Source: Psychrobacter submarinus
GTDB lineage: Bacteria; Pseudomonadota; Gammaproteobacteria; Pseudomonadales; Moraxellaceae
Assembly: GCF_904846685.1 (NCBI RefSeq)
Contig: NZ_CAJHBQ010000001.1
Location: 1,054,001-1,118,000, forward strand
DNA: 64,000 bases
Direction of reading: 5' to 3'
Part shown: positions 1-64,000 of the stretch, piece by piece
How the letters are laid out: each line of letters opens with the position of its first letter
Numbering within the stretch: position 1 is the stretch's first letter
Position numbers and translations under genes: made by a program
The notes under the pieces: generated by a model
What the model was told of the DNA's origin: nothing
Seen by the model: only the letters and a program-made list of their open reading frames with translations
Databases searched by the model: none

Positions 1-1409
1 GCTGAGCTAAGACCAGCAGCACCAGCTACGCCACCGCCTGCCAACGCCGCTGCCGCCAAGGAAGTCGCGCTAGCCCCAACGTTGTTGAAGTTGACGACCC
101 CCAAGCCGCTATTGGCATTACCAAGCGCCCACTGTACGCCCAATTGCGTTGCATCATCGCCGGATACCTCCACGATAGCCGCTTGAATGAGCACTTGGGC
201 GCGGCGATTATCGAGTTGGTTCACCGCCTCTTCAATCTCAAACATCAGCTCAGGTGCAGCATTGACAATAATGGCATTTTGCGTCTCATCAGCAATAATA
301 CTAAAAGGCCGACCTGTGGTGCTATTGGTTGCGCCGCCTGTTGCAGCACTAGTCGCAGCAGGGCTGTTTGCATTATTAGTCGCGTTATTGAGTAGCTCAT
401 TGGCAGCCCCGTTGATCGTAGCGCCTGTACTACTAGCCCCAGTCAGGGAGGCGGACTCTAGAGTGGAGGTTGCCCCTGAGCTATTAAGAGACTGATTGGC
501 CAACAAACCGCGTAGCATATCGGCAATATGAGCGGCGCTAGCATACTTTAAGCGAAATACGCGTAAACCGCTGAGCCGGCGTGATGGCGTGGTATCAAGC
601 TGATTGACCATCTCTTGTACCTTGGCAATCATCTCCGGACTGCCCTTGACTAGTAGCCTATCGCTTGCGCTATCGGCAATGACTTTGAGCTGATCGCCGC
701 CTGCTGCCTGACCGCCGCCGGTACTCACCAAAGCGCTAATCAGATCCATCATACGCTCAGCGTCGACATGGCGTAGCGGTATCACTTGCAGACTATCATT
801 GACGTTGCTATCTAAGTCGCGAATCAGCGCAGTGAGCTGGTTGAGGCTATCGGCGCGATCAGATAACACCAGCGCATTGACGCCCGGTACGGCAGCAGCG
901 TGGGCCGACTGCGGCATCAAGGGCCGAATAACGCCTAAGATCTCAGCCGCTTGCGTGTTGGTCAAATAAATCACTCGAGTGGCCAACGACTCGCCAATAC
1001 TATCACCGCGCAAATCGACCGCCACTCCCGATTGCTTAGCGACATTATCTGGAACTAGTTTGACGGTAGTACCTGAATCTATCGCCGCTATACCATTGAC
1101 TTGCATGACGCTCAAAAACAACTGATAGATCTCATCACGGGACAACGCACGGTTGGATATGACAGTGACATTACCGTTGATACGTGGATCAAGAACAAAG
1201 TTTTGGTCGGTAATAGTGGCCACTTCGTTGATAAAAGCTTTTATATCAGCATCTTGCAAATTAACTTTCCAGCTCTCAGCGCTCGCCAGACCACAAGAGG
1301 CTGCCCATAATGGCAGCGCTAAGTATAAAGGCCGGCATATACGTAGTAACCGCTGTATAGAAAGACGTAAAGCTGTCGTTGAAAACTTATCCAAACTTAC
1401 CATGGTCAT
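1..1409 (-). CDS. gspD: Type II secretion secretin GspD, N-terminal part (runs off left edge)
   Basis: Outer-membrane secretin of the type II secretion system, the multimeric channel through which folded periplasmic proteins leave the cell. Only about 469 codons are in the window and the C-terminal secretin barrel lies beyond the left edge. Translating the minus strand from the ATG at 1409 gives a basic N-terminus, a hydrophobic signal segment ending near ASCGLASA, then an N0-like domain (NLQDADIKAFINEVA, FVLDPRINGNVTV). Near the window edge it reads AQVLIQAAIVEVSGDDATQLGVQW as separate overlapping motifs typical of the N3/secretin junction, followed by a Gly/Ala-rich stretch. A second in-frame ATG lies at 1403. 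It is third in a minus-strand gspN-gspC-gspD order, 141 bp after gspC. The family assignment is strong; the exact start is less sure. Confidence 0.9.
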   Translation of the reverse strand, partial: MTMVSLDKFSTTALRLSIQRLLRICRPLYLALPLWAASCGLASAESWKVNLQDADIKAFINEVATITDQNFVLDPRINGNVTVISNRALSRDEIYQLFLSVMQVNGIAAIDSGTTVKLVPDNVAKQSGVAVDLRGDSIGESLATRVIYLTNTQAAEILGVIRPLMPQSAHAAAVPGVNALVLSDRADSLNQLTALIRDLDSNVNDSLQVIPLRHVDAERMMDLISALVSTGGGQAAGGDQLKVIADSASDRLLVKGSPEMIAKVQEMVNQLDTTPSRRLSGLRVFRLKYASAAHIADMLRGLLANQSLNSSGATSTLESASLTGASSTGATINGAANELLNNATNNANSPAATSAATGGATNSTTGRPFSIIADETQNAIIVNAAPELMFEIEEAVNQLDNRRAQVLIQAAIVEVSGDDATQLGVQWALGNANSGLGVVNFNNVGASATSLAAAALAGGGVAGAAGLSS

Positions 1410-1550
1410 GATTACCCATTGTGATGTCACTGTGAGGTACAAGATGCTACAGGCTAACATACTGCTGGCTGACAGTTATAAATTAACGCGGTAAAACTTG
1501 TGTACGATAAACTGATAAAACTAAATTATGATAAAAATGTTCGCGCTACC

Positions 1551-2465
1551 CTAAAACTGCTGGCGAATCGTAATCACTTGCTCGCCTCGCTGCACCTCAA
1601 TCTGCGCTGCGCCCGATTGCTGCACTTGTTGCAGAACCGTCGCATCTTGCGCTGGACTGCTACCAACCGTTTGCCCATTGACAGTCAGTACCTTGTCTCC
1701 AGCCTCAAGCCCTAAGCGATTGCGCAATCCTGATGGCATAGCTGCAGTGACCTGATAGCCCTCGCCTGACGCCATGACGCCCATACGGCTTAAATAACTG
1801 GCTGGGTTTTCTTTTAGCGCGCTTACCGCTTCCTCTATAGCAGAGCTTGTGTCAGCAGGTTGACTCTCTTCTGCTGGCGGATCATCAGTAGCTATCGGCG
1901 GGCTTTGGGTTGGCAAAGGTAGCGTATTGCTTGCATTACCCGTATTAGGCAGGCGCTGATTGCCAATAGCGCTGTCATCTAAACCGCGCTGATCGAGTGG
2001 TAGCGCCTCTGGCAACTCGATAACGATTTGCTGATCGGCGGCGTCAGCAATAATCACTGCATTCCAATCGACACTGATAAGCGTAAAACCGCTGTCTGCT
2101 AAGTCATCACCGATACGGTAGTTTTTGACGTCACCGTTAACGTCTAGTAGCGCTGACGACAAGCTATCAGGTATGGCGAGCAGCACTCCTTTTAGCTCTA
2201 CATTCGGCGGCGGCTGAACAGCTGCCGCGGCAGGCTTAGGGTCTGCAAAAATGGCAAACAAATTGCTGTTGTCAACGGCGCTATTTGCGTTGTTTTGAAG
2301 CGCTTGCAGCGGTAAAGCTGGGGCAAGTGGCGGCGCTAATATCAGCCACAATAATCGCGCTGCCACCCAACACAACCAAATAATCGCTAATAATAACAGC
2401 CAAGCTGAGAAGCGATTGAGCGTATCCATTATCGGCTTTAGTCGTGCGCTCATACTCATGATCAA
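1551..2465 (-). CDS. gspC: Type II secretion system inner-membrane protein GspC
   Basis: GspC links the inner-membrane platform of the type II secretion machine to the GspD secretin. The 304-residue product has a short cytoplasmic N-terminus, one membrane segment at about residues 20-42, a proline/alanine-rich linker, a homology region at about 65-150 (NLFAIFAD, VELKGVLLA, NYRIGDDL) and a C-terminal PDZ-like domain (GLEAGDKVLTVNG) at about 215-304. This order is the standard GspC architecture. Its ATG overlaps the gspN stop by four bases, implying translational coupling, and gspD follows. Fairly certain. Confidence 0.9.
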   Translation of the reverse strand: MIMSMSARLKPIMDTLNRFSAWLLLLAIIWLCWVAARLLWLILAPPLAPALPLQALQNNANSAVDNSNLFAIFADPKPAAAAVQPPPNVELKGVLLAIPDSLSSALLDVNGDVKNYRIGDDLADSGFTLISVDWNAVIIADAADQQIVIELPEALPLDQRGLDDSAIGNQRLPNTGNASNTLPLPTQSPPIATDDPPAEESQPADTSSAIEEAVSALKENPASYLSRMGVMASGEGYQVTAAMPSGLRNRLGLEAGDKVLTVNGQTVGSSPAQDATVLQQVQQSGAAQIEVQRGEQVITIRQQF

Positions 2466-3265
2466 TTTGCCCCTAAGCCGGTTAATAACGGCTGACGCAC
2501 ACTAATGACTGGAGTATCTTGCGGCGCTTGACCTTGATATTCTGGCATATTCTCAAGTAAGCGCTGGGTCAAACTGACATCCAACATGTTATCACCATCT
2601 AGATACAAGTCGCCTAAGCGTTTGTCTTGATTATTTAATAAATTGACATGTAGTAGATGGTTATCGTTTTTTTGTTCGCTACTGAGCTGCGCGCGCATGG
2701 GCGGCATCGTAATATAGAGTATCTTGCCGGCATTAGGATAGCCGACCTCACCGCCTACCCAAGTGAGCTGACCATCCGCTTTATGGAAACCGGCGCTCTT
2801 ATCACCCGCCGCTGACTGCCGCTGTATAGAGACATTATTGAGCTGAATTGGCGTGTTGGGTAGCTGCCAATGGACGACACTGGCCAAAGTTTCAGCAGCA
2901 ATTTTGCCACTCATATCATCCACTTGCCATGCGCTGCGCCCTATCTTGACTTGTCCATCTAAGCGCGTTTGGCCGGTCGTAACCTCAATGTCAGCGCCAA
3001 GCTTACCCAAAAATAACTGCCACGGCTGCCAAGTCCAATTGGCCGAGCCGGTCAGCGCCGTACCCGTTTGTGGTAATTGCCAGATAAGCGCGCCTTGCCA
3101 GACATTGCCCGATACTTGCTGCACATACGGCGACTCAGGCGCATATTTTTCGACGATCCATGCCGCTGGCATTTGCAGTACTGCAAATAGCGCAAACACC
3201 ACCAAACCCACCAGCCACCACAGCTTACGCGGACGTTTATGGGACGATGCAGACAGTTTTGGCAC
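2462..3265 (-). CDS. gspN: Type II secretion system protein GspN
   Basis: GspN is an accessory type II secretion protein of unclear detailed role, found in a subset of systems. This 267-residue protein has a basic N-terminus (KRPRKLWW), one hydrophobic segment at about residues 16-36, and then a beta-rich periplasmic domain with the family's GNVWQG and WTWQPWQLFLGKL motifs. It is the first gene of the gspN-gspC-gspD run and overlaps gspC by four bases. A 255-bp spacer holding the hns terminator separates it from the next gene upstream. Assignment comes from recognisable motifs plus context. Confidence 0.85.
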   Translation of the reverse strand: MPKLSASSHKRPRKLWWLVGLVVFALFAVLQMPAAWIVEKYAPESPYVQQVSGNVWQGALIWQLPQTGTALTGSANWTWQPWQLFLGKLGADIEVTTGQTRLDGQVKIGRSAWQVDDMSGKIAAETLASVVHWQLPNTPIQLNNVSIQRQSAAGDKSAGFHKADGQLTWVGGEVGYPNAGKILYITMPPMRAQLSSEQKNDNHLLHVNLLNNQDKRLGDLYLDGDNMLDVSLTQRLLENMPEYQGQAPQDTPVISVRQPLLTGLGAN

Positions 3266-3337
3266 GAATAAAAGACTCTTTTAAAAGGGTTAAAAGCTCA
3301 TTATCATAGCAAATAATGCGCTCTAGGTGACATAAAA

Positions 3338-3372
3338 AAACCAGTATTCTTAAATAAAAATACTGGTTTCTT
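3338..3372 (-). terminator. Rho-independent terminator downstream of the H-NS-like gene
   Basis: An 11-bp inverted repeat (AAACCAGTATT / AATACTGGTTT) with a 10-nt loop is followed on the minus strand by a run of seven T. It lies about 150 bp past the stop of the H-NS-like gene, beyond the palindromic element at 3408-3514, and before gspN. Confidence 0.75.
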
Positions 3373-3407
3373 ACTCAAGCTTAGCGCCGAGTATCGTACT
3401 GATTTGA

Positions 3408-3514
3408 TATAGTCAATCAATATTAAAAGTGGTACAAGGCAGACGAGTGCAAGTACTACAGTAGTAGGCTAAACGAGTCTAACGCTGTAACACTTTAATA
3501 GTGGTTCGACTATA
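3408..3514. repeat. 107-bp palindromic intergenic element with TATAGTC/GACTATA ends
   Basis: The segment starts with TATAGTC and ends with GACTATA. The outer ~30-40 bases of each side are imperfect inverted repeats (AATATTAAAAGTGGTACA against the complement of TGTAACACTTTAATAGTG). It sits in the 3' untranslated region of the H-NS-like gene, before its terminator. The ends resemble those of the four elements at 4194, 19727, 32287 and 51729, but the centre is different. No coding potential. Confidence 0.6.
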
Positions 3515-3520
3515 GCTTTA

Positions 3521-3844
3521 TTAAATAGCAAACTCGTTTAGTTCATGGCCAGCTGCTAAGGCTTCCACAAGCCAAGTTGGCTTGCGACCACGGCCTGTCC
3601 ACGTCTCTTCGCTGTTATCGGTGTTGCGATACTTGATGCTGCGCTTCTTCTCAAGCTTCTCGCCGGCTTTTAGAATCTCATCAATGCTGCTATCAGCGTC
3701 TTCAGCGATTTGCTCAAATTGCATATAAGCATCATATAGACGTTGATGCTGTTTTTGATCAATCAGCTGCTGGGCGTTTTCAGTGATTGCGCGCAGTTGC
3801 TCGACGTCTAAGTTTTCTAAATCAATAGGGTTGTTATTTTTCAT
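3521..3844 (-). CDS. H-NS family nucleoid-associated protein
   Basis: Small DNA-binding protein expected to coat AT-rich DNA and silence transcription, including that of horizontally acquired genes. The 107-residue product has an N-terminal acidic coiled-coil region (about 10-70; dimerisation part in the family) and the diagnostic C-terminal DNA-binding motif with YRNTDN, ETWTGRGRKPTWL and a final LNEFAI. Length and layout match H-NS-like proteins of Moraxellaceae and Betaproteobacteria. It is monocistronic: a palindromic element and a terminator follow. A TATAAT-like -10 hexamer lies at 3869-3874 upstream. The AT-rich KAP NTPase island about 6 kb away is the kind of target such a protein could repress, but that is inference. 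Confidence 0.9.
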   Translation of the reverse strand: MKNNNPIDLENLDVEQLRAITENAQQLIDQKQHQRLYDAYMQFEQIAEDADSSIDEILKAGEKLEKKRSIKYRNTDNSEETWTGRGRKPTWLVEALAAGHELNEFAI

Positions 3845-4146
3845 AATAGCCTCGGTATAAAGGTGTTCATTATAGGAAATAGACTCAATAGCCTAAAATC
3901 TATAATCCATTAGTCGTCATCGTCTTTAATCGTTTATTCTCTAATGAGCGATGCAATTATTTGATTATAGATATAAAACAATTAACTCAATCTAAATACA
4001 GACTGCATTAACTCTCACTATTATATCAAACTCTATTAACGATAATACGCTATTTATAATTCATTATCGATAGCGTTACTTTTTAGAAAAACAACATAAG
4101 TTGTTTTTTATTGGTTATTAAATATAAATACAATACTTTTAGATAT
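3845..4146. other. AT-rich gap between the H-NS-like gene and the ssb terminator
   Basis: About 300 bp of strongly AT-rich DNA with no plausible coding frame. On the minus strand a TATAAT-like hexamer at 3869-3874 could be the -10 box of the H-NS-like gene, with no convincing -35. Such AT-rich upstream DNA would allow autoregulation by an H-NS protein, but no operator can be named from sequence alone. Confidence 0.4.
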
Positions 4147-4181
4147 AAAAATAGCTCAATGATATTATTATCAATGAGCTA
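4147..4181 (-). terminator. Probable terminator of ssb, beyond the palindromic element
   Basis: A 13-bp stem with one mismatch (TAGCTCAATGATA / TATCAATGAGCTA) is followed on the minus strand by TATTTTTAT. It lies past the element at 4194-4339, so the ssb transcript would include that element in its 3' untranslated region. Confidence 0.6.
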
Positions 4182-4193
4182 CAGAATTATAAA

Positions 4194-4339
4194 TATAGTC
4201 GGTTCTAAATAAAACAGATAAATTATATATCAACGTGGAACTGGTATAAATTTTCCTTGCGTGCTGTGCTTGCGCCGACAGAGGCTGCGTAAAATTTATC
4301 CCAGTCCCACTGTATCGTTTTTATACTGAGCTCACTATA
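4194..4339 (+). repeat. TATAGTC palindromic element, copy 1 (3' of ssb)
   Basis: A 146-bp element begins TATAGTC and ends CACTATA. Its core hairpin at 4235-4310 has arms GTGGAACTGG and CCAGTCCCAC, flanked inward by TATAAATTTT and AAAATTTATC, with CTTGCGTGCTG and GAGGCTGCG in the centre. The central blocks match copies at 19727, 32287 and 51729. The outer arm differs from the other copies on both sides and still pairs with one mismatch. Same orientation as copy 3. Confidence 0.8.
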
Positions 4340-4361
4340 CAACATATTGTTATTGTATTCC

Positions 4362-4937
4362 TCAGAACGGAATATCATCATCGACTGGGCCGTCTGGCAT
4401 AGCGTTAGACTTAGACTGCGGTGTCTGTGCTGGTTGGTTGAATTGATTGTTATTCTGAGCCGGTGTACCTTGATTGCCATAGCCGCCCTGCTGACCACCT
4501 TGTGCGACTGCTGCCATGCCACCAGCTTGGCCTTGCTGACCGCCAAATCCTTGACCACCGCCTTGACTATTATAGCCGCCTTGCTGACCGCCTTGACCGC
4601 CGCTTGCGCCATCTAGCATTTGCATCTGCTCGGCACGGATTTCGGTAGCATAGCGGTCACTACCGTCAGGAGCCTGGTATTTACGAGTGCGCAAGCTACC
4701 TTCGATATAGACTTTGCTGCCTTTACGTAAGTACTGAGCGGCAATTTCGCCCAAACGATTGAAAAGTGAGACACGGTGCCATTCGGTCGCTTCTCTTTTT
4801 TCACCGCTTTGTTTGTCGGTCCACTGCTCAGAGGTAGCGACTGAGATATTAGTAACACTACCGCCATTATTGAATTGGCGCGATTCAGGATCCGCACCAA
4901 GATTACCGATGATGATGACTTTATTAACTCCGCGCAT
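4362..4937 (-). CDS. ssb: Single-stranded DNA-binding protein SSB
   Basis: Binds single-stranded DNA during replication, recombination and repair and recruits partner proteins through its C-terminal tip. The 191-residue product has an OB fold at about residues 1-110 ([47 protein letters not shown]), a long Gly/Gln/Asn-rich flexible linker, and the acidic tail DDDIPF that docks interaction partners. The start ATG is preceded by AAAAGGAAG. The transcript probably ends at the hairpin at 4147-4181. Very secure. Confidence 0.98.
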
Positions 4938-5273
4938 AATGTCTTCCTTTTTTATAGATGATTTTGTTAATAAGCGCTAAGCTTTTATATAAAAGCCTAT
5001 GTTGCTTACTTTAATCTATTTTTGTAAGGTCAATAATTATCAACCCTACTTTTCAATTAATATTATAGGTTTACTTTATACGTTTTTTGCATAAATATCT
5101 AGCTACTCTTATTTATAGACGACATTCTATGTCGCTTAATATGATACATTTGTACGTTAGTTGGCCCTATAGATTATTATTATCTGTGATGTGTATTCAG
5201 TATTAAAATGCCAAGCTCTACCCTTTTGCCGCACAATACCACTGCTCGGTAATATTAGGTTTGAATGGCGCAA
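4938..5273. other. Gap between ssb and the MFS gene
   Basis: About 335 bp of AT-rich DNA with no credible gene. It must contain the ssb promoter. A TTGACC hexamer on the minus strand (near 5030) is a possible -35, but I see no well-spaced -10, so no promoter is called. No LexA-type CTGT-N8-ACAG palindrome was noticed. Confidence 0.35.
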
Positions 5274-6638
5274 TTAAATATTCAAAGGGCTTTGGGCTAA
5301 CTTGGCAAGCTCTTGCTTCGCTTCATCCGTTAGCTGGGTTTTATCCAGTTTGAGATAAGCGACTTGCTCCTTTGCCATAACGACCAGTTCATCAACACCA
5401 GTAATCGCGGTTATCTGCTGCGACCAGCTCTGAATATCGACGTCTTTGGGTATCGTTACTGTCGTACTCGATAGATACGGCGGCTGCGAGATTGGCAGAA
5501 TGATCAATAACGCGGCTCCCATAATAGCAGCTAGAATGCCCCAAGCGAGTAGGTCAGATTGGGTCAATAGCAAACCGCCCATCGCTCCGCCAACAAAAGC
5601 CCCAAAGAACTGGCTCGATGAATTAAGCCCCATCGCCGTGGCTTTATTCGCGACTGGGGCGCGCTTGGATATCCAAGATGGAATAGTGGCCTCAAGTAAG
5701 TTAAAACCCATAAAATAGAGCAATAAACCTACAATAATACCGACACCGACTTGGCTACCTAAGGCCAGTAATGCCAAGGCTGCAGTCATTAAGGCGATAG
5801 CAGCTAGAAAGACTTGGCGCATTTTATGCTTCTTTTCAGCGATGATAATAAAGGGAATGGCGACGGCAAAGCCGACAAACAATAGCGGCAAGTAGACTAA
5901 GCCTTGCTGACGTACCGATAGACCCATCACCTCTGTGAGCTGATGCGGCAAGATCACAAATATCGCTGTCATGGTCAAATGCAGCGCAAAAATTCCAAAG
6001 TGCAAACGGTTTAAGTCGCCGATTTTGAGCACAGTAGCGAGCTGCTCACCGATCGATTTGTTATCCAGATTGTGCTTGAGCACGCGCATTGGCGTAGGTA
6101 CGACAAAAAGTAGCAGCATCGCTAAAATAGCAAATCCTGCAGTCAGCCAAAATAGACCAGAGATACCAAGCGAGCCTACTAATAACGGCCCAAAGGCAAA
6201 GGCGAGCATGATGGAGGTAGCAATAGTCAAGCCCATTGTCGCCATTGCCTTGGTGCGCATCTCCTCGCGGGTGACGTCGGCAAGCAATGCCATGAGCACC
6301 GCAGAAACCGCACCGCTCCCTGCCAGCGCGCGCCCGATGATCACCTGATAAATATCAGTGGCATTGGCGGCAATAATACCGCCCGCCGCAAACAGTATCA
6401 GACCAAGCATGATAATCGGCTTACGCGGAAACTTATCGGCGGCAAGGCTCATCGGTATTTGAAATATCGCCTGACCCAGTCCGTAGATACCAACGGCCAG
6501 GCCGATCAAAAACGGCGTAGCATACGCGTAATTATCACCGTAGACCGAAAACACTGGCACGATCATAAACAGACCAACCATGCGCAGAGCAAAAATACCG
6601 CCTACCCCTAAGATTGCCCGTTTCTCTACGCTATTCAT
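5274..6638 (-). CDS. YajR-like MFS transporter with C-terminal soluble domain
   Basis: Proton-coupled major facilitator superfamily transporter, substrate unknown. The 454-residue protein has twelve predicted membrane segments, the MFS motif A region (PMSLAADKFPRKP, about residues 62-74), and a soluble C-terminal domain at about 390-454 (TVTIPKDVDIQSWSQQI, VAYLKLDK) matching the ferredoxin-like YAM domain of E. coli YajR. The N-terminal pattern (ALRMVGLFMIVPVFSVYG, GIYGLGQAIFQIPMSLA) also fits YajR. It stands alone, divergent from uvrA across 548 bp. Family secure; drug or metabolite efflux is only inference. Confidence 0.85.
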   Translation of the reverse strand: MNSVEKRAILGVGGIFALRMVGLFMIVPVFSVYGDNYAYATPFLIGLAVGIYGLGQAIFQIPMSLAADKFPRKPIIMLGLILFAAGGIIAANATDIYQVIIGRALAGSGAVSAVLMALLADVTREEMRTKAMATMGLTIATSIMLAFAFGPLLVGSLGISGLFWLTAGFAILAMLLLFVVPTPMRVLKHNLDNKSIGEQLATVLKIGDLNRLHFGIFALHLTMTAIFVILPHQLTEVMGLSVRQQGLVYLPLLFVGFAVAIPFIIIAEKKHKMRQVFLAAIALMTAALALLALGSQVGVGIIVGLLLYFMGFNLLEATIPSWISKRAPVANKATAMGLNSSSQFFGAFVGGAMGGLLLTQSDLLAWGILAAIMGAALLIILPISQPPYLSSTTVTIPKDVDIQSWSQQITAITGVDELVVMAKEQVAYLKLDKTQLTDEAKQELAKLAQSPLNI

Positions 6639-7186
6639 ACTTGCCTCACTGGTTCATCTTATAACATCTGCTAACTTCAGCCTCAAATCAAGCTCCCTAG
6701 TATAAGACATTCACCATTTTCTTGCCGAGACTTTTATTACTAGGCGCTACTCGCTAGCTCTACCGTCATGATCTCTATAGTTTTGTTACCAACCTTCTTT
6801 AATACGTGTCCCTGACTTGAATAATCGCCTAATCGTGACTATAAAGTAAAGCGTTGATAGCATTGTTCTTTTACTTATTGTTCTGCTACGAATATGGCTT
6901 GCTGATAATTATTCGTGTACTAAGAAATGCAGCAGTTTCAAACTTACTCAATAGCTATCGTAAAAATATAAATACCGGTTGGCTATTTACCCCTAACTGA
7001 CAAAGATAGACTTTTGTTAATTAACGAAAGCGAATAGGGTTTAAAAAATAGTTAAGCCTTTGACTGCTTTTTCCTTTTATTTATCTATTTTATTATGACT
7101 TAACATTATTTACTTTTTAAATTTACAATTGTTGGTTGGTTTTATGAACTGCTGACCCACTTTAGAAAATAGGAAACCCCTTACCG
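6639..7186. other. 548-bp divergent promoter region between the MFS gene and uvrA
   Basis: AT-rich non-coding DNA that must hold divergent promoters for the MFS gene and uvrA. I see no coding frame, no strong hairpin and no recognisable LexA box. Short AT tracts become frequent toward 7100, and AGGAAAC before the uvrA ATG serves as ribosome-binding site. Confidence 0.4.
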
Positions 7187-10099
7187 ATGGCCCATGACCA
7201 TATCGCAATACGCGGCGCACGTACTCATAATCTTAAAAACATTGATCTTGATATCCCACGCGATAAATTCGTGGTGATTACTGGTTTATCCGGTTCTGGT
7301 AAATCGTCCTTGGCTTTTGATACGCTATATGCCGAAGGACAACGCCGATACGTCGAGAGTTTGTCCGCTTATGCGCGCCAGTTCTTATCGCAGATGGAAA
7401 AGCCTGAAGTCGATAGCATCGAAGGCTTGTCACCGGCAATTGCTATTGAGCAAAAATCGACCAACCATAATCCACGCTCAACGGTCGGTACGATCACTGA
7501 GATTTATGATTACCTGCGTCTATTATACGCGCGTATCGGCACGCCTTATTGCCCAGAGCATGGCGAACCTATGGTGGCGCAGTCGGTGACCGAGATGGTC
7601 GATCAGGTTATGGCACTCCCCGATGAGACCAAGCTTATGATCCTTGCGCCAGTAGTGCGTGAGCGTAAAGGCGAGCATACAGTGCTGCTTGAGCAATTGA
7701 TCGGTCAAGGCTTTGTACGCGTAAGCGTCGATGGTCATGTCTATGATACTGATGAGCTACCAACGCTCGATAAGAAGAAAAAGCACACCATCGAAGTGGT
7801 GGTTGACCGCTTTAAAGTACGTGATGACTTAGGTAACCGCGTCGCTGAGAGCTTGGAGACCGCGCTACGTTTGGGACAAGGTCTAGTGACGCTGCACTTT
7901 ATGGATGGTAATCCTACTGAGGGCGGCTCTGATAATCAAGTGATGTCTGCCAAGCACAGCTGTCCGATTTGTGATCGCGCTGTACCTGAGCTTGAGCCGC
8001 GCATGTTTAGTTTTAACAACCCCTACGGTGCTTGCCCAACTTGTGATGGACTCGGTAAGCGTCAGTATTTCGCTGCTGAAAAGCTCATTACTCATGTTGA
8101 TAAGACGCTCAATCAAGGCGCGATTAACGGTTGGGATAAGCGCCACTCGTACTATTTTGGGCTGCTAACCACCGTTTGTAACCATTTTAATATCGATATG
8201 GATACGCCGTGGACGGAGCTGCCCAAAAAGCAGCAAGAGCTGATCATGCACGGCTCAGGTAAAGAGAAGCTCACCTTTAACTTTACCGATGAGCGCGGAC
8301 GTAAAACCAATAAAACCGTTCCTTTTGAAGGCGTACTACCCTATCTTGAGCGCCGTTATGCCAAAACGCAAAGCAACTTAGTGCGTGACGAGCTGGCAAA
8401 GTATCTGGCTGACACCACGTGTAACGTTTGCGATGGCGCTCGCCTCAATGAAATCTCGCGTAACGTGCGTGTCGATGAACAAACCATCGCTGAAATCGTC
8501 AAGCTCTCCATTGGCGACGCGGCGGACTATTATAAGACTCTAAAGATTGACGGTCATAAAGGTGAGGTGGCAGAGAAGATCTTTAAAGAGATTAACGAGC
8601 GCTTAAACTTCTTGGTCAGCGTTGGCCTCGATTATCTAACCCTAGCGCGCTCTGCCGAAACCCTATCCGGCGGTGAAGCGCAGCGTATTCGTTTGGCCAG
8701 TCAAATTGGTGCAGGTCTGATGGGCGTCATGTATGTCCTTGATGAGCCGTCCATTGGCTTGCATCAGCGTGATAACGACCGCTTGCTTAAAACTTTAACA
8801 CGCCTGCGTGATTTAGGTAATACCGTACTGGTCGTTGAGCACGATGAAGATGCGATTCGTCAAGCGGATCACGTCATCGATATCGGTATTGGGGCTGGCG
8901 TACACGGTGGTCATATCATCGCCGAGGGCACGGTCGATGAAGTGATGGCAACGCCAGACTCGCTCACCGGACAATATATGTCGGGCGAAAAACGCATTGA
9001 GATACCAAAAGTGCGGCATAAAGCCAAAACCGTAGAGGTCGAGGGTAAAGGTAAAGCGAAAGCCAAAACTAAAAAGGTACCGATGACTATCGAGCTCAAA
9101 GGCGCCTCAGGCAACAACCTAAAAGACGTCGATCTGAGCCTGCCCGTTGGGGTGATGACGTGTGTCACGGGCGTATCGGGTTCTGGTAAATCAACGCTGA
9201 TTAACCGTACGCTTATGCCTATCGCCGCCACACAATTAAACAATGCCTCAACGCTAATCGCGGACAAGCATGACAGCATTAGCGGTCTTGAGCATTTGGA
9301 TAAAATGGTCGATATCGATCAAAGCCCAATTGGTCGTACCCCGCGCTCCAATCCTGCGACTTATACTGGCGTCTTCACTCCCGTGCGTGAGATGTTCGCC
9401 CAGACACCAGAAGCCCGCGCACGTGGTTATAAAGCTGGGCGCTTTAGCTTCAACGTCAAAGGCGGACGCTGTGAGATGTGCCAAGGCGACGGTCTCATCA
9501 AAGTTGAGATGCATTTTTTACCGGATATGTATGTGCCGTGTGACACCTGTGAAGGCAAGCGTTATAACCGCGAGACCTTAGAGATTCACTATAAAGGCAA
9601 AACCATCGCTGACGTGCTCGAGATGACGGTAGAGGACGCCACTGAGTTCTTCTCGGCGATTCCAGCGATCTATCGTCGCCTGCAAGCGTTGATGGATGTG
9701 GGGCTTAGCTACATTCGCTTGGGTCAGTCTGCACCGACACTATCTGGCGGTGAAGCGCAGCGGGTGAAACTGGCACGCGAGCTGGCTAAGCGCGACACGG
9801 GACAGACGCTATATATCTTGGATGAGCCAACCACAGGCTTGCATTTCCATGATATTGATAAGCTGCTTAATATCTTGCATGCGCTGCGTGATAAAGGTAA
9901 TACCATCGTGGTCATTGAGCATAACTTGGATGTCATCAAAACGGCGGATTGGGTAATTGATCTTGGCCCTGAAGGCGGTAAAGGCGGCGGCATGATCATC
10001 GCGGAGGGTACGCCTGAGGAAGTGGCAGAAGTTAAAGGCTCGCATACGGGTGAGTTCTTAAAGCCGATGCTTACGCAGGTGGTTTCTGAGGCGGGTTAG
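7187..10099 (+). CDS. uvrA: Excinuclease ABC subunit UvrA
   Basis: Damage-recognition ATPase of nucleotide excision repair, which loads UvrB onto lesions. The 970-residue protein has two ABC modules. The first has Walker [10 protein letters not shown] near residue 32, a zinc-binding CPIC...CPTC insert, and signature [13 protein letters not shown] near 495. The second has Walker [10 protein letters not shown] near 660, a [16 protein letters not shown] zinc module and a second [13 protein letters not shown] lysine-rich insert ([10 protein letters not shown]) near 620-630 joins the halves and makes the protein slightly longer than the usual ~940 residues. A terminator at 10127-10156 follows. Very secure. 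Confidence 0.98.
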
Positions 10100-10126
10100 T
10101 TTAGTTAATTGTTTGGTTTTAATTTA

Positions 10127-10156
10127 AAGGCTGCTCTTTTGGGAGTGGTCTTTTTT
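10127..10156 (+). terminator. Terminator after uvrA
   Basis: A 10-bp stem (AAGGCTGCTC / GAGTGGTCTT) pairs completely if G-U pairs are allowed, with a 6-nt loop and a six-T run. It marks the boundary between uvrA and the AT-rich accessory gene. Confidence 0.6.
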
Positions 10157-10224
10157 GTTGGGTAAGCCTCAGGTTCGGTGTTAATATAATTATTATTTTA
10201 AAAACATCTGTAAGGTAATTATTA

Positions 10225-11475
10225 ATGGCGAATGTAGAAAATCTTGAGAAAAGACTTGTAGATTTAATTAGGGAAGAAAGCTCATTTGCTATTGCGTTAA
10301 CTGGCGAATGGGGTGTAGGAAAAACGTATTTCTGGAAATACTTCAAGCAAAGAAATCTCAATCAATTTAGATTACAAAAGTATGCCTATGTATCTCTATT
10401 CGGCATTGACTCACTTGATTCTTTGAAATACGAAATTGCTGTCAAAACTCATGCAATAAATCAGTTAGAAGACAGAATGCAAGGAGCTAAATCATTGTTT
10501 AATAAAGCCTTGGACACTATTGATTTATCTAGCATACAAGGGAAAGGACTAAGTCTAAATATAGGTAAGAGCCTCATAACTAGTGCTCTTTCTAGCTTAG
10601 TATCTAGCACTGTTATCTGCATTGATGATATTGAAAGAATTTCAGATAGCTTATCACTTAAAGACGTCATGGGTTTAATTAACGATTTAAAGTTAGAGAA
10701 AAAATGTCAAGTTGTTGTAATCTTACATGATGCTAAAGCAAACGACCAATTTCAAGAGTATAAAGAGAAGGTTTTTGATGAGCTATTAGTTTTAGATGAT
10801 TCTTTATCTATCATAAACGATATTGTCGACAGTAAGCTATTCACAGTATATAAGCAGTTTTATGAAATTATTGGAATAAAAAACTTACGGTTCTATCAGC
10901 GGGTGGACAAGTCTTTCAAACTGTTTGACAAGGCATATCCTTCATTATCACACTTAAGTAAAGAGCAAATATTAAGATTTATTTTAATAATTCGGATGAT
11001 ATATGAGATACCATCAAGATTAGGTAATGATATTGACTTTAAATTTTTCGTTGATAGCTTCAACTCTAAAAATATTAAAAACTTTAGAGGCTACAAAAAA
11101 CAAAATGCTTATAAAGAACAAAATGAAATTTCAGATGATATAGTGAAATTCAACAAGATTAATGATTATATTCATCCATTTTACAATTATTTTGAAATTT
11201 CAGATTGGGGAGAAGTTATTGTATCTTGGATTACAGAATTAGATTTTGATAAAGAAGTCACTAAGGATCTCATAGCAAAAGATAAGATTACTGAAGAAGT
11301 CTTATTAATCGACAGATTAGCATCTGAGGTTTTGAACGAATTTCATAATATAGACCTAAAACCTAACTTTGCAGAACGCTTATATTATGTGGCCTGTGCT
11401 AAGATAGGGAGAGCACAACTTACTAACTTAAGTTTTTACTGTGATATTAGACCTCTTGCAAAAGTCATAGGTTAA
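10225..11475 (+). pseudogene. KAP-like P-loop NTPase, 5' portion, interrupted by an IS
   Basis: The first 408 codons come from the original gene; the last eight are read into the IS left end before a stop. The N-terminal half carries a Walker A motif GEWGVGKT (residues 27-34) preceded by a hydrophobic strand (FAIALT) and a Walker B-like strand with D134, D135 and E137 (ICIDDIERI). This resembles KAP-family/STAND-like P-loop NTPases, a group often found in mobile or defence-related loci. A good ribosome-binding site (TAAGG) precedes the ATG. Removing 11449-12362 plus one ATT copy fuses codon 408 in frame to the fragment at 12366 and yields 583 residues. Codon use is much more AT-rich than in uvrA and the exporter genes, suggesting acquisition. 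The truncated NTPase domain could still be made. Exact function unknown. Confidence 0.75.
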
Positions 11476-12362
11476 GCTCGGAATTAATGATACCAGCAAA
11501 CAGCTTCATTCTAAGATCATAGCGCTGACGACGGTTGCGATATTTATGAGCCACGATTTTAAACAACTTGATTAAGCCTATTTTGTGCTCAACCACAATA
11601 CGGAACTTTGCCAGATAGTGATTGGCCTGTTTGCATATCTCCAGTAACTGACCACCACGTGGCTTTTTAAAAGGGGTGAAGGTTTGCTTATGTAGCTTTG
11701 CTATACCTTGATAGCCACTATCTGCTAGTAATTTAGCATTGTCAGGAAGCCAATCAGGACAAGTATCTTTATAGAGCTTAAAATCGTGGATTGACCCTTT
11801 GCAGGTTTGCACATCAAGTATCAAGCCGGTTTGCCAATGGACGATAACCTGCGCTTTTAAGGTGTGTTGTTTTTTCTTGCCGCTGTAGTAGTCGCTTTGG
11901 TTTTTTTTGGACGCTCAATAGGGGTTTCGGTGGCATCGACGATGACGACTGACCAATTGATGTCCTCATCGACACGACTAGGCAGCTTTTTAGGCAATTC
12001 AAACTTGCCAGAGTCAATCAGTGTGTCTTCTACTTTACGAATGATACGGCTAGCAGAAGACTCATGAATACCAAAGTCCATACTGATATGATAAAGCGTG
12101 CGGTATTCACGCCAATAAGTCAGGGCTAGTAGTATCTGCTCCTTAAGACTGAGCACACTTGGTCTACCTGATTTGGTCTTAGATGCTTCATGCTCTTGCA
12201 TGGCATCAAGCATGTCATAAAAGGTGGCTTTATGAATGCCAGTGTAGCGTTTAAAACCAGCGTCACTTTGTTTGAGTAGCTTATCTATGTTTGGCATGGT
12301 TCCTAGACAGTTATGAATGTTTCAGTTATTGTAAAATTCTCTGCTACTTTTGCAAGAGGTCT
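11449..12362 (-). mobile_element. IS5-family insertion sequence (914 bp, ISL2-like target size)
   Basis: Perfect 17-bp terminal inverted repeats (AGACCTCTTGCAAAAGT at 11449-11465 and its complement at 12346-12362) bound the element. Directly outside are ATT (11446-11448) and ATT (12363-12365), a 3-bp target duplication. It holds one transposase gene on the minus strand in two overlapping phases. Length, DDE type and an ANT-type 3-bp duplication fit the ISL2 group of the IS5 family as I recall it; the subgroup is inference. Intact ends and an otherwise undamaged target gene suggest a recent insertion. Confidence 0.92.
11465..12297 (-). CDS. IS5-family DDE transposase made by -1 frameshifting
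   Basis: Two open phases encode one transposase. The upstream phase (12297 down to about 11860) gives an HTH-containing N-terminus (GRPSVLSLKEQILLALTYW, IHESSASRIIRKVE) and the first catalytic Asp (VVIVDATETPIERP). The downstream phase, ending at 11465, gives ADSGYQG with the second Asp and VEHKIGLIK with the Glu. At 11901-11908 the minus strand has eight A in a row. A -1 slip there converts PKKTKATTT to PKKNQSDYYSGKKKQH and joins the phases into about 277 residues, matching the family's usual sequence at this point. The stop codon overlaps the inner edge of the terminal repeat. Probably functional. Confidence 0.9.
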
Positions 12363-12365
12363 ATT

Positions 12366-12893
12366 CTTGATACATGTAATAGAAAAAACTTAGCCATTCA
12401 GTTAGAAATACATATAAAACGACATATCGAAAATAGTATCAAATATCATCAGATACGAATATCTATTGATGATTTTTACTCCTTTGGAAGAAAAGAAAAT
12501 GATCGATTTTATAATTTCACCGTTGATAAGATAGCAAACTATAAATATAAAAATATCAGCTCTAACACTATATCATCGATATTTTTAGACTTTCATGAGC
12601 ATAGTCGTAGAGCTTACAATAGTAATGACAAAGAAATATTAGAGCTAATTGATAAAGATATATTGAGAGAGATAATTTGGATAAATACTGATAAATTTCT
12701 AGGAAATCGTAAGTTATTTATCCATTCAATTTTACTACATCCATGTCTAGGAGAGATTAATGGTAAACGTGAAGAAATTAGACTATGGATACTGGAACTA
12801 CTGCAAGAGAACATTGTTGATAACCCGAACAACGAACCTTCTATAAAAATGTGGTTAGATAATACTAATGATTTGACAGAAAACCTAACTTAG
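12366..12893 (+). pseudogene. KAP-like P-loop NTPase, 3' portion
   Basis: This is the 175-codon C-terminal remainder of the gene broken by the IS, beginning LDTCNRKNLAIQ directly after the target duplication. An open frame extends upstream into the IS from 12291, but that part is IS sequence. The fragment is charged and helical (IHIKRHIENSIKYHQIRI, LIDKDILREIIW) with no recognised domain. It matches the 5' piece in frame and AT-richness. With no start or ribosome-binding site of its own it is probably not translated. Confidence 0.75.
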
Positions 12894-12919
12894 CTCATAG
12901 GCTAGTTAAAGCTCACAGC

Positions 12920-13202
12920 CTAAACATACTCCCGCTCCACATTCATCATCCTTGCATCCACTATCCGTTCTAGCTTCTCCTCAATCTGACTACACTGCGA
13001 CTCGACCTCACGTTTAGACAAGCCGACGATCACAAACGTCCATTCGCTGGCGTCATGCCGATCACGCTCACCGCTTTCGCACACCGCAACCGCTTGGCGT
13101 ATTGCCAAAACGTGCGTGCAGGCCGCCCATACGTTGGCGTTTTTCTTTTAATGAGCTACAACCAGGTAGCGCAAAAGTCAGCGTTAAGATAGCGATATGC
13201 AT
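12920..13202 (-). pseudogene. DUF503 family protein, frameshifted
   Basis: From ATG 13202, preceded by AAGGAG at good spacing, the minus strand reads MHIAILTLTFALPGCSSLKE, then KRQRMGGLHARFGNTP, then leaves frame. From there the next phase continues AVAVCESGERDRHDASEW to EREYV at 12920. Together these form a complete ~93-residue DUF503 (YlxP-like) protein if one base at 13094-13095 is removed. The family is small, often near rbfA or nusA, with a proposed RNA- or ribosome-related role. Either a real pseudogene or a single-base sequencing error; the otherwise intact sequence favours a very recent mutation or error. Confidence 0.75.
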
Positions 13203-13304
13203 TTTATTCTCCTTGTGACAGTGGTTTACGCTTTATAATAGTAGCAAATAAGCAAGGCAAGTTATGCTATCTTTACCTCTATCCATATCGATATCGCAGC
13301 CAAT

Positions 13305-14108
13305 ATGCATATTCCTCCAATGACCTCTATCAGCTACGTACAGCAACAACGCATCACTCGATTATGCGTGCGCTGCGGCTTACTCCTCATGCAGTATGGC
13401 GCTGAGTCTGCCGTGGTGGTGGACTTATCCAAACGCTTGGGGCTTGCCTTGGGGATGAACAGCGTCGAATGCTCGCTGAATTTTAACGCCATTACCCTGA
13501 CCACCATCTGTGATGAACGCTGTATTACCACCACCCGAGATACGATCAATCAGAGCATCAATGTCAATTTATTGGTACAAATCCAGCAAATCGTCAATAA
13601 AACCGAAGCCACTATCAATAATAATGATTTGATTGACCGCACAACCCTTGCGTTTGATGAGTTGGATAAAACCGTATATCCGACATGGCTAGTCAGTATA
13701 TTTGTCGGCGCTTCTTGTGCCGCTTTTGCTTATTTAAATGGTGGCAGCTGGTCGATTACGGCGGTAACCTTTATCGCTGGTATGGTGGCAATGTTCACCC
13801 GTATCTACTTGGCAAAGCATCATTTTAACCCCTTTATTACCGTTATTGTGACGGCTTTTATCGCCTCTTTGATCGGGGCGACGACCTATTACTTTGATAT
13901 TGGCAATAATGCCGATATTGCTGTGGCTTCTAGCGTGTTGCTGCTGATTCCAAGCTTTCCGCTGATTAACTCGTTGTCCGACATCTTAAAGGGCTATGTC
14001 AATATCGGTATTGGACGTGCGGTTTTTACTTATATGCTCACTTTGTCCGCCTGTGTGGGCATCGTGATGGCGCTGGTGTTACTACGCATACAGCACTGGG
14101 GGTTTTAG
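13305..14108 (+). CDS. yjjP: Threonine/serine exporter, ThrE N-terminal half (YjjP type)
   Basis: The larger subunit of a split ThrE-type exporter that moves small amino acids or dicarboxylates out across the inner membrane. The 267-residue protein has a soluble N-terminal region (RLCVRCGLLLMQYGAESA, about residues 18-36; LGMNSVECSLNFNAITLT) typical of DUF1212/ThrE, then about five membrane segments from residue 125. The next gene begins on the base after its stop, so the two are translationally coupled. An alternative ATG lies at 13320 with no better ribosome-binding site. Substrate not determinable here. Confidence 0.85.
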   Translation: MHIPPMTSISYVQQQRITRLCVRCGLLLMQYGAESAVVVDLSKRLGLALGMNSVECSLNFNAITLTTICDERCITTTRDTINQSINVNLLVQIQQIVNKTEATINNNDLIDRTTLAFDELDKTVYPTWLVSIFVGASCAAFAYLNGGSWSITAVTFIAGMVAMFTRIYLAKHHFNPFITVIVTAFIASLIGATTYYFDIGNNADIAVASSVLLLIPSFPLINSLSDILKGYVNIGIGRAVFTYMLTLSACVGIVMALVLLRIQHWGF

Positions 14109-14561
14109 ATGTGGTTTATTGAGACCGTCGTACTGTCTTGCATCATTACCCTTGGCTGGACGCTGATGTTTAGCGTACCCAAACGCTATATTTTGCCGTG
14201 TCTGCTGATGACGGCGTTTGGCTTTGGGTTAAAAACGGCGCTGGTCTATCAGCATGTTCATCTGGTGATAGCGAGCTTTTTTGGGGCGATGCTCGCCAGC
14301 TTTTTGGGCGTGTACTTTTCTAAAAAATACACCCTACCGCCCAAAGCGTTAATCTCCCCAAGTGTCATCTGTATGATGCCAGGTATCGCCGCTTATAAGG
14401 CAATGGTCAGTATGGTGCAGATTGGTTACTTTGGCTTTTCAGACGAGTTATTTAGCCAAATGATGGTGTATTTATTCGAAGCCTTGTTTGTGACCTCAGG
14501 ATTGGTACTGGGCTTGTCCATTCCTGGGCTGTTATTTTATAGACGGCGTGCCATAGTCTAG
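14109..14561 (+). CDS. yjjB: Threonine/serine exporter, ThrE C-terminal half (YjjB type)
   Basis: A 150-residue hydrophobic protein with four to five membrane segments and the ThrE_2/DUF3815 motif (PSVICMMPGIAAYKAM, about residues 81-96). It starts directly after the yjjP stop, and in this family the two halves act as one transporter, as in E. coli YjjPB (linked to succinate export) or fused ThrE. No terminator was seen immediately downstream. Confidence 0.85.
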   Translation: MWFIETVVLSCIITLGWTLMFSVPKRYILPCLLMTAFGFGLKTALVYQHVHLVIASFFGAMLASFLGVYFSKKYTLPPKALISPSVICMMPGIAAYKAMVSMVQIGYFGFSDELFSQMMVYLFEALFVTSGLVLGLSIPGLLFYRRRAIV

Positions 14562-14738
14562 GCAGGTTTAAGTGGGTTTAAATGAGATTATTATGTGTTA
14601 GGCTATTTTTGTTTAAATACTTTTATAAACTGATGCTAGCTGGCACACCCTTATGATAAAAAACTTGTAAGATGGATTATCCATACCCATTACAATAGAG
14701 TTCAAAACTGTACCGAAACTTAATGAAGAGACATAACA

Positions 14739-16094
14739 ATGACAAAGCATTATGATTATATTTCCATTGGCGGCGGTAGCGGCGGTATTGCCTCCATTAA
14801 CCGTGCAGCAAGCTATGGCAAAAAGTGCGCGATTATCGAAGCGGAGCAATTAGGCGGCACTTGCGTCAATTGGGGCTGCGTACCCAAAAAGGTGATGTGG
14901 TACGGCGCGCAAGTCGCTGAGGCGATTGAGAAGTACGCGCCAGACTACGGATTCGAGGTTGAGTTAAAGAATTTCGATTTTCAAAAACTCATTCAAAGCC
15001 GTCAGCAGTACATCGAGAATATCCATCGCTCTTATGACAATAACTTAGCCAAAAATGGCGTGGAAGTGATTAAAGGCTTTGCTAAATTCGTCGATACCAA
15101 TACGGTTGAGGTCAATGGCGAGCAAATCACTGCTGACCATATTTTGATTGCGACGGGCGGTCATCCTATTTTCCCTGATATCCCAGGCGCAGAGCACGGT
15201 ATCGATTCTGATGGATTTTTTAAATTGACTCATTTGCCCAAACGCGTCGCTATCGCAGGCGCAGGCTATATTGCTGTTGAAATCGCAGGCGTACTCAACA
15301 GCTTAGGCGCTGAGGTACATCTCTATGTCCGCCAGCATTCGCCGCTGCGCTCGTTTGATCATACTATCGTTGAGACCTTGCTCATAGAGATGGAGCAAGA
15401 CGGTATTCATTTGCACACCAACACTACGCTCACTGAGGTCAATAAAAACGAAGATGGCAGCTTAGAGCTATTTACCAAAGATGGTACGCTAGATACGGTT
15501 GATTGTCTGATTTGGGCGATTGGCCGCGCGCCGTCTACTGACAATATCAACTTGAAAGTGACCGGAGTCGAGACGACTGCCAATGGTAAAATTAAAGTTG
15601 ATAAATTCCAGAATACCAATGTTGAGGGCATATATTCAGTTGGTGACATTATCGAAAACAGCATTGATCTGACGCCAGTAGCTATCGCGGCAGGTCGCAG
15701 ATTGTCAGAGCGCTTGTTCAATGATAAGACTGACGAGCATTTGGTTTATGATTTAGTACCAACGGTAATCTTTACTCATCCTGCTATTGGTACGATTGGC
15801 TTGTCAGAGATTGACGCGGTGGCGCTACATGGCAAAGACAACATTAAGTGCTACACCTCGACCTTTACCTCGATGTATAGCGCCGTGACTCAGCATCGCC
15901 AAAAGTGCGTGATGAAGCTGGTGTGCTTAGGTGAGGAGGAGAAAATCATTGGCCTACATGGCATCGGTTACGGTGTCGATGAGATGCTGCAAGGGTTTGC
16001 CGTAGCAGTGAAGATGGGCGCGACTAAGGCTGACTTTGATAATACCGTTGCTATTCATCCAACCGGTGCAGAAGAGTTTGTGACAATGCGTTAG
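14739..16094 (+). CDS. gor: Glutathione-disulfide reductase
   Basis: Cytoplasmic FAD enzyme that reduces oxidised glutathione with NADPH. The 451-residue protein shows the FAD-binding GGGSGG near residue 11, the redox-active motif [13 protein letters not shown] with C42 and C47, a second dinucleotide fold ([13 protein letters not shown]), the FAD-contact motif YSVGDI, and the C-terminal HPTGAEEF with the catalytic His-Glu pair. GAAGAG precedes the ATG. Its stop codon lies inside the first unit of a short tandem repeat (16091-16170), followed by a terminator at 16227-16257. Works with katA and the S-formylglutathione hydrolase in thiol and oxidant protection. Confidence 0.95.
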
Positions 16095-16170
16095 TGGGCG
16101 TTAGTGGGCGTTAACGAGCGTTAATGGGCGTTAATGGGCGCTAAATGAGCGTTATAGGCGTTAACAAGTG
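16091..16170 (+). repeat. Degenerate decamer tandem repeat over the gor stop codon
   Basis: About eight tandem units of TTAATGGGCG and variants start one base before the gor stop codon and continue into the 3' untranslated region. Units 1-2 and units 4-5 are identical pairs, the last units are degenerate. Looks like slipped-strand expansion. Confidence 0.75.
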
Positions 16171-16226
16171 TTATTGCTGTCAGTAGAAGCTGATCAATAA
16201 AGAGTAAACATATAGAGTTAAATAAC

Positions 16227-16257
16227 AAAAGGAGTGCCGCTTGGACACTCCTTTTTT
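16227..16257 (+). terminator. Terminator between gor and the small lipoprotein gene
   Basis: A 10-bp perfect stem (AAAAGGAGTG / CACTCCTTTT), 9-nt loop and six T. The complementary strand also ends in a T-rich run, so it can serve the convergent lipoprotein gene too. Confidence 0.8.
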
Positions 16258-16291
16258 CATCGTTTGTATCTCATACCAACCACTATGGCCA

Positions 16292-16663
16292 CTATGGCGT
16301 CAATACCCATTCGCCATTGACATCACTGACCTTAAAAGCGCCGCTATCAGTACGACTATTGCCACCGATGGTTTGCGTGACATCAGCGGTACACAGATAA
16401 GTGTTGTCACCCTCAGTCGTATCACAGCTGACATTGTCTACGCTCTCAAGCGTTGGCATCATACCTGCCATCATGCCGCTCACAGCTTTTGCCATCTCAT
16501 CATCACCCGCTTGCACCATTGCATCGTCCATGATGCTATTGGCCTTGTCATACTGCGCCTGAATCAGCTCTTCTACATCACTATCAGAGGGGCCGCTCGA
16601 GCAAGCGGCAAAGAGCGGTGTCAATACAGCGATAATTGCTAATTTTTTTATACTTCTCATCAT
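16292..16663 (-). CDS. Small predicted lipoprotein
   Basis: A 123-residue protein with a lipoprotein signal: basic start (MMRSIKKL), hydrophobic core and lipobox FAAC with Cys near residue 20, followed by SSGPSDSD. The mature part is acidic and ends with GAFKVSDVNGEWVL, resembling DUF4878-like small secreted domains where a mature beta strand closes with xGxWKV/L. Two further Cys residues could form a disulfide. I do not recognise a precise family. It is convergent with gor and single. Confidence 0.6.
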   Translation of the reverse strand: MMRSIKKLAIIAVLTPLFAACSSGPSDSDVEELIQAQYDKANSIMDDAMVQAGDDEMAKAVSGMMAGMMPTLESVDNVSCDTTEGDNTYLCTADVTQTIGGNSRTDSGAFKVSDVNGEWVLTP

Positions 16664-16875
16664 ATTCTCGTTTCGATTAGGTAGTGCTCAAAGTATACCT
16701 AAACACCCTTTAAAACCCAACATAATTTCTTTGTCAATAGCACTGCTTTTTATAGCCTTTTATCTTTGCTAGTATCTTGCTCTTTTTATGCCTTAGCCTC
16801 AAGTGACTTGCAGACAGTTCAATATCCTTGCTGTTATTATGCCAGTATTCTAATAAACGATAAGAGAGTTGCAAG

Positions 16876-17085
16876 ATGGTAGCCGTCTACCTTTATATTT
16901 TACCTGTTGGCTTAGGCATTATGACTTTAGCAGCAAGTTTATTGTTCTTGTTTGCGTTTTTGATGTCTGACGACCCTGCGACCCGCTTGCCTGCTTTTAA
17001 CTGGTTCAAGCGCTTAATCATTGTGGCGTTTATCTTGCTCAGCATTGGGCTGTTTATGACTTTTGGTCACTTTTGGGGCGCATAA
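16876..17085 (+). CDS. Small two-segment inner-membrane protein
   Basis: A 69-residue protein with hydrophobic segments at about residues 5-30 and 47-67, separated by a short polar loop containing DDPATRLPAFNWFKR. GAGAG precedes the ATG at workable spacing. The stop is 15 bp from the convergent GNAT gene. Function unknown; resembles short uncharacterised Moraxellaceae membrane proteins. Confidence 0.6.
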   Translation: MVAVYLYILPVGLGIMTLAASLLFLFAFLMSDDPATRLPAFNWFKRLIIVAFILLSIGLFMTFGHFWGA

Positions 17086-17099
17086 AGTAAAGTCCGCTG

Positions 17100-17741
17100 T
17101 TATGCGTTAACGATTTTCTCAAGCTCCAATAGCACTAAGTCATCGCGCTTAGGCTCGCCATTATTGCCATCGACAGGAAACGGCATACTATTACCATTTA
17201 GCTGATAACCGCGGCGCTGATAATAAGCCAATAATTCAGGGCGGTGACTTAAGATGGACATAGTAAGACGGGTGGGTTGATTGTTACTTTTTAGATGTCT
17301 TTCAGCGAAGGTTTCGGCGGCCTGCAATATCACGTTACCGATGCCTGCTCCTTGCAGCTTTGGATGTACGGCAAACATACCGATATAAGCTTTGTTGCTA
17401 TGAGATTTTTTATCTGAACCTGTCTCGACCTTTATATCGACAGCTATGCAGCCGAATAGCTCGCCTATCTCCTTGCCGCCGCGCTCGCCGGTATCGGTCT
17501 GTGGATAAACAAAAACATAGTGCTTAGGATTGGCAATGACGCCAGCTAGCTCGTCTGCCGTGGTGCGAATACCGCCCACCAAATCGGCCTCATTGGTCCA
17601 GCCTTCATCTTGGCGATAGCAGAGGTTTAAGAGTTGCTCTAAAGCGCTCACATCATTAGCATCCGCTTGCCGCAAAAATACTTTTGCTGCTTTGTCAGCA
17701 GTGTCATTGTCAATTTTTTTGTTTTTCGCGGTATCAGTCAT
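17100..17741 (-). CDS. GNAT family N-acetyltransferase
   Basis: Acetyl-CoA-dependent acyltransferase of unknown substrate. The 213-residue protein carries the GNAT core: AYIGMFAVHPKLQGAGIGNVILQAAE as motif A, with the acetyl-CoA loop QGAGIG near residue 137, followed by the motif B region ELLAYYQRRGYQ and NGNSMPFP. A hydrophilic N-terminal extension of about 25 residues precedes the domain. A terminator-like hairpin for the upstream oxidoreductase lies just before its start, so it probably has its own promoter. Confidence 0.8.
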   Translation of the reverse strand: MTDTAKNKKIDNDTADKAAKVFLRQADANDVSALEQLLNLCYRQDEGWTNEADLVGGIRTTADELAGVIANPKHYVFVYPQTDTGERGGKEIGELFGCIAVDIKVETGSDKKSHSNKAYIGMFAVHPKLQGAGIGNVILQAAETFAERHLKSNNQPTRLTMSILSHRPELLAYYQRRGYQLNGNSMPFPVDGNNGEPKRDDLVLLELEKIVNA

Positions 17742-17776
17742 TTGGGTACTCTCTCGGGCTAAACATTATTGCTAAT

Positions 17777-17812
17777 AAAAAGGGCTGACCTAATATACTA
17801 GGACAGCCTTTA
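17777..17812 (-). terminator. Terminator after the Rieske/FAD oxidoreductase gene
   Basis: On the minus strand an AAAGGCTG / CAGCCCTTT stem with one bulged base continues inward as CCTA / TAGG and is followed by TTTTTATT. It separates the oxidoreductase from the GNAT gene. Confidence 0.65.
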
Positions 17813-17837
17813 TGGTAATTATTAACCGCTAATTAGT

Positions 17838-19439
17838 CTATGGTGATAGCGCATGGGCTTGCTCGATAATATCGAATCCTGCATTGATTTGAGCGCGGGT
17901 TGGCGCATGACCACGGCGTAATAATTCGCTAAAAGCAATCAGCTCTTTGTCTCGGCCTAGGGAGCTGGCGGCACTAGCGCGAGTATTCTCTCCTTCGTCA
18001 TCAAAATAGTACTCAATGTAATCTAAATCGTCAGGCGTACCAAATAAAATGCCTTTATCTGGCGTCGCGGCATGTCCGCTGTAGCGTAGGCTTTTGCCAT
18101 ATTGCGCCGTCCAAAAGAACGGGATACGCTCCTCTAGCGTGTTAACGTTATCATTATTCAAGATAGCGCCTGCGGTTACCATGCCATGCTGCAAGGCGAC
18201 GCGCCAATGCTCAATACGCATACGTCCCATCTGATTGGTGGCTTTGGCAATATCGCCTAGCGCATATACACCATCGCGCAGCTGCAACTCGTTATCGACT
18301 TGTACGCCATCAGGATCATTGACCTGCTCAAGCAGATCAGTGCGCGGTGCTACTCCTGTACCCAAAATCACCACGTCAGCCTTTATCTCATTGCCGTCAG
18401 TTAAAGTAACGCCGGTGACTTTACCCTTATCGCCATTGATATCAGCAACGTTCGCGCCAAAGGCAAAGTTTACGCCATGCTCTTCATGCATCTTTATTAG
18501 CGTATTGCTGACGCTTTGGGAGACGATATTGCTCATTACCCGCGCGCTACGACCAACGACAGTGATTGAGGCGGCCTCGCCTGCTTGCGATAACGCCGCT
18601 GCAGCTTCCATGCCGATAAACCCAGTACCCACGATGACCACCTGCTTATCTTGACTAGCCTCTTTGATGGCTTTGGCGTCGCTCATGCTACGTAGCGTAA
18701 ACACGCCTGCAAGATCAGCACCTTTAAACGGTGGTATCTTAGGTTCAGCGCCGGTCGCCACCACCAAAAAGTCTGCGCTTTGTTTTTCATTATCGCCGTT
18801 GTTATTTTCGATAATAATGGCGTTCTCATTGGGCAAGACTTCGCTGACTCGCTGATTCAGACGCAAGTCGATATTATTTCTATCAGCCCAATTTGAGCCG
18901 CCTAAAATAAGTTTACTCTCGTCCATTTGACCTGCTAGAAAGGCTTTGGACAACAAAGGGCGATTATAAGGCGCTTTATTGTCGGCACTGATTAGGGTGA
19001 TTTTGCCGCCATAGCCAGTGTGACGTAGCTGGTTGGCGGTCATAAAGCCTGCACCGCCGCCGCCGACGATGATGGTATGCGTATCAGCGAGCTGATCGTT
19101 ATCTGCTCGCTCGTTGATATTGCTAGTCGTATCAACGATTAAGCTGTCGCCTTGCCTAGTCACGCTATAGCGCGTCAAGCCTTTCATCGCAACCGGCTCT
19201 ATCAGCGAGCCATCAGTACTATCAAAAGTGCCGTGATGCCAAGGACAAATCACGCGATTACCGCAGCGTAGTCCCTCGCCTAAGTCCGCGCCTGCATGGG
19301 TACATTTACCATCAAAAGCGTTAAACTCATCACCATCGCGGGTGATTAAAATGATACTATCATCGTCTTGTTTGAACGACTTCATACCGCCATCTTTTAT
19401 ACCCTCTGCGCTAATAGTAATTTTGTTATTGTCAGTCAT
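17838..19439 (-). CDS. FAD-dependent oxidoreductase with N-terminal Rieske domain
   Basis: The 533-residue protein fuses a Rieske [2Fe-2S] domain (residues ~5-105; ligands C46/H48 in CTHAG and C65/H68 in CPWHH) to a two-dinucleotide-fold ferredoxin-reductase-like module (IIVGGGGAGFM near 122, VIVGTGFIGMEAA near 265, VYALGDIA near 390). This is the layout of AIF-like or NirD-fused ferredoxin reductases, transferring electrons from NAD(P)H via FAD and an iron-sulfur centre. Its partner is unknown. No oxygenase genes adjoin it, so a role in aromatic degradation is not supported. It is single, with its own terminator. Confidence 0.88.
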   Translation of the reverse strand: MTDNNKITISAEGIKDGGMKSFKQDDDSIILITRDGDEFNAFDGKCTHAGADLGEGLRCGNRVICPWHHGTFDSTDGSLIEPVAMKGLTRYSVTRQGDSLIVDTTSNINERADNDQLADTHTIIVGGGGAGFMTANQLRHTGYGGKITLISADNKAPYNRPLLSKAFLAGQMDESKLILGGSNWADRNNIDLRLNQRVSEVLPNENAIIIENNNGDNEKQSADFLVVATGAEPKIPPFKGADLAGVFTLRSMSDAKAIKEASQDKQVVIVGTGFIGMEAAAALSQAGEAASITVVGRSARVMSNIVSQSVSNTLIKMHEEHGVNFAFGANVADINGDKGKVTGVTLTDGNEIKADVVILGTGVAPRTDLLEQVNDPDGVQVDNELQLRDGVYALGDIAKATNQMGRMRIEHWRVALQHGMVTAGAILNNDNVNTLEERIPFFWTAQYGKSLRYSGHAATPDKGILFGTPDDLDYIEYYFDDEGENTRASAASSLGRDKELIAFSELLRRGHAPTRAQINAGFDIIEQAHALSP

Positions 19440-19664
19440 AAGTTATCCTTAACGTTTGCTATTTCATTATTAGGTATTGATCGTTAGTTGCTTCTACTAG
19501 GCTGATTGTGAAGCACTACTTTTTTGATATTGCAGATAAATAAGTACCATTAAAAATGGCGTTATCTTTAATAGTAGCAAGACCACTTGGCGGGCGATGT
19601 TTTTTTGTATATCTAGCGCGTTGCAAATCGTAACTTTTCAGCGGTTAATCCAAAACTCGATAGT

Positions 19665-19685
19665 TTAAGCGTTAAGCGTTAAGCG
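19665..19685 (+). repeat. Three tandem TTAAGCG heptamers
   Basis: Three perfect copies of TTAAGCG in the spacer upstream of truD. No function visible; a short slippage-prone repeat. Confidence 0.6.
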
Positions 19686-19726
19686 TTTATGCTACTTTAC
19701 TCAGTGAATCAACCTAAATGTCTTAC

Positions 19727-19863
19727 TATAGTCAATTCACTTTAAGAGTGACATAGCGCTGCTGGAATGAATTTTGCGCAGCCTCTGTGACAACAGCACG
19801 CAAGTAAAATTTATACCAGCAGCGCGCTTAGATTTGTAACAATCTTTGTCTGATCTGACTATA
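19727..19863 (-). repeat. TATAGTC palindromic element, copy 2 (upstream of truD)
   Basis: A 137-bp element from TATAGTC to GACTATA, perfect outer heptamer inverted repeats. The core hairpin at 19756-19825 has arms GCGCTGCTGG and CCAGCAGCGC that pair perfectly, where copies 3 and 4 have GCGCTACTGG and CCAGTAGCGC. The centre includes GCGCAGCCTCTG and CAGCACGCAAG. Opposite orientation to copies 1 and 3. Together with the heptamer repeat it fills most of the 455-bp spacer between the oxidoreductase and truD. Confidence 0.8.
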
Positions 19864-19894
19864 ATTCTTTTATCACTTATTAAATGACTTTCTT

Positions 19895-21076
19895 ATGACT
19901 GCTATAGAGAATCAACATCTTGACCCTGCCACTATCGACTTTGCGGCAGTAACCCATTCCGCTGATCTACCTCAGCCTATGACGCCACCTATCAAACAGG
20001 CGCTCTATAAAGCGAAACCTGAAGACTTTGTGGTCAATGAGCGGTTAGAGGTAGACTTCACAGGCGAGGGTGAGCACTTGTGGCTACATATCAAAAAATC
20101 AGGGATTAATACCGCTTATTTAGCTAAATTACTCTCTGAATGGGCGGACATACCTTTGCGCGATGTCGGCTATTCAGGACTTAAAGATCGCCTAGCGCTA
20201 ACGACGCAGTGGTTTAGTCTACGGCTGCCTAAAAAACAAAAGCCTGATAGCGACTTTGCGCCTGTAGATATCAAGGAGCATGAGACGGTCAAAATTATCG
20301 CTGAGCATTGGCATAATAAAAAATTAAATCGCGGTACGCATAACGCCAATCAATTTGTGATTACTCTACGTGATATTGAGTTTGCAAAAGATCAAACGCT
20401 GGGTGATAAATCATCCGTAGAGCAGCACTTACAGACCATCAGCAAGACCGGCGTGCCTAACTATTTTGGTCCGCAGCGCTTTGGTTTTGGTGGTAATAAT
20501 ATCCGCGAAGCGCTAAACCTATTTGCCAGACCATTAAAAAGCACTTCATCAGCTAAAAAGAAAAATAAACGTAAAAGTGCCGTACGCGAGCAAAACTCGA
20601 TGGAGTTATCGGCGGCGCGAAGCCTCATTTTTAATCAGATATTGGCCGCTAGAGTGCAAGACGGCAGCTGGAATACAGGATTAAATGGCGAGGTATTTAA
20701 TCTAAATGGCTCAGGCTCGATATTTGCCAGCGAGCACATGGATGAGACCTTGCAAGCGCGAGTGGCCAGCGGTGATATTCATCCAACCGCGGTCATGTGG
20801 GGCGCAGGTAATGATAAAGTAGCAGGCGATGCTGCTGAGTTAGAGAACACAGTCGTACAGCAAGATGCTCTTTTGGCGGCATTGGCAACAGGACTTGAGC
20901 AGCGTGAGGTAAAAGCGCAAAGACGAGCACTGCGACTACCGGTTGAGGATTTGAGCTGGCGATGGGCGGATGAGCAAGATGGGGAGCAAACGCTGGTCTT
21001 GAGCTTTACGTTGACGACAGGCAGCTTTGCCACTAGCGTATTGGCAAGTGTAGTTGAGAATTTAACGGTACGCTAG
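19895..21076 (+). CDS. truD: tRNA pseudouridine(13) synthase TruD
   Basis: Makes pseudouridine 13 in tRNA-Glu and some other RNAs. The 393-residue protein contains the catalytic motif GYSGLKDR with D98 as nucleophile, and the family motifs NKLNRGTHNANQFVITLR, PNYFGPQRFGFGG and ARSLIFNQILAAR. A lysine-rich insert (KKKNKRKS) lies in the TRUD domain. It is convergent with the diguanylate cyclase gene, 41 bp apart. The closely preceding palindromic element means the promoter lies in or next to that repeat. Confidence 0.95.
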   Translation: MTAIENQHLDPATIDFAAVTHSADLPQPMTPPIKQALYKAKPEDFVVNERLEVDFTGEGEHLWLHIKKSGINTAYLAKLLSEWADIPLRDVGYSGLKDRLALTTQWFSLRLPKKQKPDSDFAPVDIKEHETVKIIAEHWHNKKLNRGTHNANQFVITLRDIEFAKDQTLGDKSSVEQHLQTISKTGVPNYFGPQRFGFGGNNIREALNLFARPLKSTSSAKKKNKRKSAVREQNSMELSAARSLIFNQILAARVQDGSWNTGLNGEVFNLNGSGSIFASEHMDETLQARVASGDIHPTAVMWGAGNDKVAGDAAELENTVVQQDALLAALATGLEQREVKAQRRALRLPVEDLSWRWADEQDGEQTLVLSFTLTTGSFATSVLASVVENLTVR

Positions 21077-21117
21077 CTTATAGACATTTATCTGTCATTA
21101 AGTTAACAACTGCGCCT

Positions 21118-22566
21118 CTATGCTTCCACTGCTAATAAATCATTAGCACTGACCACCTCATTGCGCCCTCTATCTTTGGCTTCGTATAGTGCTTTATCAG
21201 CGCTACTGATCAAGTGCTGGCAGATATCCTTTGGTAGCTGCTGCTGAATATCGGATAAAGCGTTAGCAGAACCGCTGGGTTTGTTTTGGCTAAATACTGC
21301 TGCTCGCGTGCGCGTCGGTTTCGCTTGTGAGCTGAGTAGCGCTCGTTCTTTTGAGAAGTGCCTGTCTTTGATCACCGTGAGCTCATCAGCCGTTAAGGTA
21401 TAAATCCCTAAACTCGCAGTCACTTTGACACTATCCTTGTCCTCGGTTTGGATGACGTGTTCAGCGATTCTTACTCGCAACTGCTCAGCGATACTCAGGG
21501 TCTCAGCATGTGCTGTATTGGGTAGCACAATCAAAAACTCCTCACCCCCATAACGACTAATGATAGCGTCAGTCGTCGCTAGCGAATCAATTAAGACTTG
21601 CGCCACTTCGCGTAATACTTGATCGCCTACATTGTGGCCATAGCTGTCGTTAATTTCTTTAAAAAGATCTAAATCTAATAAAATCACACTATAGTCTTGC
21701 GTGGCTGTAGTGTCTGCTAAGGTCTGCTGCATTTGCGTCAAGCCATAACGGCGGTTATCTAAAGTCGTTAGCTCATCTTTATGGGCATGCTCCAAAATCT
21801 CCTTTCTACTCTCATCCAAGATATATAGCAGCTTACGAAAAATATAGACGGTAAAAAGCGCTTTAGGAAGTGCCAAATAGACATGAGTTGAGCGCCAAAA
21901 AAAAGTCGATGAGCGCTGTAGCTCACTAATATCATCCCAATCCAAGGTCTCTTTTGTGAAAATAAAAGCGGCAATAGCGTTTTCGATAGTCATAATCTCG
22001 TTATAAGTGAGATAATTATAAATATCAATCAGCGGAGAGATGACCGGCATTTGCCGCAAATTGGGCAAACTGATACCAAAGTAAGGAGAGATAATGGCCA
22101 GTAGCACTAAAAATATCTGTAATAAAAATGTGCGCCAAACATAACGACGCTTTATAAGCATCATCCCCAACATAGCACCGCCAATCAGCGATACGCCAGC
22201 GACTAGACTACTGTAGCCGACCATGACAATGATAGAAGTGATATAAACCGTGTAGAGTAGAACCAATATAAGCTGCCAACGCAGTAATAGCTTATAGTTG
22301 CTTTTTATGCGTGATAAATAACCAATCATCCACCACAGCAGCACCCCAGTGATCGTAACGCCTAACCAAAGCGGGTAAAACAGATGCATATCGACATAAG
22401 GTTCAACGGTATCTCGGCACAACCATACCACCAAGAACCACAACCAATGCAGAGCGACTTCTATAAAAATAAATAAGGCAAGTAGCGAGGTACGATCTGC
22501 TATTTGCCATTCAAATATAATCTGAGAGAGCTTCTTATAGCCTAATTGATATATCGAAATAGCCAT
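21118..22566 (-). CDS. Membrane-bound diguanylate cyclase (GGDEF)
   Basis: Synthesises cyclic di-GMP from two GTP. The 482-residue protein has an N-terminal membrane domain with about six segments (residues ~25-175), a linker, and a GGDEF domain from about 265: DLDLFKEINDSYGHNVGD and the active-site RYGGEEF near residue 339, where E replaces D as is common and active. A basic insert (about residues 400-430, SSQAKPTRTRAA) interrupts the domain before the terminal SADKALYEAKDRGRN. An RxxD inhibitory site is not obvious upstream of GGEEF. The sensory input is unknown. Confidence 0.9.
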   Translation of the reverse strand: MAISIYQLGYKKLSQIIFEWQIADRTSLLALFIFIEVALHWLWFLVVWLCRDTVEPYVDMHLFYPLWLGVTITGVLLWWMIGYLSRIKSNYKLLLRWQLILVLLYTVYITSIIVMVGYSSLVAGVSLIGGAMLGMMLIKRRYVWRTFLLQIFLVLLAIISPYFGISLPNLRQMPVISPLIDIYNYLTYNEIMTIENAIAAFIFTKETLDWDDISELQRSSTFFWRSTHVYLALPKALFTVYIFRKLLYILDESRKEILEHAHKDELTTLDNRRYGLTQMQQTLADTTATQDYSVILLDLDLFKEINDSYGHNVGDQVLREVAQVLIDSLATTDAIISRYGGEEFLIVLPNTAHAETLSIAEQLRVRIAEHVIQTEDKDSVKVTASLGIYTLTADELTVIKDRHFSKERALLSSQAKPTRTRAAVFSQNKPSGSANALSDIQQQLPKDICQHLISSADKALYEAKDRGRNEVVSANDLLAVEA

Positions 22567-22680
22567 GGATACGCAGCCGTATACAGGTTGGTATAAATAA
22601 ATCGAGTTTTTTATTGATATTATCGAATGTAAGGTCTTGATTCAATCATAAAACGCTCAATAGCTTTAAGTCATTCGCTA

Positions 22681-23568
22681 TTACTGGCGAGATAATGAGT
22701 CAAAAGATTGCCAAATCCCTCGCTGCTCTTCATGCAAAGTAGGTACATCACCAAGGCGTCGCCAAGGCATGTTACTCCCGTGAAAGTCGCTACCTATAGA
22801 GGTGGCTAGCTGATGCTCAGCGATAGTGCGATCGACCATACGCCGAGTGCTGACCGGCTCACTATCAGCCGGTAACTCACAGGCATCGCCGCCAAGCTCG
22901 GCAAACTCTTTGATGAGTTTACGCACTCGCGTGGCTGAGAGATGATAGCGGGTAGGATGCGCGAGCACTGCTTTGCCGCCGCATGCATGAATAAGCTCGA
23001 TACCGCGTGCCATACTCAGCGCTTCAATCGCCACGTAAGCTGGCTTGTGATCTGCCAGATACTTGTCAAATGCCTTTTGTACCGTTTTGACCTCACCGCG
23101 CTCATACAACACTTGCCCAATATGGGCGCGCCCTACTGCTTGCGGATTACCGCCTGCTTTAGTCAGTACATCTTGCCAAAGCTCATCATAATCGAGACTT
23201 AATAACTCACTAAGCTTCTCAGTGATTTTCTGACCGCGCGTCGCACGGCTGTCTTGCAGGTGCTGCAAGGTGGCATGCATCTGCGCGCGATCAGCAAAAT
23301 CAAGCCCCACTACATGAATGATCTTATTGGTGGATTTGTTTTTACCATAACCGCCCGTTAGCGTATGCTCACAACTGATCTCAACGCCGTTAATCAGCTG
23401 CATACCACAAGCAGTAGCTGCAGCTCTTGCTTCATCGATACCCAGCAGCGTGTCGTGATCGGTCAAAGCCAATACCTCAACGCCGGCGCTATGAGCACGC
23501 TGTACCACCTCAGTAGGCGCATAAGTGCCATCAGAGCAAGTACTGTGACAATGTAAGTCTATCTTCAT
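22681..23568 (-). CDS. PHP-domain phosphoesterase (RNase AM / YciV-like)
   Basis: Metal-dependent phosphoesterase. In E. coli the YciV/RnaAM relative matures 5' ends of ribosomal RNA and degrades nucleotides. The 295-residue protein has the PHP metal-binding motifs DLHCHSTCSDGTY (about 3-15), LTDHDT (about 36-41), NGVEISCEH, KAVLAHPTRY and IGSDFHGS near 263-270. It is divergent from yciB, as expected of a yci-type neighbourhood (yciV, yciB, yciI). Family secure; the RNase role is inferred from homologues. Confidence 0.88.
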   Translation of the reverse strand: MKIDLHCHSTCSDGTYAPTEVVQRAHSAGVEVLALTDHDTLLGIDEARAAATACGMQLINGVEISCEHTLTGGYGKNKSTNKIIHVVGLDFADRAQMHATLQHLQDSRATRGQKITEKLSELLSLDYDELWQDVLTKAGGNPQAVGRAHIGQVLYERGEVKTVQKAFDKYLADHKPAYVAIEALSMARGIELIHACGGKAVLAHPTRYHLSATRVRKLIKEFAELGGDACELPADSEPVSTRRMVDRTIAEHQLATSIGSDFHGSNMPWRRLGDVPTLHEEQRGIWQSFDSLSRQ

Positions 23569-23730
23569 AAAGCGGGCCTTAAAGTGTTATCGTCAGATCA
23601 AAATAAAGAAAGTAAAGGTAAGAGCCATATCTGCGTGGTCATATATGGTTATTGCAGCTCTGACTGCTTTTGTTTAGTACAGTAGACGTGTAAACTACAC
23701 TCTACGTTTTTGTTGGACATCTCATCTGCT

Positions 23731-24282
23731 ATGAAAGCCTTATTAGACTTTATTCCCCTAATTGCCTTCTTCGTTGTTGCTAGGCAAAATGGTATTTTGG
23801 CAGCGGCGGGCGCTTTGCTTATCGCTACTGTCATCGTTTATGCCATTCACTTTATTCGCCAAAAAGGCAAATTCGATAAGCAGCAATGGGTGGTGTTATT
23901 ATTGACCATTGTTTTTTGTGGCGGCACCTTGCTGCTGCGTGATGACGTTTATTTACGTTGGAAGTCCCCTATTATTAATGGCATCTTTGCCTTAACATTG
24001 TTTGTCAGCGCCGCTATTAATAAACCCTTAATGCAATTGGCGATGAAAGAGGTCTTCACTCTGACCATGAGCGGCTGGAAAAAGCTGACCGTCGCTTGGG
24101 CTTTGTTTTTTGTATTAATGGGTGTGCTTCATTATATCACGGCATTTACGATGTCTGATGAGGCTTGGATTAATTTTAAAACCTACGGCTGGATACCTAT
24201 TATGCTGGTATTTATTATTGCGCAGTTCGCGGTATTAAAAAACCATATTAATCCGGCCTTGACGGATCAAAAACCTAAATAG
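23731..24282 (+). CDS. yciB: Inner-membrane septation protein YciB
   Basis: Inner-membrane protein linked to septation and envelope synthesis. I chose the ATG at 23731 because the family typically begins MKALLDFIPLIAFF; an upstream TTG at 23710 would add seven residues but has no ribosome-binding site. The ~183-residue product has about five membrane segments and the family motifs KSPIINGIFALTLF and NEAWINFKTYG-like DEAWINFKTYG. It is followed 162 bp later by yciI, the usual partner order. Confidence 0.92.
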   Translation: MKALLDFIPLIAFFVVARQNGILAAAGALLIATVIVYAIHFIRQKGKFDKQQWVVLLLTIVFCGGTLLLRDDVYLRWKSPIINGIFALTLFVSAAINKPLMQLAMKEVFTLTMSGWKKLTVAWALFFVLMGVLHYITAFTMSDEAWINFKTYGWIPIMLVFIIAQFAVLKNHINPALTDQKPK

Positions 24283-24444
24283 CGCTTATTATTCAATGGT
24301 TTGCTCATACAACCCCTGAAGCTTATCGTGTTATGAGAGGTTGTTAATGAGCACCGACTATATACGAATAACAGCACTTTACTAAATGCTAATTTTGATA
24401 ATAATAAGTCGTTATTATTCATTACTCTTATTAAAGGAAACCTG

Positions 24445-24756
24445 ATGCCCTTATTTGTAATTATCGGTCACGATGTGGCAAATAGCAGTGCCCAGCGTAA
24501 GATCACGCGAGCAGAACACGTCGAGCGCTTGCAAGCTCTAGATCGCGACAAGCGTCTAATTATCGCTGGTCCCACGCCTATTGAGCATGATGCGGCAGCG
24601 ATGTCAGGTAGTGTTATTATCGCGGATTTTGAGTCGTTAGCAGCAGCGCAAGCTTGGGTCGATGCTGAGCCTTATCTACGCGATGGCGTGTATAGCCATG
24701 TCGATGTCAGACCTTTTATCCACACCCTACCTAGCGATAAGGTTTCATCATCGTGA
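24445..24756 (+). CDS. yciI: YciI-like protein
   Basis: Small ferredoxin-like fold protein of unknown function, possibly an enzyme. The 103-residue product has the start LFVIIGHDVANS, an HVERLQALDRDKRLIIAGPTP-type pattern (His near residue 30 and the GP turn are family hallmarks), and AWVDAEPYLRDGVY toward the end. AAGGAA precedes the ATG. Its stop overlaps the GTG of the next gene (GTGA), so the two are co-translated. Confidence 0.9.
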   Translation: MPLFVIIGHDVANSSAQRKITRAEHVERLQALDRDKRLIIAGPTPIEHDAAAMSGSVIIADFESLAAAQAWVDAEPYLRDGVYSHVDVRPFIHTLPSDKVSSS

Positions 24757-25193
24757 GTCAAACCTCTTTCGTGCCAACTTATATCATCAAGTGCGCTTTG
24801 TTTGCTCTACTGGCTATGGCCTTACTGTTCAGCGCTGCTAGTGTGCAAGCGGCATCAGCCGTATCTTCTACAGAGCCAACAACCGCACAATCCGAGCCGG
24901 CTGAGACGTCAACGTCAGTGCGACCAGCGGCGACTACCGATGCCGATGGCAAACCAACGCTTGCCACTGAACTACAGCCAACAGACCAAGCGCTATCGGC
25001 CGCCAACCAACAGCTACTCAGCCGTAACGCGCAGTTGCAGCGACAAGTCAATGACTTGCAGACACAGGCTAATGTCTTGGTTTATGAGAGCAAAGGTCAG
25101 CTGTTTTTATACGGTGCTTTTACAGTGTTGATTAGCTTACTGGTCGGTATTTTTATCTCTTGGCTAGTATTTGTACGCCGAGAGCGCTGGTAG
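24753..25193 (+). CDS. Exported coiled-coil protein with C-terminal membrane anchor
   Basis: A 146-residue protein starting at a GTG that overlaps the yciI stop. It has a signal-like N-terminal segment (residues ~13-33, ending VQAASA), a Ser/Thr/Ala-rich low-complexity region, a short coiled coil with ANQQLLSRNAQLQRQVNDLQ (about 85-105), and a C-terminal membrane helix (LYGAFTVLISLLVGIFISWLV) followed by RRERW. Layout matches SH3-less TIGR04211-like envelope proteins. Function unknown. The stop codon is the first three bases of a tandem repeat. Confidence 0.65.
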   Translation: MSQTSFVPTYIIKCALFALLAMALLFSAASVQAASAVSSTEPTTAQSEPAETSTSVRPAATTDADGKPTLATELQPTDQALSAANQQLLSRNAQLQRQVNDLQTQANVLVYESKGQLFLYGAFTVLISLLVGIFISWLVFVRRERW

Positions 25194-25238
25194 TTTTGCT
25201 AATTTTGATAGTTTTGCTAATTTTGATAGTTTTGATAC
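25191..25238 (+). repeat. 18-bp tandem repeat starting at a stop codon
   Basis: Two perfect copies and a partial third of TAGTTTTGCTAATTTTGA. The first TAG is the stop codon of the preceding gene, so the repeat lies entirely in the 3' untranslated region. Non-coding. Confidence 0.8.
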
Positions 25239-25361
25239 CCTTAAGCTGTTCTATCTCTTACTAATCTTGCTAACCTTACAATGTTATTTTATAAATTAAG
25301 CTGATATAGTCGGTTATGTCAGCTACCTCCTTTCTTATCTCTCTTAGCCGTTGAGATCTCT

Positions 25362-27449
25362 ATGTCTACTCTTGTCACTAATGTTACCAACACTAGCACT
25401 AGCGCTTATGCAAACGCGATTATCCCTGCCAATATCGCATGGCAGAGTGACGATAGCGGTAACCGAGTGCCGGTATCTGGTGAGTTTGGCGATGTGTATT
25501 TTTCTCATGCCGACGGCTTAGCTGAGTCGCGTTATGTTTTTATTCAGGGCAATCAGCTTGCTGAGCGCTTGGTCAATCTTAGCGCTCATCAGTGCTTTAC
25601 TATTGCTGAATTAGGTTTTGGTACTGGCCTTAATCTGCTAGCGGTTTGGCAATTATGGCAACAGCTACGAGTCGAACATCCCAATCTAGACACTGCGCGA
25701 CTGCATTTTATCACTACTGAGAAGCACCCTATCCTCCTGACAGACTTAAGGCAAATCTTGGGTATGTGGAGCATGCGCGCCCCTGAGCTGGCACAAAATA
25801 TTGAAAGTTTTTTGGCGGTATACCCTAGCCTTATCGAAGGCTGTCATCGCTTGCATTTTGAGGAAGATAATCTCACCGTTGATATTTGGCTTGGTGAGGC
25901 TCAGAGTAGTCTAGCGAAATTAGCGACAGATACTGGAACTACTAGCACTGCAGATACTGAAACTGGAAGCAAACCACAAGTGGATGCTTGGTTTTTAGAC
26001 GGTTTTGCCCCTTCTTGCAATGAGTCATTGTGGGCAGAGACGATTTTTGCGCAATTGCAGCGTCTCTCCTTTGTTGGCACTACCGCAGCCACTTATAGCT
26101 GTGCTGGAGTGGTCAAACGCGGCTTACAAGAGCATGGCTTTACGATAAACAAAGTCAAAGGCTTTGGCCGTAAGCGTGAGATGCTGACTGCCAGAGTCAG
26201 TGAGAGTTTGCCGACAACTCCTACTCAAGATAACTCTAAGCGAAGCTCTACCTCAGATAACTATCACTATATCGTTATTGGTGCTGGCGTTGCAGGGCTA
26301 ATGCTGGCTTGGTCGTTGGCTAATCGCGGCATCAAAGTGACTCTACTGGATAAAACAGCGCCATTAGCAGGGGCATCGGGCAATCCGCGCGCCCTACTCG
26401 CACCGAAGATGACGCCACTTCATCACGCTAATGAGCACCTACATACCATCGGTTATCTCTATAGTAGCCGCTTCTATAAACAGCTCAATGAGCAAGCAAA
26501 AAAGCAGCATAGCGCGCCTATTATCGAGCCGACAGCGGCGCTTGATTTACTACTAAAGGCCAATATCGACAGTAGTCAGATTGGTGCTTACCCTGATGAT
26601 TTAGCGACAACCTTGCCAGCTAGCAAAGCAAGTGAATTGTCAGGATTAACGGCGCAGGATTTGACTGAGAACTTATATCTACCGCAGTCAGGTCTAATCA
26701 ATCCGCAAGCATTAAAGGACGTTATTCTGGCTCATCCACTGATTCGCTTTAAACGCTTAGAAGTGACTCAGATAGACGAGCAAAAAGACCATATCAGCGT
26801 TAGCGGTCACAATCATACAGAACAAAGCGCTAGTACAATCACACTACAAGCAGTAAATGTAGTAATTTGCGCGGCTTTTGAGAGTCATCAGTTAGACGAG
26901 CGTATTTTTGATTGTCGTAAGATACGTGGGCAGCTGTCTTGGTTTACGCCGACTGCTAAACAGCTTGGCAGTCTACCGAAACTACCGCTTAAATATGGCG
27001 GGTATTGTAGTCTATTTACGCCAAAAGCTGGCGATGCTAAGTTAAATCCTGTAGCAGAAGGAGAGTCGCAGTTTTTATTGGGTGCAAGTTTTGTGCGTAA
27101 TGATATTGATACTAGTGTAAGAGCAGATGAGCATGAGGTTAGCCGTGATAAATTAATCACAGCTATTCCTGAGCTTGACGCTATTATTCCAAGCGACACG
27201 CAGTCTTGGCAAGCGCGCGCAGGCGTACGCACGCAAACGCCAGACTATCATCCTATCGTTGGTCAACTAACGGGCAGTCAGCGCCTATGGGTGATGAGTG
27301 CGATGGGCGCAAAAGGCTATGCCTTTGCACCGGTATGTGCCGAGGCTTTGGCTGATATTATGTTAGGAGCGTTTGCGCCTTTATCAAGCGAGATGATGAG
27401 CAAGTTATCACCGAATCGTAAACGCCTGCAGACGCCACTAACCTCATAG
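25362..27449 (+). CDS. mnmC: Bifunctional tRNA modification enzyme MnmC
   Basis: Completes the mnm5s2U modification at the wobble position of certain tRNAs. The 695-residue protein has an N-terminal methyltransferase domain ([14 protein letters not shown] near residue 82; [17 protein letters not shown] near 208) and a C-terminal FAD oxidoreductase domain starting [18 protein letters not shown] near 303, with [16 protein letters not shown] and the terminal [18 protein letters not shown]. Both activities thus appear intact, as in the E. coli fusion. yjbQ follows 12 bp after the stop. Confidence 0.97.
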
Positions 27450-27461
27450 CGAGAGCAACTG

Positions 27462-27887
27462 ATGCCTTATCAACAAACCACCCTAACCCTACCCGCCTAC
27501 TCGCGCGGTATTCATATTATTACGCCGCAGATTAACCAAGCTATCGACAAGCTGATATCGAGAGATACAAAAATAGGCTTAGTGCATCTATTTTTGCAGC
27601 ATACCTCAGCCAGCCTTGCTATCAATGAAAATACCGACCCTGATGTGCGCTTAGATACTGAAGATTGGCTTAATAAAGTTGCGCCCGCCGATCAGCCCCA
27701 TTATCGTCATACACTTGAGGGAAGCGACGACTTGCCTGCGCATTTCAAAAGCATAATGCTTGGGGTGAGCTTAACCATACCACTTGTGAATGGCGCGTTA
27801 GGACTCGGTACTTGGCAAGGAATTTATTTGTGCGAGCACCGCAATTATGGCGGTCAGCGCCGAGTGGTTATTACCGTCAGCAGTTAA
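27462..27887 (+). CDS. yjbQ: YjbQ (UPF0047) family protein
   Basis: A 141-residue protein of the UPF0047 family, reported to have thiamine-phosphate synthase activity in vitro. Family hallmarks are GLVHLFLQHTSASL, ENTDPDVRLD and NGALGLGTWQGIYLCEHR. It follows mnmC by 12 bp and is likely co-transcribed. The physiological role is not established. Confidence 0.92.
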   Translation: MPYQQTTLTLPAYSRGIHIITPQINQAIDKLISRDTKIGLVHLFLQHTSASLAINENTDPDVRLDTEDWLNKVAPADQPHYRHTLEGSDDLPAHFKSIMLGVSLTIPLVNGALGLGTWQGIYLCEHRNYGGQRRVVITVSS

Positions 27888-27987
27888 GTTTATACAAAAT
27901 AAAAAAGTGGTTAGCTTAGGGTGGGCTTAAATTTAACTCATCTGTTACGTATTACAGCTCTTGTATATCAATAATAAGGCATCTATT

Positions 27988-28605
27988 ATGAAAAGCTTAT
28001 CTAAGACTCAGCCTAAAACTCGCCTGCTACCTATTATGGCTTTAGGTATAGCAAGCTTCGCATTGATAGCTTGCCAACAAGAGCCTGAAACTGAAACGGT
28101 AGTCATTGAGGAGTCAGCCGCGCCTGTAGCAACAACAGTTGAAGAAACCGACGTCAATAATGAAGAAAATGAGCAAAAATCGGCGACAATTGTAGAAGAG
28201 ACGTCAAGCGAGCATGATATTGAGCTTGAGTCACTTGAGGACGACCTTGGCGCAGCAGGAGTGACGACTAACACAGAGACCAGCAGCCCAAACCTAGAGC
28301 AGGCAGTAAAAGGCACGCAGATTACTGATGTAGAATATCGCAGTGCTAGTGGTGAGAGCCTATCGGTAGTTTTTGAGACATCAGCGACAGGTGTTTTGAA
28401 TGCGATTGTTACCCTACCTAATAGACCTAAACTGACCTTGAGCGCGCCAGAGGGTCAAGGTAATAACCCTACTTATCGCTCCAAGGATGGTAGCATAGAG
28501 CTGGTCAGTCATGGCGGCGGTAGTAGTATAGATCTAATAGAAAACGGCACTATCACAAGTTATGAAGCGACTAGCGCTGAGGCGGAAGTAGTGACTCAGA
28601 CTTAG
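27988..28605 (+). CDS. Predicted lipoprotein with MliC-like C-terminal domain
   Basis: I chose the ATG at 27988 (AATAAGG upstream) over a TTG at 27961. The product is about 205 residues: signal with core LLPIMALGIASFALIAC and lipobox LIAC near residue 28, a very acidic Glu/Thr/Ser-rich linker of about 90 residues, then a C-terminal domain (about 115-195) with VEYRSASGESLSVVFE, AIVTLPNRPKLTL and YRSKDGSIEL. This resembles MliC-type C-type-lysozyme inhibitors, but the Cys pair usual there is absent, so the function is tentative. Convergent with the DUF4112 gene. Confidence 0.65.
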   Translation: MKSLSKTQPKTRLLPIMALGIASFALIACQQEPETETVVIEESAAPVATTVEETDVNNEENEQKSATIVEETSSEHDIELESLEDDLGAAGVTTNTETSSPNLEQAVKGTQITDVEYRSASGESLSVVFETSATGVLNAIVTLPNRPKLTLSAPEGQGNNPTYRSKDGSIELVSHGGGSSIDLIENGTITSYEATSAEAEVVTQT

Positions 28606-28652
28606 TGTTTATGATTGGCTGACTTAAAAAGAGTCAGACTCATCGTTTCAGC

Positions 28653-29303
28653 CTAAGAAAATAAGCCGATTAACCATCTAATCACGGTCCAAAGTCCCAG
28701 CACCACAAAGACAATAATAATAAGCCCCAAAATATCAGGAATATGCAAGTATATCCAAGCGACGACTGGATTGCGCCAAATCGCACTCTGCCGCTGCTTA
28801 TCCTCTAGGCTCTGATGCAAAAACGGCCGATCTAGATGAGTGGTCTCAGTAATGCCATACTCGTCTTGCAAATGCTGATGAACGATAGTCAAAGTCTTAC
28901 GACTTGGGCGAATAAAGATATCGAGTAAGGTGCCAATACCGGGCACGATACCCACTACCGTATCAACCAGTGCCAGCTGTACCGCTGGGGTCATTTTATT
29001 GGCAGGAACGCCTAATTGCCGGCCTAAAATAAACGCATAACTGGTCAATATCAGTCCGGCTATATCACCTGCTAATGGAATGGTGGATAGCGCCGCATCC
29101 GCACCTAAGCCCTGCTTAGTGAAAGGTATGCGCACCACCGAATCCATAGTATTAGCGAATTTGGCAAGCTTACGCTCAGTAGCAATAACCTCTTCGCGGG
29201 TCAAGCCATGCTCAGCAAGATTAATCTCATAAGCTGTTTGTACTTCATTAACTACAGGCTTCTTAGTCGAGCGTCGCTTTAATGACTCAGAGAATTTACC
29301 CAT
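28653..29303 (-). CDS. DUF4112 family membrane protein
   Basis: A 216-residue protein with the DUF4112 core at about residues 45-150 ([60 protein letters not shown]), followed by a C-terminal pair of hydrophobic segments (about 172-214). It overlaps the ubiA stop by eight bases and is co-transcribed with it. Function unknown. Confidence 0.85.
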
Positions 29304-30234
29304 TGAAAGTCGTCCATAGACAAGAGATAGCGGTTAAGACAAAGACGTAACGCCCGACCCAGATATTCGCCAAAAAAGCTTGGAAACAAGGTATCGGCTG
29401 ACGGCTAGCGCAGGCGCTGTTTTGCTTAGCGAACATCATTGCTACTAAGGCTAAGCCAAAGACAGGAATGATATTTAAGCTCGTTGGGACAAAATAATGC
29501 CACAATACCACGCCCATTATCAGCAAAAACAATACTTGTAGAATAGAGATGATAACGATATCAAAACGGCCAAAGAGTATCGCGGTGGATTTAACCCCAA
29601 TCTTTAAATCGTCTTCGCGATCTGCCATCGCATATTGAGTATCGTAGGCCACCGTCCAGCACATATAAGCGATAAATAGCAGCCAACACCAAATATCAGG
29701 CGCGCCTTGTACCGCCACATAAGCCATTGGAATCGCCCAACCAAAGGCGGCAGCTAAGAACACTTGCGGCAGATGGGTGAAGCGCTTCATAAACGGATAA
29801 ATAAACGCTAGCACTACTGCACCAAGCGACCAATAGAACACTTGTATCGGTAAAAAAAACAATAGACAAGCACTGAGAGTCACCAATATTAAAAACGCGG
29901 CGACTGCCTCACGACCTGACAGACGACCGTCAGCAAGCGGCCTGCCTTTCGTGCGCGTCACATGACCATCGACTTTACGATCGGCAAAATCATTAATCGC
30001 GCAGCCTGCCGCCCGCATCAAAATCGCCCCAAGCGCAAAGATAATAAATACTTTTAGACTAGGCAAGCCGGCCACCATGCCCTGCTTTTGCGCCTGCCCC
30101 ATCGCTGCTAGCATCACACCCCACAGCGTCGGCCAAAGTAGCAGCTCTATACCGACTGGTTTATCAAAGCGCGTCAACTGCATATAGGCATGCAGCTTGT
30201 CTTTTAGGCTTAACTCTAAGGGCGTACTACTCAT
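29296..30234 (-). CDS. ubiA: 4-hydroxybenzoate polyprenyltransferase
   Basis: Membrane prenyltransferase attaching the polyprenyl tail to 4-hydroxybenzoate in ubiquinone synthesis. The 312-residue protein has eight to nine membrane segments and both Asp-rich diphosphate/Mg sites: [12 protein letters not shown] with KGRPL near residue 82, and [12 protein letters not shown] near 200. The last 30 residues (from about 280) are Cys-rich and slightly atypical. Overlaps DUF4112 downstream; a 79-residue gene lies just upstream. Confidence 0.95.
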
Positions 30235-30248
30235 AACTTTGATGCTCT

Positions 30249-30488
30249 TTATAGGTTCTCATACAGACTATTGGCTTCGATTAACGACAACTCAGGATAC
30301 TGCTTACGTAATGCCTTGATTGCTGCAACTTTATTGTCTTGGACGTTTTGCTGACGTAGATAGGTCATATATTCTTGCGGACTGCGTAGCTTTTTAAGCT
30401 CCGCTTCTAAACGCAAAATACGGGTGCGCAAAAATATATTTATTAATAATAATGCGGCTCCTACCGCCCAAACTATGATGGTTAACAT
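30249..30488 (-). CDS. Single-span membrane protein with L7/L12-like C-terminal motif
   Basis: A 79-residue protein with one N-terminal membrane segment (residues ~2-22), a basic coiled stretch ([15 protein letters not shown]), and a C-terminal region [22 protein letters not shown] that resembles the ribosomal L7/L12 C-terminal helix-turn-helix pattern found in several short bacterial proteins. Fifteen bp upstream of ubiA and probably in the same transcript. No established function. Confidence 0.7.
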
Positions 30489-30548
30489 CGCTCTCTCCTA
30501 AGCTGACTGCTACTAAAGATCAATATAAACATAATGACTCATATTCCA

Positions 30549-31421
30549 CTAAACGAAATAACCATCAAAGCGGAGGGCTGCATTATGCCAACTTTCATCG
30601 GGATTTTGCTGAGACAAAAATGGCGCTTGCTGCGGACGCTTAACGATAACCCGTCCTCGTCCTTCTTGATTATCAGCTACTACGGCCTGCGCGTTATTGA
30701 GTAGTGCTTTTTCTTCGTCTAACGTTGGCGGTCTTGCTAGGTGATGCAGCGCTTGCATCTGCTTGCCCACTTTTGCGCCTTTGCCAGTCTTACTATCTTG
30801 ATAGCTGTCTTCTGGAAACATCGGATCTAAATAAACGACATCAACGGCTACGGCTTGGTCAGTCGTGTTTTTTTGCAATTGAGCAAAATAACTTAGTGCG
30901 TCCGTGTTGATAATAGTTAAGCGCGCCATCAGTTTTTGCCAATTGGGCTGTGCACTCATCCGCTGCTGCTCTACCAACAATAGCAATGCCATCAACGGCT
31001 GCTGCTCAAGCATGGTGACTTGAGCACCGGTGCTGGCCAATATCAAACTGTCATGACCGAAACCTGCGGTTGCGTCTATCACTTGGCTGTCTGCGCTGAT
31101 TTTTGCCGCCCTTAATATCAGCTCCGACTTACGCCCGGCGCTCACTACCCGCCGCTGCAATTTATCCCACTCTGGTGCTACGCTGAGACCATCCTTTAAT
31201 AAGGATAGTTTGTTTTTGTTATCCAATAACAAAGCGGCTTGCTCGCCTTCAGCATTTAGTGCTGCTAACCGCTGTTTTATTTTACCTTCAATGCGCTCTA
31301 CATCGAGCGTTATTGGCAGTTGATTATCAGCAATTAATGTCTGCAGGCGCTCAACAGCGGTAAGCTGTGAGTGATTAACATAAAGTAGTTTTATCGTTTT
31401 ATCCGGCAAACTGATACCCAA
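30549..31421 (-). CDS. rsmJ: 16S rRNA m2G1516 methyltransferase RsmJ
   Basis: Methylates guanosine 1516 of 16S rRNA using S-adenosylmethionine. The 290-residue product has DATAGFGHDSLILASTGA near residue 116 (SAM motif I), VTMLEQQP, and the active-site VYLDPMFPE near 200, all RsmJ hallmarks. There is no ATG near the N-terminus; translation likely starts at a TTG at 31421 or 31409 inside the end of uppP, with which it overlaps by up to 23 bases, suggesting coupling. Confidence 0.9.
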   Translation of the reverse strand: MGISLPDKTIKLLYVNHSQLTAVERLQTLIADNQLPITLDVERIEGKIKQRLAALNAEGEQAALLLDNKNKLSLLKDGLSVAPEWDKLQRRVVSAGRKSELILRAAKISADSQVIDATAGFGHDSLILASTGAQVTMLEQQPLMALLLLVEQQRMSAQPNWQKLMARLTIINTDALSYFAQLQKNTTDQAVAVDVVYLDPMFPEDSYQDSKTGKGAKVGKQMQALHHLARPPTLDEEKALLNNAQAVVADNQEGRGRVIVKRPQQAPFLSQQNPDESWHNAALRFDGYFV

Positions 31422-32241
31422 ACACCCAAGCCGCTAGTAACACGATGACGCCGGTGACAATGCGCAACCAAGCAAAAATAGTAAAGTCGCGGCGACTCAC
31501 CCAAGCAACCAACCAGCGTATGCATAGCAGCGCTACGATAAAGGACACGACCGTGCCTATCGCTAATACCAGCCAATCTTCACTGCTAGCCAGTACCTCA
31601 TGATGCTTCGCTAAATCAAGCAAGCCTGCACCAACGATCACTGGGATACCCAAAAAGAAAGAAAACTCTGCCGAAGCCTTACGCGAAACGCCAAGCCAAA
31701 GCGCTCCGATAATGGTTGCGCCCGAGCGCGAGGTGCCTGGTATTAACGCTAAACATTGAAACAGACCTATCATTAGCGCGGTCTTAAAACTCACCTCTTC
31801 TGCCTCTTTGGCGATAATCGTTTTCGGGCGCTTTTCGACATAAAATATCAGCAGACCACCGATGATGAGCATAATAGCGACAACAATAGGGTTAAATAGG
31901 TACGCCTTGATCTGATCGGCGAAAGTAAAGCCAACGATCATCACCGGAATAGTGGCGACAATCAAACTAAGCCCAAGCTGACGCGGATTGCCCATCGTCT
32001 CAGATTTACCGATTATCAGCCCCATCAGCGCTTGCCAGAGTCTACCCCAATAGTCGTAAATGACCGCGAGAATAGCGCCTAGCTGTACCACGACGACGAA
32101 CAGATCGACCTTTTCTTTGGTCCAAAAGCCCATGATATCAGCAGATAAAATCAGATAGCCGGTGCTAGAGATGGGTAAAAACTCAGTGATACCTTCAACG
32201 ATACCCATGATGACGGCTTGAATAAATAAAATAATGTCCAC
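31399..32241 (-). CDS. uppP: Undecaprenyl-diphosphate phosphatase UppP
   Basis: Integral membrane phosphatase that regenerates undecaprenyl phosphate for peptidoglycan synthesis and confers bacitracin resistance when abundant. I prefer the GTG at 32241 (AGGAAAG eight bases upstream; product begins MDIILFIQAVIMGIVEG, as in the family) over a GTG at 32259. The ~280-residue protein has eight membrane segments, the EGITEFLPISSTG motif near the start and PGTSRSGATI near 166. A palindromic element lies directly upstream. Confidence 0.95.
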   Translation of the reverse strand: MDIILFIQAVIMGIVEGITEFLPISSTGYLILSADIMGFWTKEKVDLFVVVVQLGAILAVIYDYWGRLWQALMGLIIGKSETMGNPRQLGLSLIVATIPVMIVGFTFADQIKAYLFNPIVVAIMLIIGGLLIFYVEKRPKTIIAKEAEEVSFKTALMIGLFQCLALIPGTSRSGATIIGALWLGVSRKASAEFSFFLGIPVIVGAGLLDLAKHHEVLASSEDWLVLAIGTVVSFIVALLCIRWLVAWVSRRDFTIFAWLRIVTGVIVLLAAWVFGYQFAG

Positions 32242-32286
32242 GTACGCTTTCCTAACCACAGACGTAGCGCCTGCTCGATATGATGA

Positions 32287-32416
32287 TATAGTTAATTAAA
32301 AACAATGCTGTCATAAATTGAAGGGCGCTACTGGTATAAACCCTCCTTGCGTGCTGCTTTTATTCGATGCTGTGCAAAATTCATCCCAGTAGCGCTACAA
32401 CATTTTTATATTGAAA
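32287..32416 (+). repeat. TATAGTC palindromic element, copy 3 (between tsaB and uppP)
   Basis: Begins TATAGTT; the opposite end is less clear (near TATATTG at 32408-32414). The core hairpin at 32325-32395 has perfectly pairing arms GCGCTACTGG and CCAGTAGCGC, with CTTGCGTGCTG and GATGCTGTGC in the centre. Same orientation as copy 1. It fills the ~200-bp spacer between tsaB and uppP. Confidence 0.78.
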
Positions 32417-32457
32417 ATTTTTTTGTTAAAAAAACAAATAGATAGCCGTTAAGCCCC

Positions 32458-33177
32458 TTAAGCTTTGCCTTGCTCTTTTAGAGTCTTCCAAGCCTGATTA
32501 CGCAGATACTTTGGTAATGCGCCTGCCGCCTCTGTACCGCCCTCCGCCATAAACTTTGCGATACCAATTTGGCCAATGATCACCGCATCTGGCCAAATAT
32601 CGTCATGCGTGATTTGCTCATCTTGCAAAGTGAGCAAGCTTGCGCCATTGCCTACTATCGGCAAATTATTATCCGTTTGACGCTCATAATCTAATAAGCG
32701 CTCCGTACCGTTCTCTTCATCCGCATTACCTTTAGCAGTAGTCAGCATGGGCTGCATAATCGCAATTCGACTGTCGTTATCTGCTAGCGCATACTCACCA
32801 AAGTATACTTGCTGCATACGCGCATCAAGAGCACTATAAACGTGCGTTAAGCCGTATTGCTGATATGCACTCTGCGCGATAGCCTGCAAACTCGATACGC
32901 CGACACAAGGCAAATCATGCGCCACCGATAGCGCTTGTATCACCGCAGTATTGATACGAATACCACTAAAAGCGCCTGGGCCACGATTGAATATCAGTGC
33001 CCGCATATCGCTAAGCGGCAAGTCGCTAGCCTGCAAAGCCGCTTCTATCATCGGCAGTATTTGCCGCGTTTGCTCACGTTTGCCTTTTTCGGTTTGGCTA
33101 AAGACAACTTGCCCTTCGCCATCCAATATGGCGACCGAACACTGATCAAACACGGTATCCATAGCTAAAAACATCAT
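32458..33177 (-). CDS. tsaB: tRNA t6A modification protein TsaB
   Basis: Scaffold subunit of the complex that attaches threonylcarbamoyl to A37 of ANN-decoding tRNAs; it pairs with TsaD and TsaE. The 239-residue protein shows the ASKHA-type start FLAMDTVFDQCSVAIL, the family motif FNRGPGAFSGIRI near residue 66 and LDARMQQVYFGEY near 120. Either of two adjacent ATGs (33177, 33174) may be used; GAGG lies just upstream. The protein continues with an inserted acidic region at about 150-180. Essential gene in most bacteria. Confidence 0.93.
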   Translation of the reverse strand: MMFLAMDTVFDQCSVAILDGEGQVVFSQTEKGKREQTRQILPMIEAALQASDLPLSDMRALIFNRGPGAFSGIRINTAVIQALSVAHDLPCVGVSSLQAIAQSAYQQYGLTHVYSALDARMQQVYFGEYALADNDSRIAIMQPMLTTAKGNADEENGTERLLDYERQTDNNLPIVGNGASLLTLQDEQITHDDIWPDAVIIGQIGIAKFMAEGGTEAAGALPKYLRNQAWKTLKEQGKA

Positions 33178-33248
33178 GACCTCGGCTTATGTTAAAGACT
33201 TCATTTTTTGCTAGCAAATTGGTAGTTATAAATAGCGCTTATCATAAC

Positions 33249-33286
33249 ACAAAGCCTCAAAGCTAAAGCTAGCTTTGAGGCTTTGT
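33249..33286 (-). terminator. Long hairpin after ffh
   Basis: A perfect 16-bp stem (ACAAAGCCTCAAAGCT and its complement) with a 6-nt loop lies 22 bp past the ffh stop. The T run after it on the minus strand is weak (TTTGTGTTAT), so it may be an attenuating or mRNA-stabilising hairpin rather than a strong terminator. Confidence 0.55.
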
Positions 33287-33307
33287 CATGCATCACTATA
33301 ATATTTA

Positions 33308-34861
33308 TTAAAAGCGCTTTTTAAAGCCCTTTGGCATCTGATTTTGCATATCCGCCATCTGCTTTTGCATGTCTTCCGCGCTTGGCATATTGTTAGGATC
33401 GAGACCCATCTGCTTAGCCATTTCGGCTTGATTGACATTTTTCATGCCGCCTTGCCCTTTGGCACTACCGCCGCCGAATAACGGACCACCGCCACCCGCT
33501 GCGCCGCCACCGCCCATTAGCCCTTGCATCGACTTCATCATTTTACTGATGCCTTCTGGCTTTGAGATCATTTTCATCATCTTTGCCATTTGCTTGTGCT
33601 GCTTGAGCAAACGGTTGACGTCTTGAATCTCACGCCCAGAGCCTGCGGCAATACGGCGCTTGCGGCTTGGGTTGATCTTATCTGGGTTTTTACGCTCAAA
33701 CGGCGTCATCGAATTGATAAGCGCTTCCATCTCACGCACTTTTTCTTCAGGCTTAGCGTCTTCGACGGCCTTTTGCATATCAGAGCCGCCCATACCCGGC
33801 ATCTTATCTAAAAACCCTGCCATACCGCCCATACTCTTCATTTGCTGAAACTGGGTCAATAGATCCTCAAGGTCGAAGTCACCGCCCTTTTGCATCTTTT
33901 TCGCCATTTTTTCAGCTTTATCACGGTCAATCTTTTGCTCGACCTCTTCTACTAGGCTGAGTACGTCACCCATGCCAAGGATACGCTGGGCGATACGCTC
34001 AGGATGGAAGGCCTCAAGCGCGTCTAACTGCTCGCCGCGTCCTAAGAACTTGATAGGCTTACCGGTGATAGCGCGTACTGATAACGCCGCACCGCCGCGC
34101 GCATCACCATCAGTTTTGGTGAGGATAACGCCCGTTAATGGCAGCGCATCGTTAAAGGCCTTAGCGGTATTAGCCGCATCTTGCCCAGTCATGGCATCAA
34201 CGACGAACAGCGTCTCAGACGGATTGACCGCCGCAGTCAGCGCTTTAATTTCGTTCATCATCGCCTCATCGATGGCAAGGCGGCCGGCGGTATCGATGAT
34301 CAAGATGTCTTGATATTGAATTTTTGCCTCTTCGATAGCGCGCTTGGCAATTTCAATTGGATCTTCTTCCACCGTAGAATTGACAAACTTAGCATTCACT
34401 TGCCCGGCGACTTGCTCAAGTTGCTTAATCGCGGCTGGACGATAGACGTCGGCTGAGACCAGCATGACTTTTTTCTTTTGCCGCTCTTGTAAGTACTTGG
34501 CAAGCTTACCGGCAGTGGTGGTTTTACCCGCCCCTTGTAGACCGGCGAGCAAGTAAACGACTGGCGGCTTACCCGTCATCTCTAGTTGCTGATTGGCGCT
34601 GCCCATCATCTCGGTCAGCTCGTCATGGACGATTTTGACAAAGGCTTGGCCCGGCGCCAGCTCTTTTAGCACCTCAGCACCCAGTGCCTGCTCTTTGACA
34701 CGTTTGACAAAGTCACGGGTGACAGGTAGCGCCACGTCAGCCTCTAGTAATGCCATACGCACTTCGCGCAGCGTGTCTTTGATATTGTCTTCAGTCAGTT
34801 GTCCAGATCCTACGATATTACGTAGGCTCGAAGATAAGCGTTCTGTTAAGGTATCAAACAT
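33308..34861 (-). CDS. ffh: Signal recognition particle protein Ffh
   Basis: GTPase that, with 4.5S RNA and FtsY, delivers inner-membrane proteins to the translocon. The 517-residue protein has the N domain (MFDTLTERLSSSLRN), G domain with GLQGAGKTTTAGKLA near residue 107, DTAGRL and TKTDGDARGGAALS, and a C-terminal M domain with RIAAGSGREIQDVNRLL. The M domain ends in a Gly/Met-rich extension (MGGGGAAGGGGPLFGGGSA as scattered segments), making it longer than the ~453 residues of E. coli. Secure. Confidence 0.97.
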   Translation of the reverse strand: MFDTLTERLSSSLRNIVGSGQLTEDNIKDTLREVRMALLEADVALPVTRDFVKRVKEQALGAEVLKELAPGQAFVKIVHDELTEMMGSANQQLEMTGKPPVVYLLAGLQGAGKTTTAGKLAKYLQERQKKKVMLVSADVYRPAAIKQLEQVAGQVNAKFVNSTVEEDPIEIAKRAIEEAKIQYQDILIIDTAGRLAIDEAMMNEIKALTAAVNPSETLFVVDAMTGQDAANTAKAFNDALPLTGVILTKTDGDARGGAALSVRAITGKPIKFLGRGEQLDALEAFHPERIAQRILGMGDVLSLVEEVEQKIDRDKAEKMAKKMQKGGDFDLEDLLTQFQQMKSMGGMAGFLDKMPGMGGSDMQKAVEDAKPEEKVREMEALINSMTPFERKNPDKINPSRKRRIAAGSGREIQDVNRLLKQHKQMAKMMKMISKPEGISKMMKSMQGLMGGGGAAGGGGPLFGGGSAKGQGGMKNVNQAEMAKQMGLDPNNMPSAEDMQKQMADMQNQMPKGFKKRF

Positions 34862-34894
34862 AAGTATGTCTCGTATTTCAGTGAATGTTTTAAC

Positions 34895-34922
34895 GTGTTC
34901 TGTGTTCTGTGTTCTGTGTTCT
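34895..34922 (+). repeat. Four tandem GTGTTCT heptamers upstream of ffh
   Basis: Four perfect head-to-tail copies of GTGTTCT, 34-61 bp upstream of the ffh start codon. A perfect short repeat is prone to copy-number change; its position in the ffh leader or promoter makes a regulatory effect possible but unproven. Confidence 0.75.
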
Positions 34923-35052
34923 GTAGCTTATAACAAATAAATGATTACTAAATAGGGATTGGACTTTATAGACCAGCTTCGTATATCAGCGGTAACGAGC
35001 CATTGCTAGTTTAACTCGACATAATAGTCCTAAAGCGAGAATAAAATAAAGG

Positions 35053-35136
35053 TATAGCCAATCCACTATAAGATAAATACAGTGCTACTGTAGCTGTACT
35101 CTTTGTCTTTAGGATGAGCTGTATCAAAACTTATAG
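35053..35136. repeat. Possible degenerate palindromic element with TATAGCC end
   Basis: Starts TATAGCCAATCCACTATAAG and ends with TTTTGATACAG-like complement followed by TTATAGC. The flanks share an imperfect inverted repeat (CTATAAG...ATACAG) and the first bases resemble TATAGTCAATC of the 3408 element. Internally ACAGTGCTACTGT is itself palindromic. Tentative member of the TATAGTC group. Confidence 0.35.
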
Positions 35137-35281
35137 CAAAAATAATAAATGAGATGATTCTCAATTAGAGACCATTTTATGATAAATTGAACGATTATTC
35201 TAATCATATCATTTTAGCAGTCACTTGAGCGCCGCTAAGTCATAATAGCGATAGTTTTGCGCCGCTGCTACTTCATGAGGC

Positions 35282-36079
35282 ATGCCTGTGTTACTTGCGT
35301 TTGTGATTGCCAGTACGGCTTATATTGTGGTCAGTCTTTATATCGGCTGGGCGTTGACGACGAATAGAGTTATCCATAAATCCGCTAGCCTTGCGCTGCT
35401 ATTAATCGGGATTCTTGCTCATGCAGTGCTGCTATATCCTTATATTGTCACGCTTTATGGTTTAAATTTTAATCTATTTAACGTCCTTAGTCTAACCAGT
35501 TTGTTTTTCTTACTTTTTTACGTGCTGTTCTCATTGTACCGCCCTATTATCAGTTTAGGGATTTTGGCGGCGCCTACTGCATTGCTAGGTATGACCGCAG
35601 GCTATGTCGGCCGTGCCCCCTATCAGCCCATTACCGATATCAGCCTCGGGCTTGAGACCCATATTTTACTGTCGCTGGCGGCCTATTGTGTGCTCTTGAT
35701 GGCGGCGGTGCAAGCACTGTTTTTACGGCTACAAATTCGTGAGCTTAAGCACAAAACCATCCACCGATTTTGGGTCAATAAGCTGCCATCTCTACAAAGT
35801 ATGGAGAGCTTGTTGTTTGATATGCTCTTAGTTGGCTTTGTCTTGCTGAGTATCGCGCTGGGGATTGGCTTTATTTACGTACAGGACTTGATGGCGCAGC
35901 ATATCGTCCACAAGACCGTGTTTAGCCTGCTGTCTTGGTTGTTATTTGGTGGCTTATTATTCGGTCATTGGCGCTCAGGCTGGCGCGGCAAACGTGCGGC
36001 CAACATCACCATTTATGCTTTTATCCTACTGGCAATTGGCTTTGTTGGTAGCAAGTTTGTATTAGAGATGCTGCTATAG
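35282..36079 (+). CDS. CcsA/YpjD-type cytochrome c assembly-like membrane protein
   Basis: A 265-residue protein with eight predicted membrane segments. It carries the cytochrome c assembly domain pattern: conserved HILLSLAAYCVLLMAAVQAL near residues 127-146 and HIVHKTVFSLLSWLLFGGLLFGHWRSGWRG as segments near 215-240, with His residues at positions that bind haem in CcsA relatives. It matches the ypjD gene that habitually neighbours ffh. It is divergent from ffh here. A role in haem handling is inferred from the family. Confidence 0.88.
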   Translation: MPVLLAFVIASTAYIVVSLYIGWALTTNRVIHKSASLALLLIGILAHAVLLYPYIVTLYGLNFNLFNVLSLTSLFFLLFYVLFSLYRPIISLGILAAPTALLGMTAGYVGRAPYQPITDISLGLETHILLSLAAYCVLLMAAVQALFLRLQIRELKHKTIHRFWVNKLPSLQSMESLLFDMLLVGFVLLSIALGIGFIYVQDLMAQHIVHKTVFSLLSWLLFGGLLFGHWRSGWRGKRAANITIYAFILLAIGFVGSKFVLEMLL

Positions 36080-36103
36080 TTGGTATTTTCAAGCAGCAAA
36101 CAT

Positions 36104-36147
36104 AAAAAGGCCGCCAGTCATAATAGAAAATGACTGGCGGCCTTTTT
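36104..36147. terminator. Bidirectional terminator between the CcsA-like gene and purU
   Basis: A perfect 17-bp stem (AAAAAGGCCGCCAGTCA and its complement) with a 10-nt loop, T-rich on both strands, placed between two convergent genes. Very strong. Confidence 0.88.
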
Positions 36148-36187
36148 ACTGACTTACAGTGATTTCAGCACTATTTAATTAAATACC

Positions 36188-37117
36188 TTAATTAAACACC
36201 ACGGTTTTATTACCCGCTACAATCACGCGGTTTTGTACATGCCAGTTGACTGCACGTGCCAAGACATTGCGCTCGATATCACGGCCAATAGCGCGCAGCT
36301 CCGCCACGCCCTGACGATGGGTGACGCGGTGTACGTCTTGCTCGATGATAGGCCCTTGATCGAGCTCGGCGGTGACATAGTGCGCTGTTGCGCCGATAAG
36401 TTTGACACCTTTTTCATAAGCCTGACGATACGGGTCGGCACCGACAAACGCTGGCAAAAATGAGTGATGGATATTAATCACCTGCATCGGCCAGCGTTTG
36501 ACAAAATCGGACGACAATATCTGCATATAACGCGCCAATACCAATAAGTCATTGCCTGCCATCAGCGTATGAATCTGCTCTTCGGCATCTGCTTTGTTGT
36601 CTTTAGTCACAGGTACATGATGGAAAGTGATGCCAAAGTTTTCTACCGCTTGGCGCAGGTCAGGATGGTTGCTGACCACACACGTAATATCACAATCGAG
36701 CAAGCCGCGCTGATGACGCCATAATAAGTCCAATAATGCATGATCGAACTTTGACACCAAGATACCGACCTTGGTCTTGATGGCATTGTTGTGTAGCCGC
36801 CATGTCATGTTGTGGCGCTTAGCAACCGTATGCGCAAAGCTGGCCTCAAAGTTATCGATAATCTCGCTCAAGCCTGCCAAAGCAAACTCTAAACGCATAA
36901 AGTACTGCCCGCCCTCATGCGCGGTGGAATACTGATCCAAGGTGATGATGTTCGCGCCATAGCGATGAATAAATTCAGATACCGCTTGGACGATGCCCGC
37001 TTGGTCGCGGCACTTAATCAATAGCGTCGCGGTATCGATAACATCAGTAGATAGTACATTTTGAGAAGTTTTGCTCGACTTTATGCTTGCTGTAGCAGTC
37101 GTGGTATTGTCTGACAT
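36188..37117 (-). CDS. purU: Formyltetrahydrofolate deformylase
   Basis: Hydrolyses 10-formyltetrahydrofolate to formate and tetrahydrofolate, supplying formate to PurT and balancing one-carbon pools. I prefer the ATG at 37117 (MSDNTTT) to one at 37153; neither has a strong ribosome-binding site. The ~309-residue protein has a low-complexity start of about 25 residues, an ACT domain (ATLLIKCRDQAGIVQAVSEF) and a formyltransferase domain with the catalytic NIHHSFLPAF and AHYVTAELDQGPIIEQ motifs. Single gene with a convergent bidirectional terminator. Confidence 0.93.
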   Translation of the reverse strand: MSDNTTTATASIKSSKTSQNVLSTDVIDTATLLIKCRDQAGIVQAVSEFIHRYGANIITLDQYSTAHEGGQYFMRLEFALAGLSEIIDNFEASFAHTVAKRHNMTWRLHNNAIKTKVGILVSKFDHALLDLLWRHQRGLLDCDITCVVSNHPDLRQAVENFGITFHHVPVTKDNKADAEEQIHTLMAGNDLLVLARYMQILSSDFVKRWPMQVINIHHSFLPAFVGADPYRQAYEKGVKLIGATAHYVTAELDQGPIIEQDVHRVTHRQGVAELRAIGRDIERNVLARAVNWHVQNRVIVAGNKTVVFN

Positions 37118-37259
37118 AGTGCGCCCAATTAAAAATAAAACGTAGCCTGCCATCAGTTAAAAGTATTCTAATGGCATAGCAAATCGGCTATTTTAATAGA
37201 TTTTGCAAAAATTTGCTGATTGAGTTACTTGTATTTGGTTATTTAGATTATGAATGTAA

Positions 37260-37287
37260 AAACCCCCAACGCGGGGTTGGGGGTTTA
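37260..37287 (-). terminator. Terminator after the giant Ig-repeat lipoprotein gene
   Basis: A perfect 11-bp GC-rich stem (AAACCCCCAAC / GTTGGGGGTTT) with a 5-nt loop and a following T run on the minus strand, 36 bp past the stop codon. Confidence 0.85.
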
Positions 37288-37322
37288 GGCGAAACAAACT
37301 GAAAGATCAGTTAGATAACTCT

Positions 37323-40300
37323 TTAGTTATCACTTAGCTTAATAACTTTGGAGAAGCCAAAACCATTTCTATTAACAGAAACTGTTGACCCAAGTTCGAA
37401 CGCTTGGTTAAAGTCTATAATATAAGTATTGAAGCCTGCGTTTGGCTGATTACTTGATGACTGACCATTAATTGTTACATTATAGTTTGGCGAATAAGGA
37501 GATAGAGTGACTCTAGTACGTGACTCGTTCTCATTAATTGTTACGCTCAAACTATTAGTACATCTTGCGCCACCATCACCAAACGGACTGGTATTACCAA
37601 TCCAAGGTGTTATCAGGTCGTCACCACTAACGGATAAGTCGTCTACTGCTACCGGTAGCTGGAAGTTAATACTCTGGGTGTTTTCGCTTCCGTTGACAAA
37701 GGTAGAGGCGTCGAACCGTACTTTCACCCAGTTAGAGTAACGTAGTGGGTAGCGAATCTCAAAGTCTGCACGGCCTTCATCATCTGTAACAAACGAATAA
37801 CCGTCATCTGAGAGCGTACCACCAATGATAGTCACGGGATTGATAGCTTCGAGTGTACCATTTAGATTTCTATCTTCATTTAAAATAGGGTCTGAGTCTT
37901 GGTCTAAAGTGTAGTTATAGTTGGCATCTTCAGTAGGATACCAATCAGAACGTAGTGGTACTGGCGTTTTTTCAGAGAATACTTGAGGCTCAGGTGTAGT
38001 GGTTTGAATCACATTGCCAAATTCATCAAGCTCATCGATATCAGCAGCTTGATAAGTCGTTGTACTATTTAATAAACAATATACGCCTTGAGCATATTCC
38101 GTTGCATAAGACTTAATTGATACCTCTTGATCCGCTACAGCACGACCAGAGCCATCCATGACTGATATCGATCCACGTACCGTATAGTAAATATCATCAG
38201 AAGATAACTTATTAGCGAATGCTAAAGTAGTATAGACCGCTTCTTCTGAGACAGTAATATTAGTGGTCTTACTACCGATATTGGCATCATCTTGCAATAA
38301 GCGTGCGTTGATAATCACCCCGCCGATAGGCGAGCTGGCATTGGCTTGATAGACGACACGCGCCTCACCTCTACTATCTGTTACTGCTGTTGCAGCCGAT
38401 AAGCGGCCCGCTGAAGAATCTGACGCACGACTGAATACGACCGTTTGCCCTTCGACGGGTACATCATTTTCATCTTTGACCGTCGCGACAACTTCAGTGC
38501 TGGTGCCAGGAGTGATGACCGATTTAACCGCTTGGAACAGCATTTTTGCAGGGGTCGTCGCACGGAAGCGTGTATCGATTGTCGTTTGGTATTTAAGTGT
38601 GCTATTAGTACCCGGAGCGAATATACCAAGTACTTTAGCTTCTAATACTGTGGTGCCTGCTAATTCAGAACGTAAGCGCACAGGTATGGTAATGATATTT
38701 TCTGCGATATCGGTAGCTCTAATTCTTCTGGTGAGAATAACGTTATCACTACCATTGCCGTTGTTAAATTGTCCAAGAGTGGTCTGAACTTCAAGAGTCT
38801 CACCGATAAGGGCTTGTGCTTGTGCTGCACTATCCGCGCGAATCTGTACATTGATGGTTTGTTGCTTATTAACATCATACACATCTTCGATATCTATAAA
38901 GCTGATACCGGCTTGCGAAACTTTAACCAAATCAATGCTAGTAAGACTGCGCTGAGTATTAACAGTACCTAAAGCTCTAACAAATACACGCAGATTACCA
39001 TTATTATCAAACGTTAAGTCACTCTCATTTATTTCAAAGCTGGCTTCGCCACTAGCATTAGTAATAACTTCTTCAGTAGAGATCACCTCTCCAGCTGCAT
39101 TAACCAGTTCTATATCAGCATTAGCTATAGCGATTCCTGCACCATCTACTAGAGTTGTACTGATAGTAGTCGATTCGCCATCTTTGAGCTGAGTTTCTGA
39201 AGCTTCAAGCGTAATGCTTGTGCCAATCGCTGATAAGCTTAGTGATTTTTCTTCGCGTACTTGTAATGTGACATCACCATTGGCATCGTATCTTGGTGTA
39301 ATAATCTTGGCATTAATAACCACACTGTGATTTAAACGAGCATCTACCGTGTTTGCTGCTAATAAAATACCAACATCAATTTTGCCTTCAGCATCAGTAC
39401 TGACAACACTAGGGGTGGTTAAAGCCGCACCACTTGACTCTAAATTTTCTATGCTTAACTGTACTGGAACGTTAGCCAATACTCCGCCACTACTATCAGT
39501 TACGCGGAAGGTTGCATTGGTCTGATCACCGCCAGTATTTAGAGTCACTTTATCGGCAGAGACTAAAATCTGATAATTATCAATCGTTGCAGTGTCGACA
39601 GCTACGATATAGCTTTGTACCAATTCAGTGTTTTCAGCGGTCGTAGTCGTTGCTGTCAGTCCAATACCTTTCTCTAGAATCGCTTGATTAACATTTGCGC
39701 CAGGCTCTAGAGTCAAGTCGAAAGTAGCCACCCCATCACTGTTAGTGGTAGCAGTGCCATTGGCTGCGACACTAACGCCAGTCTCAACAGGGTTATCAAC
39801 GTTCAAGCGTACAACACGACCAGCAATACTGCCTTCATTATCTTTGAGTCTTACAAACACCTTAAAGGTATCGCCTTTGGTATTGACAACCTTATTGGCG
39901 CCAATAGTTAGACTTTCTTGAGTACCAGTGATATCTGGAGTTTGCGTGTTGACTGTAGCGCTTTTAGCAGTAATGTTGCCACTAGTGTCGGCGGCTGATA
40001 AACCAACAACAAAACTGCCACCAATATCCTGCTTTTGCTTATCCGTTAGATTATTAGGTACAGCAAGAGTAAATATAGCTTTGCCTGAATCATCAGTAGT
40101 CTGGCTGCCGCCTGACACTAGCGTCACACCATTACTAGCCGCAGTTGCCGGCAGCGCTAAGAAGACTTTTTGACCCGTTACTACATTGCCTTTACTATCC
40201 TTGGCGATAACCTCAATCTGAGTTTCGCCGCCATTTAAATTAAGCAGTTTTGATGAAGTCGACGATAAAGAGATAGCAGAAGCCATAGACTGCACTTTGA

Positions 40301-43046
40301 TTTTGACCTGTTGCTCTTTACCAGTCAGCGTCTCGGTCACTATCGCTGTCAGTGGCGCTTTGTTTAGAGCAGCTTTTTGCTCAGCATTCAGATCATTTGG
40401 TACAACTACATCGAAGCTAACTAGACCATTTGCACTAGTAGTTGCAGTAATTTTTGATGAGCCGATTTGACCGTTCACCGTTAGCAATCCTGCTAAAGAT
40501 TTGTTGGTAAATTCTAATCTGATAGGTTGATTAGCGATTTGCTCACCAGAGTCCTGATCGTTTAATTGCGCTTGTATGCTAGCACTACTGCCGACGTTAT
40601 TTAGAATATAACCGGCTTGATTGTCGATATTATTAGTAGCATTGAGCAGATTCAAGGAGACCGCTGGCGTAATGATAGTGACTTTGGTAGCAGCAGAATT
40701 ATAGACAATACCGTTTTCGACATAAGACAGTTGATAGTTAACCCCAGTCTTTTTAAGATCAGCACGCTGGGCAGCGGTTAGATTGCTTGGTATATTAACC
40801 GCAAATAGCGCGTTACCACTAAAGTCTGTCGTCGCCGATTGCGTAACAGTGACGCCATAACTAAGTGCTTTGGCGCCTAATTGAATAGTAATGTTTTTAC
40901 CTGTTACTGGTTTAGCATTACTGTCTTTGGTTGTGAGCTTGACGTTGATGTTGCCATCACCACCAAACTCGCTAATGCTCGGGGTAGCAATAGAAGCAAA
41001 CTGAATGCTAGTCACTGGTTGTTGAACCTCAACCTCTTGAGAAGTCTTAGATTGCGTTCCATCATTATCCGTTAGGACGGCAGTATAGCGAATTCCTGAC
41101 GCAACCAATTTCTCACGCTGATCAGGCGTTAGGTTTTGGTTAATAGCAATAGTGAACTCGGCGACGCCATTACTGTTAGTAGTAAGCTCATTACCGATAA
41201 TAGTAATGCCGGTACTCGTTTTATCATCTAACACTAGTTTAACTTTTCGATCTGCTGCTGCGCTGCCGTCCTGACGTTTAGCAGCAACCTGTAGCTTAAA
41301 CTGCTCATCTAAGACGCTAACGATCGCCGGTAAGCTTTGCGCTGATAATTGGATATCGCTTTGACCTATATCAGAGCCAATACGGATACTTTCACTACTG
41401 ACAGAACTAGATACACCTGACGCCTCTGTCATACTAGCCGTTAGTACAAACGCTCCAGCATTCTCTAATTGTGTTTTTTGTGCCAATGTTAAGTTGTTAG
41501 GGACGCGTACGGTATAGCTGACTTCCCCATTATTATCTGTAGTTTGTTCAGAGTTATTTTGCAGTGTTAATAGACCAGCCTTAGCTAAACCCTCGGGTAA
41601 GCTTGCAGTCACTTTTTGGCCTGCAATGATGCCGCCTCGTTTGTCGTTAACTCGGAAGCTAATGACGGCACTACCGCCTGAACTAGATAGCTGTTTTTTG
41701 CTGCTTTCATTAAAATTAATCTTGTACTCTGCAGCCGGCAAATACACAGCGCTAGTCGCTGTTTTAGTAGTAGTTGAACGGTTAGGTTCTGTTAAGACGA
41801 CCGTATAACTAATACCTTCTTCGATAAGCGTTTTGCGGTCATCTGCGTCCACAGTATTAGCAACATTTAAGGTTACATTGGCTTGCCCTTGAGCATTTAG
41901 AGTTACTTTATTGGTATTTAAGCTGACTCCAGTCACTGCATCGTTAAGCTTGATAGTGGCTGTCGCTCCATTGATAGTCGTTGGTACGTTGCTATTTTTG
42001 GCAGTAGCACTGATAGCAATCGTTTGGCTATCACCATAAGCGCTAAGACGACTCGGACTAGTAGTTACGCTTATCGCATAATCAGAAATAGGTAGCGCTG
42101 CTTTAAACTCACCTGTAGTTTCTTTCGTTGCACCACTGTTTTCTGCAATATTGATAGTATAAGCTATGGTTTTGTCCACTAGCGCCGCACGATCAGCATC
42201 TGATAATTTATCATCTACTTGAATGGTAAAAGTAGCTAGACCATTAGTATCAGTAACTTTCTTACTGCCACCAATGATGGCAACGCCTTTGACATTCGCG
42301 ATGCCTAAGCCCACTGCGACGTCTTTGACGCGAGCGCCCTGATCATTTTTTGCAACAACACTAAGCGTTGCAGTATCACCGTATACATTTAAGACATTGT
42401 TAGAGACAGAGCTAGTCGCCAACGAAGTGCTGATATCAAGCTCGCTTTCGACGACTTGCGTGCCATCGCCGCTGCCTTGCTTACTAACACGCACGGTATT
42501 AGTCTGCTCGACTTGATCATCTTCACCTTTATTAGCCGTAGCTATTAATTTGAAACCATCATTTAACAATGCTGCTTCATCTGTAACTGCTTGCGGATTG
42601 AGTTTCAGCTTATATACTGCATTACCTTCGTTATCTGTCACCTGAGTGCTGGCACCTTCGATAGTAATACCATTACTCTCAGACCCTTCTACCATTAAGC
42701 TAACTTCTTTATTAATCATTGCCGCTGAAGTTGCTGTTTGTACCGCTTTGACCGTAACCGTAAACACGGTTTCTTCATCTGTTAACTCTATAACATTCGG
42801 GCTTACGGTGAGCTTCTGAAGAAAAAAATCAGGTTCCTCAACTGGCGTTTGTTCCTCACCATCACCATTATCATCTCCACTATTACCATTGTCACCTGTA
42901 CCTGGATTATTTAAATCTGGTTTTGGCGGAAGTATATCTGTACCGCCATCCTCACCACCGCCGCCGCAGCCTGCTAAGGATAACGCTACAGACAGCGCCG
43001 TGAACTTAAATAATTTAGAGCTAAGAGGTAGTGAGCTATAGAACAT
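37323..43046 (-). CDS. Giant surface lipoprotein with tandem bacterial Ig-like repeats
   Basis: A 1907-residue predicted outer-surface lipoprotein. I chose the ATG at 43046 (GGAG upstream; product MFYSSLPLSSK), not the ORF start 48 bases earlier. A lipobox LAGC with Cys27 is followed by a poly-Gly stretch and an acidic Asp/Gly/Asn linker. From about residue 80 some eleven tandem modules of roughly 100-125 residues repeat, each ending in a signature like TDxxGxAxFxxxVPxNLTxxQK. Three divergent Ig-like modules follow, including a Cys-containing, Tyr-rich region near 1660-1720. The modules resemble Big_1/invasin-type domains. Adhesion or biofilm function is inference. Single gene with its own terminator. 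No C-terminal beta-barrel or autotransporter domain is seen, so anchoring is by the lipid. Confidence 0.85.
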   Translation of the reverse strand: MFYSSLPLSSKLFKFTALSVALSLAGCGGGGEDGGTDILPPKPDLNNPGTGDNGNSGDDNGDGEEQTPVEEPDFFLQKLTVSPNVIELTDEETVFTVTVKAVQTATSAAMINKEVSLMVEGSESNGITIEGASTQVTDNEGNAVYKLKLNPQAVTDEAALLNDGFKLIATANKGEDDQVEQTNTVRVSKQGSGDGTQVVESELDISTSLATSSVSNNVLNVYGDTATLSVVAKNDQGARVKDVAVGLGIANVKGVAIIGGSKKVTDTNGLATFTIQVDDKLSDADRAALVDKTIAYTINIAENSGATKETTGEFKAALPISDYAISVTTSPSRLSAYGDSQTIAISATAKNSNVPTTINGATATIKLNDAVTGVSLNTNKVTLNAQGQANVTLNVANTVDADDRKTLIEEGISYTVVLTEPNRSTTTKTATSAVYLPAAEYKINFNESSKKQLSSSGGSAVISFRVNDKRGGIIAGQKVTASLPEGLAKAGLLTLQNNSEQTTDNNGEVSYTVRVPNNLTLAQKTQLENAGAFVLTASMTEASGVSSSVSSESIRIGSDIGQSDIQLSAQSLPAIVSVLDEQFKLQVAAKRQDGSAAADRKVKLVLDDKTSTGITIIGNELTTNSNGVAEFTIAINQNLTPDQREKLVASGIRYTAVLTDNDGTQSKTSQEVEVQQPVTSIQFASIATPSISEFGGDGNINVKLTTKDSNAKPVTGKNITIQLGAKALSYGVTVTQSATTDFSGNALFAVNIPSNLTAAQRADLKKTGVNYQLSYVENGIVYNSAATKVTIITPAVSLNLLNATNNIDNQAGYILNNVGSSASIQAQLNDQDSGEQIANQPIRLEFTNKSLAGLLTVNGQIGSSKITATTSANGLVSFDVVVPNDLNAEQKAALNKAPLTAIVTETLTGKEQQVKIKVQSMASAISLSSTSSKLLNLNGGETQIEVIAKDSKGNVVTGQKVFLALPATAASNGVTLVSGGSQTTDDSGKAIFTLAVPNNLTDKQKQDIGGSFVVGLSAADTSGNITAKSATVNTQTPDITGTQESLTIGANKVVNTKGDTFKVFVRLKDNEGSIAGRVVRLNVDNPVETGVSVAANGTATTNSDGVATFDLTLEPGANVNQAILEKGIGLTATTTTAENTELVQSYIVAVDTATIDNYQILVSADKVTLNTGGDQTNATFRVTDSSGGVLANVPVQLSIENLESSGAALTTPSVVSTDAEGKIDVGILLAANTVDARLNHSVVINAKIITPRYDANGDVTLQVREEKSLSLSAIGTSITLEASETQLKDGESTTISTTLVDGAGIAIANADIELVNAAGEVISTEEVITNASGEASFEINESDLTFDNNGNLRVFVRALGTVNTQRSLTSIDLVKVSQAGISFIDIEDVYDVNKQQTINVQIRADSAAQAQALIGETLEVQTTLGQFNNGNGSDNVILTRRIRATDIAENIITIPVRLRSELAGTTVLEAKVLGIFAPGTNSTLKYQTTIDTRFRATTPAKMLFQAVKSVITPGTSTEVVATVKDENDVPVEGQTVVFSRASDSSAGRLSAATAVTDSRGEARVVYQANASSPIGGVIINARLLQDDANIGSKTTNITVSEEAVYTTLAFANKLSSDDIYYTVRGSISVMDGSGRAVADQEVSIKSYATEYAQGVYCLLNSTTTYQAADIDELDEFGNVIQTTTPEPQVFSEKTPVPLRSDWYPTEDANYNYTLDQDSDPILNEDRNLNGTLEAINPVTIIGGTLSDDGYSFVTDDEGRADFEIRYPLRYSNWVKVRFDASTFVNGSENTQSINFQLPVAVDDLSVSGDDLITPWIGNTSPFGDGGARCTNSLSVTINENESRTRVTLSPYSPNYNVTINGQSSSNQPNAGFNTYIIDFNQAFELGSTVSVNRNGFGFSKVIKLSDN

Positions 43047-43529
43047 ATCTGGGACTCCGCACGAGCGACAATTTATTTGACAAAGCAAACACAAAGAATG
43101 AGGTACCTATGAGCTATAGGCAAAAATAAACTAAGAATGTAATAATATACTACATATTAATAGTTTGTATTGATTTTATCACAGTAACTTTACTGAATTT
43201 TGTCGAAACTTACAATCAATAATTAGATTTTAAAGTCACTTAATCATTCCCCTGTAGATGCAAATTCAAGGTATAATAAGCCCCATTGAGATCGACTATT
43301 ATTGTAAAATAGTTTGAGTATTTGACTATTTTATGGTATAAATGTCGCCTTTAAATTTTCTGAATTGGTCACTCTGTTATTTGCCTTTAGATAACAGTAA
43401 TGCCAGCTCAACCTTCATATAGTTTTGTTTGGTGCAAAGATGCCGCTGCTGTGTCCATGCCGCATATTCGCGCAACTTGCCCAGACTGGTATGGGACAAA
43501 CCCCATACCTCATAGATTAGGAGTTCGCC
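43047..43529. other. Spacer between the Ig-repeat gene and rpmB
   Basis: About 480 bp. The part near the Ig gene is AT-rich without landmarks; the part near rpmB contains a promoter at 43314-43342 and a leader of roughly 180 bases. A TATAAT at 43272-43277 has no matching -35. No gene seen. Confidence 0.4.
43314..43342 (+). promoter_or_regulatory. Predicted sigma-70 promoter for rpmB-rpmG
   Basis: TTGAGT and TATAAA are separated by 17 bp. Transcription would start near 43350, leaving a ~180-base leader before rpmB, which could carry ribosomal-protein autoregulation. Based only on hexamers and spacing. Confidence 0.5.
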
Positions 43530-43766
43530 ATGTCTAGAGTTTGCCAAGTGACTGGAAAGCGCCCTATGGTGGGTAATAATGTTTCGCACGCGAACAACAA
43601 AACCCGTCGTCGCTTCCTACCAAACCTAAAGCATCATCGTTTTTGGGTAGAGTCTGAAAATCGTTTTGTACGTCTACGTGTGTCTACCAAAGGTATGCGT
43701 ACCATCGATAAATTAGGTATTGATAAAGTGCTAGCTGATCTGCGTGCACAAGGTCAAAAAGTTTAA
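43530..43766 (+). CDS. rpmB: 50S ribosomal protein L28
   Basis: A 78-residue ribosomal protein with the family start [39 protein letters not shown] and [23 protein letters not shown] precedes the ATG. rpmG follows 45 bp downstream with its own AAAGGAAA site, then a strong terminator: the usual two-gene operon. Confidence 0.98.
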
Positions 43767-43811
43767 GTCCCATTTAAACTTAGTGCTCTGCCACTTTTAA
43801 AGGAAATTATC

Positions 43812-43967
43812 ATGAGAGATAAAATCAAATTAGTATCAACTGCTGGTACTGGATACTACTATACGACGACTAAGAACAAGCGCACAATGCCTGGCAAAAT
43901 GGAAATCAAAAAGTTTGATCCTAAAGTTCGCCAGCATGTGATCTTTAAAGAAGCTAAAATCAAATAA
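43812..43967 (+). CDS. rpmG: 50S ribosomal protein L33
   Basis: A 51-residue protein beginning [20 protein letters not shown] and ending [10 protein letters not shown], with [17 protein letters not shown] in the middle: the zinc-free L33 form. Co-transcribed with rpmB. The ribosome-binding site AAAGGAAA lies at good spacing. Confidence 0.98.
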
Positions 43968-44000
43968 TCTGCGTTTATATTAATCGCTGATATTTGCATA

Positions 44001-44036
44001 AAAAAAGGGTTTATCACATGATAAACCCTTTTTTTT
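44001..44036 (+). terminator. Terminator of the rpmB-rpmG operon
   Basis: A 15-bp perfect stem (AAAAAAGGGTTTATC and its complement), ACAT loop, and a long T run. Confidence 0.9.
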
Positions 44037-44131
44037 GCGCCACGTTTTAGCTTTTATTACCTGTTCCTTTTAATACCTGTTCTGTTAAATGCTAACTAAT
44101 AAATACTAGCTAAGCCAAACCCAGTATTGCG

Positions 44132-44443
44132 TTAACTATAATGCGTCGGCTCTTTGTCGTAGACATGGGCATGCCACTGGCTCATCTGCTTTTGCATAAT
44201 GACCTGAATAGCGGCATGAATCATGTGCTGACCGATAGATTGCGTATCGCTGCCCAATAAGTCTTTTAGCTTATCGGAGAAATCAATCGTCATCAGCGCT
44301 TCTTCATTTTTATCCGAATCACGCAGTAATAGCGTACCATCATCAGCCTCAATCAGCTCAAGCGTCGTCTCTTTGGCAAACCCTGAAAACGGATCAGTAT
44401 TATCAGTCTCCACTTCTATCTCATTATCAATATCGTATGGCAT
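44132..44443 (-). CDS. Hypothetical acidic protein
   Basis: A 103-residue soluble protein, very acidic in the first 40 residues (DIDNEIEVETDNTDPF, LELIEADDGTLLLRDSD), then helical with HMIHAAIQVIMQKQMSQWHAHVY. No known domain recognised. First of three small minus-strand genes ahead of rpe in gene order. Gene-like composition supports it being real. Confidence 0.55.
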   Translation of the reverse strand: MPYDIDNEIEVETDNTDPFSGFAKETTLELIEADDGTLLLRDSDKNEEALMTIDFSDKLKDLLGSDTQSIGQHMIHAAIQVIMQKQMSQWHAHVYDKEPTHYS

Positions 44444-44573
44444 CTCGTGTTTCCTTATTATCCCGTAGCTCGCTGTCTTGAGAACTAATGATTTAATCCT
44501 CTACAGCGCTCGAGAAAAGTCTTCGTTACTTCATACAATGGACGCTTTAGCTTTCAATTTCAAGGGCTAATAT

Positions 44574-44885
44574 TCAACGCCAGTAGCGCAGTTTGGCGAT
44601 GGTAAATAAGAAGGCTACAAACATCCCTAGGTAATACATGAGCTTGAGCTCTAAAGTCGGATCGCGATATTTAAAAGGTAAAGCCACCACAGCGGTCGCC
44701 GTTGGCAATATTAGCAGCATTAGTAGCCAGTTCTCTATCACATTGAGCCAACCCTCTTGGCCCGTGCCTTTACTTAATCCTGCAAGCCCTAATAATAAGC
44801 AGGCAATAATAAGACTGGTAAATAGACCATTCGGTAACTCTTTAGGGTAGATAACATTGGCAATGCGAGTGGGCATAATTTGCAT
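44574..44885 (-). CDS. Hypothetical three-segment membrane protein
   Basis: A 103-residue protein with hydrophobic segments at about residues 21-38, 51-68 and 83-98, starting at 44885 or at the ATG nine bases later (44876). No family recognised. It probably makes up a small membrane module with the neighbouring 117-residue gene. Confidence 0.55.
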   Translation of the reverse strand: MQIMPTRIANVIYPKELPNGLFTSLIIACLLLGLAGLSKGTGQEGWLNVIENWLLMLLILPTATAVVALPFKYRDPTLELKLMYYLGMFVAFLFTIAKLRYWR

Positions 44886-44962
44886 ACAAAAACTCAGTCG
44901 TTTTTATGATCTAAGCTAGTAATAGCTTATTAAAGGTAGGAGAATTATGGCGTAAGACAAGA

Positions 44963-45316
44963 TCAGCTATAAGTGCCCATGATCCATAATAATGAGATGC
45001 AAGAGGTCAGATAGCCCAAACTTATCGCATTCCAGCCCTCTATCTGCGTGCCATTGAGCTTATTAAAGATCTTTGATCCGAGCCAAAACAGTAAGGGAAT
45101 ACCAATGATAAAAGCGGGAACTAGCACTGCCGCATGAAGCATAACCTCGCTGACATCGTGACCTACTATCAGGCGAAAGCCGTAGCCTGCTGAGCTTAGT
45201 ATTAAAGCAAAAACAGCTAAACCAATAGTAATGCCTTTGGGCACTAAGCTGCGCCGCTTAGACGCAGGAGCGTCAGCCTTTAAACTCGGGTTTTGGCTAT
45301 TGATTGGCGTAGTCAT
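44963..45316 (-). CDS. Hypothetical three-segment membrane protein
   Basis: A 117-residue protein with a polar start (QNPSLKADAPASKRRS) and hydrophobic segments at about 29-48, 61-80 and 97-115. No known family. It lies between rpe and the 103-residue membrane protein gene; no shared promoter can be shown. Confidence 0.55.
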   Translation of the reverse strand: MTTPINSQNPSLKADAPASKRRSLVPKGITIGLAVFALILSSAGYGFRLIVGHDVSEVMLHAAVLVPAFIIGIPLLFWLGSKIFNKLNGTQIEGWNAISLGYLTSCISLLWIMGTYS

Positions 45317-45462
45317 AAGTCACCTCAATTAACAGTCATCTCAATTAATAGTCATATCAATTGATAGTATAGTGCGCTCAAATCAGCTGGTACGACCTTT
45401 TATCTCGTCTTATCTAGATGGAGGCTTATAGGCCTAAAAACAAGAGACAGAGCGAGCCGCGA

Positions 45463-46149
45463 CTACTCGCCTGCTTTTGCAAGCTCAGCACGCATAGCAT
45501 CAATAGCGACTTTATAATCGTCTTGGTTAAAGATAGCTGAGCCGGCAACAAACATATCAGCGCCTGCCTCCGCGATAGCGCGGATATTATTGGCTTTGAT
45601 ACCGCCATCGACCTCTAGCCTGATATCGCGGCCGCTTGCATCGATACGCTGACGTACTTGTCGTACCTTATCCAACGTGCCTTCGATAAATGACTGTCCG
45701 CCAAAGCCAGGATTGACACTCATAAGCAAAATTTGATCGACCTTGTCCATCACATAATCTAGATAGTGTAGCGGTGTCGCTGGATTGAACACTAAGCCGC
45801 ATTTCGCGCCGCCGTCTTTGATCAGCTGCAATGAGCGATCGATATGATCGCTGGCTTCAGGATGAAAGGTAATAACGCTAGGATTGGCTTGTAGGAACTG
45901 CTCAATCATACCATCGACAGGCGCTACCATTAAGTGCACGTCGATAGGCGCGTCAATACCATAATCACGCAGCGCCTGACAGATCATGCTACCAAAAGTT
46001 AAGTTCGGTACATAGTGATTGTCCATGACATCGAAATGAATAACATCGGCCCCTGCTGCCAAGACGTTTTCGACCTCCTCGCCTAATCGAGCAAAGTCAG
46101 CGGATAAAATAGAAGGGGCGATTAAGTACTGCTTATCAGGACAAATCAT
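45463..46149 (-). CDS. rpe: Ribulose-phosphate 3-epimerase
   Basis: Interconverts ribulose 5-phosphate and xylulose 5-phosphate in the pentose phosphate pathway. The 228-residue TIM barrel shows [17 protein letters not shown] near residue 10, [16 protein letters not shown] near 40, [14 protein letters not shown] near 142, and [12 protein letters not shown] with the phosphate-binding glycines near 180. Metal ligands H38, D40 and H71-type positions are present by motif. A DUF2805 gene follows upstream on the same strand. Confidence 0.95.
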
Positions 46150-46201
46150 AGGAGAGCTACCTCTTTAATGGGTATTAAAATAAGAAATAATTTGAGAAGC
46201 A

Positions 46202-46486
46202 CTAACGCGGTTTATACTGAGTCTTGCTATAAGCGCGGCCCACTTCAAAGTCGCGTTTGGCTTCATGCTTAGTGTTACGGCCCGTTACCCGCTCACGCCA
46301 CAATCGAAAAGATGACGGCTTTAGCTCATGACGCATCAGCTTAATTACCGCCGTCTCATCAAGACCATAGCTATGCTCTATCGCGGCAAATGGCGTTCTA
46401 TCTTCCCATGCCATCTCGATGACTCTTGACGTCTGTACTTCGTCTAATACGATATTGCCGTCTGCATCGACTGGCGTTTCGGTCAT
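46202..46486 (-). CDS. DUF2805 / TIGR03643 family protein
   Basis: A 94-residue protein with the family core VIEMAWEDRTPFAAIE, YGLDETAVIKLMRHELKPSSF and LWRERVTGRNTKH. A helix-turn-helix-like pattern suggests nucleic acid binding, but no function is established. Probably in the same transcript as rpe and the S-formylglutathione hydrolase gene. Confidence 0.85.
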   Translation of the reverse strand: MTETPVDADGNIVLDEVQTSRVIEMAWEDRTPFAAIEHSYGLDETAVIKLMRHELKPSSFRLWRERVTGRNTKHEAKRDFEVGRAYSKTQYKPR

Positions 46487-46532
46487 AAGGGTTACCTTGT
46501 CGATAATGTGAGGCGCTTGATATGAGTTTAGT

Positions 46533-47426
46533 TTAGCTTAGCTGCGCTTGACGATAATGGTGCCAAATGTGATCTTCGATGACCGTTTGGATAAAATAGT
46601 AACTGTGATCGTGACCCGCTTGATAACGTAGGGTCAAAGGCTGCTGCGCGTCTTTACAAGCCTGTTGCAGCTTTTCGGTTTGTAGTTGCCCCTCACTCAA
46701 AAAGTTATCGGCAGCGCCTTGGTCTACCAATAAGCTGGCGTACTGCTGTCCTGCCTTTGCTATAACCTTAGCGGCATCAGCTTGTTGCCATAATGACTTA
46801 TCGTCACCAAAATACTGGGTATAGGCCGCTTGTCCCCAATCCGATTCGCTCGCAGCGCACACCGGCGACAACGCTGAGACACTAACGAACTTACTAGGAT
46901 ATTTAAAGCCTAATAGTAATGCACCATGACCGCCCATAGAGTGACCCGTAATACCGATACTATTCACCGGAAACTCTTGACGCACTAAGTCATAAAACTC
47001 ATCGACGATGTAACTTTGCATATTAAAATGCTCTGACCATGGCGCCTCTACCGCGTCGACATAGTAGCTTGCGCCCTGCCCGACAAAGTAACGCTCATCA
47101 TCTGCCACATCAATATCGTCGCTACTACGAGGAGAGGTGTCTGGGGCGATAAAGATGACACCAAGCTCGCTGCATTTTTGTTGGAAGTGCGCTTTATGGG
47201 TGACGTTATCAGCATTACAAGTCAATCCTGATAAATATAGTATCGCCGGACAGCGCTGACCGGCTAATGCCTCATCTGGCAAATAAATACTAAAGGTCAT
47301 GGGCGTGTTAGTCGCTGATGACTCATGGCGATAATAGTGCTGCTCGCCATCAAAGCAGCGATTAGCACTGATTTGTGTCAATTTTGAGCTGACAGATAAC
47401 TTTTGCTTAGAATACTGACTCATCAC
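46533..47426 (-). CDS. S-formylglutathione hydrolase
   Basis: Esterase that finishes glutathione-dependent formaldehyde detoxification by splitting S-formylglutathione. The 297-residue alpha/beta-hydrolase shows the nucleophile motif GHSMGGHGALL with Ser near residue 154, YLSGLTCNADN in the oxyanion region, VDQGAADNFL with the acid, and GHDHSYYFI with the catalytic His. A second ATG lies three bases downstream of the first. The glutathione-dependent formaldehyde dehydrogenase partner is not in this window. Confidence 0.92.
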   Translation of the reverse strand: MMSQYSKQKLSVSSKLTQISANRCFDGEQHYYRHESSATNTPMTFSIYLPDEALAGQRCPAILYLSGLTCNADNVTHKAHFQQKCSELGVIFIAPDTSPRSSDDIDVADDERYFVGQGASYYVDAVEAPWSEHFNMQSYIVDEFYDLVRQEFPVNSIGITGHSMGGHGALLLGFKYPSKFVSVSALSPVCAASESDWGQAAYTQYFGDDKSLWQQADAAKVIAKAGQQYASLLVDQGAADNFLSEGQLQTEKLQQACKDAQQPLTLRYQAGHDHSYYFIQTVIEDHIWHHYRQAQLS

Positions 47427-47667
47427 TGATATCCTTTTAGATTTACCGTTGTTATCGTTATATTGTTCATTAAAAAATACGTTATATTTATCGTGTTATG
47501 CAAATGCCGTTAAAAGCAGACTTATTATTCACATAGCTTATTATTCATATAGCAAGTTACAGCAGATTTGATCTCTATTATACAAACTATCCGCCGACTA
47601 TCCATTGGCTTTGTTTAGCGCTTTGTTAAGGGGTGGTGATATCGTAGCCCATTAAAGCGCGACCCTT

Positions 47668-49077
47668 TTAGTTTGTGTCAACTATAGCAGATGGCGGCAG
47701 TGCGCGCTGCTGATCAAATAACACCTGCTCAAAAGCGGGCAACGCCGTTTTCATTAAGCTGCCCACAACCATCTGCGGCTCTGACGGCTCAAACCCCATC
47801 ATACTTTCGCGCTCTTGTATGCGTAAGCTTGCATCTTTAAAGGCAGCGGCAAAGCTGGTGTTTTTACGTAGGCTCTCCGCGAAGAACGCTTGACCAAAAT
47901 AAGTCATCTCAGCGCTATTGGTACAGCCAAATGACATCTTATCCGCTGCAGATGCGGTAATAACAACTGTGGTTGGTGAGGTCAGCTCGTCAATAAAAGA
48001 GCCTGAATAGCAAGCCGATACGATAATAACCCGCCAGCGAATACCGGCCTCGTCCAAAGCCTCGCGCAGCCACGCCGACTCTAAATTATCCATTGCTACA
48101 GGTGCGTTTGCCAATTGCAGAATATCTTCGTTACCGTGTGACGATAAGGTGAGCAGCAACACATCTTCATCGCTATTCATTTGCTCACCGATCTTTTTTA
48201 GCCCTCGTAAAATACTGGTCTTCGTCGCTATCGGCTCATCCAGCCAGCTATAGCGGTTATTAATTAAAGACAACGAGCGCCCACTTATACCAAAACGCAC
48301 ATCAAACAGCTCGCGAGCATGATTGATCTCAGAGCGAAAAACCTCTTGCCCGGCGAACCCTGCAACGCCCATAAAGTACCATTCTGTCTTACCTAAGATG
48401 CTAGCATCAATACTCGCTAAGGCGTTTTGTAGCAGCTCAGGCTGCTTATAAATAGCCGCTTCTTCTAGTATTGGCTCTACGGGTATGGGTTTGAAAATAG
48501 GCTGATCGGCGACGTTTTTTTGCCAAATAGTCAGCAGGGCCACAGCTCCTATCAGCACGATAATGCGCTCCCACCAAGGCGTTCGCAAGCGCTGCGAGAA
48601 GATCCATAACAGTGCGAGAGTTTGCCATAAAAACAGTACTAAAAATAATACCGGTAAAAACGAGTAACTCCAATCTGGTAGCCAGTTTTGAGTGCCAAAA
48701 AACTGCACTAAGCTTTGTAGTAACGCCGAGATACTATCTGCCACTAACCATAATACCGCTGGCACAAACAATAAGCTTTGATTGCCAGATCGCCGCGCTA
48801 GAATAATACCTGCTAGCAGAATAATCACCGGCCATATCAGGTAACTGACTAAGCCTTGCTCATTAAAAACGCTACCACTTTCTGCCGCTAGCCAAGAAAA
48901 AAGTACATTACTCCCAAGCGCTATTAGAGCAAAACAAGCAAACTGTACAAAGGTAGGCTTTACCCAAGAAAAAGCACGCGTAGAGCCAATCAGCATCCAA
49001 ATAGCGGCAATGATATTGGCTGCAAAATTAAGAGAGAAGCGCTGAAGGGAGACGGTTTTTAGGGACGAGAGTGACAA
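47668..49077 (-). CDS. Membrane-anchored C13 (legumain/caspase-like) cysteine peptidase
   Basis: A 469-residue protein with an N-terminal membrane domain of five to six segments (about residues 15-185) and a C-terminal peptidase C13 domain. The catalytic dyad is visible: H314 in LTLSSHGNED and C356 in IIVSACYSGSF, 42 residues apart. No ATG is well placed; translation probably starts at the TTG at 49077 with GAGG nine bases upstream. C13-like domains in bacteria are rarely studied; roles in signal-dependent proteolysis or cell death are known for distant eukaryotic relatives only. Single gene; a 174-bp MITE lies directly upstream. Confidence 0.85.
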   Translation of the reverse strand: MSLSSLKTVSLQRFSLNFAANIIAAIWMLIGSTRAFSWVKPTFVQFACFALIALGSNVLFSWLAAESGSVFNEQGLVSYLIWPVIILLAGIILARRSGNQSLLFVPAVLWLVADSISALLQSLVQFFGTQNWLPDWSYSFLPVLFLVLFLWQTLALLWIFSQRLRTPWWERIIVLIGAVALLTIWQKNVADQPIFKPIPVEPILEEAAIYKQPELLQNALASIDASILGKTEWYFMGVAGFAGQEVFRSEINHARELFDVRFGISGRSLSLINNRYSWLDEPIATKTSILRGLKKIGEQMNSDEDVLLLTLSSHGNEDILQLANAPVAMDNLESAWLREALDEAGIRWRVIIVSACYSGSFIDELTSPTTVVITASAADKMSFGCTNSAEMTYFGQAFFAESLRKNTSFAAAFKDASLRIQERESMMGFEPSEPQMVVGSLMKTALPAFEQVLFDQQRALPPSAIVDTN

Positions 49078-49180
49078 AGACTTAAACCTCTATCGAGCCA
49101 AGAAAATGAAGGCATGGTGTACTAGCAGCTAATCATTAGCAAAACCATATTAAATAAAACAGTATTGAATAAAAATATAC

Positions 49181-49354
49181 TAGGGCGTGTCCCTACTTTA
49201 AAAATGGTGATGAAAATGAGATAAATCGCAGGCAAACAAGGAAAATAGCGAAGGTAATATCAAGATATTGACCAGCTATTTGACACCGTTTGCCAAAGAT
49301 TTAGCAATTTTTAGCCCATTTAGTCATAAACGCTTGAATTAGGGACACGCCCTA
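49181..49354. mobile_element. 174-bp MITE with perfect 15-bp terminal inverted repeats
   Basis: Ends TAGGGCGTGTCCCTA at 49181-49195 and its exact complement at 49340-49354. The interior is AT-rich and has no open frame, so it cannot move by itself. The outermost TA on each side may be a target duplication, giving GGGCGTGTCCC-type ends like those I recall for IS5-family elements; the family is inference. Confidence 0.82.
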
Positions 49355-49520
49355 AATAAAAGGCAAGCAAGACCATAGTAAGCAAAATCAAAAGTAAGCA
49401 AAATCAAAATCTATTCGTTTTGCCCGTTAAACTAAAACAATTGTAACGGATTGTCGCTTCAGGCGATAAGGCTGATTTGTAAAACCGCTATACAATAAGT
49501 CGCTGCTCCGATTTATACCT

Positions 49521-49550
49521 AAAAAAAGGAGACCTATTACTAGATCTCCT
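49521..49550 (-). terminator. Terminator of htpG
   Basis: AGGAGATCT / AGGTCTCCT form a 9-bp stem with one G-U pair and a 6-nt loop on the minus strand, followed by seven T, 37 bp past the htpG stop. Confidence 0.75.
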
Positions 49551-49586
49551 CTGTAGCTTAACACTATAGATTCAAGCAATCTTATA

Positions 49587-51536
49587 CTAGCGCATTAATA
49601 ACTCATTAACGCGTTTGAGATAAGCGGCTGGATCATCGAGTTGGCCACCATCTGCCAGCAGCGCTTGATCAAAGATCACTTGAGCCAGGTCGTCGAACTG
49701 CTCGCTGGACTCTAACTTTTTAATCAGCGGATGCTCTGGGTTGACCTCCAAGATAGGCTGCGTCTCTGGCACTTCTTGACCCATTTGCTTGAGCATCTGA
49801 ATCATCTGCGGTGACAGCTCACCCTCTGCAGTAACGAGTATCGCAGGACTATCGACTAAGCGGTTCGATACGCGTACGTCTTTAGCGCGTGTATCTAGAG
49901 CGGTCTTTAGCTTTTCAACCACAGGCTTCATAGACTCTTGCGCCTTTTCAGCTTCCGCCTTTTCTTCCTCGTCCTGCAAGTCGCCTAAGTCCACCGCGCC
50001 TTTCGCGATATTTTGTAGTGGGGTCTCATCGAATGAGGTTAAGAAGTTCATCGCCCACTCATCAACACGGCTAGTCATCAAGATGACCTCGATGCCTTTT
50101 TTCTTAAATAGTTCAAGCTGCGGGCTGTTTTTGGCCGCTGCAAGATTGTCCGCAGTGAGATAGTAGATGGCTTTTTGACCCTCAATCATGCGGCTTTTGT
50201 AGTCTTCAAAGCTAGTCTCGACTTTGTCATTAGTGCTAGTAGCATAACGCAGCAGCTTAGCGATACGCTCTTGGTTACCCATGTCCTCGCCAAGACCTTC
50301 TTTGATGACATCGCCAAACTCGCTATAAAACTGCGCGAATTTATCTTGCTTGTCGCTGTCTTCACTATTGGCTAGGCTTGCCAGCATAGTCAAGATACGG
50401 CGCGCATTACCATCACGGATGGATTTGACATCGCGCGACTCTTGCAATAACTCTCGGCTGACATTGAGTGGCAAATCAGCTGAATCAATCACGCCTTTGA
50501 CAAAGCGTAGATACATAGGCAGTAGTTGCTCGGCGTCATCCATGATAAATACACGTTTGACATACAGCTTAAGCCCATGCTGCTGCTCGCGTGTGTACAA
50601 ATCCATTGGCGCTTTTTTGGGTACATATAATAGCTGAGTGTACTGTACGCGGCCTTCCACGCGGTTATGCGTCCACGTCAGCGGCTCATCCATGTCGTAG
50701 CTGATGTTTTTATAAAAATCGACATACTCTTCATCTTCGATCTCGGATGCTGAGCGTGTCCATAGCGCACTGGCTTTATTGATAGTTTCCCACTCATCGG
50801 TGAGTACCATCTCGCCGCCCGCAGGCGTATCACTGTCGTCGTTCTCATCTTCAACATTTTCTTGCCAGACTTCTTTACGCATCTGAATCGGCAGGCTGAT
50901 ATGGTCTGAGTATTTATTGACTAAGCGCTTAATCTTAGCACGGTCGAGGTAGTTATCCTCGCCTTCGGTGTATTCTTCTTTTAGGTGCAAGGTGATGGAT
51001 GTGCCGCGAGTTTCTTTGGTGATCGTCTCAACCGTGAAGCTACCGCTGCCATCAGATATCCAGCGTACGCCTTGCTCCGCAGGCTCACCAGCTTTACGCG
51101 ACTCAACCGTAATGGTGTCGGCCACGATAAACCCAGAGTAAAAGCCAACACCGAACTGACCAATTAATTGACCGTCTTGCTTTTGTGATTCAGATAATTT
51201 ATCCAAGAAGGCTTTGGTGCCAGACTTGGCAATAGTACCTAGATTTTCGATAGCATCGGCTTCATTCATGCCGATACCGTTATCGATAAAGGTGATGGTT
51301 TTGGCATCACTATCAACGGCAATACGGATTTTTAACTCGCCGTCATCTTCATATAAGCTGTCATCATTAGTCGCTTCAAAGCGCAATTTGTCACAAGCAT
51401 CAGAGGCGTTTGAAACCAGCTCACGGACAAAGATATCGGCATTAGAGTACAAGGAGTGCGTCACTAGATGTAGCAACTGCGCCACTTCCGCCTCAAAACT
51501 ATGTTTTTTTAATTCTGGGTTATTGTTTTCACTCAT
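49587..51536 (-). CDS. htpG: Chaperone HtpG (Hsp90)
   Basis: ATP-dependent bacterial Hsp90 that remodels client proteins. I chose the ATG at 51536 with AAGGAG seven bases upstream (product [18 protein letters not shown]); an open frame extends 16 codons further. The 649-residue protein has the N-terminal GHKL ATPase fold ([50 protein letters not shown]), a middle domain ([17 protein letters not shown]) and a C-terminal dimerisation domain. An acidic insert ([11 protein letters not shown]) lies near residue 235. Secure. Confidence 0.97.
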
Positions 51537-51689
51537 AAAGAACTCCTTCATTGGAAAGTTGAGATTAACGTAAAACAGTAGCACTAACTGAGCGTCTCAA
51601 ACTAAGAGTCTCAATTAGTGCTAGGCTGTTTATACTAATAGGGTCGCGGTCAAATATTTCAAGTTTAAAAGCCCTATAAAAAGTTAAAC

Positions 51690-51719
51690 AAAAAAACCGC
51701 TTAAGTTTCCTTAAGCGGT
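51690..51719 (-). terminator. Terminator of katA
   Basis: A perfect 10-bp stem (ACCGCTTAAG / CTTAAGCGGT) with a 4-nt loop and seven T on the minus strand. It lies beyond the palindromic element, so the katA transcript would contain that element. Confidence 0.8.
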
Positions 51720-51728
51720 ATCGTGACG

Positions 51729-51865
51729 TATAGTCGATACACTCTAAAAATGTCATAGCGCTACTGGGATGAATTTTGCGCAGCCTCTGGGAACGCAGCA
51801 CGCAAGTAAAATTTATACCAGTAGCGCGTTTAAATCCATAACAGTTTTACATTCAGCTAACTATA
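51729..51865 (-). repeat. TATAGTC palindromic element, copy 4 (3' of katA)
   Basis: A 137-bp element from TATAGTC to AACTATA. The core hairpin at 51758-51827 has perfectly pairing arms GCGCTACTGG and CCAGTAGCGC. GCGCAGCCTCTG and CAGCACGCAAG in the centre match copies 1-3. Same orientation as copy 2. Lies between the katA stop and its terminator. Confidence 0.82.
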
Positions 51866-51897
51866 CTACATGTTTTATGTCAGAATCGAATGATAAG

Positions 51898-53451
51898 TTA
51901 CAAACAGCTCGGCAAGTCACGAGCCGGATCGCTATCGCGAGCGGCCATCGCATCTTCGACGCTCAAGCCTAGCGCTTTGGCCACGCCTTCACCGTAAGCC
52001 GGCTCACACCAGTGACAGTTACGGATATGACAATACTTAATAAAGTCTAGCGCATCGCCCATCGCTCTTGCCGTATTATCAAACAGAGCCTGCTTTTGCT
52101 CATCATTCATCAAGTTAAACAGCGCACGCGGCTGGTTAAAGTAGTCATTATCATCTTCACGGAAGTCGTAATTCTCAGCGTAGCCATCGATCTTTAGTGG
52201 CGGCTCAGCATACTGCGGCTGCTCTTGCCACTGCTCAAAGCTGTTTGGCGTATAGTGCGGACGACCGCCATAGTTGTCATCGACGCGCATGAGACCATCA
52301 CGGTGATTGCTATGCACAGGGCAAGTCGCTTTATTGACTGGTATCTGCTTGTGGTTGACGCCAACGCGGTAACGCTGGGCATCAGCGTAGCTAAACAGAC
52401 GTGCTTGGAGCATGCGATCTGGAGAGGCGCTGATACCAGGCACAAGATTATTCGGAGCAAACGCCGCTTGCTCAACATCGAGATGGTAGTTTTCAGCGTT
52501 TCTGTTAAGCTCAAACTCGCCAACTTCGATTAGTGGATAGTCGCCTTTTGGCCAGACTTTGGTCAAATCAAAAGGATGATACGGTACATTATCGGCCTCT
52601 GTTTCTGGCATGATTTGCACGTACATTTTCCACTTTGGAAAGTCGCCATTATCGATAGCATTGAGCAGATCTTCTTGATGGCTTTCACGATTGCTTGCGA
52701 TGATATCAGCGGCCTCTTGATCGGTTAAGTTTTTGATACCTTGCTGAGTGACAAAGTGAAACTTGACCCAAAAACGCTCATTATCACTATTGATAAAGCT
52801 ATAAGTGTGCGAGCCAAAACCATGCATATGTCTATACGAGGCGGGAATACCACGCTCGCTCATGGTGATGGTCACTTGATGCAAAGACTCTGGCAGTAGT
52901 GTCCAAAAGTCCCAGTTATTGGTCGCTGAACGCATATTAGTACGCGGATCTCGTTTTACCGCTTTATTCAGATCAGGGAACTTACGCGGATCACGGACGA
53001 AGAATACTGGCGTATTATTACCAACTAAGTCCCAGATACCTTGTTCCGTATAGAACTTTAAGGCAAAACCGCGAATATCGCGCTCCGCGTCAGCTGCACC
53101 GCGCTCGCCTGCGACGGTACTAAAGCGCGCAAACATCTGAGTCTGTTTACCGACTTCATCAAAGATTCCAGCGCGTGTATATCGAGTGATGTCATTGGTC
53201 ACAGTAAAGGTACCAAACGCGCCCGAACCTTTGGCGTGCATACGGCGCTCAGGGATAATCTCACGGTTGAGATCAGCAAGCTTTTCGTTCAGCCACAAGT
53301 CTTCTGCTAGTAGTGGACCACGCTTGCCAGCGGTTTTGCTATTTTCGTTATCAACAACAGGCGCACCATTGCTCATCGTCAGCGGCGTTGCACTATAAGG
53401 GCATTTCTTGTCATTCATATTATCACTCATCGGGTTGTTCTTAATGGTCAA
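51898..53451 (-). CDS. katA: Monofunctional haem catalase
   Basis: Cytoplasmic enzyme that disproportionates hydrogen peroxide. The 517-residue protein carries the catalytic His ([11 protein letters not shown]72), the Asn/Arg region [11 protein letters not shown] near 150, [12 protein letters not shown], and the proximal haem ligand Tyr in [12 protein letters not shown] near 355, then [15 protein letters not shown]. It is a clade 3 small-subunit type by length. The start is uncertain: ATGs at 53451, 53430 and 53418 are in frame and none has a strong ribosome-binding site. No OxyR site could be defined. Confidence 0.95.
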
Positions 53452-53647
53452 TTAAATAAATAGTTAGTCGAAGTATAAGCGCTCTTACGATTTCCCATGC
53501 TTGCTTAAGATCTCGTTGCTAGTGCCTATTACACCTGAACTATTGTCATTTGTATAATAAATTAATTGCATCTTTTAGTTTTGTTTTAATAATCATCACA
53601 TGAGATCGTTTGCTAATGAGTATCAACACTCATTTACTTTATCGCAC

Positions 53648-53677
53648 AAAAAAAGGACAGCGTAGCAGCCGTCCTTT
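53648..53677 (-). terminator. Terminator of the acyl-CoA thioesterase gene
   Basis: AAAGGAC / GTCCTTT stem (7 bp, possibly extended inward by weaker pairs) with a 12-nt loop, followed by seven T on the minus strand, about 54 bp past the stop. Confidence 0.75.
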
Positions 53678-53730
53678 AAGGTATTAATAGAGTAAAAATA
53701 AGAGCGAAAAATAGTAGCTCATTTGCTAAA

Positions 53731-54546
53731 TTAGCTGGGCATCGGACGAATGGTCAGAATTTGCTCGCTACGCCCAAACGGGCCGTGCACATCATGCAGC
53801 ACCGCGCTCGTCAAGCCAATACCATCGCTGCCATACTGTTGTACCGCTTCAATCCCAAGCCACTGTCCTTTTGGCGCTCGGTGCATATGGATTTGCAAGT
53901 CAGTATTAGGGAACATCCACTCAAGCTTTGTCAGCCCAAGACCCAGTCTTTGTACCACGCCATTCGCCGTATCGACCATCCCTAATAGCTTCACTAGATC
54001 GCTGGTCGCCTCGCCTTCGATCATGTCCACGTCATTACTGATCCACACCATACCTTTTCCAGAACGGCGATCTTCTTCGGCAACTAAATGAATAGATTCA
54101 ATAAACCCACCCGGCCATTGTTTCATGCCTTCCCAAACTGGCAGTGCTTCGGGTTGATGCTTGGCAGGCGTATCCTCAAGACCTGCGATCTCGCTAGTGT
54201 CTTGGGTCATCAGTCGCCAAGCGCGCGCAATAATACAGTCGCGGCCACGACTAGTCATCACCGCTTCGATAAGCTCAATGGTTCTGCCAGGTCGAATACA
54301 GCGTGTGGTAATGGTAAAGTCGCTCAGCGGAATCAATCCCAAAATATCAAGACTAATACGGGCAATACGCATATTGTCTTGCGGCGCGAACTGGCTGAGC
54401 TCGTATGTGAGCAGCCCTGTCGCTGGCGCCATATGCTGCTCATGCTCGTTCCAAGCGCCTTGAACATTGCTGGTAGGCTGATAATAAGCGATACAACTGC
54501 CATCGGGCTGCTGCTCGCGTTTGCTAAACTGATAATACGCTAACAT
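53731..54546 (-). CDS. Acyl-CoA thioesterase-like (double hotdog) protein
   Basis: A 271-residue protein of the thioesterase-like superfamily (4HBT_3/TesB-type double hotdog fold). N-terminal half: WNEHEQHMAPATGLLTYEL and DILGLIPLSDFTITTRCIRPGRTIELIEA; C-terminal half: WISNDVDMIEGEATSDLVKLLGMVDTANG and WLGIEAVQQYGSDGIGLTSAVLHD with the hotdog-type Asp/Gly turn. Acyl-CoA hydrolysis is likely; the substrate is unknown. Single gene. Confidence 0.82.
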   Translation of the reverse strand: MLAYYQFSKREQQPDGSCIAYYQPTSNVQGAWNEHEQHMAPATGLLTYELSQFAPQDNMRIARISLDILGLIPLSDFTITTRCIRPGRTIELIEAVMTSRGRDCIIARAWRLMTQDTSEIAGLEDTPAKHQPEALPVWEGMKQWPGGFIESIHLVAEEDRRSGKGMVWISNDVDMIEGEATSDLVKLLGMVDTANGVVQRLGLGLTKLEWMFPNTDLQIHMHRAPKGQWLGIEAVQQYGSDGIGLTSAVLHDVHGPFGRSEQILTIRPMPS

Positions 54547-54658
54547 AGTAGTCCTATATTTTTATGTGCATTTATATTTTTATCTGCAATTTGTTTGGCG
54601 ATTACGGCACCTGTATTTTAGTGCCTATCACAGTACCCTTAATGCCTATGACAGTGCC

Positions 54659-54904
54659 TTATTGACTAAGCTGTTGTTTTCTTAACTTGAGAAGCCTACG
54701 ACTTTTGAGAGTAAAGAAGAGCAAAACAATCATAACAGCGACAAGTACCCCATAAAAAACGCTGTACTCTTTTATAAAATGCATTAGGTCTAAGAAGAGT
54801 ATTATGACCAATACGCCAATGACAAACATATTGATATTTAATTGTTTGTCAATCTCCTTAAGACTCGCCTCTGCTAGTACGAATCTTTTTCTCTGCTTTT
54901 TCAT
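54659..54904 (-). CDS. Small two-segment membrane protein
   Basis: An 81-residue protein with a basic N-terminus (KKQRKRFVLAEASLKEIDKQ), hydrophobic segments at about 26-42 and 48-66, and a basic C-terminus (KSRRLLKLRKQQ). Placed 30 bp after ispH on the same strand, so probably in its transcript. No family known. Confidence 0.6.
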   Translation of the reverse strand: MKKQRKRFVLAEASLKEIDKQLNINMFVIGVLVIILFLDLMHFIKEYSVFYGVLVAVMIVLLFFTLKSRRLLKLRKQQLSQ

Positions 54905-54934
54905 CTTACTTTACCTATGATAGATAGTTCTACG

Positions 54935-55891
54935 CTACTTGCCCACTTCAGTCACCGGAATACGTAGCGCTTTTGGCAGACTAAAGGTAACATTCTCTTC
55001 AATTCCAGAGAGCTCATCAGGCTGTTTGCCGCCCCAGTCCTGTAGTTGTTGCAGCACTTCTTGGATGAGAACCTCAGGGGCTGATGCGCCCGCTGTGACC
55101 CCTACGGCCTCCACACCATCAAACCAAGATTGCTGGATCTCGCTAGCATTATCAATGAGATAGGCCTTACAGTTCATGCGCTCGGCAAGCTCACGCAAGC
55201 GATTGGAGTTTGATGAGTTTGGCGAGCCGACGACTAATACCACCTCACAACGACCTGCCAAGTCTTTGACCGCGTCTTGACGGTTTTGGGTGGCATAGCA
55301 GATATCGTCTTTTCGCGGCCCTTGGATGCTTGGGAATTTACTACGAAGTGCGTCTATCACTCTAGCCGTATCGTCCATCGACAGAGTCGTTTGGGTAACA
55401 AAGGCTAAGCGCTCAGCGTCTCTTACTGACAGTTTAGCGACATCTTCTTCGTTTTCTACTAGATGGATATGCCCGCCATGTCCTCGATTAAAACGGCCCA
55501 TCGTACCCTCAACTTCTGGGTGGCCGGCATGCCCAATCAGTACCGCATCCATGCCTTCGTGGGCGAACTTTGCCACCTCAATATGTACTTTTGTCACTAG
55601 CGGACAGGTAGCATCAAACACGGTGAGATCGCGGCGATTGGCTTCATCTTCGACCGCTTTTGACACTCCGTGCGCCGAAAATATCACAATAGCGCCATCT
55701 GGCACCTCGGTCAGCTCTTCGACAAATACCGCGCCGCGATTGGCAAGATCTGAGACCACAAACTTATTATGCACCACCTCATGGCGCACATAAATGGGCG
55801 GCTCAAAACGAGTCAGCGCTTCGTTGACAATCGCAATGGCGCGATCCACGCCAGCACAAAACCCGCGTGGATTGGCAAGATAAATTTGCAT
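54935..55891 (-). CDS. ispH: 4-hydroxy-3-methylbut-2-enyl diphosphate reductase IspH
   Basis: Last step of the MEP isoprenoid pathway, making IPP and DMAPP. I prefer the ATG at 55891 (product [15 protein letters not shown]) over the ATG 15 bases earlier. The 318-residue iron-sulfur enzyme has the three cluster cysteines by motif (C12 in [29 protein letters not shown]) and the family motifs TQTTLSMDD and [10 protein letters not shown] small membrane protein gene follows closely. Gene shape matches the lytB family exactly. Secure. Confidence 0.96.
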
Positions 55892-56223
55892 AAGACAGCC
55901 TATCATTAGATAATTTGGAATCAGTGGTTTAGCACTTCATATTTAGAACAGTGCTCAAAAACGAATACTTACAAAAGGGTACTTAAAAAACGAGCTATTA
56001 CACTTAAATGATTACTCATCAGCATTTAAAAGAATCAATGCTGAAAAATTCAGTACTTAAAGCAGTTATCTGGGCACAAATGCATAGATTCAACGCCCTC
56101 GCCCCTACTTTATCATAATATATTCTCATTACGCTTTAAAATGCTATCGCATCAGTATTATAATTGCCGGCACTATCAGCGACTTTATTAAAAAACACTT
56201 ATCATCACTTTATTGGGAGACTT
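55892..56223. other. Divergent spacer between ispH and gmk
   Basis: About 330 bp of AT-rich DNA carrying promoters for both genes. No gene and no hairpin with a T run was noticed. GGGAG seven bases before 56224 fixes the gmk start. Confidence 0.4.
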
Positions 56224-56850
56224 ATGACGGGCTCATTGTTTATCATTACCGCGGCCTCTGGTACGGGTAAGACCTCTTTGGTCAAGCAGCTACTGGCGAC
56301 CACTAATGACTTGACTGTCAGCATCTCTCACACCACTCGTGCGCCTCGTCCCGGTGAGATTGATGGTCATCACTATCATTTTATCGACAAAGAGGTATTT
56401 GTTTCTGCTATTGGCGAAGGCAAGTTTTTAGAGCACGCTGAGGTCTTTGGCAACTACTATGGTACTGCAGAAGCTAGCGTGCGCGCGCAGCTAGAGGCAG
56501 GTATCGACGTCATTTTGGAGATTGATTGGCAAGGGGCGCTGCAGGTCAAAAAGATATTTACTGATGCCACTATGATTTTTATCTTGCCGCCTAGCCTCTC
56601 AACGTTGCGCCAGCGCTTAGCCGGCCGAGCCCAAGACAGCGCCGAGGTAATCGAGCAGCGTCTGGCCGGCGCCGTCACTGAAATGGCGCAATACGTGCAT
56701 TTTGACTATGTGATTATTAATGATAACTTCGAGGTGGCACTGACTGAACTTAAAGCCATCATCGTCGCTGACCGACAAACGCTTTCTCGTCAGCAGCGTC
56801 ATCATCGCCGTATTATCGACGCTTTACTGGCGAATGAGAGCGAAGAATAG
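56224..56850 (+). CDS. gmk: Guanylate kinase
   Basis: Converts GMP to GDP with ATP. I chose the ATG at 56224, preceded by GGGAG, although an open frame extends 20 codons upstream. The 208-residue protein has Walker [10 protein letters not shown] near residue 9, [13 protein letters not shown] and GHHYHFI in the GMP-binding domain, and [15 protein letters not shown]. It is followed, after a 305-bp gap with a promoter, by rpoZ and spoT, the common gmk-rpoZ-spoT cluster that places guanine nucleotide and ppGpp genes together. Confidence 0.96.
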
Positions 56851-57155
56851 CTTTAGATTCAGTTTTGAGTAGCGCTCAAATGCTCATAGTCTAAATACAG
56901 TCTAAATACAGTCTAAGTATCGGTGGCTTGAGCGTTACTCATTCAAGGGTTATTAAAGTGCTAATAGCGACTTTGGGGCTTGAGTAATCAAGTACAAAAG
57001 CCATGACGCGACTGGCGAAAAAATGCTATAATAGCCAGTTATTCCCCCTATATCTTTCTATATTTTTGCTCCCATACATTAGCAGGCACCCTATTGGTGT
57101 ATCATTTATCACCTCCACACTACCTGCTAATCCTAAATCACTGAGGTAATGAACT
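56851..57155. other. Spacer between gmk and rpoZ
   Basis: A 305-bp stretch carrying short direct repeats (CAGTCTAAATA twice near 56897-56920) and the rpoZ promoter at 57003-57032. No gene seen. Confidence 0.4.
57003..57032 (+). promoter_or_regulatory. Predicted extended -10 promoter for rpoZ
   Basis: A perfect TATAAT at 57027-57032 is preceded by TGC, giving an extended -10. An ATGACG at 57003-57008, 18 bp upstream, may be a weak -35. The leader would be about 115 bases. Confidence 0.6.
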
Positions 57156-57416
57156 ATGGCACGTGTCACGATTGAAGATTGCTTAGAGAATGTAGACAAC
57201 CGTTTTGAGCTGGTACTTGTCGCTAGCAAACGCGCTCGCCAACTGGCAAAAGGTATTGCTGAGCCACTTGTTGAAGTTGACAATGACAAGCCAACAGTTT
57301 TAGCATTGCGCGAAATTGCTGATGGTAAAATCACCCGCGATATCCTAAACCAGCCTGAGCATAGTTTTGCAACGAGCTCATTGGACTTAGCGCTATCAGG
57401 TGATCATAGCTTTTAA
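57156..57416 (+). CDS. rpoZ: RNA polymerase omega subunit
   Basis: Small subunit that helps assemble RNA polymerase and forms part of a ppGpp site. The 86-residue product begins [19 protein letters not shown] with [14 protein letters not shown], the omega hallmark, and has the C-terminal [16 protein letters not shown] lies upstream of the ATG. A terminator at 57475-57502 follows, so spoT probably has its own promoter. Confidence 0.97.
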
Positions 57417-57474
57417 AGATAGCTTCTAAAGAAAGATAGCTTAAATAGCTACTGATGCACTCAAGTAGCGCGAT

Positions 57475-57502
57475 AAAACCACAGTTCTAAGCTGTGGTTT
57501 TT
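57475..57502 (+). terminator. Terminator of rpoZ
   Basis: A perfect 10-bp stem (AAAACCACAG / CTGTGGTTTT) with a 7-nt loop and a short T run, 58 bp after the stop. Confidence 0.75.
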
Positions 57503-57716
57503 ATGATTTAAAAAACTGTTTTTTGCTATTTACAGACTGAGTGTGCTTAGTAGTTGACATTGTAGGCTATTTACGATTAATTAGAGAGTGAAAACCAAAC
57601 TCGTATTAGAGTCTATTTTATTTACTTTTGGCTTGTTTTTTTAAATAATAGCCGCTAAATCCATTGCCAAGTTATAGGCGCCTCATAGTAGGCGCTCAGT
57701 CATAGGATAATCTTAT
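57503..57716. other. Spacer before spoT
   Basis: About 210 bp of AT-rich DNA between the rpoZ terminator and spoT, presumably carrying the spoT promoter. No clear hexamers and no gene. Confidence 0.35.
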
Positions 57717-59897
57717 ATGAGCCAAACCCTTCCTAAGCTCAGTCATCGTCTAGTAGACGAGGCCCAATATAACTTGCTGCGCTCGGTTGGGTATTTAAGT
57801 CGGGACGATCGCCGCGACATTATCGATGCATGTGAGTTTGGTGATATCGCTCATATCAAAGACAAGCGCAAATCAGGTGAGCCCTATATTACTCATCCTA
57901 TCGCGGTTGCTGAGATTTTGGCCGGTTTTCGTTTAGACCGTGATACGATTATCGCCGCAATTTTGCATGATACGGTTGAAGATACTGAAGTCACTGGCGA
58001 GCAGATTGAGCAGCGTTATGGCAAAGTCGTCGCCCGCTTGGTTGATGGTGTCACCAAGCTTAAGTCCTCAAAATACAATAAGCAGCAAAACAAAGCGGCA
58101 ACCTTTCATAAAATTCTTACCGCAACCTTGTTAGATCCGCGCGTGTTGATTATCAAGTTATCAGACCGCCTGCATAACATGTCCACGCTCGATGCGGTCA
58201 GCACTGAAAAGCAGCGCGCCACCGCGCAAGAGACTTTAGATTTTTATGTGCCCTTCGCCCGCTTGATGGGCATCAATGACATTGCTGACTACATAGAGGT
58301 GCTCTGCTACCGCAATCTTAACTCTGAGATGTATAACAAGCTGTCTGATAAGCTGTTGCAGCACGGCCTTGGACGCAACTTTCAAAAAGAAGCCATCCAT
58401 CGCTATCTGATTGTGGTATTGAACAACTTAGAGTTAAATGGTCACGTTAAAATCTTAGACAACCGCGTTGCTATGTACCGTCAGTTCTTTCGCAACCGCG
58501 GCGAGATTAATGCCCTACTTCGTCACTACTCTTTTGAGATCGTCCTCGATACGGTAGAGGCCTGTGATAAGCTGGCTTACTATTTCATCAAAAAATATCA
58601 AATCGAAGATGCGAATATTCAGGACAATATTCGCCGGCCGCTACCTGGCGGCAATCAATCTTTGACTTTACTTTATGAGCGTGACAATGATTGTATCAAA
58701 GTAGTCATTATGACCAAAAAGATGCAAAAGGTGGCGCGACTCGGCGTGATCGGTGCTGAGCATGCCTCTGATATCAGCCAATCAGTGATTCAAGCCTCAC
58801 TACGCAATATGAAAGAGCTGGTCGATGAAGAGACCTTAGATGAAAATAGTCCTGACTTTACCGCGGCGGTGTCTACGATTAACGAGCTGATGGACTATCT
58901 GCATTCAAGCAAAATCCTCTGCTATAGTCCGCAGGGCCGTGCCTATGAGCTGCCGCAAGGCGCAACGGCGCTCGACTTCGCTTATGCGGTTGGGCCTATG
59001 GTGGGTAATGTCGCTGTCGGCGCGAATATTGATAATGAAAAAGCCAAACTTGGGACGGTTGTCAAAAACGGACAGCTGGTCGAGATTGAAGTCGATAGCG
59101 ACTCTGAGCCCAAAGCGGAATGGCTTGGCTTTGTGGTCACCAATAAAGCCCGTAAGGAGATCTTGCGCTGGTTTAAAGACTTACCCACGAGTGAAAAGCA
59201 GCGTCATGGTCAACAAGCGCTAGATCGCGCTTTAAAAACGTACCATAAAAGCCTAGCGGACTTATACGATTCTGAGTGGAACAACCTACTTGAGTGGCGC
59301 GGTGTTGATGATAAAAACGTGCTGTTTGAGCAAATAAGCTCTGGCACTTTATTGCCGCAGCTCGTTGTTTCACGCTTATTTAGCGACGAGATGAGCAGTC
59401 TGCAAGCGGATGTCAGTGAAGCCTCGCAGCCGCAGCAGCTCATCGTCAATACTGCGGGTGTTGAGCTTGATTTTGCCAATTGTTGTCATCCTATTTATGG
59501 CGACCCAATCGTTGGCCACTTATCACAGCATGGGTTGGTCGTGCACCGGCATAAGTGTTTTTCGCTCGATGATATTCGTAAAGACAATCCTTACCAAATC
59601 ATTCAGCTACAGTGGCGCGATGATAAAGCAGTTAAACAAAACGAATCTGATGATGCCGGAAATAAGATACGCTTTCCAGCTTATCTCAAACTCTCCATCT
59701 CGCTAAGCGATGAGCAAATCAGCGAAGTGGTTTATCATCTGCGCCAGTTAAATATTGGTGTAGAGACGATCGATGTACGTCACAGTGATACGATCGTTCA
59801 TGTAGTCGTTCGCAGCCGGGTGCACTTAGCCCAAGGTATCCGTGAGCTAAGATCGCTATTAGGCTTCCCTAATATTATGCGTCTGTATCAGCTATAA
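57717..59897 (+). CDS. spoT: Bifunctional (p)ppGpp synthetase/hydrolase SpoT
   Basis: Controls the stringent-response alarmone. The 726-residue protein has an HD hydrolase domain (THPIAVAEIL and the HDTVEDT metal motif near residue 85; RLHNMSTLDAV near 150), a synthetase region (about 230-360), a TGS domain with CYSPQGRAYELPQGATALDFAYAV near 405, and a C-terminal ACT domain with LSISLSDEQISEVV. An NCCHPIYGDPIVGHLSQHGLVVH zinc-finger-like stretch precedes ACT. In the synthetase region I do not see the canonical synthetase motifs clearly, so synthetase activity needs checking. Cluster partner of gmk and rpoZ. Confidence 0.95.
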   Translation: MSQTLPKLSHRLVDEAQYNLLRSVGYLSRDDRRDIIDACEFGDIAHIKDKRKSGEPYITHPIAVAEILAGFRLDRDTIIAAILHDTVEDTEVTGEQIEQRYGKVVARLVDGVTKLKSSKYNKQQNKAATFHKILTATLLDPRVLIIKLSDRLHNMSTLDAVSTEKQRATAQETLDFYVPFARLMGINDIADYIEVLCYRNLNSEMYNKLSDKLLQHGLGRNFQKEAIHRYLIVVLNNLELNGHVKILDNRVAMYRQFFRNRGEINALLRHYSFEIVLDTVEACDKLAYYFIKKYQIEDANIQDNIRRPLPGGNQSLTLLYERDNDCIKVVIMTKKMQKVARLGVIGAEHASDISQSVIQASLRNMKELVDEETLDENSPDFTAAVSTINELMDYLHSSKILCYSPQGRAYELPQGATALDFAYAVGPMVGNVAVGANIDNEKAKLGTVVKNGQLVEIEVDSDSEPKAEWLGFVVTNKARKEILRWFKDLPTSEKQRHGQQALDRALKTYHKSLADLYDSEWNNLLEWRGVDDKNVLFEQISSGTLLPQLVVSRLFSDEMSSLQADVSEASQPQQLIVNTAGVELDFANCCHPIYGDPIVGHLSQHGLVVHRHKCFSLDDIRKDNPYQIIQLQWRDDKAVKQNESDDAGNKIRFPAYLKLSISLSDEQISEVVYHLRQLNIGVETIDVRHSDTIVHVVVRSRVHLAQGIRELRSLLGFPNIMRLYQL

Positions 59898-59956
59898 AAC
59901 TATCAAAATAACTTAACCCCTGTTTATTTACTATTCACTTACTCAAAGGAATAACT

Positions 59957-60337
59957 ATGAGTCGTCAAACTATTCAAACCGATAAAGCTCCTGCCGCTGT
60001 TGGCACTTACTCACAAGCAGTAAAGGTTGGTAATACGGTCTATATCTCAGGCCAGCTTGGTTTTGATCCTGATACTATGGAGCTAAAAGAAGGCTTTGAG
60101 GCGCAGGCCAAGCAAGTATTTGAGAATATTAAAGCCATTTGCGCGGCCGCTGGTGGTACTATCAATGATGTGGTCAAATTTAACGTCTCCTTGACCGATT
60201 TGAGCGATTTTGCGGCACTAAATGAGGTATTTGTAGCCAATCTAAGTGAGCCGTATCCTGCTCGCGCTGCGGTACAAGTAGCAGCCTTGCCAAAAGGCGG
60301 CGTGGTAGAGATTGAGTCAATTATGTATATAGAATAA
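59957..60337 (+). CDS. ridA: Reactive intermediate deaminase RidA
   Basis: Hydrolyses reactive enamine/imine by-products of amino acid metabolism. The 126-residue protein has VGTYSQAVKVGNTVYISGQLG, IKAICAAAGGTINDVVKF, and the closing PYPARAAVQVAALPKGGVVEIE with the catalytic Arg near 107. AAAGGAA precedes the ATG. Follows spoT by 59 bp, the conserved spoT-ridA pair. Confidence 0.96.
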   Translation: MSRQTIQTDKAPAAVGTYSQAVKVGNTVYISGQLGFDPDTMELKEGFEAQAKQVFENIKAICAAAGGTINDVVKFNVSLTDLSDFAALNEVFVANLSEPYPARAAVQVAALPKGGVVEIESIMYIE

Positions 60338-60426
60338 CGGATAGCGTCAAGTCTGAGAGTATCGAATCTGATAGCTCAAGACTACAGTCGTGAAGTCAAA
60401 GGCAACTTTATCAAGCTCAAAAGCTT

Positions 60427-60466
60427 AAGCCCAAAGCGCGGTTATCGATAACGGCAATTTGGGCTT
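60427..60466 (+). terminator. Possible terminator after ridA
   Basis: AAGCCCAAA and TTTGGGCTT form a 9-bp perfect stem around a long inner palindrome. The following T run is weak (GCTTATTTG), so a factor-dependent or partial terminator is possible. Confidence 0.45.
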
Positions 60467-60602
60467 GCTTATTTGTGCTACTCATATTACGCATAAATAA
60501 AACGAGTACCCTCATCTATTGGTATGCTTCACTTATTAATATGTTTCACTACACTTTAAACATCACCGAATTTAACTTTTAATAAGGCTGCGAGCGTCAT
60601 TT

Positions 60603-62858
60603 ATGTTAGTTCAAGTTGCTCTACCGGTTCCGCTTTATCGAGTATTTGATTATGGCGTGCCTGCAGACTTATCTTTGCCCGAAATCGGTAGCCGCGTCGA
60701 AGTCTCTTTTGGTAGGCAGACTTTGATCGGTATCGTCATCGCTCATATTGCTCAAGCGGATAGCGATGTCCCGGTAAGCAAGCTTAAAGCCATTAATCAG
60801 TGCTTAGATGATGAACCTATCGTCGATAGCGCTATGCTTCGCCTTGCGTACTGGCTTGCGCGTTATTATCATTACCCTTTAGGCGATGTACTCGCTGTGA
60901 TGCTGCCAAGCCTTGTGCGGCAAGGCAAACCGCTCGACTTGCTTATTACTCATTGGCGCATCCTGCCGCACGTCACCGATGCTGACTTTCATGCCAATGC
61001 GGTCAAGCAAAAACAGCAGTTCGACATGCTCAAGTTGCATGGCGAGCGCGGTGCGAGCGAAGATGTGTTATTACTCGAAGGAATGCAGCGCAGCTTTTTG
61101 AAGACGTTAGAAGACAAGGGCTTAATTGAGCGCTACATAGAGCACAAATCAGCGCCTAAGCCTGTGAGCTTAGCGAAGATGCCGCTTGATCTCAATGACG
61201 AGCAGCAGCAGGCGGTGGCGACGATTACTGCTGCTCATAGCGCTGAGCAGTATAAAGGTGTTTTACTCAACGGTATCACCGGTAGTGGTAAAACGGAAGT
61301 CTATTTGCAAGCGATGCAAGCGGTATTAGAAGCTGGCAAGCAAGTACTCATACTGGTGCCAGAGATTGGCCTAACGCCACAGACGCGAGCGCGTTTTGCT
61401 AGCCGCTTTGCTGCGCAAATCGTGCTACTGCATTCAGGTATGACCAACACCTACCGTCTGCAAGGTTGGCAAGACTGCCGTACCGGTCACGCGCAAATCA
61501 TCATCGGTACCCGCTCAGCTGTGCTGTATCCTTTTGCCAATTTAGGACTGATCATCGTTGATGAGGCGCATGATAGCTCTTATAAGCAGCAAGACACCCT
61601 ACGCTACCATGCAAGCGACGTGGCGCTATATCGCGGCCTGCAATACAAGATACCCGTCGTGCTCGGAACTGCGACCCCAACGCTTGAGCATCTAAAGCTT
61701 GTAGCAGATGGTAAGCTGATAGAGTGCCAGCTAACGACGCGTCCTGGCAGTGCCAAGCCTGCGACTATGCAGCTCATCGATGCCCGCCTGCAAACCACTC
61801 ATCAGCAAACTGCAGACGATGGCGCAAACTATGACACAGGTCTGACCGATGATCTCATCAAGGCTATTCGGCAAACGCTCGAAGCCGGCGAGCAGGTATT
61901 AATATTTCTAAATCGTCGCGGCTATGCGCCGGTATTACTCTGCGAAGCTTGTGGCTGGCAAGCAGACTGTCCACGCTGCGATGCGCATCTAACGGTGCAT
62001 TATAGTCGCCAAAACCAAAGCAGCTCTTATTTAAAATGCCATCACTGTGACTGGCAGGCTTACATTCCAAATAGCTGTCCGGACTGCGCCAGTCAAAACT
62101 TAGATACCAAAGGGATGGGGACGACAAGACTTAGCGAAAACTTACATGCGCTGTTTGCTAATCCGCAAACCAGTAAAATACAATACCCGATTATTCAGAT
62201 TGACCGTGACACCACGAGGCGTAAAGACAGCTGGGAGAATATCTATCAGCGTATTAACGAAGGTAAGCCGGCGATTCTAGTCGGCACGCAAATGGTCGCT
62301 AAAGGTCATCACTTTCCTAATGTCACGCTCGTCTGCTTGCCTAATGCTGATAGAGGCTTTTTATCTGCAGACTTTCGCTCGCCTGAGCATACCGCGCAGC
62401 TGATGATTCAAGTCGCGGGCCGTGCTGGACGCGGTGACAAGGCTGGTCGCGTACTGATTCAAACGCTACAACCGGATAACCCACTACTGCTTAAGCTGGT
62501 CAAAGACGGCTATCACTCCTTTGCGCAGTCGTTGCTACAAGAGCGCAAAATGATGGGCCTACCTCCCTATAGTTATGCTGCGCTTATTCGCTGTGAAGGC
62601 AAGACTTTGGCGGTGACCACGCAAGCGCTCAAAGATGCCGTAGCTCATCTACCCACAGGCCATAAGCTGGCCGTTCTCGGCCCTATCGATGCGCCAATGA
62701 GTAAAAAGAACAGCCGTTATCACTCACAGCTGCTGCTATTAGCCAAAGAGCGCGCGCAGCTGCATCATATTCTCAAGCTCTGGTGGCAGCCGGTACTGGC
62801 TTTACCGAGCACAAAGTATCTTAAACTCACCTTAGATATCGATCCTGTCGGTTGGTGA
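60603..62858 (+). CDS. priA: Primosomal replication restart helicase PriA
   Basis: 3'-5' DNA helicase that restarts stalled replication forks by loading DnaB. The 751-residue protein has an N-terminal 3'BD domain (VALPVPLYRVFDY), Walker A NGITGSGKTEVYLQA near residue 222, DEAH box IVDEAHDSSYKQQDTLRYHA near 318, a zinc-binding domain with eight cysteines (CEACGWQADCPRCDAHL, CHHCDWQAYIPNSCPDC) near 448-500, and helicase motifs PNADRGF and QVAGRAGRGDKAGRV near 608. Full length and intact. A 158-bp gap precedes the next gene. Confidence 0.97.
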   Translation: MLVQVALPVPLYRVFDYGVPADLSLPEIGSRVEVSFGRQTLIGIVIAHIAQADSDVPVSKLKAINQCLDDEPIVDSAMLRLAYWLARYYHYPLGDVLAVMLPSLVRQGKPLDLLITHWRILPHVTDADFHANAVKQKQQFDMLKLHGERGASEDVLLLEGMQRSFLKTLEDKGLIERYIEHKSAPKPVSLAKMPLDLNDEQQQAVATITAAHSAEQYKGVLLNGITGSGKTEVYLQAMQAVLEAGKQVLILVPEIGLTPQTRARFASRFAAQIVLLHSGMTNTYRLQGWQDCRTGHAQIIIGTRSAVLYPFANLGLIIVDEAHDSSYKQQDTLRYHASDVALYRGLQYKIPVVLGTATPTLEHLKLVADGKLIECQLTTRPGSAKPATMQLIDARLQTTHQQTADDGANYDTGLTDDLIKAIRQTLEAGEQVLIFLNRRGYAPVLLCEACGWQADCPRCDAHLTVHYSRQNQSSSYLKCHHCDWQAYIPNSCPDCASQNLDTKGMGTTRLSENLHALFANPQTSKIQYPIIQIDRDTTRRKDSWENIYQRINEGKPAILVGTQMVAKGHHFPNVTLVCLPNADRGFLSADFRSPEHTAQLMIQVAGRAGRGDKAGRVLIQTLQPDNPLLLKLVKDGYHSFAQSLLQERKMMGLPPYSYAALIRCEGKTLAVTTQALKDAVAHLPTGHKLAVLGPIDAPMSKKNSRYHSQLLLLAKERAQLHHILKLWWQPVLALPSTKYLKLTLDIDPVGW

Positions 62859-63016
62859 TTTTTATACATTTATTATTATCTGTCCGCTCTATACCTTTTT
62901 ATTCTATATATTGTATGACGTTTAGCCGTTACGGCAGCGTTACAGCTTCTCATCGACAGTTATGCTAGATTTTAGCCATCGTTCTCTTATAAACTACTTT
63001 GAGTTTGAGGATTATA

Positions 63017-64000
63017 ATGACTGGCGAAAATAATAATCATCCGCATGAGCAAGATCATCATGACCATAGTCAACATAGCTCTCACACCTATAATGAAGGG
63101 CATACGTATAATGAAGAGCAGTCCTCACCTTTAAACCCTAGCCCTGCCGCCTCTACAAATAGTGCAACCAATAGTAATAGTGATACTAAAGGCTATCAGC
63201 GCACTTTATTGATTAGCTTCCTTATTATTACCGGTTATATGGTTATCGAAGCTGTTGGCGGCTTACTCACGGGAAGCTTAGCCTTATTATCTGATGCCGG
63301 ACACATGCTCAGCGACGCAGTAGCGTTAGGCGCGACCTTGATAGCCTTTAAAATCGGTGAAAAAGCGGCGACTCGTCAAAAAACCTTTGGCTATAAGCGC
63401 TTTGAGATTTTAGTCGCCGGCGTTAATGGCGCAACTTTAGTCATTATTGCCCTTATGATTTTTTGGGAGGCGATCAAACGCTTTAATTCGCCGCCAGATA
63501 TTGCTACTCAAGGTATGCTGATCATCGCTACTATCGGCATGCTTATTAATATCCTAGTGGCTTGGCTGATGCACCGAGGTAGCCATAGTGGCGATAGCGG
63601 ACACAGTCATGGAGAAAAACAAAACTCCTCTGACGCTAAAGAGCCTGTCAACCTCAATATGCAAAGCGCCTATCTACATGTCTTAAGTGACTTGATGGGC
63701 TCAGTGGCCGCCATTATCGCCGCGCTATTAATGATAGGCTTTGGCTGGTTGTGGGCGGATGCGCTCGCTTCTGTCATCGTCGCTGTGCTGATTTTGGTCA
63801 GCGGTTATCGGGTAGTACGCGATTCGGTTCATATCTTGATGGAAGGCACGCCAAAAGATATCTCATTAGACGCAGTCAAAGAGCGCCTGCTCGATCACAA
63901 GCAAGTCGAAAAGATTCATGACCTCCATATTTGGAGTATTACTAGTGGCCTAAACGCTTTATCTTGTCACGTGGTGGTCGATGGCGAGATGAGTATTACG
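63017..64000 (+). CDS. Cation diffusion facilitator (Zn/Co/Cd efflux), truncated at right edge
   Basis: Inner-membrane proton/metal antiporter of the CDF family, probably ZitB/CzcD-like. About 328 codons are present. The N-terminus is His/Asp/Glu-rich (HPHEQDHHDHSQHSSH, about 8-23) and likely binds metal. Six membrane segments follow with the transport-site motifs DAGHMLSD near residue 97 and HVLSD near 222, a His loop HGEKQNSSD, and the start of the cytoplasmic C-terminal domain with LHIWSITSGLNALSCHVVVDG. ATTATA upstream; the ribosome-binding site is weak (GAGG at nine bases). Confidence 0.93.
   Translation, partial: MTGENNNHPHEQDHHDHSQHSSHTYNEGHTYNEEQSSPLNPSPAASTNSATNSNSDTKGYQRTLLISFLIITGYMVIEAVGGLLTGSLALLSDAGHMLSDAVALGATLIAFKIGEKAATRQKTFGYKRFEILVAGVNGATLVIIALMIFWEAIKRFNSPPDIATQGMLIIATIGMLINILVAWLMHRGSHSGDSGHSHGEKQNSSDAKEPVNLNMQSAYLHVLSDLMGSVAAIIAALLMIGFGWLWADALASVIVAVLILVSGYRVVRDSVHILMEGTPKDISLDAVKERLLDHKQVEKIHDLHIWSITSGLNALSCHVVVDGEMSIT

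What the first reader, a model, noticed from the sequence alone, without database searches (positions are those of the whole stretch)
47668..49077. Membrane-anchored caspase-like C13 peptidase with no obvious partner
A multi-span N-terminal domain joined to a legumain-like catalytic domain with clear His (H314) and Cys (C356). Such proteins are poorly characterised in bacteria. There is no adjacent substrate or regulator gene here, and the TTG start and upstream MITE suggest unusual expression control.
Basis: partly seen in the sequence, partly recalled or inferred. Interest (0 to 1): 0.5.

Follow-up and report, generated by a model that had tools for sequence, protein, structure and literature searches.

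The report
Membrane-anchored legumain-like bacterial protease
This is a real, well-conserved bacterial enzyme gene that joins a five-helix membrane domain to a legumain-like cutting domain predicted to face the space outside the inner membrane; it is probably the Psychrobacter version of a little-studied gene linked in a related bacterium to membrane leakiness and drug sensitivity.

Summary
The 469-codon ORF at 47668-49077 (-) encodes a membrane domain plus a Peptidase_C13 domain, with H314 and C356 as stated. It is no oddity: 90 of 100 genus genomes carry the protein and 269 of 299 family genomes the C13 family, mostly one copy. The dyad motif was intact in 110 of 110 close loci. A confident model shows five transmembrane helices, then a legumain/PIGK-type fold. 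The charge pattern puts that fold in the periplasm. More distant relatives carry the same catalytic domain behind MORN-repeat or other leaders.

The expression claim fails: the TTG start is conserved in 36 of 36 named Psychrobacter loci, and the MITE lies directly upstream in 0 of 65 congeneric loci. "No partner" is half right: fghA follows the gene in Psychrobacter and Acinetobacter, but not in the Moraxella-type or more distant loci examined.

The Acinetobacter baumannii orthologue is very probably Abrp, whose loss is reported to raise membrane permeability. The legumain Asn/Asp pocket is only partly kept. Best reading: a periplasm-facing inner-membrane cysteine endopeptidase for envelope upkeep; substrate unknown.

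The parts
47668..49077 (-). C13 peptidase gene, 469 codons plus stop
   Evidence: pN/pS medians 0.12 (membrane domain) and 0.14 (catalytic domain) over 36 Psychrobacter orthologues, synonymous sites near saturation
49075..49077 (-). TTG start codon
   Evidence: first ATG/GTG/TTG of the frame; four codons lie between it and the in-frame TAG upstream; same first start in 36 of 36 named Psychrobacter loci
49087..49091 (-). AGAGG, likely ribosome-binding site, overlapping the upstream stop at 49090-49092
   Evidence: sequence; AGAGG stands upstream of the start in all 36 named Psychrobacter loci printed
48478..49077 (-). N-terminal membrane domain, aa 1-200: helix 14-29 and five TM helices
   Evidence: AlphaFold2 models, mean pLDDT 91.2 whole protein and 89.8 for aa 1-198 alone; hydropathy of 50 sequences; no Pfam family over cut-off in the window's copy
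48886..48951 (-). TM1, aa 43-64
48787..48861 (-). TM2, aa 73-97
48691..48765 (-). TM3, aa 105-129
48589..48675 (-). TM4, aa 135-163
48505..48576 (-). TM5, aa 168-191, leading to the catalytic domain
47713..48462 (-). C13 catalytic domain, about aa 206-455
   Evidence: Pfam over aa 300-442; structural matches over about aa 230-460: legumain Z 21.9, rmsd 2.9, 215 aligned; PIGK Z 21.0, rmsd 5.8, 219 aligned
48136..48138 (-). catalytic His314 codon
48010..48012 (-). catalytic Cys356 codon
47923..47925 (-). Cys385 codon, invariant second cysteine, aligned with legumain Cys219 (numbering worked out by me from the alignment)
49181..49354 (.). MITE between htpG and the C13 gene, with 21-nt terminal inverted repeats
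   Evidence: directly upstream of the gene in 0 of 65 congeneric loci
49525..49552 (-). terminator-like stem after htpG, 12 pairs and T-run
   Evidence: pattern match only; 6 such sites found, shuffled mean 2.6
46533..47426 (-). fghA, S-formylglutathione hydrolase, conserved downstream neighbour
   Evidence: TIGR02821 343.5 bits; synteny
45463..46149 (-). rpe, ribulose-phosphate 3-epimerase
49587..51584 (-). htpG (HSP90), upstream neighbour in 36 of 36 named Psychrobacter loci

Best explanation
The gene encodes a polytopic inner-membrane cysteine endopeptidase of the legumain (C13) family. Five transmembrane helices hold a caspase-fold catalytic domain at the periplasmic face of the inner membrane. 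There His314 and Cys356 most likely cut envelope proteins, for quality control or maturation, in a way that keeps the cell envelope tight. It is very probably the Psychrobacter orthologue of the gene known in Acinetobacter baumannii as abrp. Shown by computation: the gene, the domain, the dyad, a confident fold model, wide and mostly single-copy presence in the family, purifying selection. Inferred with good support: periplasmic side, orthology with abrp. Inferred: proteolysis as the reaction, envelope proteins as substrates, ordinary housekeeping expression. Unknown: substrate, cleavage site, activation.
For: Pfam C13 and dyad; dyad and Cys385 invariant in 50 of 50, motif intact in 110 of 110. 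Model pLDDT 91.2; legumain fold Z 21.9, rmsd 2.9, 215 aligned. K+R are 344 of 2142 residues in loops assigned inside and 30 of 1383 in those assigned outside, inside higher in 50 of 50 sequences. The same catalytic domain sits behind MORN repeats in 10 of 29 aligned homologues (Pfam confirmed the two scanned; my repeat pattern in all ten), with a lipobox by regular expression in 6 of the 10. Family present in 269 of 299 genomes of the taxonomic family, nine of the 269 with two or three matches; exactly one match in 15 of 15 genomes of named Acinetobacter, Moraxella and Alkanindiges loci. A. baumannii relative 45% identical over 94% of the query, with fghA then rpe downstream as in the window. 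Reviews report that loss of abrp ('peptidase C13 family') raises membrane permeability and impairs growth.
Against: No substrate or activity is shown for any bacterial member seen here. Reviews of abrp disagree on the direction of the susceptibility change, and the original paper was not held. Ten of 100 genus genomes lack the gene and hold no other C13 match, so it is dispensable there. The abrp link rests on the name 'peptidase C13 family' plus copy number and synteny; the Abrp sequence was not seen. The loops for the charge count were set after I had seen the charge profile, so that count describes the topology and is no independent test. The P. aeruginosa lipoprotein relative, if it is PA4016 as recalled, had a nematode phenotype that a second allele did not repeat.
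Confidence: 0.55

Rival explanations
1. It is a transpeptidase (ligase) rather than a hydrolase: like GPI transamidase PIGK or plant asparaginyl ligases, it cuts a substrate tail and joins the acyl-enzyme to an amine, fixing proteins at the envelope.
For: The fold scores with PIGK (Z 21.0, rmsd 5.8, 219 aligned) and peptide ligases (such as 5h0i_B, Z 21.1, rmsd 2.7, 209 aligned) as with legumain proteases; membrane-held catalytic domain; invariant second cysteine C385.
Confidence: 0.12
2. The five-helix domain is a sensor of membrane state (lipid, LPS or stress) and gates the periplasmic protease, so the protein is a signalling protease, with an arrangement like YejM/PbgA (five TM helices plus a periplasmic hydrolase-like domain).
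For: In Psychrobacter the membrane domain is as constrained as the catalytic one (median pN/pS 0.12 against 0.14). YejM/PbgA chains appear among the weak structural matches of the TM domain (Z 4.7-4.9, rmsd 3.5-4.4, 107-115 aligned). An A. baumannii C13 gene was among the expression predictors of early polymyxin exposure.
Against: Those Z values lie in the range expected for helical bundles by chance and rank 13th, 16th and 17th; Foldseek gave no match at E 0.001 or below. Hydrophobic helices evolve slowly anyway. In the twelve aligned sequences from outside the family the domain falls to 9-18% identity.
Confidence: 0.15
3. It is a detoxification-linked enzyme working with FghA (formaldehyde stress), reflected in the conserved C13-fghA order.
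For: fghA downstream in 35 of 36 Psychrobacter loci (31 within 400 bp, four at 1.4-1.5 kb) and 26 of 30 Acinetobacter-type loci (24 within 160 bp, two at 1.8 and 3.4 kb); annotated frames overlap in A. baumannii.
Against: 0 of 14 Moraxella-type loci show it (L107 and L108 hold only 55 and 410 bases downstream) and the upstream gene differs (htpG or MTase); 0 of 22 loci outside the family; ten congeners have an fghA match without C13, in G014 only 39% identical.
Confidence: 0.05
4. It is a pseudo-enzyme or a decaying gene.
For: Broken or split copies in two lower-quality genomes, G059 and G076, and no copy in ten of 100.
Against: Dyad motif intact in 110 of 110 loci; purifying selection; G059 and G076 are 85% and 84% complete, so sequence errors are possible.
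Confidence: 0.03

Closest known systems
Abrp of Acinetobacter baumannii ('peptidase C13 family')
   Same: Very probable orthologue: same family, one place in each of three chromosome-sized records, 45% identity over 94% of the protein, fghA and rpe downstream.
   Different: A. baumannii copy starts with ATG and sits after tsaB and a methyltransferase instead of htpG; the published phenotype is for A. baumannii only. The Abrp sequence was not read here.
Legumain / asparaginyl endopeptidase (C13)
   Same: Caspase-like fold, Z 21.9, rmsd 2.9, 215 aligned; His/Cys dyad; Ser216 and Cys219 positions kept as S382 and C385 in 50 of 50.
   Different: Five-TM domain in front; no C-terminal prodomain; Asp231 position is R 31, E 8, Q 7, D 3, K 1 of 50; the Arg44 counterpart is uncertain: position 248 is K or R in 29 of 50, Arg in the window.
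PIGK/Gpi8, catalytic subunit of GPI transamidase
   Same: C13-type fold held at a membrane surface (Z 21.0, rmsd 5.8, 219 aligned).
   Different: PIGK works in a multi-subunit complex (recalled); here the membrane domain is in the same chain and no partner genes are seen.
MORN-repeat C13 proteins of other gammaproteobacteria (such as the gene in L033, a P. aeruginosa plasmid record)
   Same: Homologous catalytic domain with the same invariant residues.
   Different: Lipoprotein or signal leader plus MORN repeats replace the five-TM domain.
NCBIfam caspase_w_EACC1 (EACC1-associated caspase)
   Same: Best NCBIfam match, aa 293-398, E 1.2e-07.
   Different: 31.4 bits against a cut-off of 140, so not a member; no EACC1 partner was looked for.
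YejM/PbgA
   Same: General layout of five TM helices then a periplasmic hydrolase-like domain (recalled; weak match).
   Different: Catalytic domain unrelated; TM match not significant.

Membership tests
Peptidase family C13 (Pfam PF01650) | Profile score over the curated cut-off | tested here: met
   101.6 bits against 22.8
Peptidase family C13 (Pfam PF01650) | His-Gly ... Ala-Cys catalytic dyad, conserved in homologues | tested here: met
   H314 and C356 in 50 of 50 and 29 of 29; 110 of 110 by motif
Peptidase family C13 (Pfam PF01650) | Caspase-haemoglobinase fold | tested here: met
   model pLDDT 91.2; legumain Z 21.9, rmsd 2.9, 215 aligned
Peptidase family C13 (Pfam PF01650) | Peptidase activity | not testable with these tools
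   no biochemistry
Legumain (Asn/Asp-specific) in the strict sense | S1 residue Asp231 (residue list from PMC4357240, passages) | tested here: not met
   by the alignment its counterpart is position 396: Gln in the window, Asp in 3 of 50
Legumain (Asn/Asp-specific) in the strict sense | S1 residue Ser216 | tested here: met
   S382 in 50 of 50
Legumain (Asn/Asp-specific) in the strict sense | S1 residues Arg44 and His45 | tested here: inconclusive
   helix-1 register uncertain; position 247 is Phe in 50 of 50, position 248 is K 16, R 13, A 10, M 6, others 5 of 50 with Arg in the window
Legumain (Asn/Asp-specific) in the strict sense | C-terminal activation peptide and LSAM prodomain | tested here: not met
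   the protein ends about 14 residues after the catalytic domain
Orthologue of Abrp | Sole C13 gene, shared order with A. baumannii | tested here: met
   one place in each of three chromosome-sized A. baumannii records; one match in 15 of 15 relatives' genomes; fghA and rpe downstream
Orthologue of Abrp | Match to the published abrp sequence | not tested
   original paper not held; identity rests on the name 'peptidase C13 family'
GPI transamidase catalytic subunit (PIGK/Gpi8) | Part of a membrane complex that transfers proteins to a glycolipid | not testable with these tools
   fold similarity alone
Caspase/metacaspase (C14) | Pfam Peptidase_C14 over cut-off and better than C13 | tested here: not met
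   no C14 match listed for the window protein up to E 0.1; the A. baumannii relative passes C14 weakly (26.1 bits, cut-off 21.4) but C13 at 128.6
NCBIfam caspase_w_EACC1 | Score over the curated cut-off | tested here: not met
   31.4 bits against 140
YejM/PbgA-type five-TM domain | Structural match of the TM domain | tested here: inconclusive
   Z 4.7-4.9, rmsd 3.5-4.4, 107-115 aligned, within the chance range

The most novel reading that the evidence does not exclude
Gammaproteobacteria carry a widespread class of periplasmic, membrane-tethered C13 enzymes in which one legumain/PIGK-type catalytic domain has been joined to either a five-helix membrane domain or a MORN lipoprotein. In Moraxellaceae this common, mostly single-copy enzyme is an envelope transpeptidase: a bacterial counterpart of GPI transamidase that processes and re-attaches envelope proteins, and whose loss explains the leaky-membrane phenotype of abrp.
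Probability: 0.08. Interest if true: 0.8.

Novelty: new member of a known kind. Interest (0 to 1): 0.38.

Why it matters
A named but unexplained drug-susceptibility gene of Acinetobacter would get a topology, a catalytic dyad and a testable reaction. The alternation of two unrelated membrane modules in front of one catalytic domain makes envelope location, not a particular partner, the likely common requirement. It also warns against assuming Asn/Asp cleavage for bacterial C13 proteins.

Tried and rejected
MITE-driven expression: rejected; the MITE is directly upstream in 0 of 65 congeneric loci (29 genus loci with up to 1.5 kb upstream, one of them, L029, with 336 bases, and 36 named loci). 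L070 has copies 2.4 kb upstream and just downstream of the gene. Promoter-like matches in the region: 8 found, shuffled mean 4.3, sd 2.4.

Missed upstream ATG: rejected; only four codons lie between the in-frame stop and the TTG in the window and in all 29 genus relatives, and TTG is the first start of the frame in 36 of 36 named Psychrobacter loci.

fghA as functional partner: weak. The ten congeners without the gene each have matches to fghA and htpG (fghA only 39% identical in G014); the stretch between them, read in five of the ten, holds other genes (likenesses to nicotinate phosphoribosyltransferase and an acyl-CoA synthetase judged by eye, not searched). No other C13 match in the ten.

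Known fold or family for the five-TM domain: Foldseek no match at E 0.001 or below; best second-look Z 6.3, rmsd 9.2 over 156 residues, within chance. Pfam over 50 members gave weak matches only: best E 0.0036 in one member, CaKB in 13 of 50 with best E 0.0057, MgtC E 0.098 in the window's copy. A Yip1-like domain was my first guess; Yip1 is in none of the Pfam listings.

Mobile origin: plasmid hits were 7 records, five of them A. baumannii (three of chromosome size), phage hits 2 records labelled Acinetobacter phage (the phage hits were not opened). With presence in most of the family, not pursued.

Dropped from alignments: L059-L063, weaker matches in longer or divergent proteins, were left out of A1-A5; L032 was left out of A4. 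A4 holds 50 and A2 29 of the homologues in hand; of the 80 named loci, A4 has 36.

Lipobox pattern: it also matched one type A protein (L003) that is no lipoprotein, and in L049 it matched at an unlikely place; the MORN pattern gave one match in the type A protein L056.

Literature: a bacterial C13 mechanism was sought. In what I opened, only the abrp reports, one polymyxin expression study and a PA4016 screen bore on it. Passages seen: PMC5346588, PMC8003822, PMC11615727, PMC3406104, PMC10203620, PMC9598136 (reference only), PMC11410210, PMC10984935 (a primer name, irrelevant), PMC4872528, PMC8768575, PMC10218405, PMC4357240. All other papers were seen as listings only; PMC12626374 and PMC10838990, which also name abrp, were not opened.

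Full report
What is there. The minus-strand ORF 47668-49077 (469 codons, TTG start) is as described. Pfam Peptidase_C13 matches aa 300-442 at 101.6 bits against a cut-off of 22.8. His314 and Cys356 are correctly placed. The genome (3.01 Mb, 6 contigs) has this one C13 match; the nearest named relatives are Psychrobacter. Presence, window's genome included: the protein in 90 of 100 genus genomes; the Pfam family in 269 of 299 genomes of the taxonomic family, 249 of 274 among good-quality ones, with two or three matches in nine of the 269; one match in 15 of 15 genomes of named loci (ten Acinetobacter, four Moraxella, one Alkanindiges); over the cut-off in 32 of 369 genomes of the class. Both catalytic residues are invariant in 50 of 50 and 29 of 29 aligned sequences, and the motif is intact in 110 of 110 loci (30 genus loci with the window's own, 80 named). 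Against 36 Psychrobacter orthologues the median pN/pS is 0.12 for the membrane domain and 0.14 for the catalytic one; synonymous differences are near saturation (pS 0.63-0.84), so true ratios are lower. Two lower-quality genomes, G059 and G076, have split or broken copies.

Anatomy. AlphaFold2 on 50 sequences gave mean pLDDT 91.2, pTM 0.74: a helix at 14-29, five TM helices (43-64, 73-97, 105-129, 135-163, 168-191), then a caspase-type domain (about 206-455). That domain aligns to legumain (5nij_A, Z 21.9, rmsd 2.9, 215 aligned), metacaspase (6w8r_B, Z 21.2, rmsd 2.6, 208 aligned) and PIGK of GPI transamidase (8imy_K, Z 21.0, rmsd 5.8, 219 aligned). Lys+Arg make up 344 of 2142 residues in the loops assigned inside and 30 of 1383 in those assigned outside; inside is higher in 50 of 50 sequences. 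With five helices this puts the catalytic domain in the periplasm. I set the loops after seeing the charge profile, so this describes one topology and does not test it independently.

Support from domain shuffling. Among 29 aligned homologues the catalytic domain occurs in three settings, labelled by me: behind a multi-span domain (type A, 15), behind MORN repeats (type B, 10), or behind a short leader (type C, 4). Pfam confirmed MORN in L033 and L036, the two type B proteins scanned; my repeat pattern found 4-12 in each of the ten. Six of the ten have a lipobox by regular expression, with the caveats told under Tried and rejected. In a tree of the catalytic domain type B groups with three of the four type C proteins (support 93/80) while type A is spread; four label changes in all, 7 of 26 inner branches open, one type C row (L034) on a very long branch. 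Inference: tethering at the periplasmic side recurs with unrelated modules, so the enzyme needs the envelope rather than a certain partner.

Surroundings. htpG lies upstream in 36 of 36 named Psychrobacter loci and fghA downstream in 35 of 36, 31 within 400 bp and four at 1.4-1.5 kb. Of 30 Acinetobacter-type loci (L114-L143, including some other Moraxellaceae and one unplaced MAG) 26 have fghA downstream, two of them 1.8 and 3.4 kb away, and 29 have tsaB and a methyltransferase upstream. Of 14 Moraxella-type loci (L100-L113) none shows fghA, though L107 and L108 hold only 55 and 410 bases downstream. Of 22 loci outside the family none holds fghA at E 0.001; their neighbours vary, read from raw ORFs. 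Ten congeners without the gene have fghA and htpG matches and no other C13 match. So there is a conserved neighbour in two genera, contrary to the finding, but no sign of a dedicated partner.

Expression. TTG is the first start of the frame in 36 of 36 named Psychrobacter loci, with AGAGG upstream in all of them; by nearest-start choice it is also the start in 10 of 14 Moraxella-type loci, the others having two GTG and two ATG. It is an inherited trait, not a local oddity. The MITE (19 near-full-length copies in the genome) sits between a terminator-like stem after htpG and the gene, and is directly upstream in 0 of 65 congeneric loci.

Specificity. PMC4357240 (passages) gives Arg44, His45, Ser216 and Asp231 as the legumain S1 residues. 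By the HMMER alignment (residue numbers counted by me from the chain positions) Ser216 matches S382 and Cys219 matches C385, both 50 of 50, and Asp231 matches position 396, which is Arg 31, Glu 8, Gln 7 (the window's), Asp 3, Lys 1 of 50. Arg44 cannot be placed surely: position 247 is Phe in 50 of 50; position 248 is Lys 16, Arg 13 (the window's), Ala 10, Met 6, others 5. A basic residue at 248 would speak for a partly legumain-like pocket in this branch. So cleavage after Asn or Asp is possible but not predicted. Invariant Glu250, Ser354 and Phe247 are candidates for a different pocket (inference).

Function. The A. baumannii relative is 45% identical over 94%, with one place in each of three chromosome-sized records, and has fghA and rpe downstream. 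Reviews name a 'peptidase C13 family' gene abrp whose loss raises membrane permeability and impairs growth (PMC5346588, PMC10203620; PMC11615727 for permeability; passages). They disagree on drug susceptibility: PMC5346588 and PMC11615727 say the knockout is less susceptible, PMC8003822, PMC10203620 and PMC10218405 read it the other way. The original was not held. An A. baumannii C13 gene was among expression predictors of early polymyxin exposure (PMC4872528, passages). For the P. aeruginosa lipoprotein type, PA4016 (identified from neighbours by recall) had a nematode phenotype in one background that a second allele did not repeat (PMC3406104, passages). Taken together: a periplasm-facing inner-membrane endopeptidase for envelope upkeep, confidence 0.55.

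Verdict. A sound observation of a real, conserved gene; the special-expression reading fails, the no-partner reading is partly right, and the cleavage specificity is doubtful. It is a new member of a known kind; none of the papers opened describes the five-helix layout in the passages seen. Interest 0.38.

Noticed in passing
window 37323-43094 (-): A 1923-codon ORF with Big_1 Ig-like, MG4 and FlgD-Tudor-like matches: probably a large Ig-repeat surface protein.
   Followed up: no
window 49181-49354: MITE family of about 175 bp with 19 near-full-length copies, 18 of them 94-100% identical to this one (itself included) and one 85%, in a 3.01-Mb genome, so apparently recently active; no source transposase was sought. 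L070 holds two copies about 84% identical.
   Followed up: partly
L110 (BMPS01000003.1): Record titled Streptomyces cinereus carries a Moraxella-type C13 protein 56% identical to the window's: a likely mislabelled or contaminated record.
   Followed up: no
L187-L191: In five of ten congeners without the gene, other genes lie between htpG and fghA; by eye they look like nicotinate phosphoribosyltransferase, an acyl-CoA synthetase and, in one genome, transposases and urease genes.
   Followed up: partly
window 44132-45316 (-): Three small ORFs (103, 103 and 117 aa) downstream of rpe have no Pfam match, yet relatives of all three follow rpe in the 35 named Psychrobacter loci that show rpe.
   Followed up: no
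L032, L125, L137, L138, L142: In L032 the annotated C13 and fghA frames overlap by 32 bp, and in the other four the two matches overlap, so co-translation is possible there, unlike the 241-bp gap in the window.
   Followed up: no
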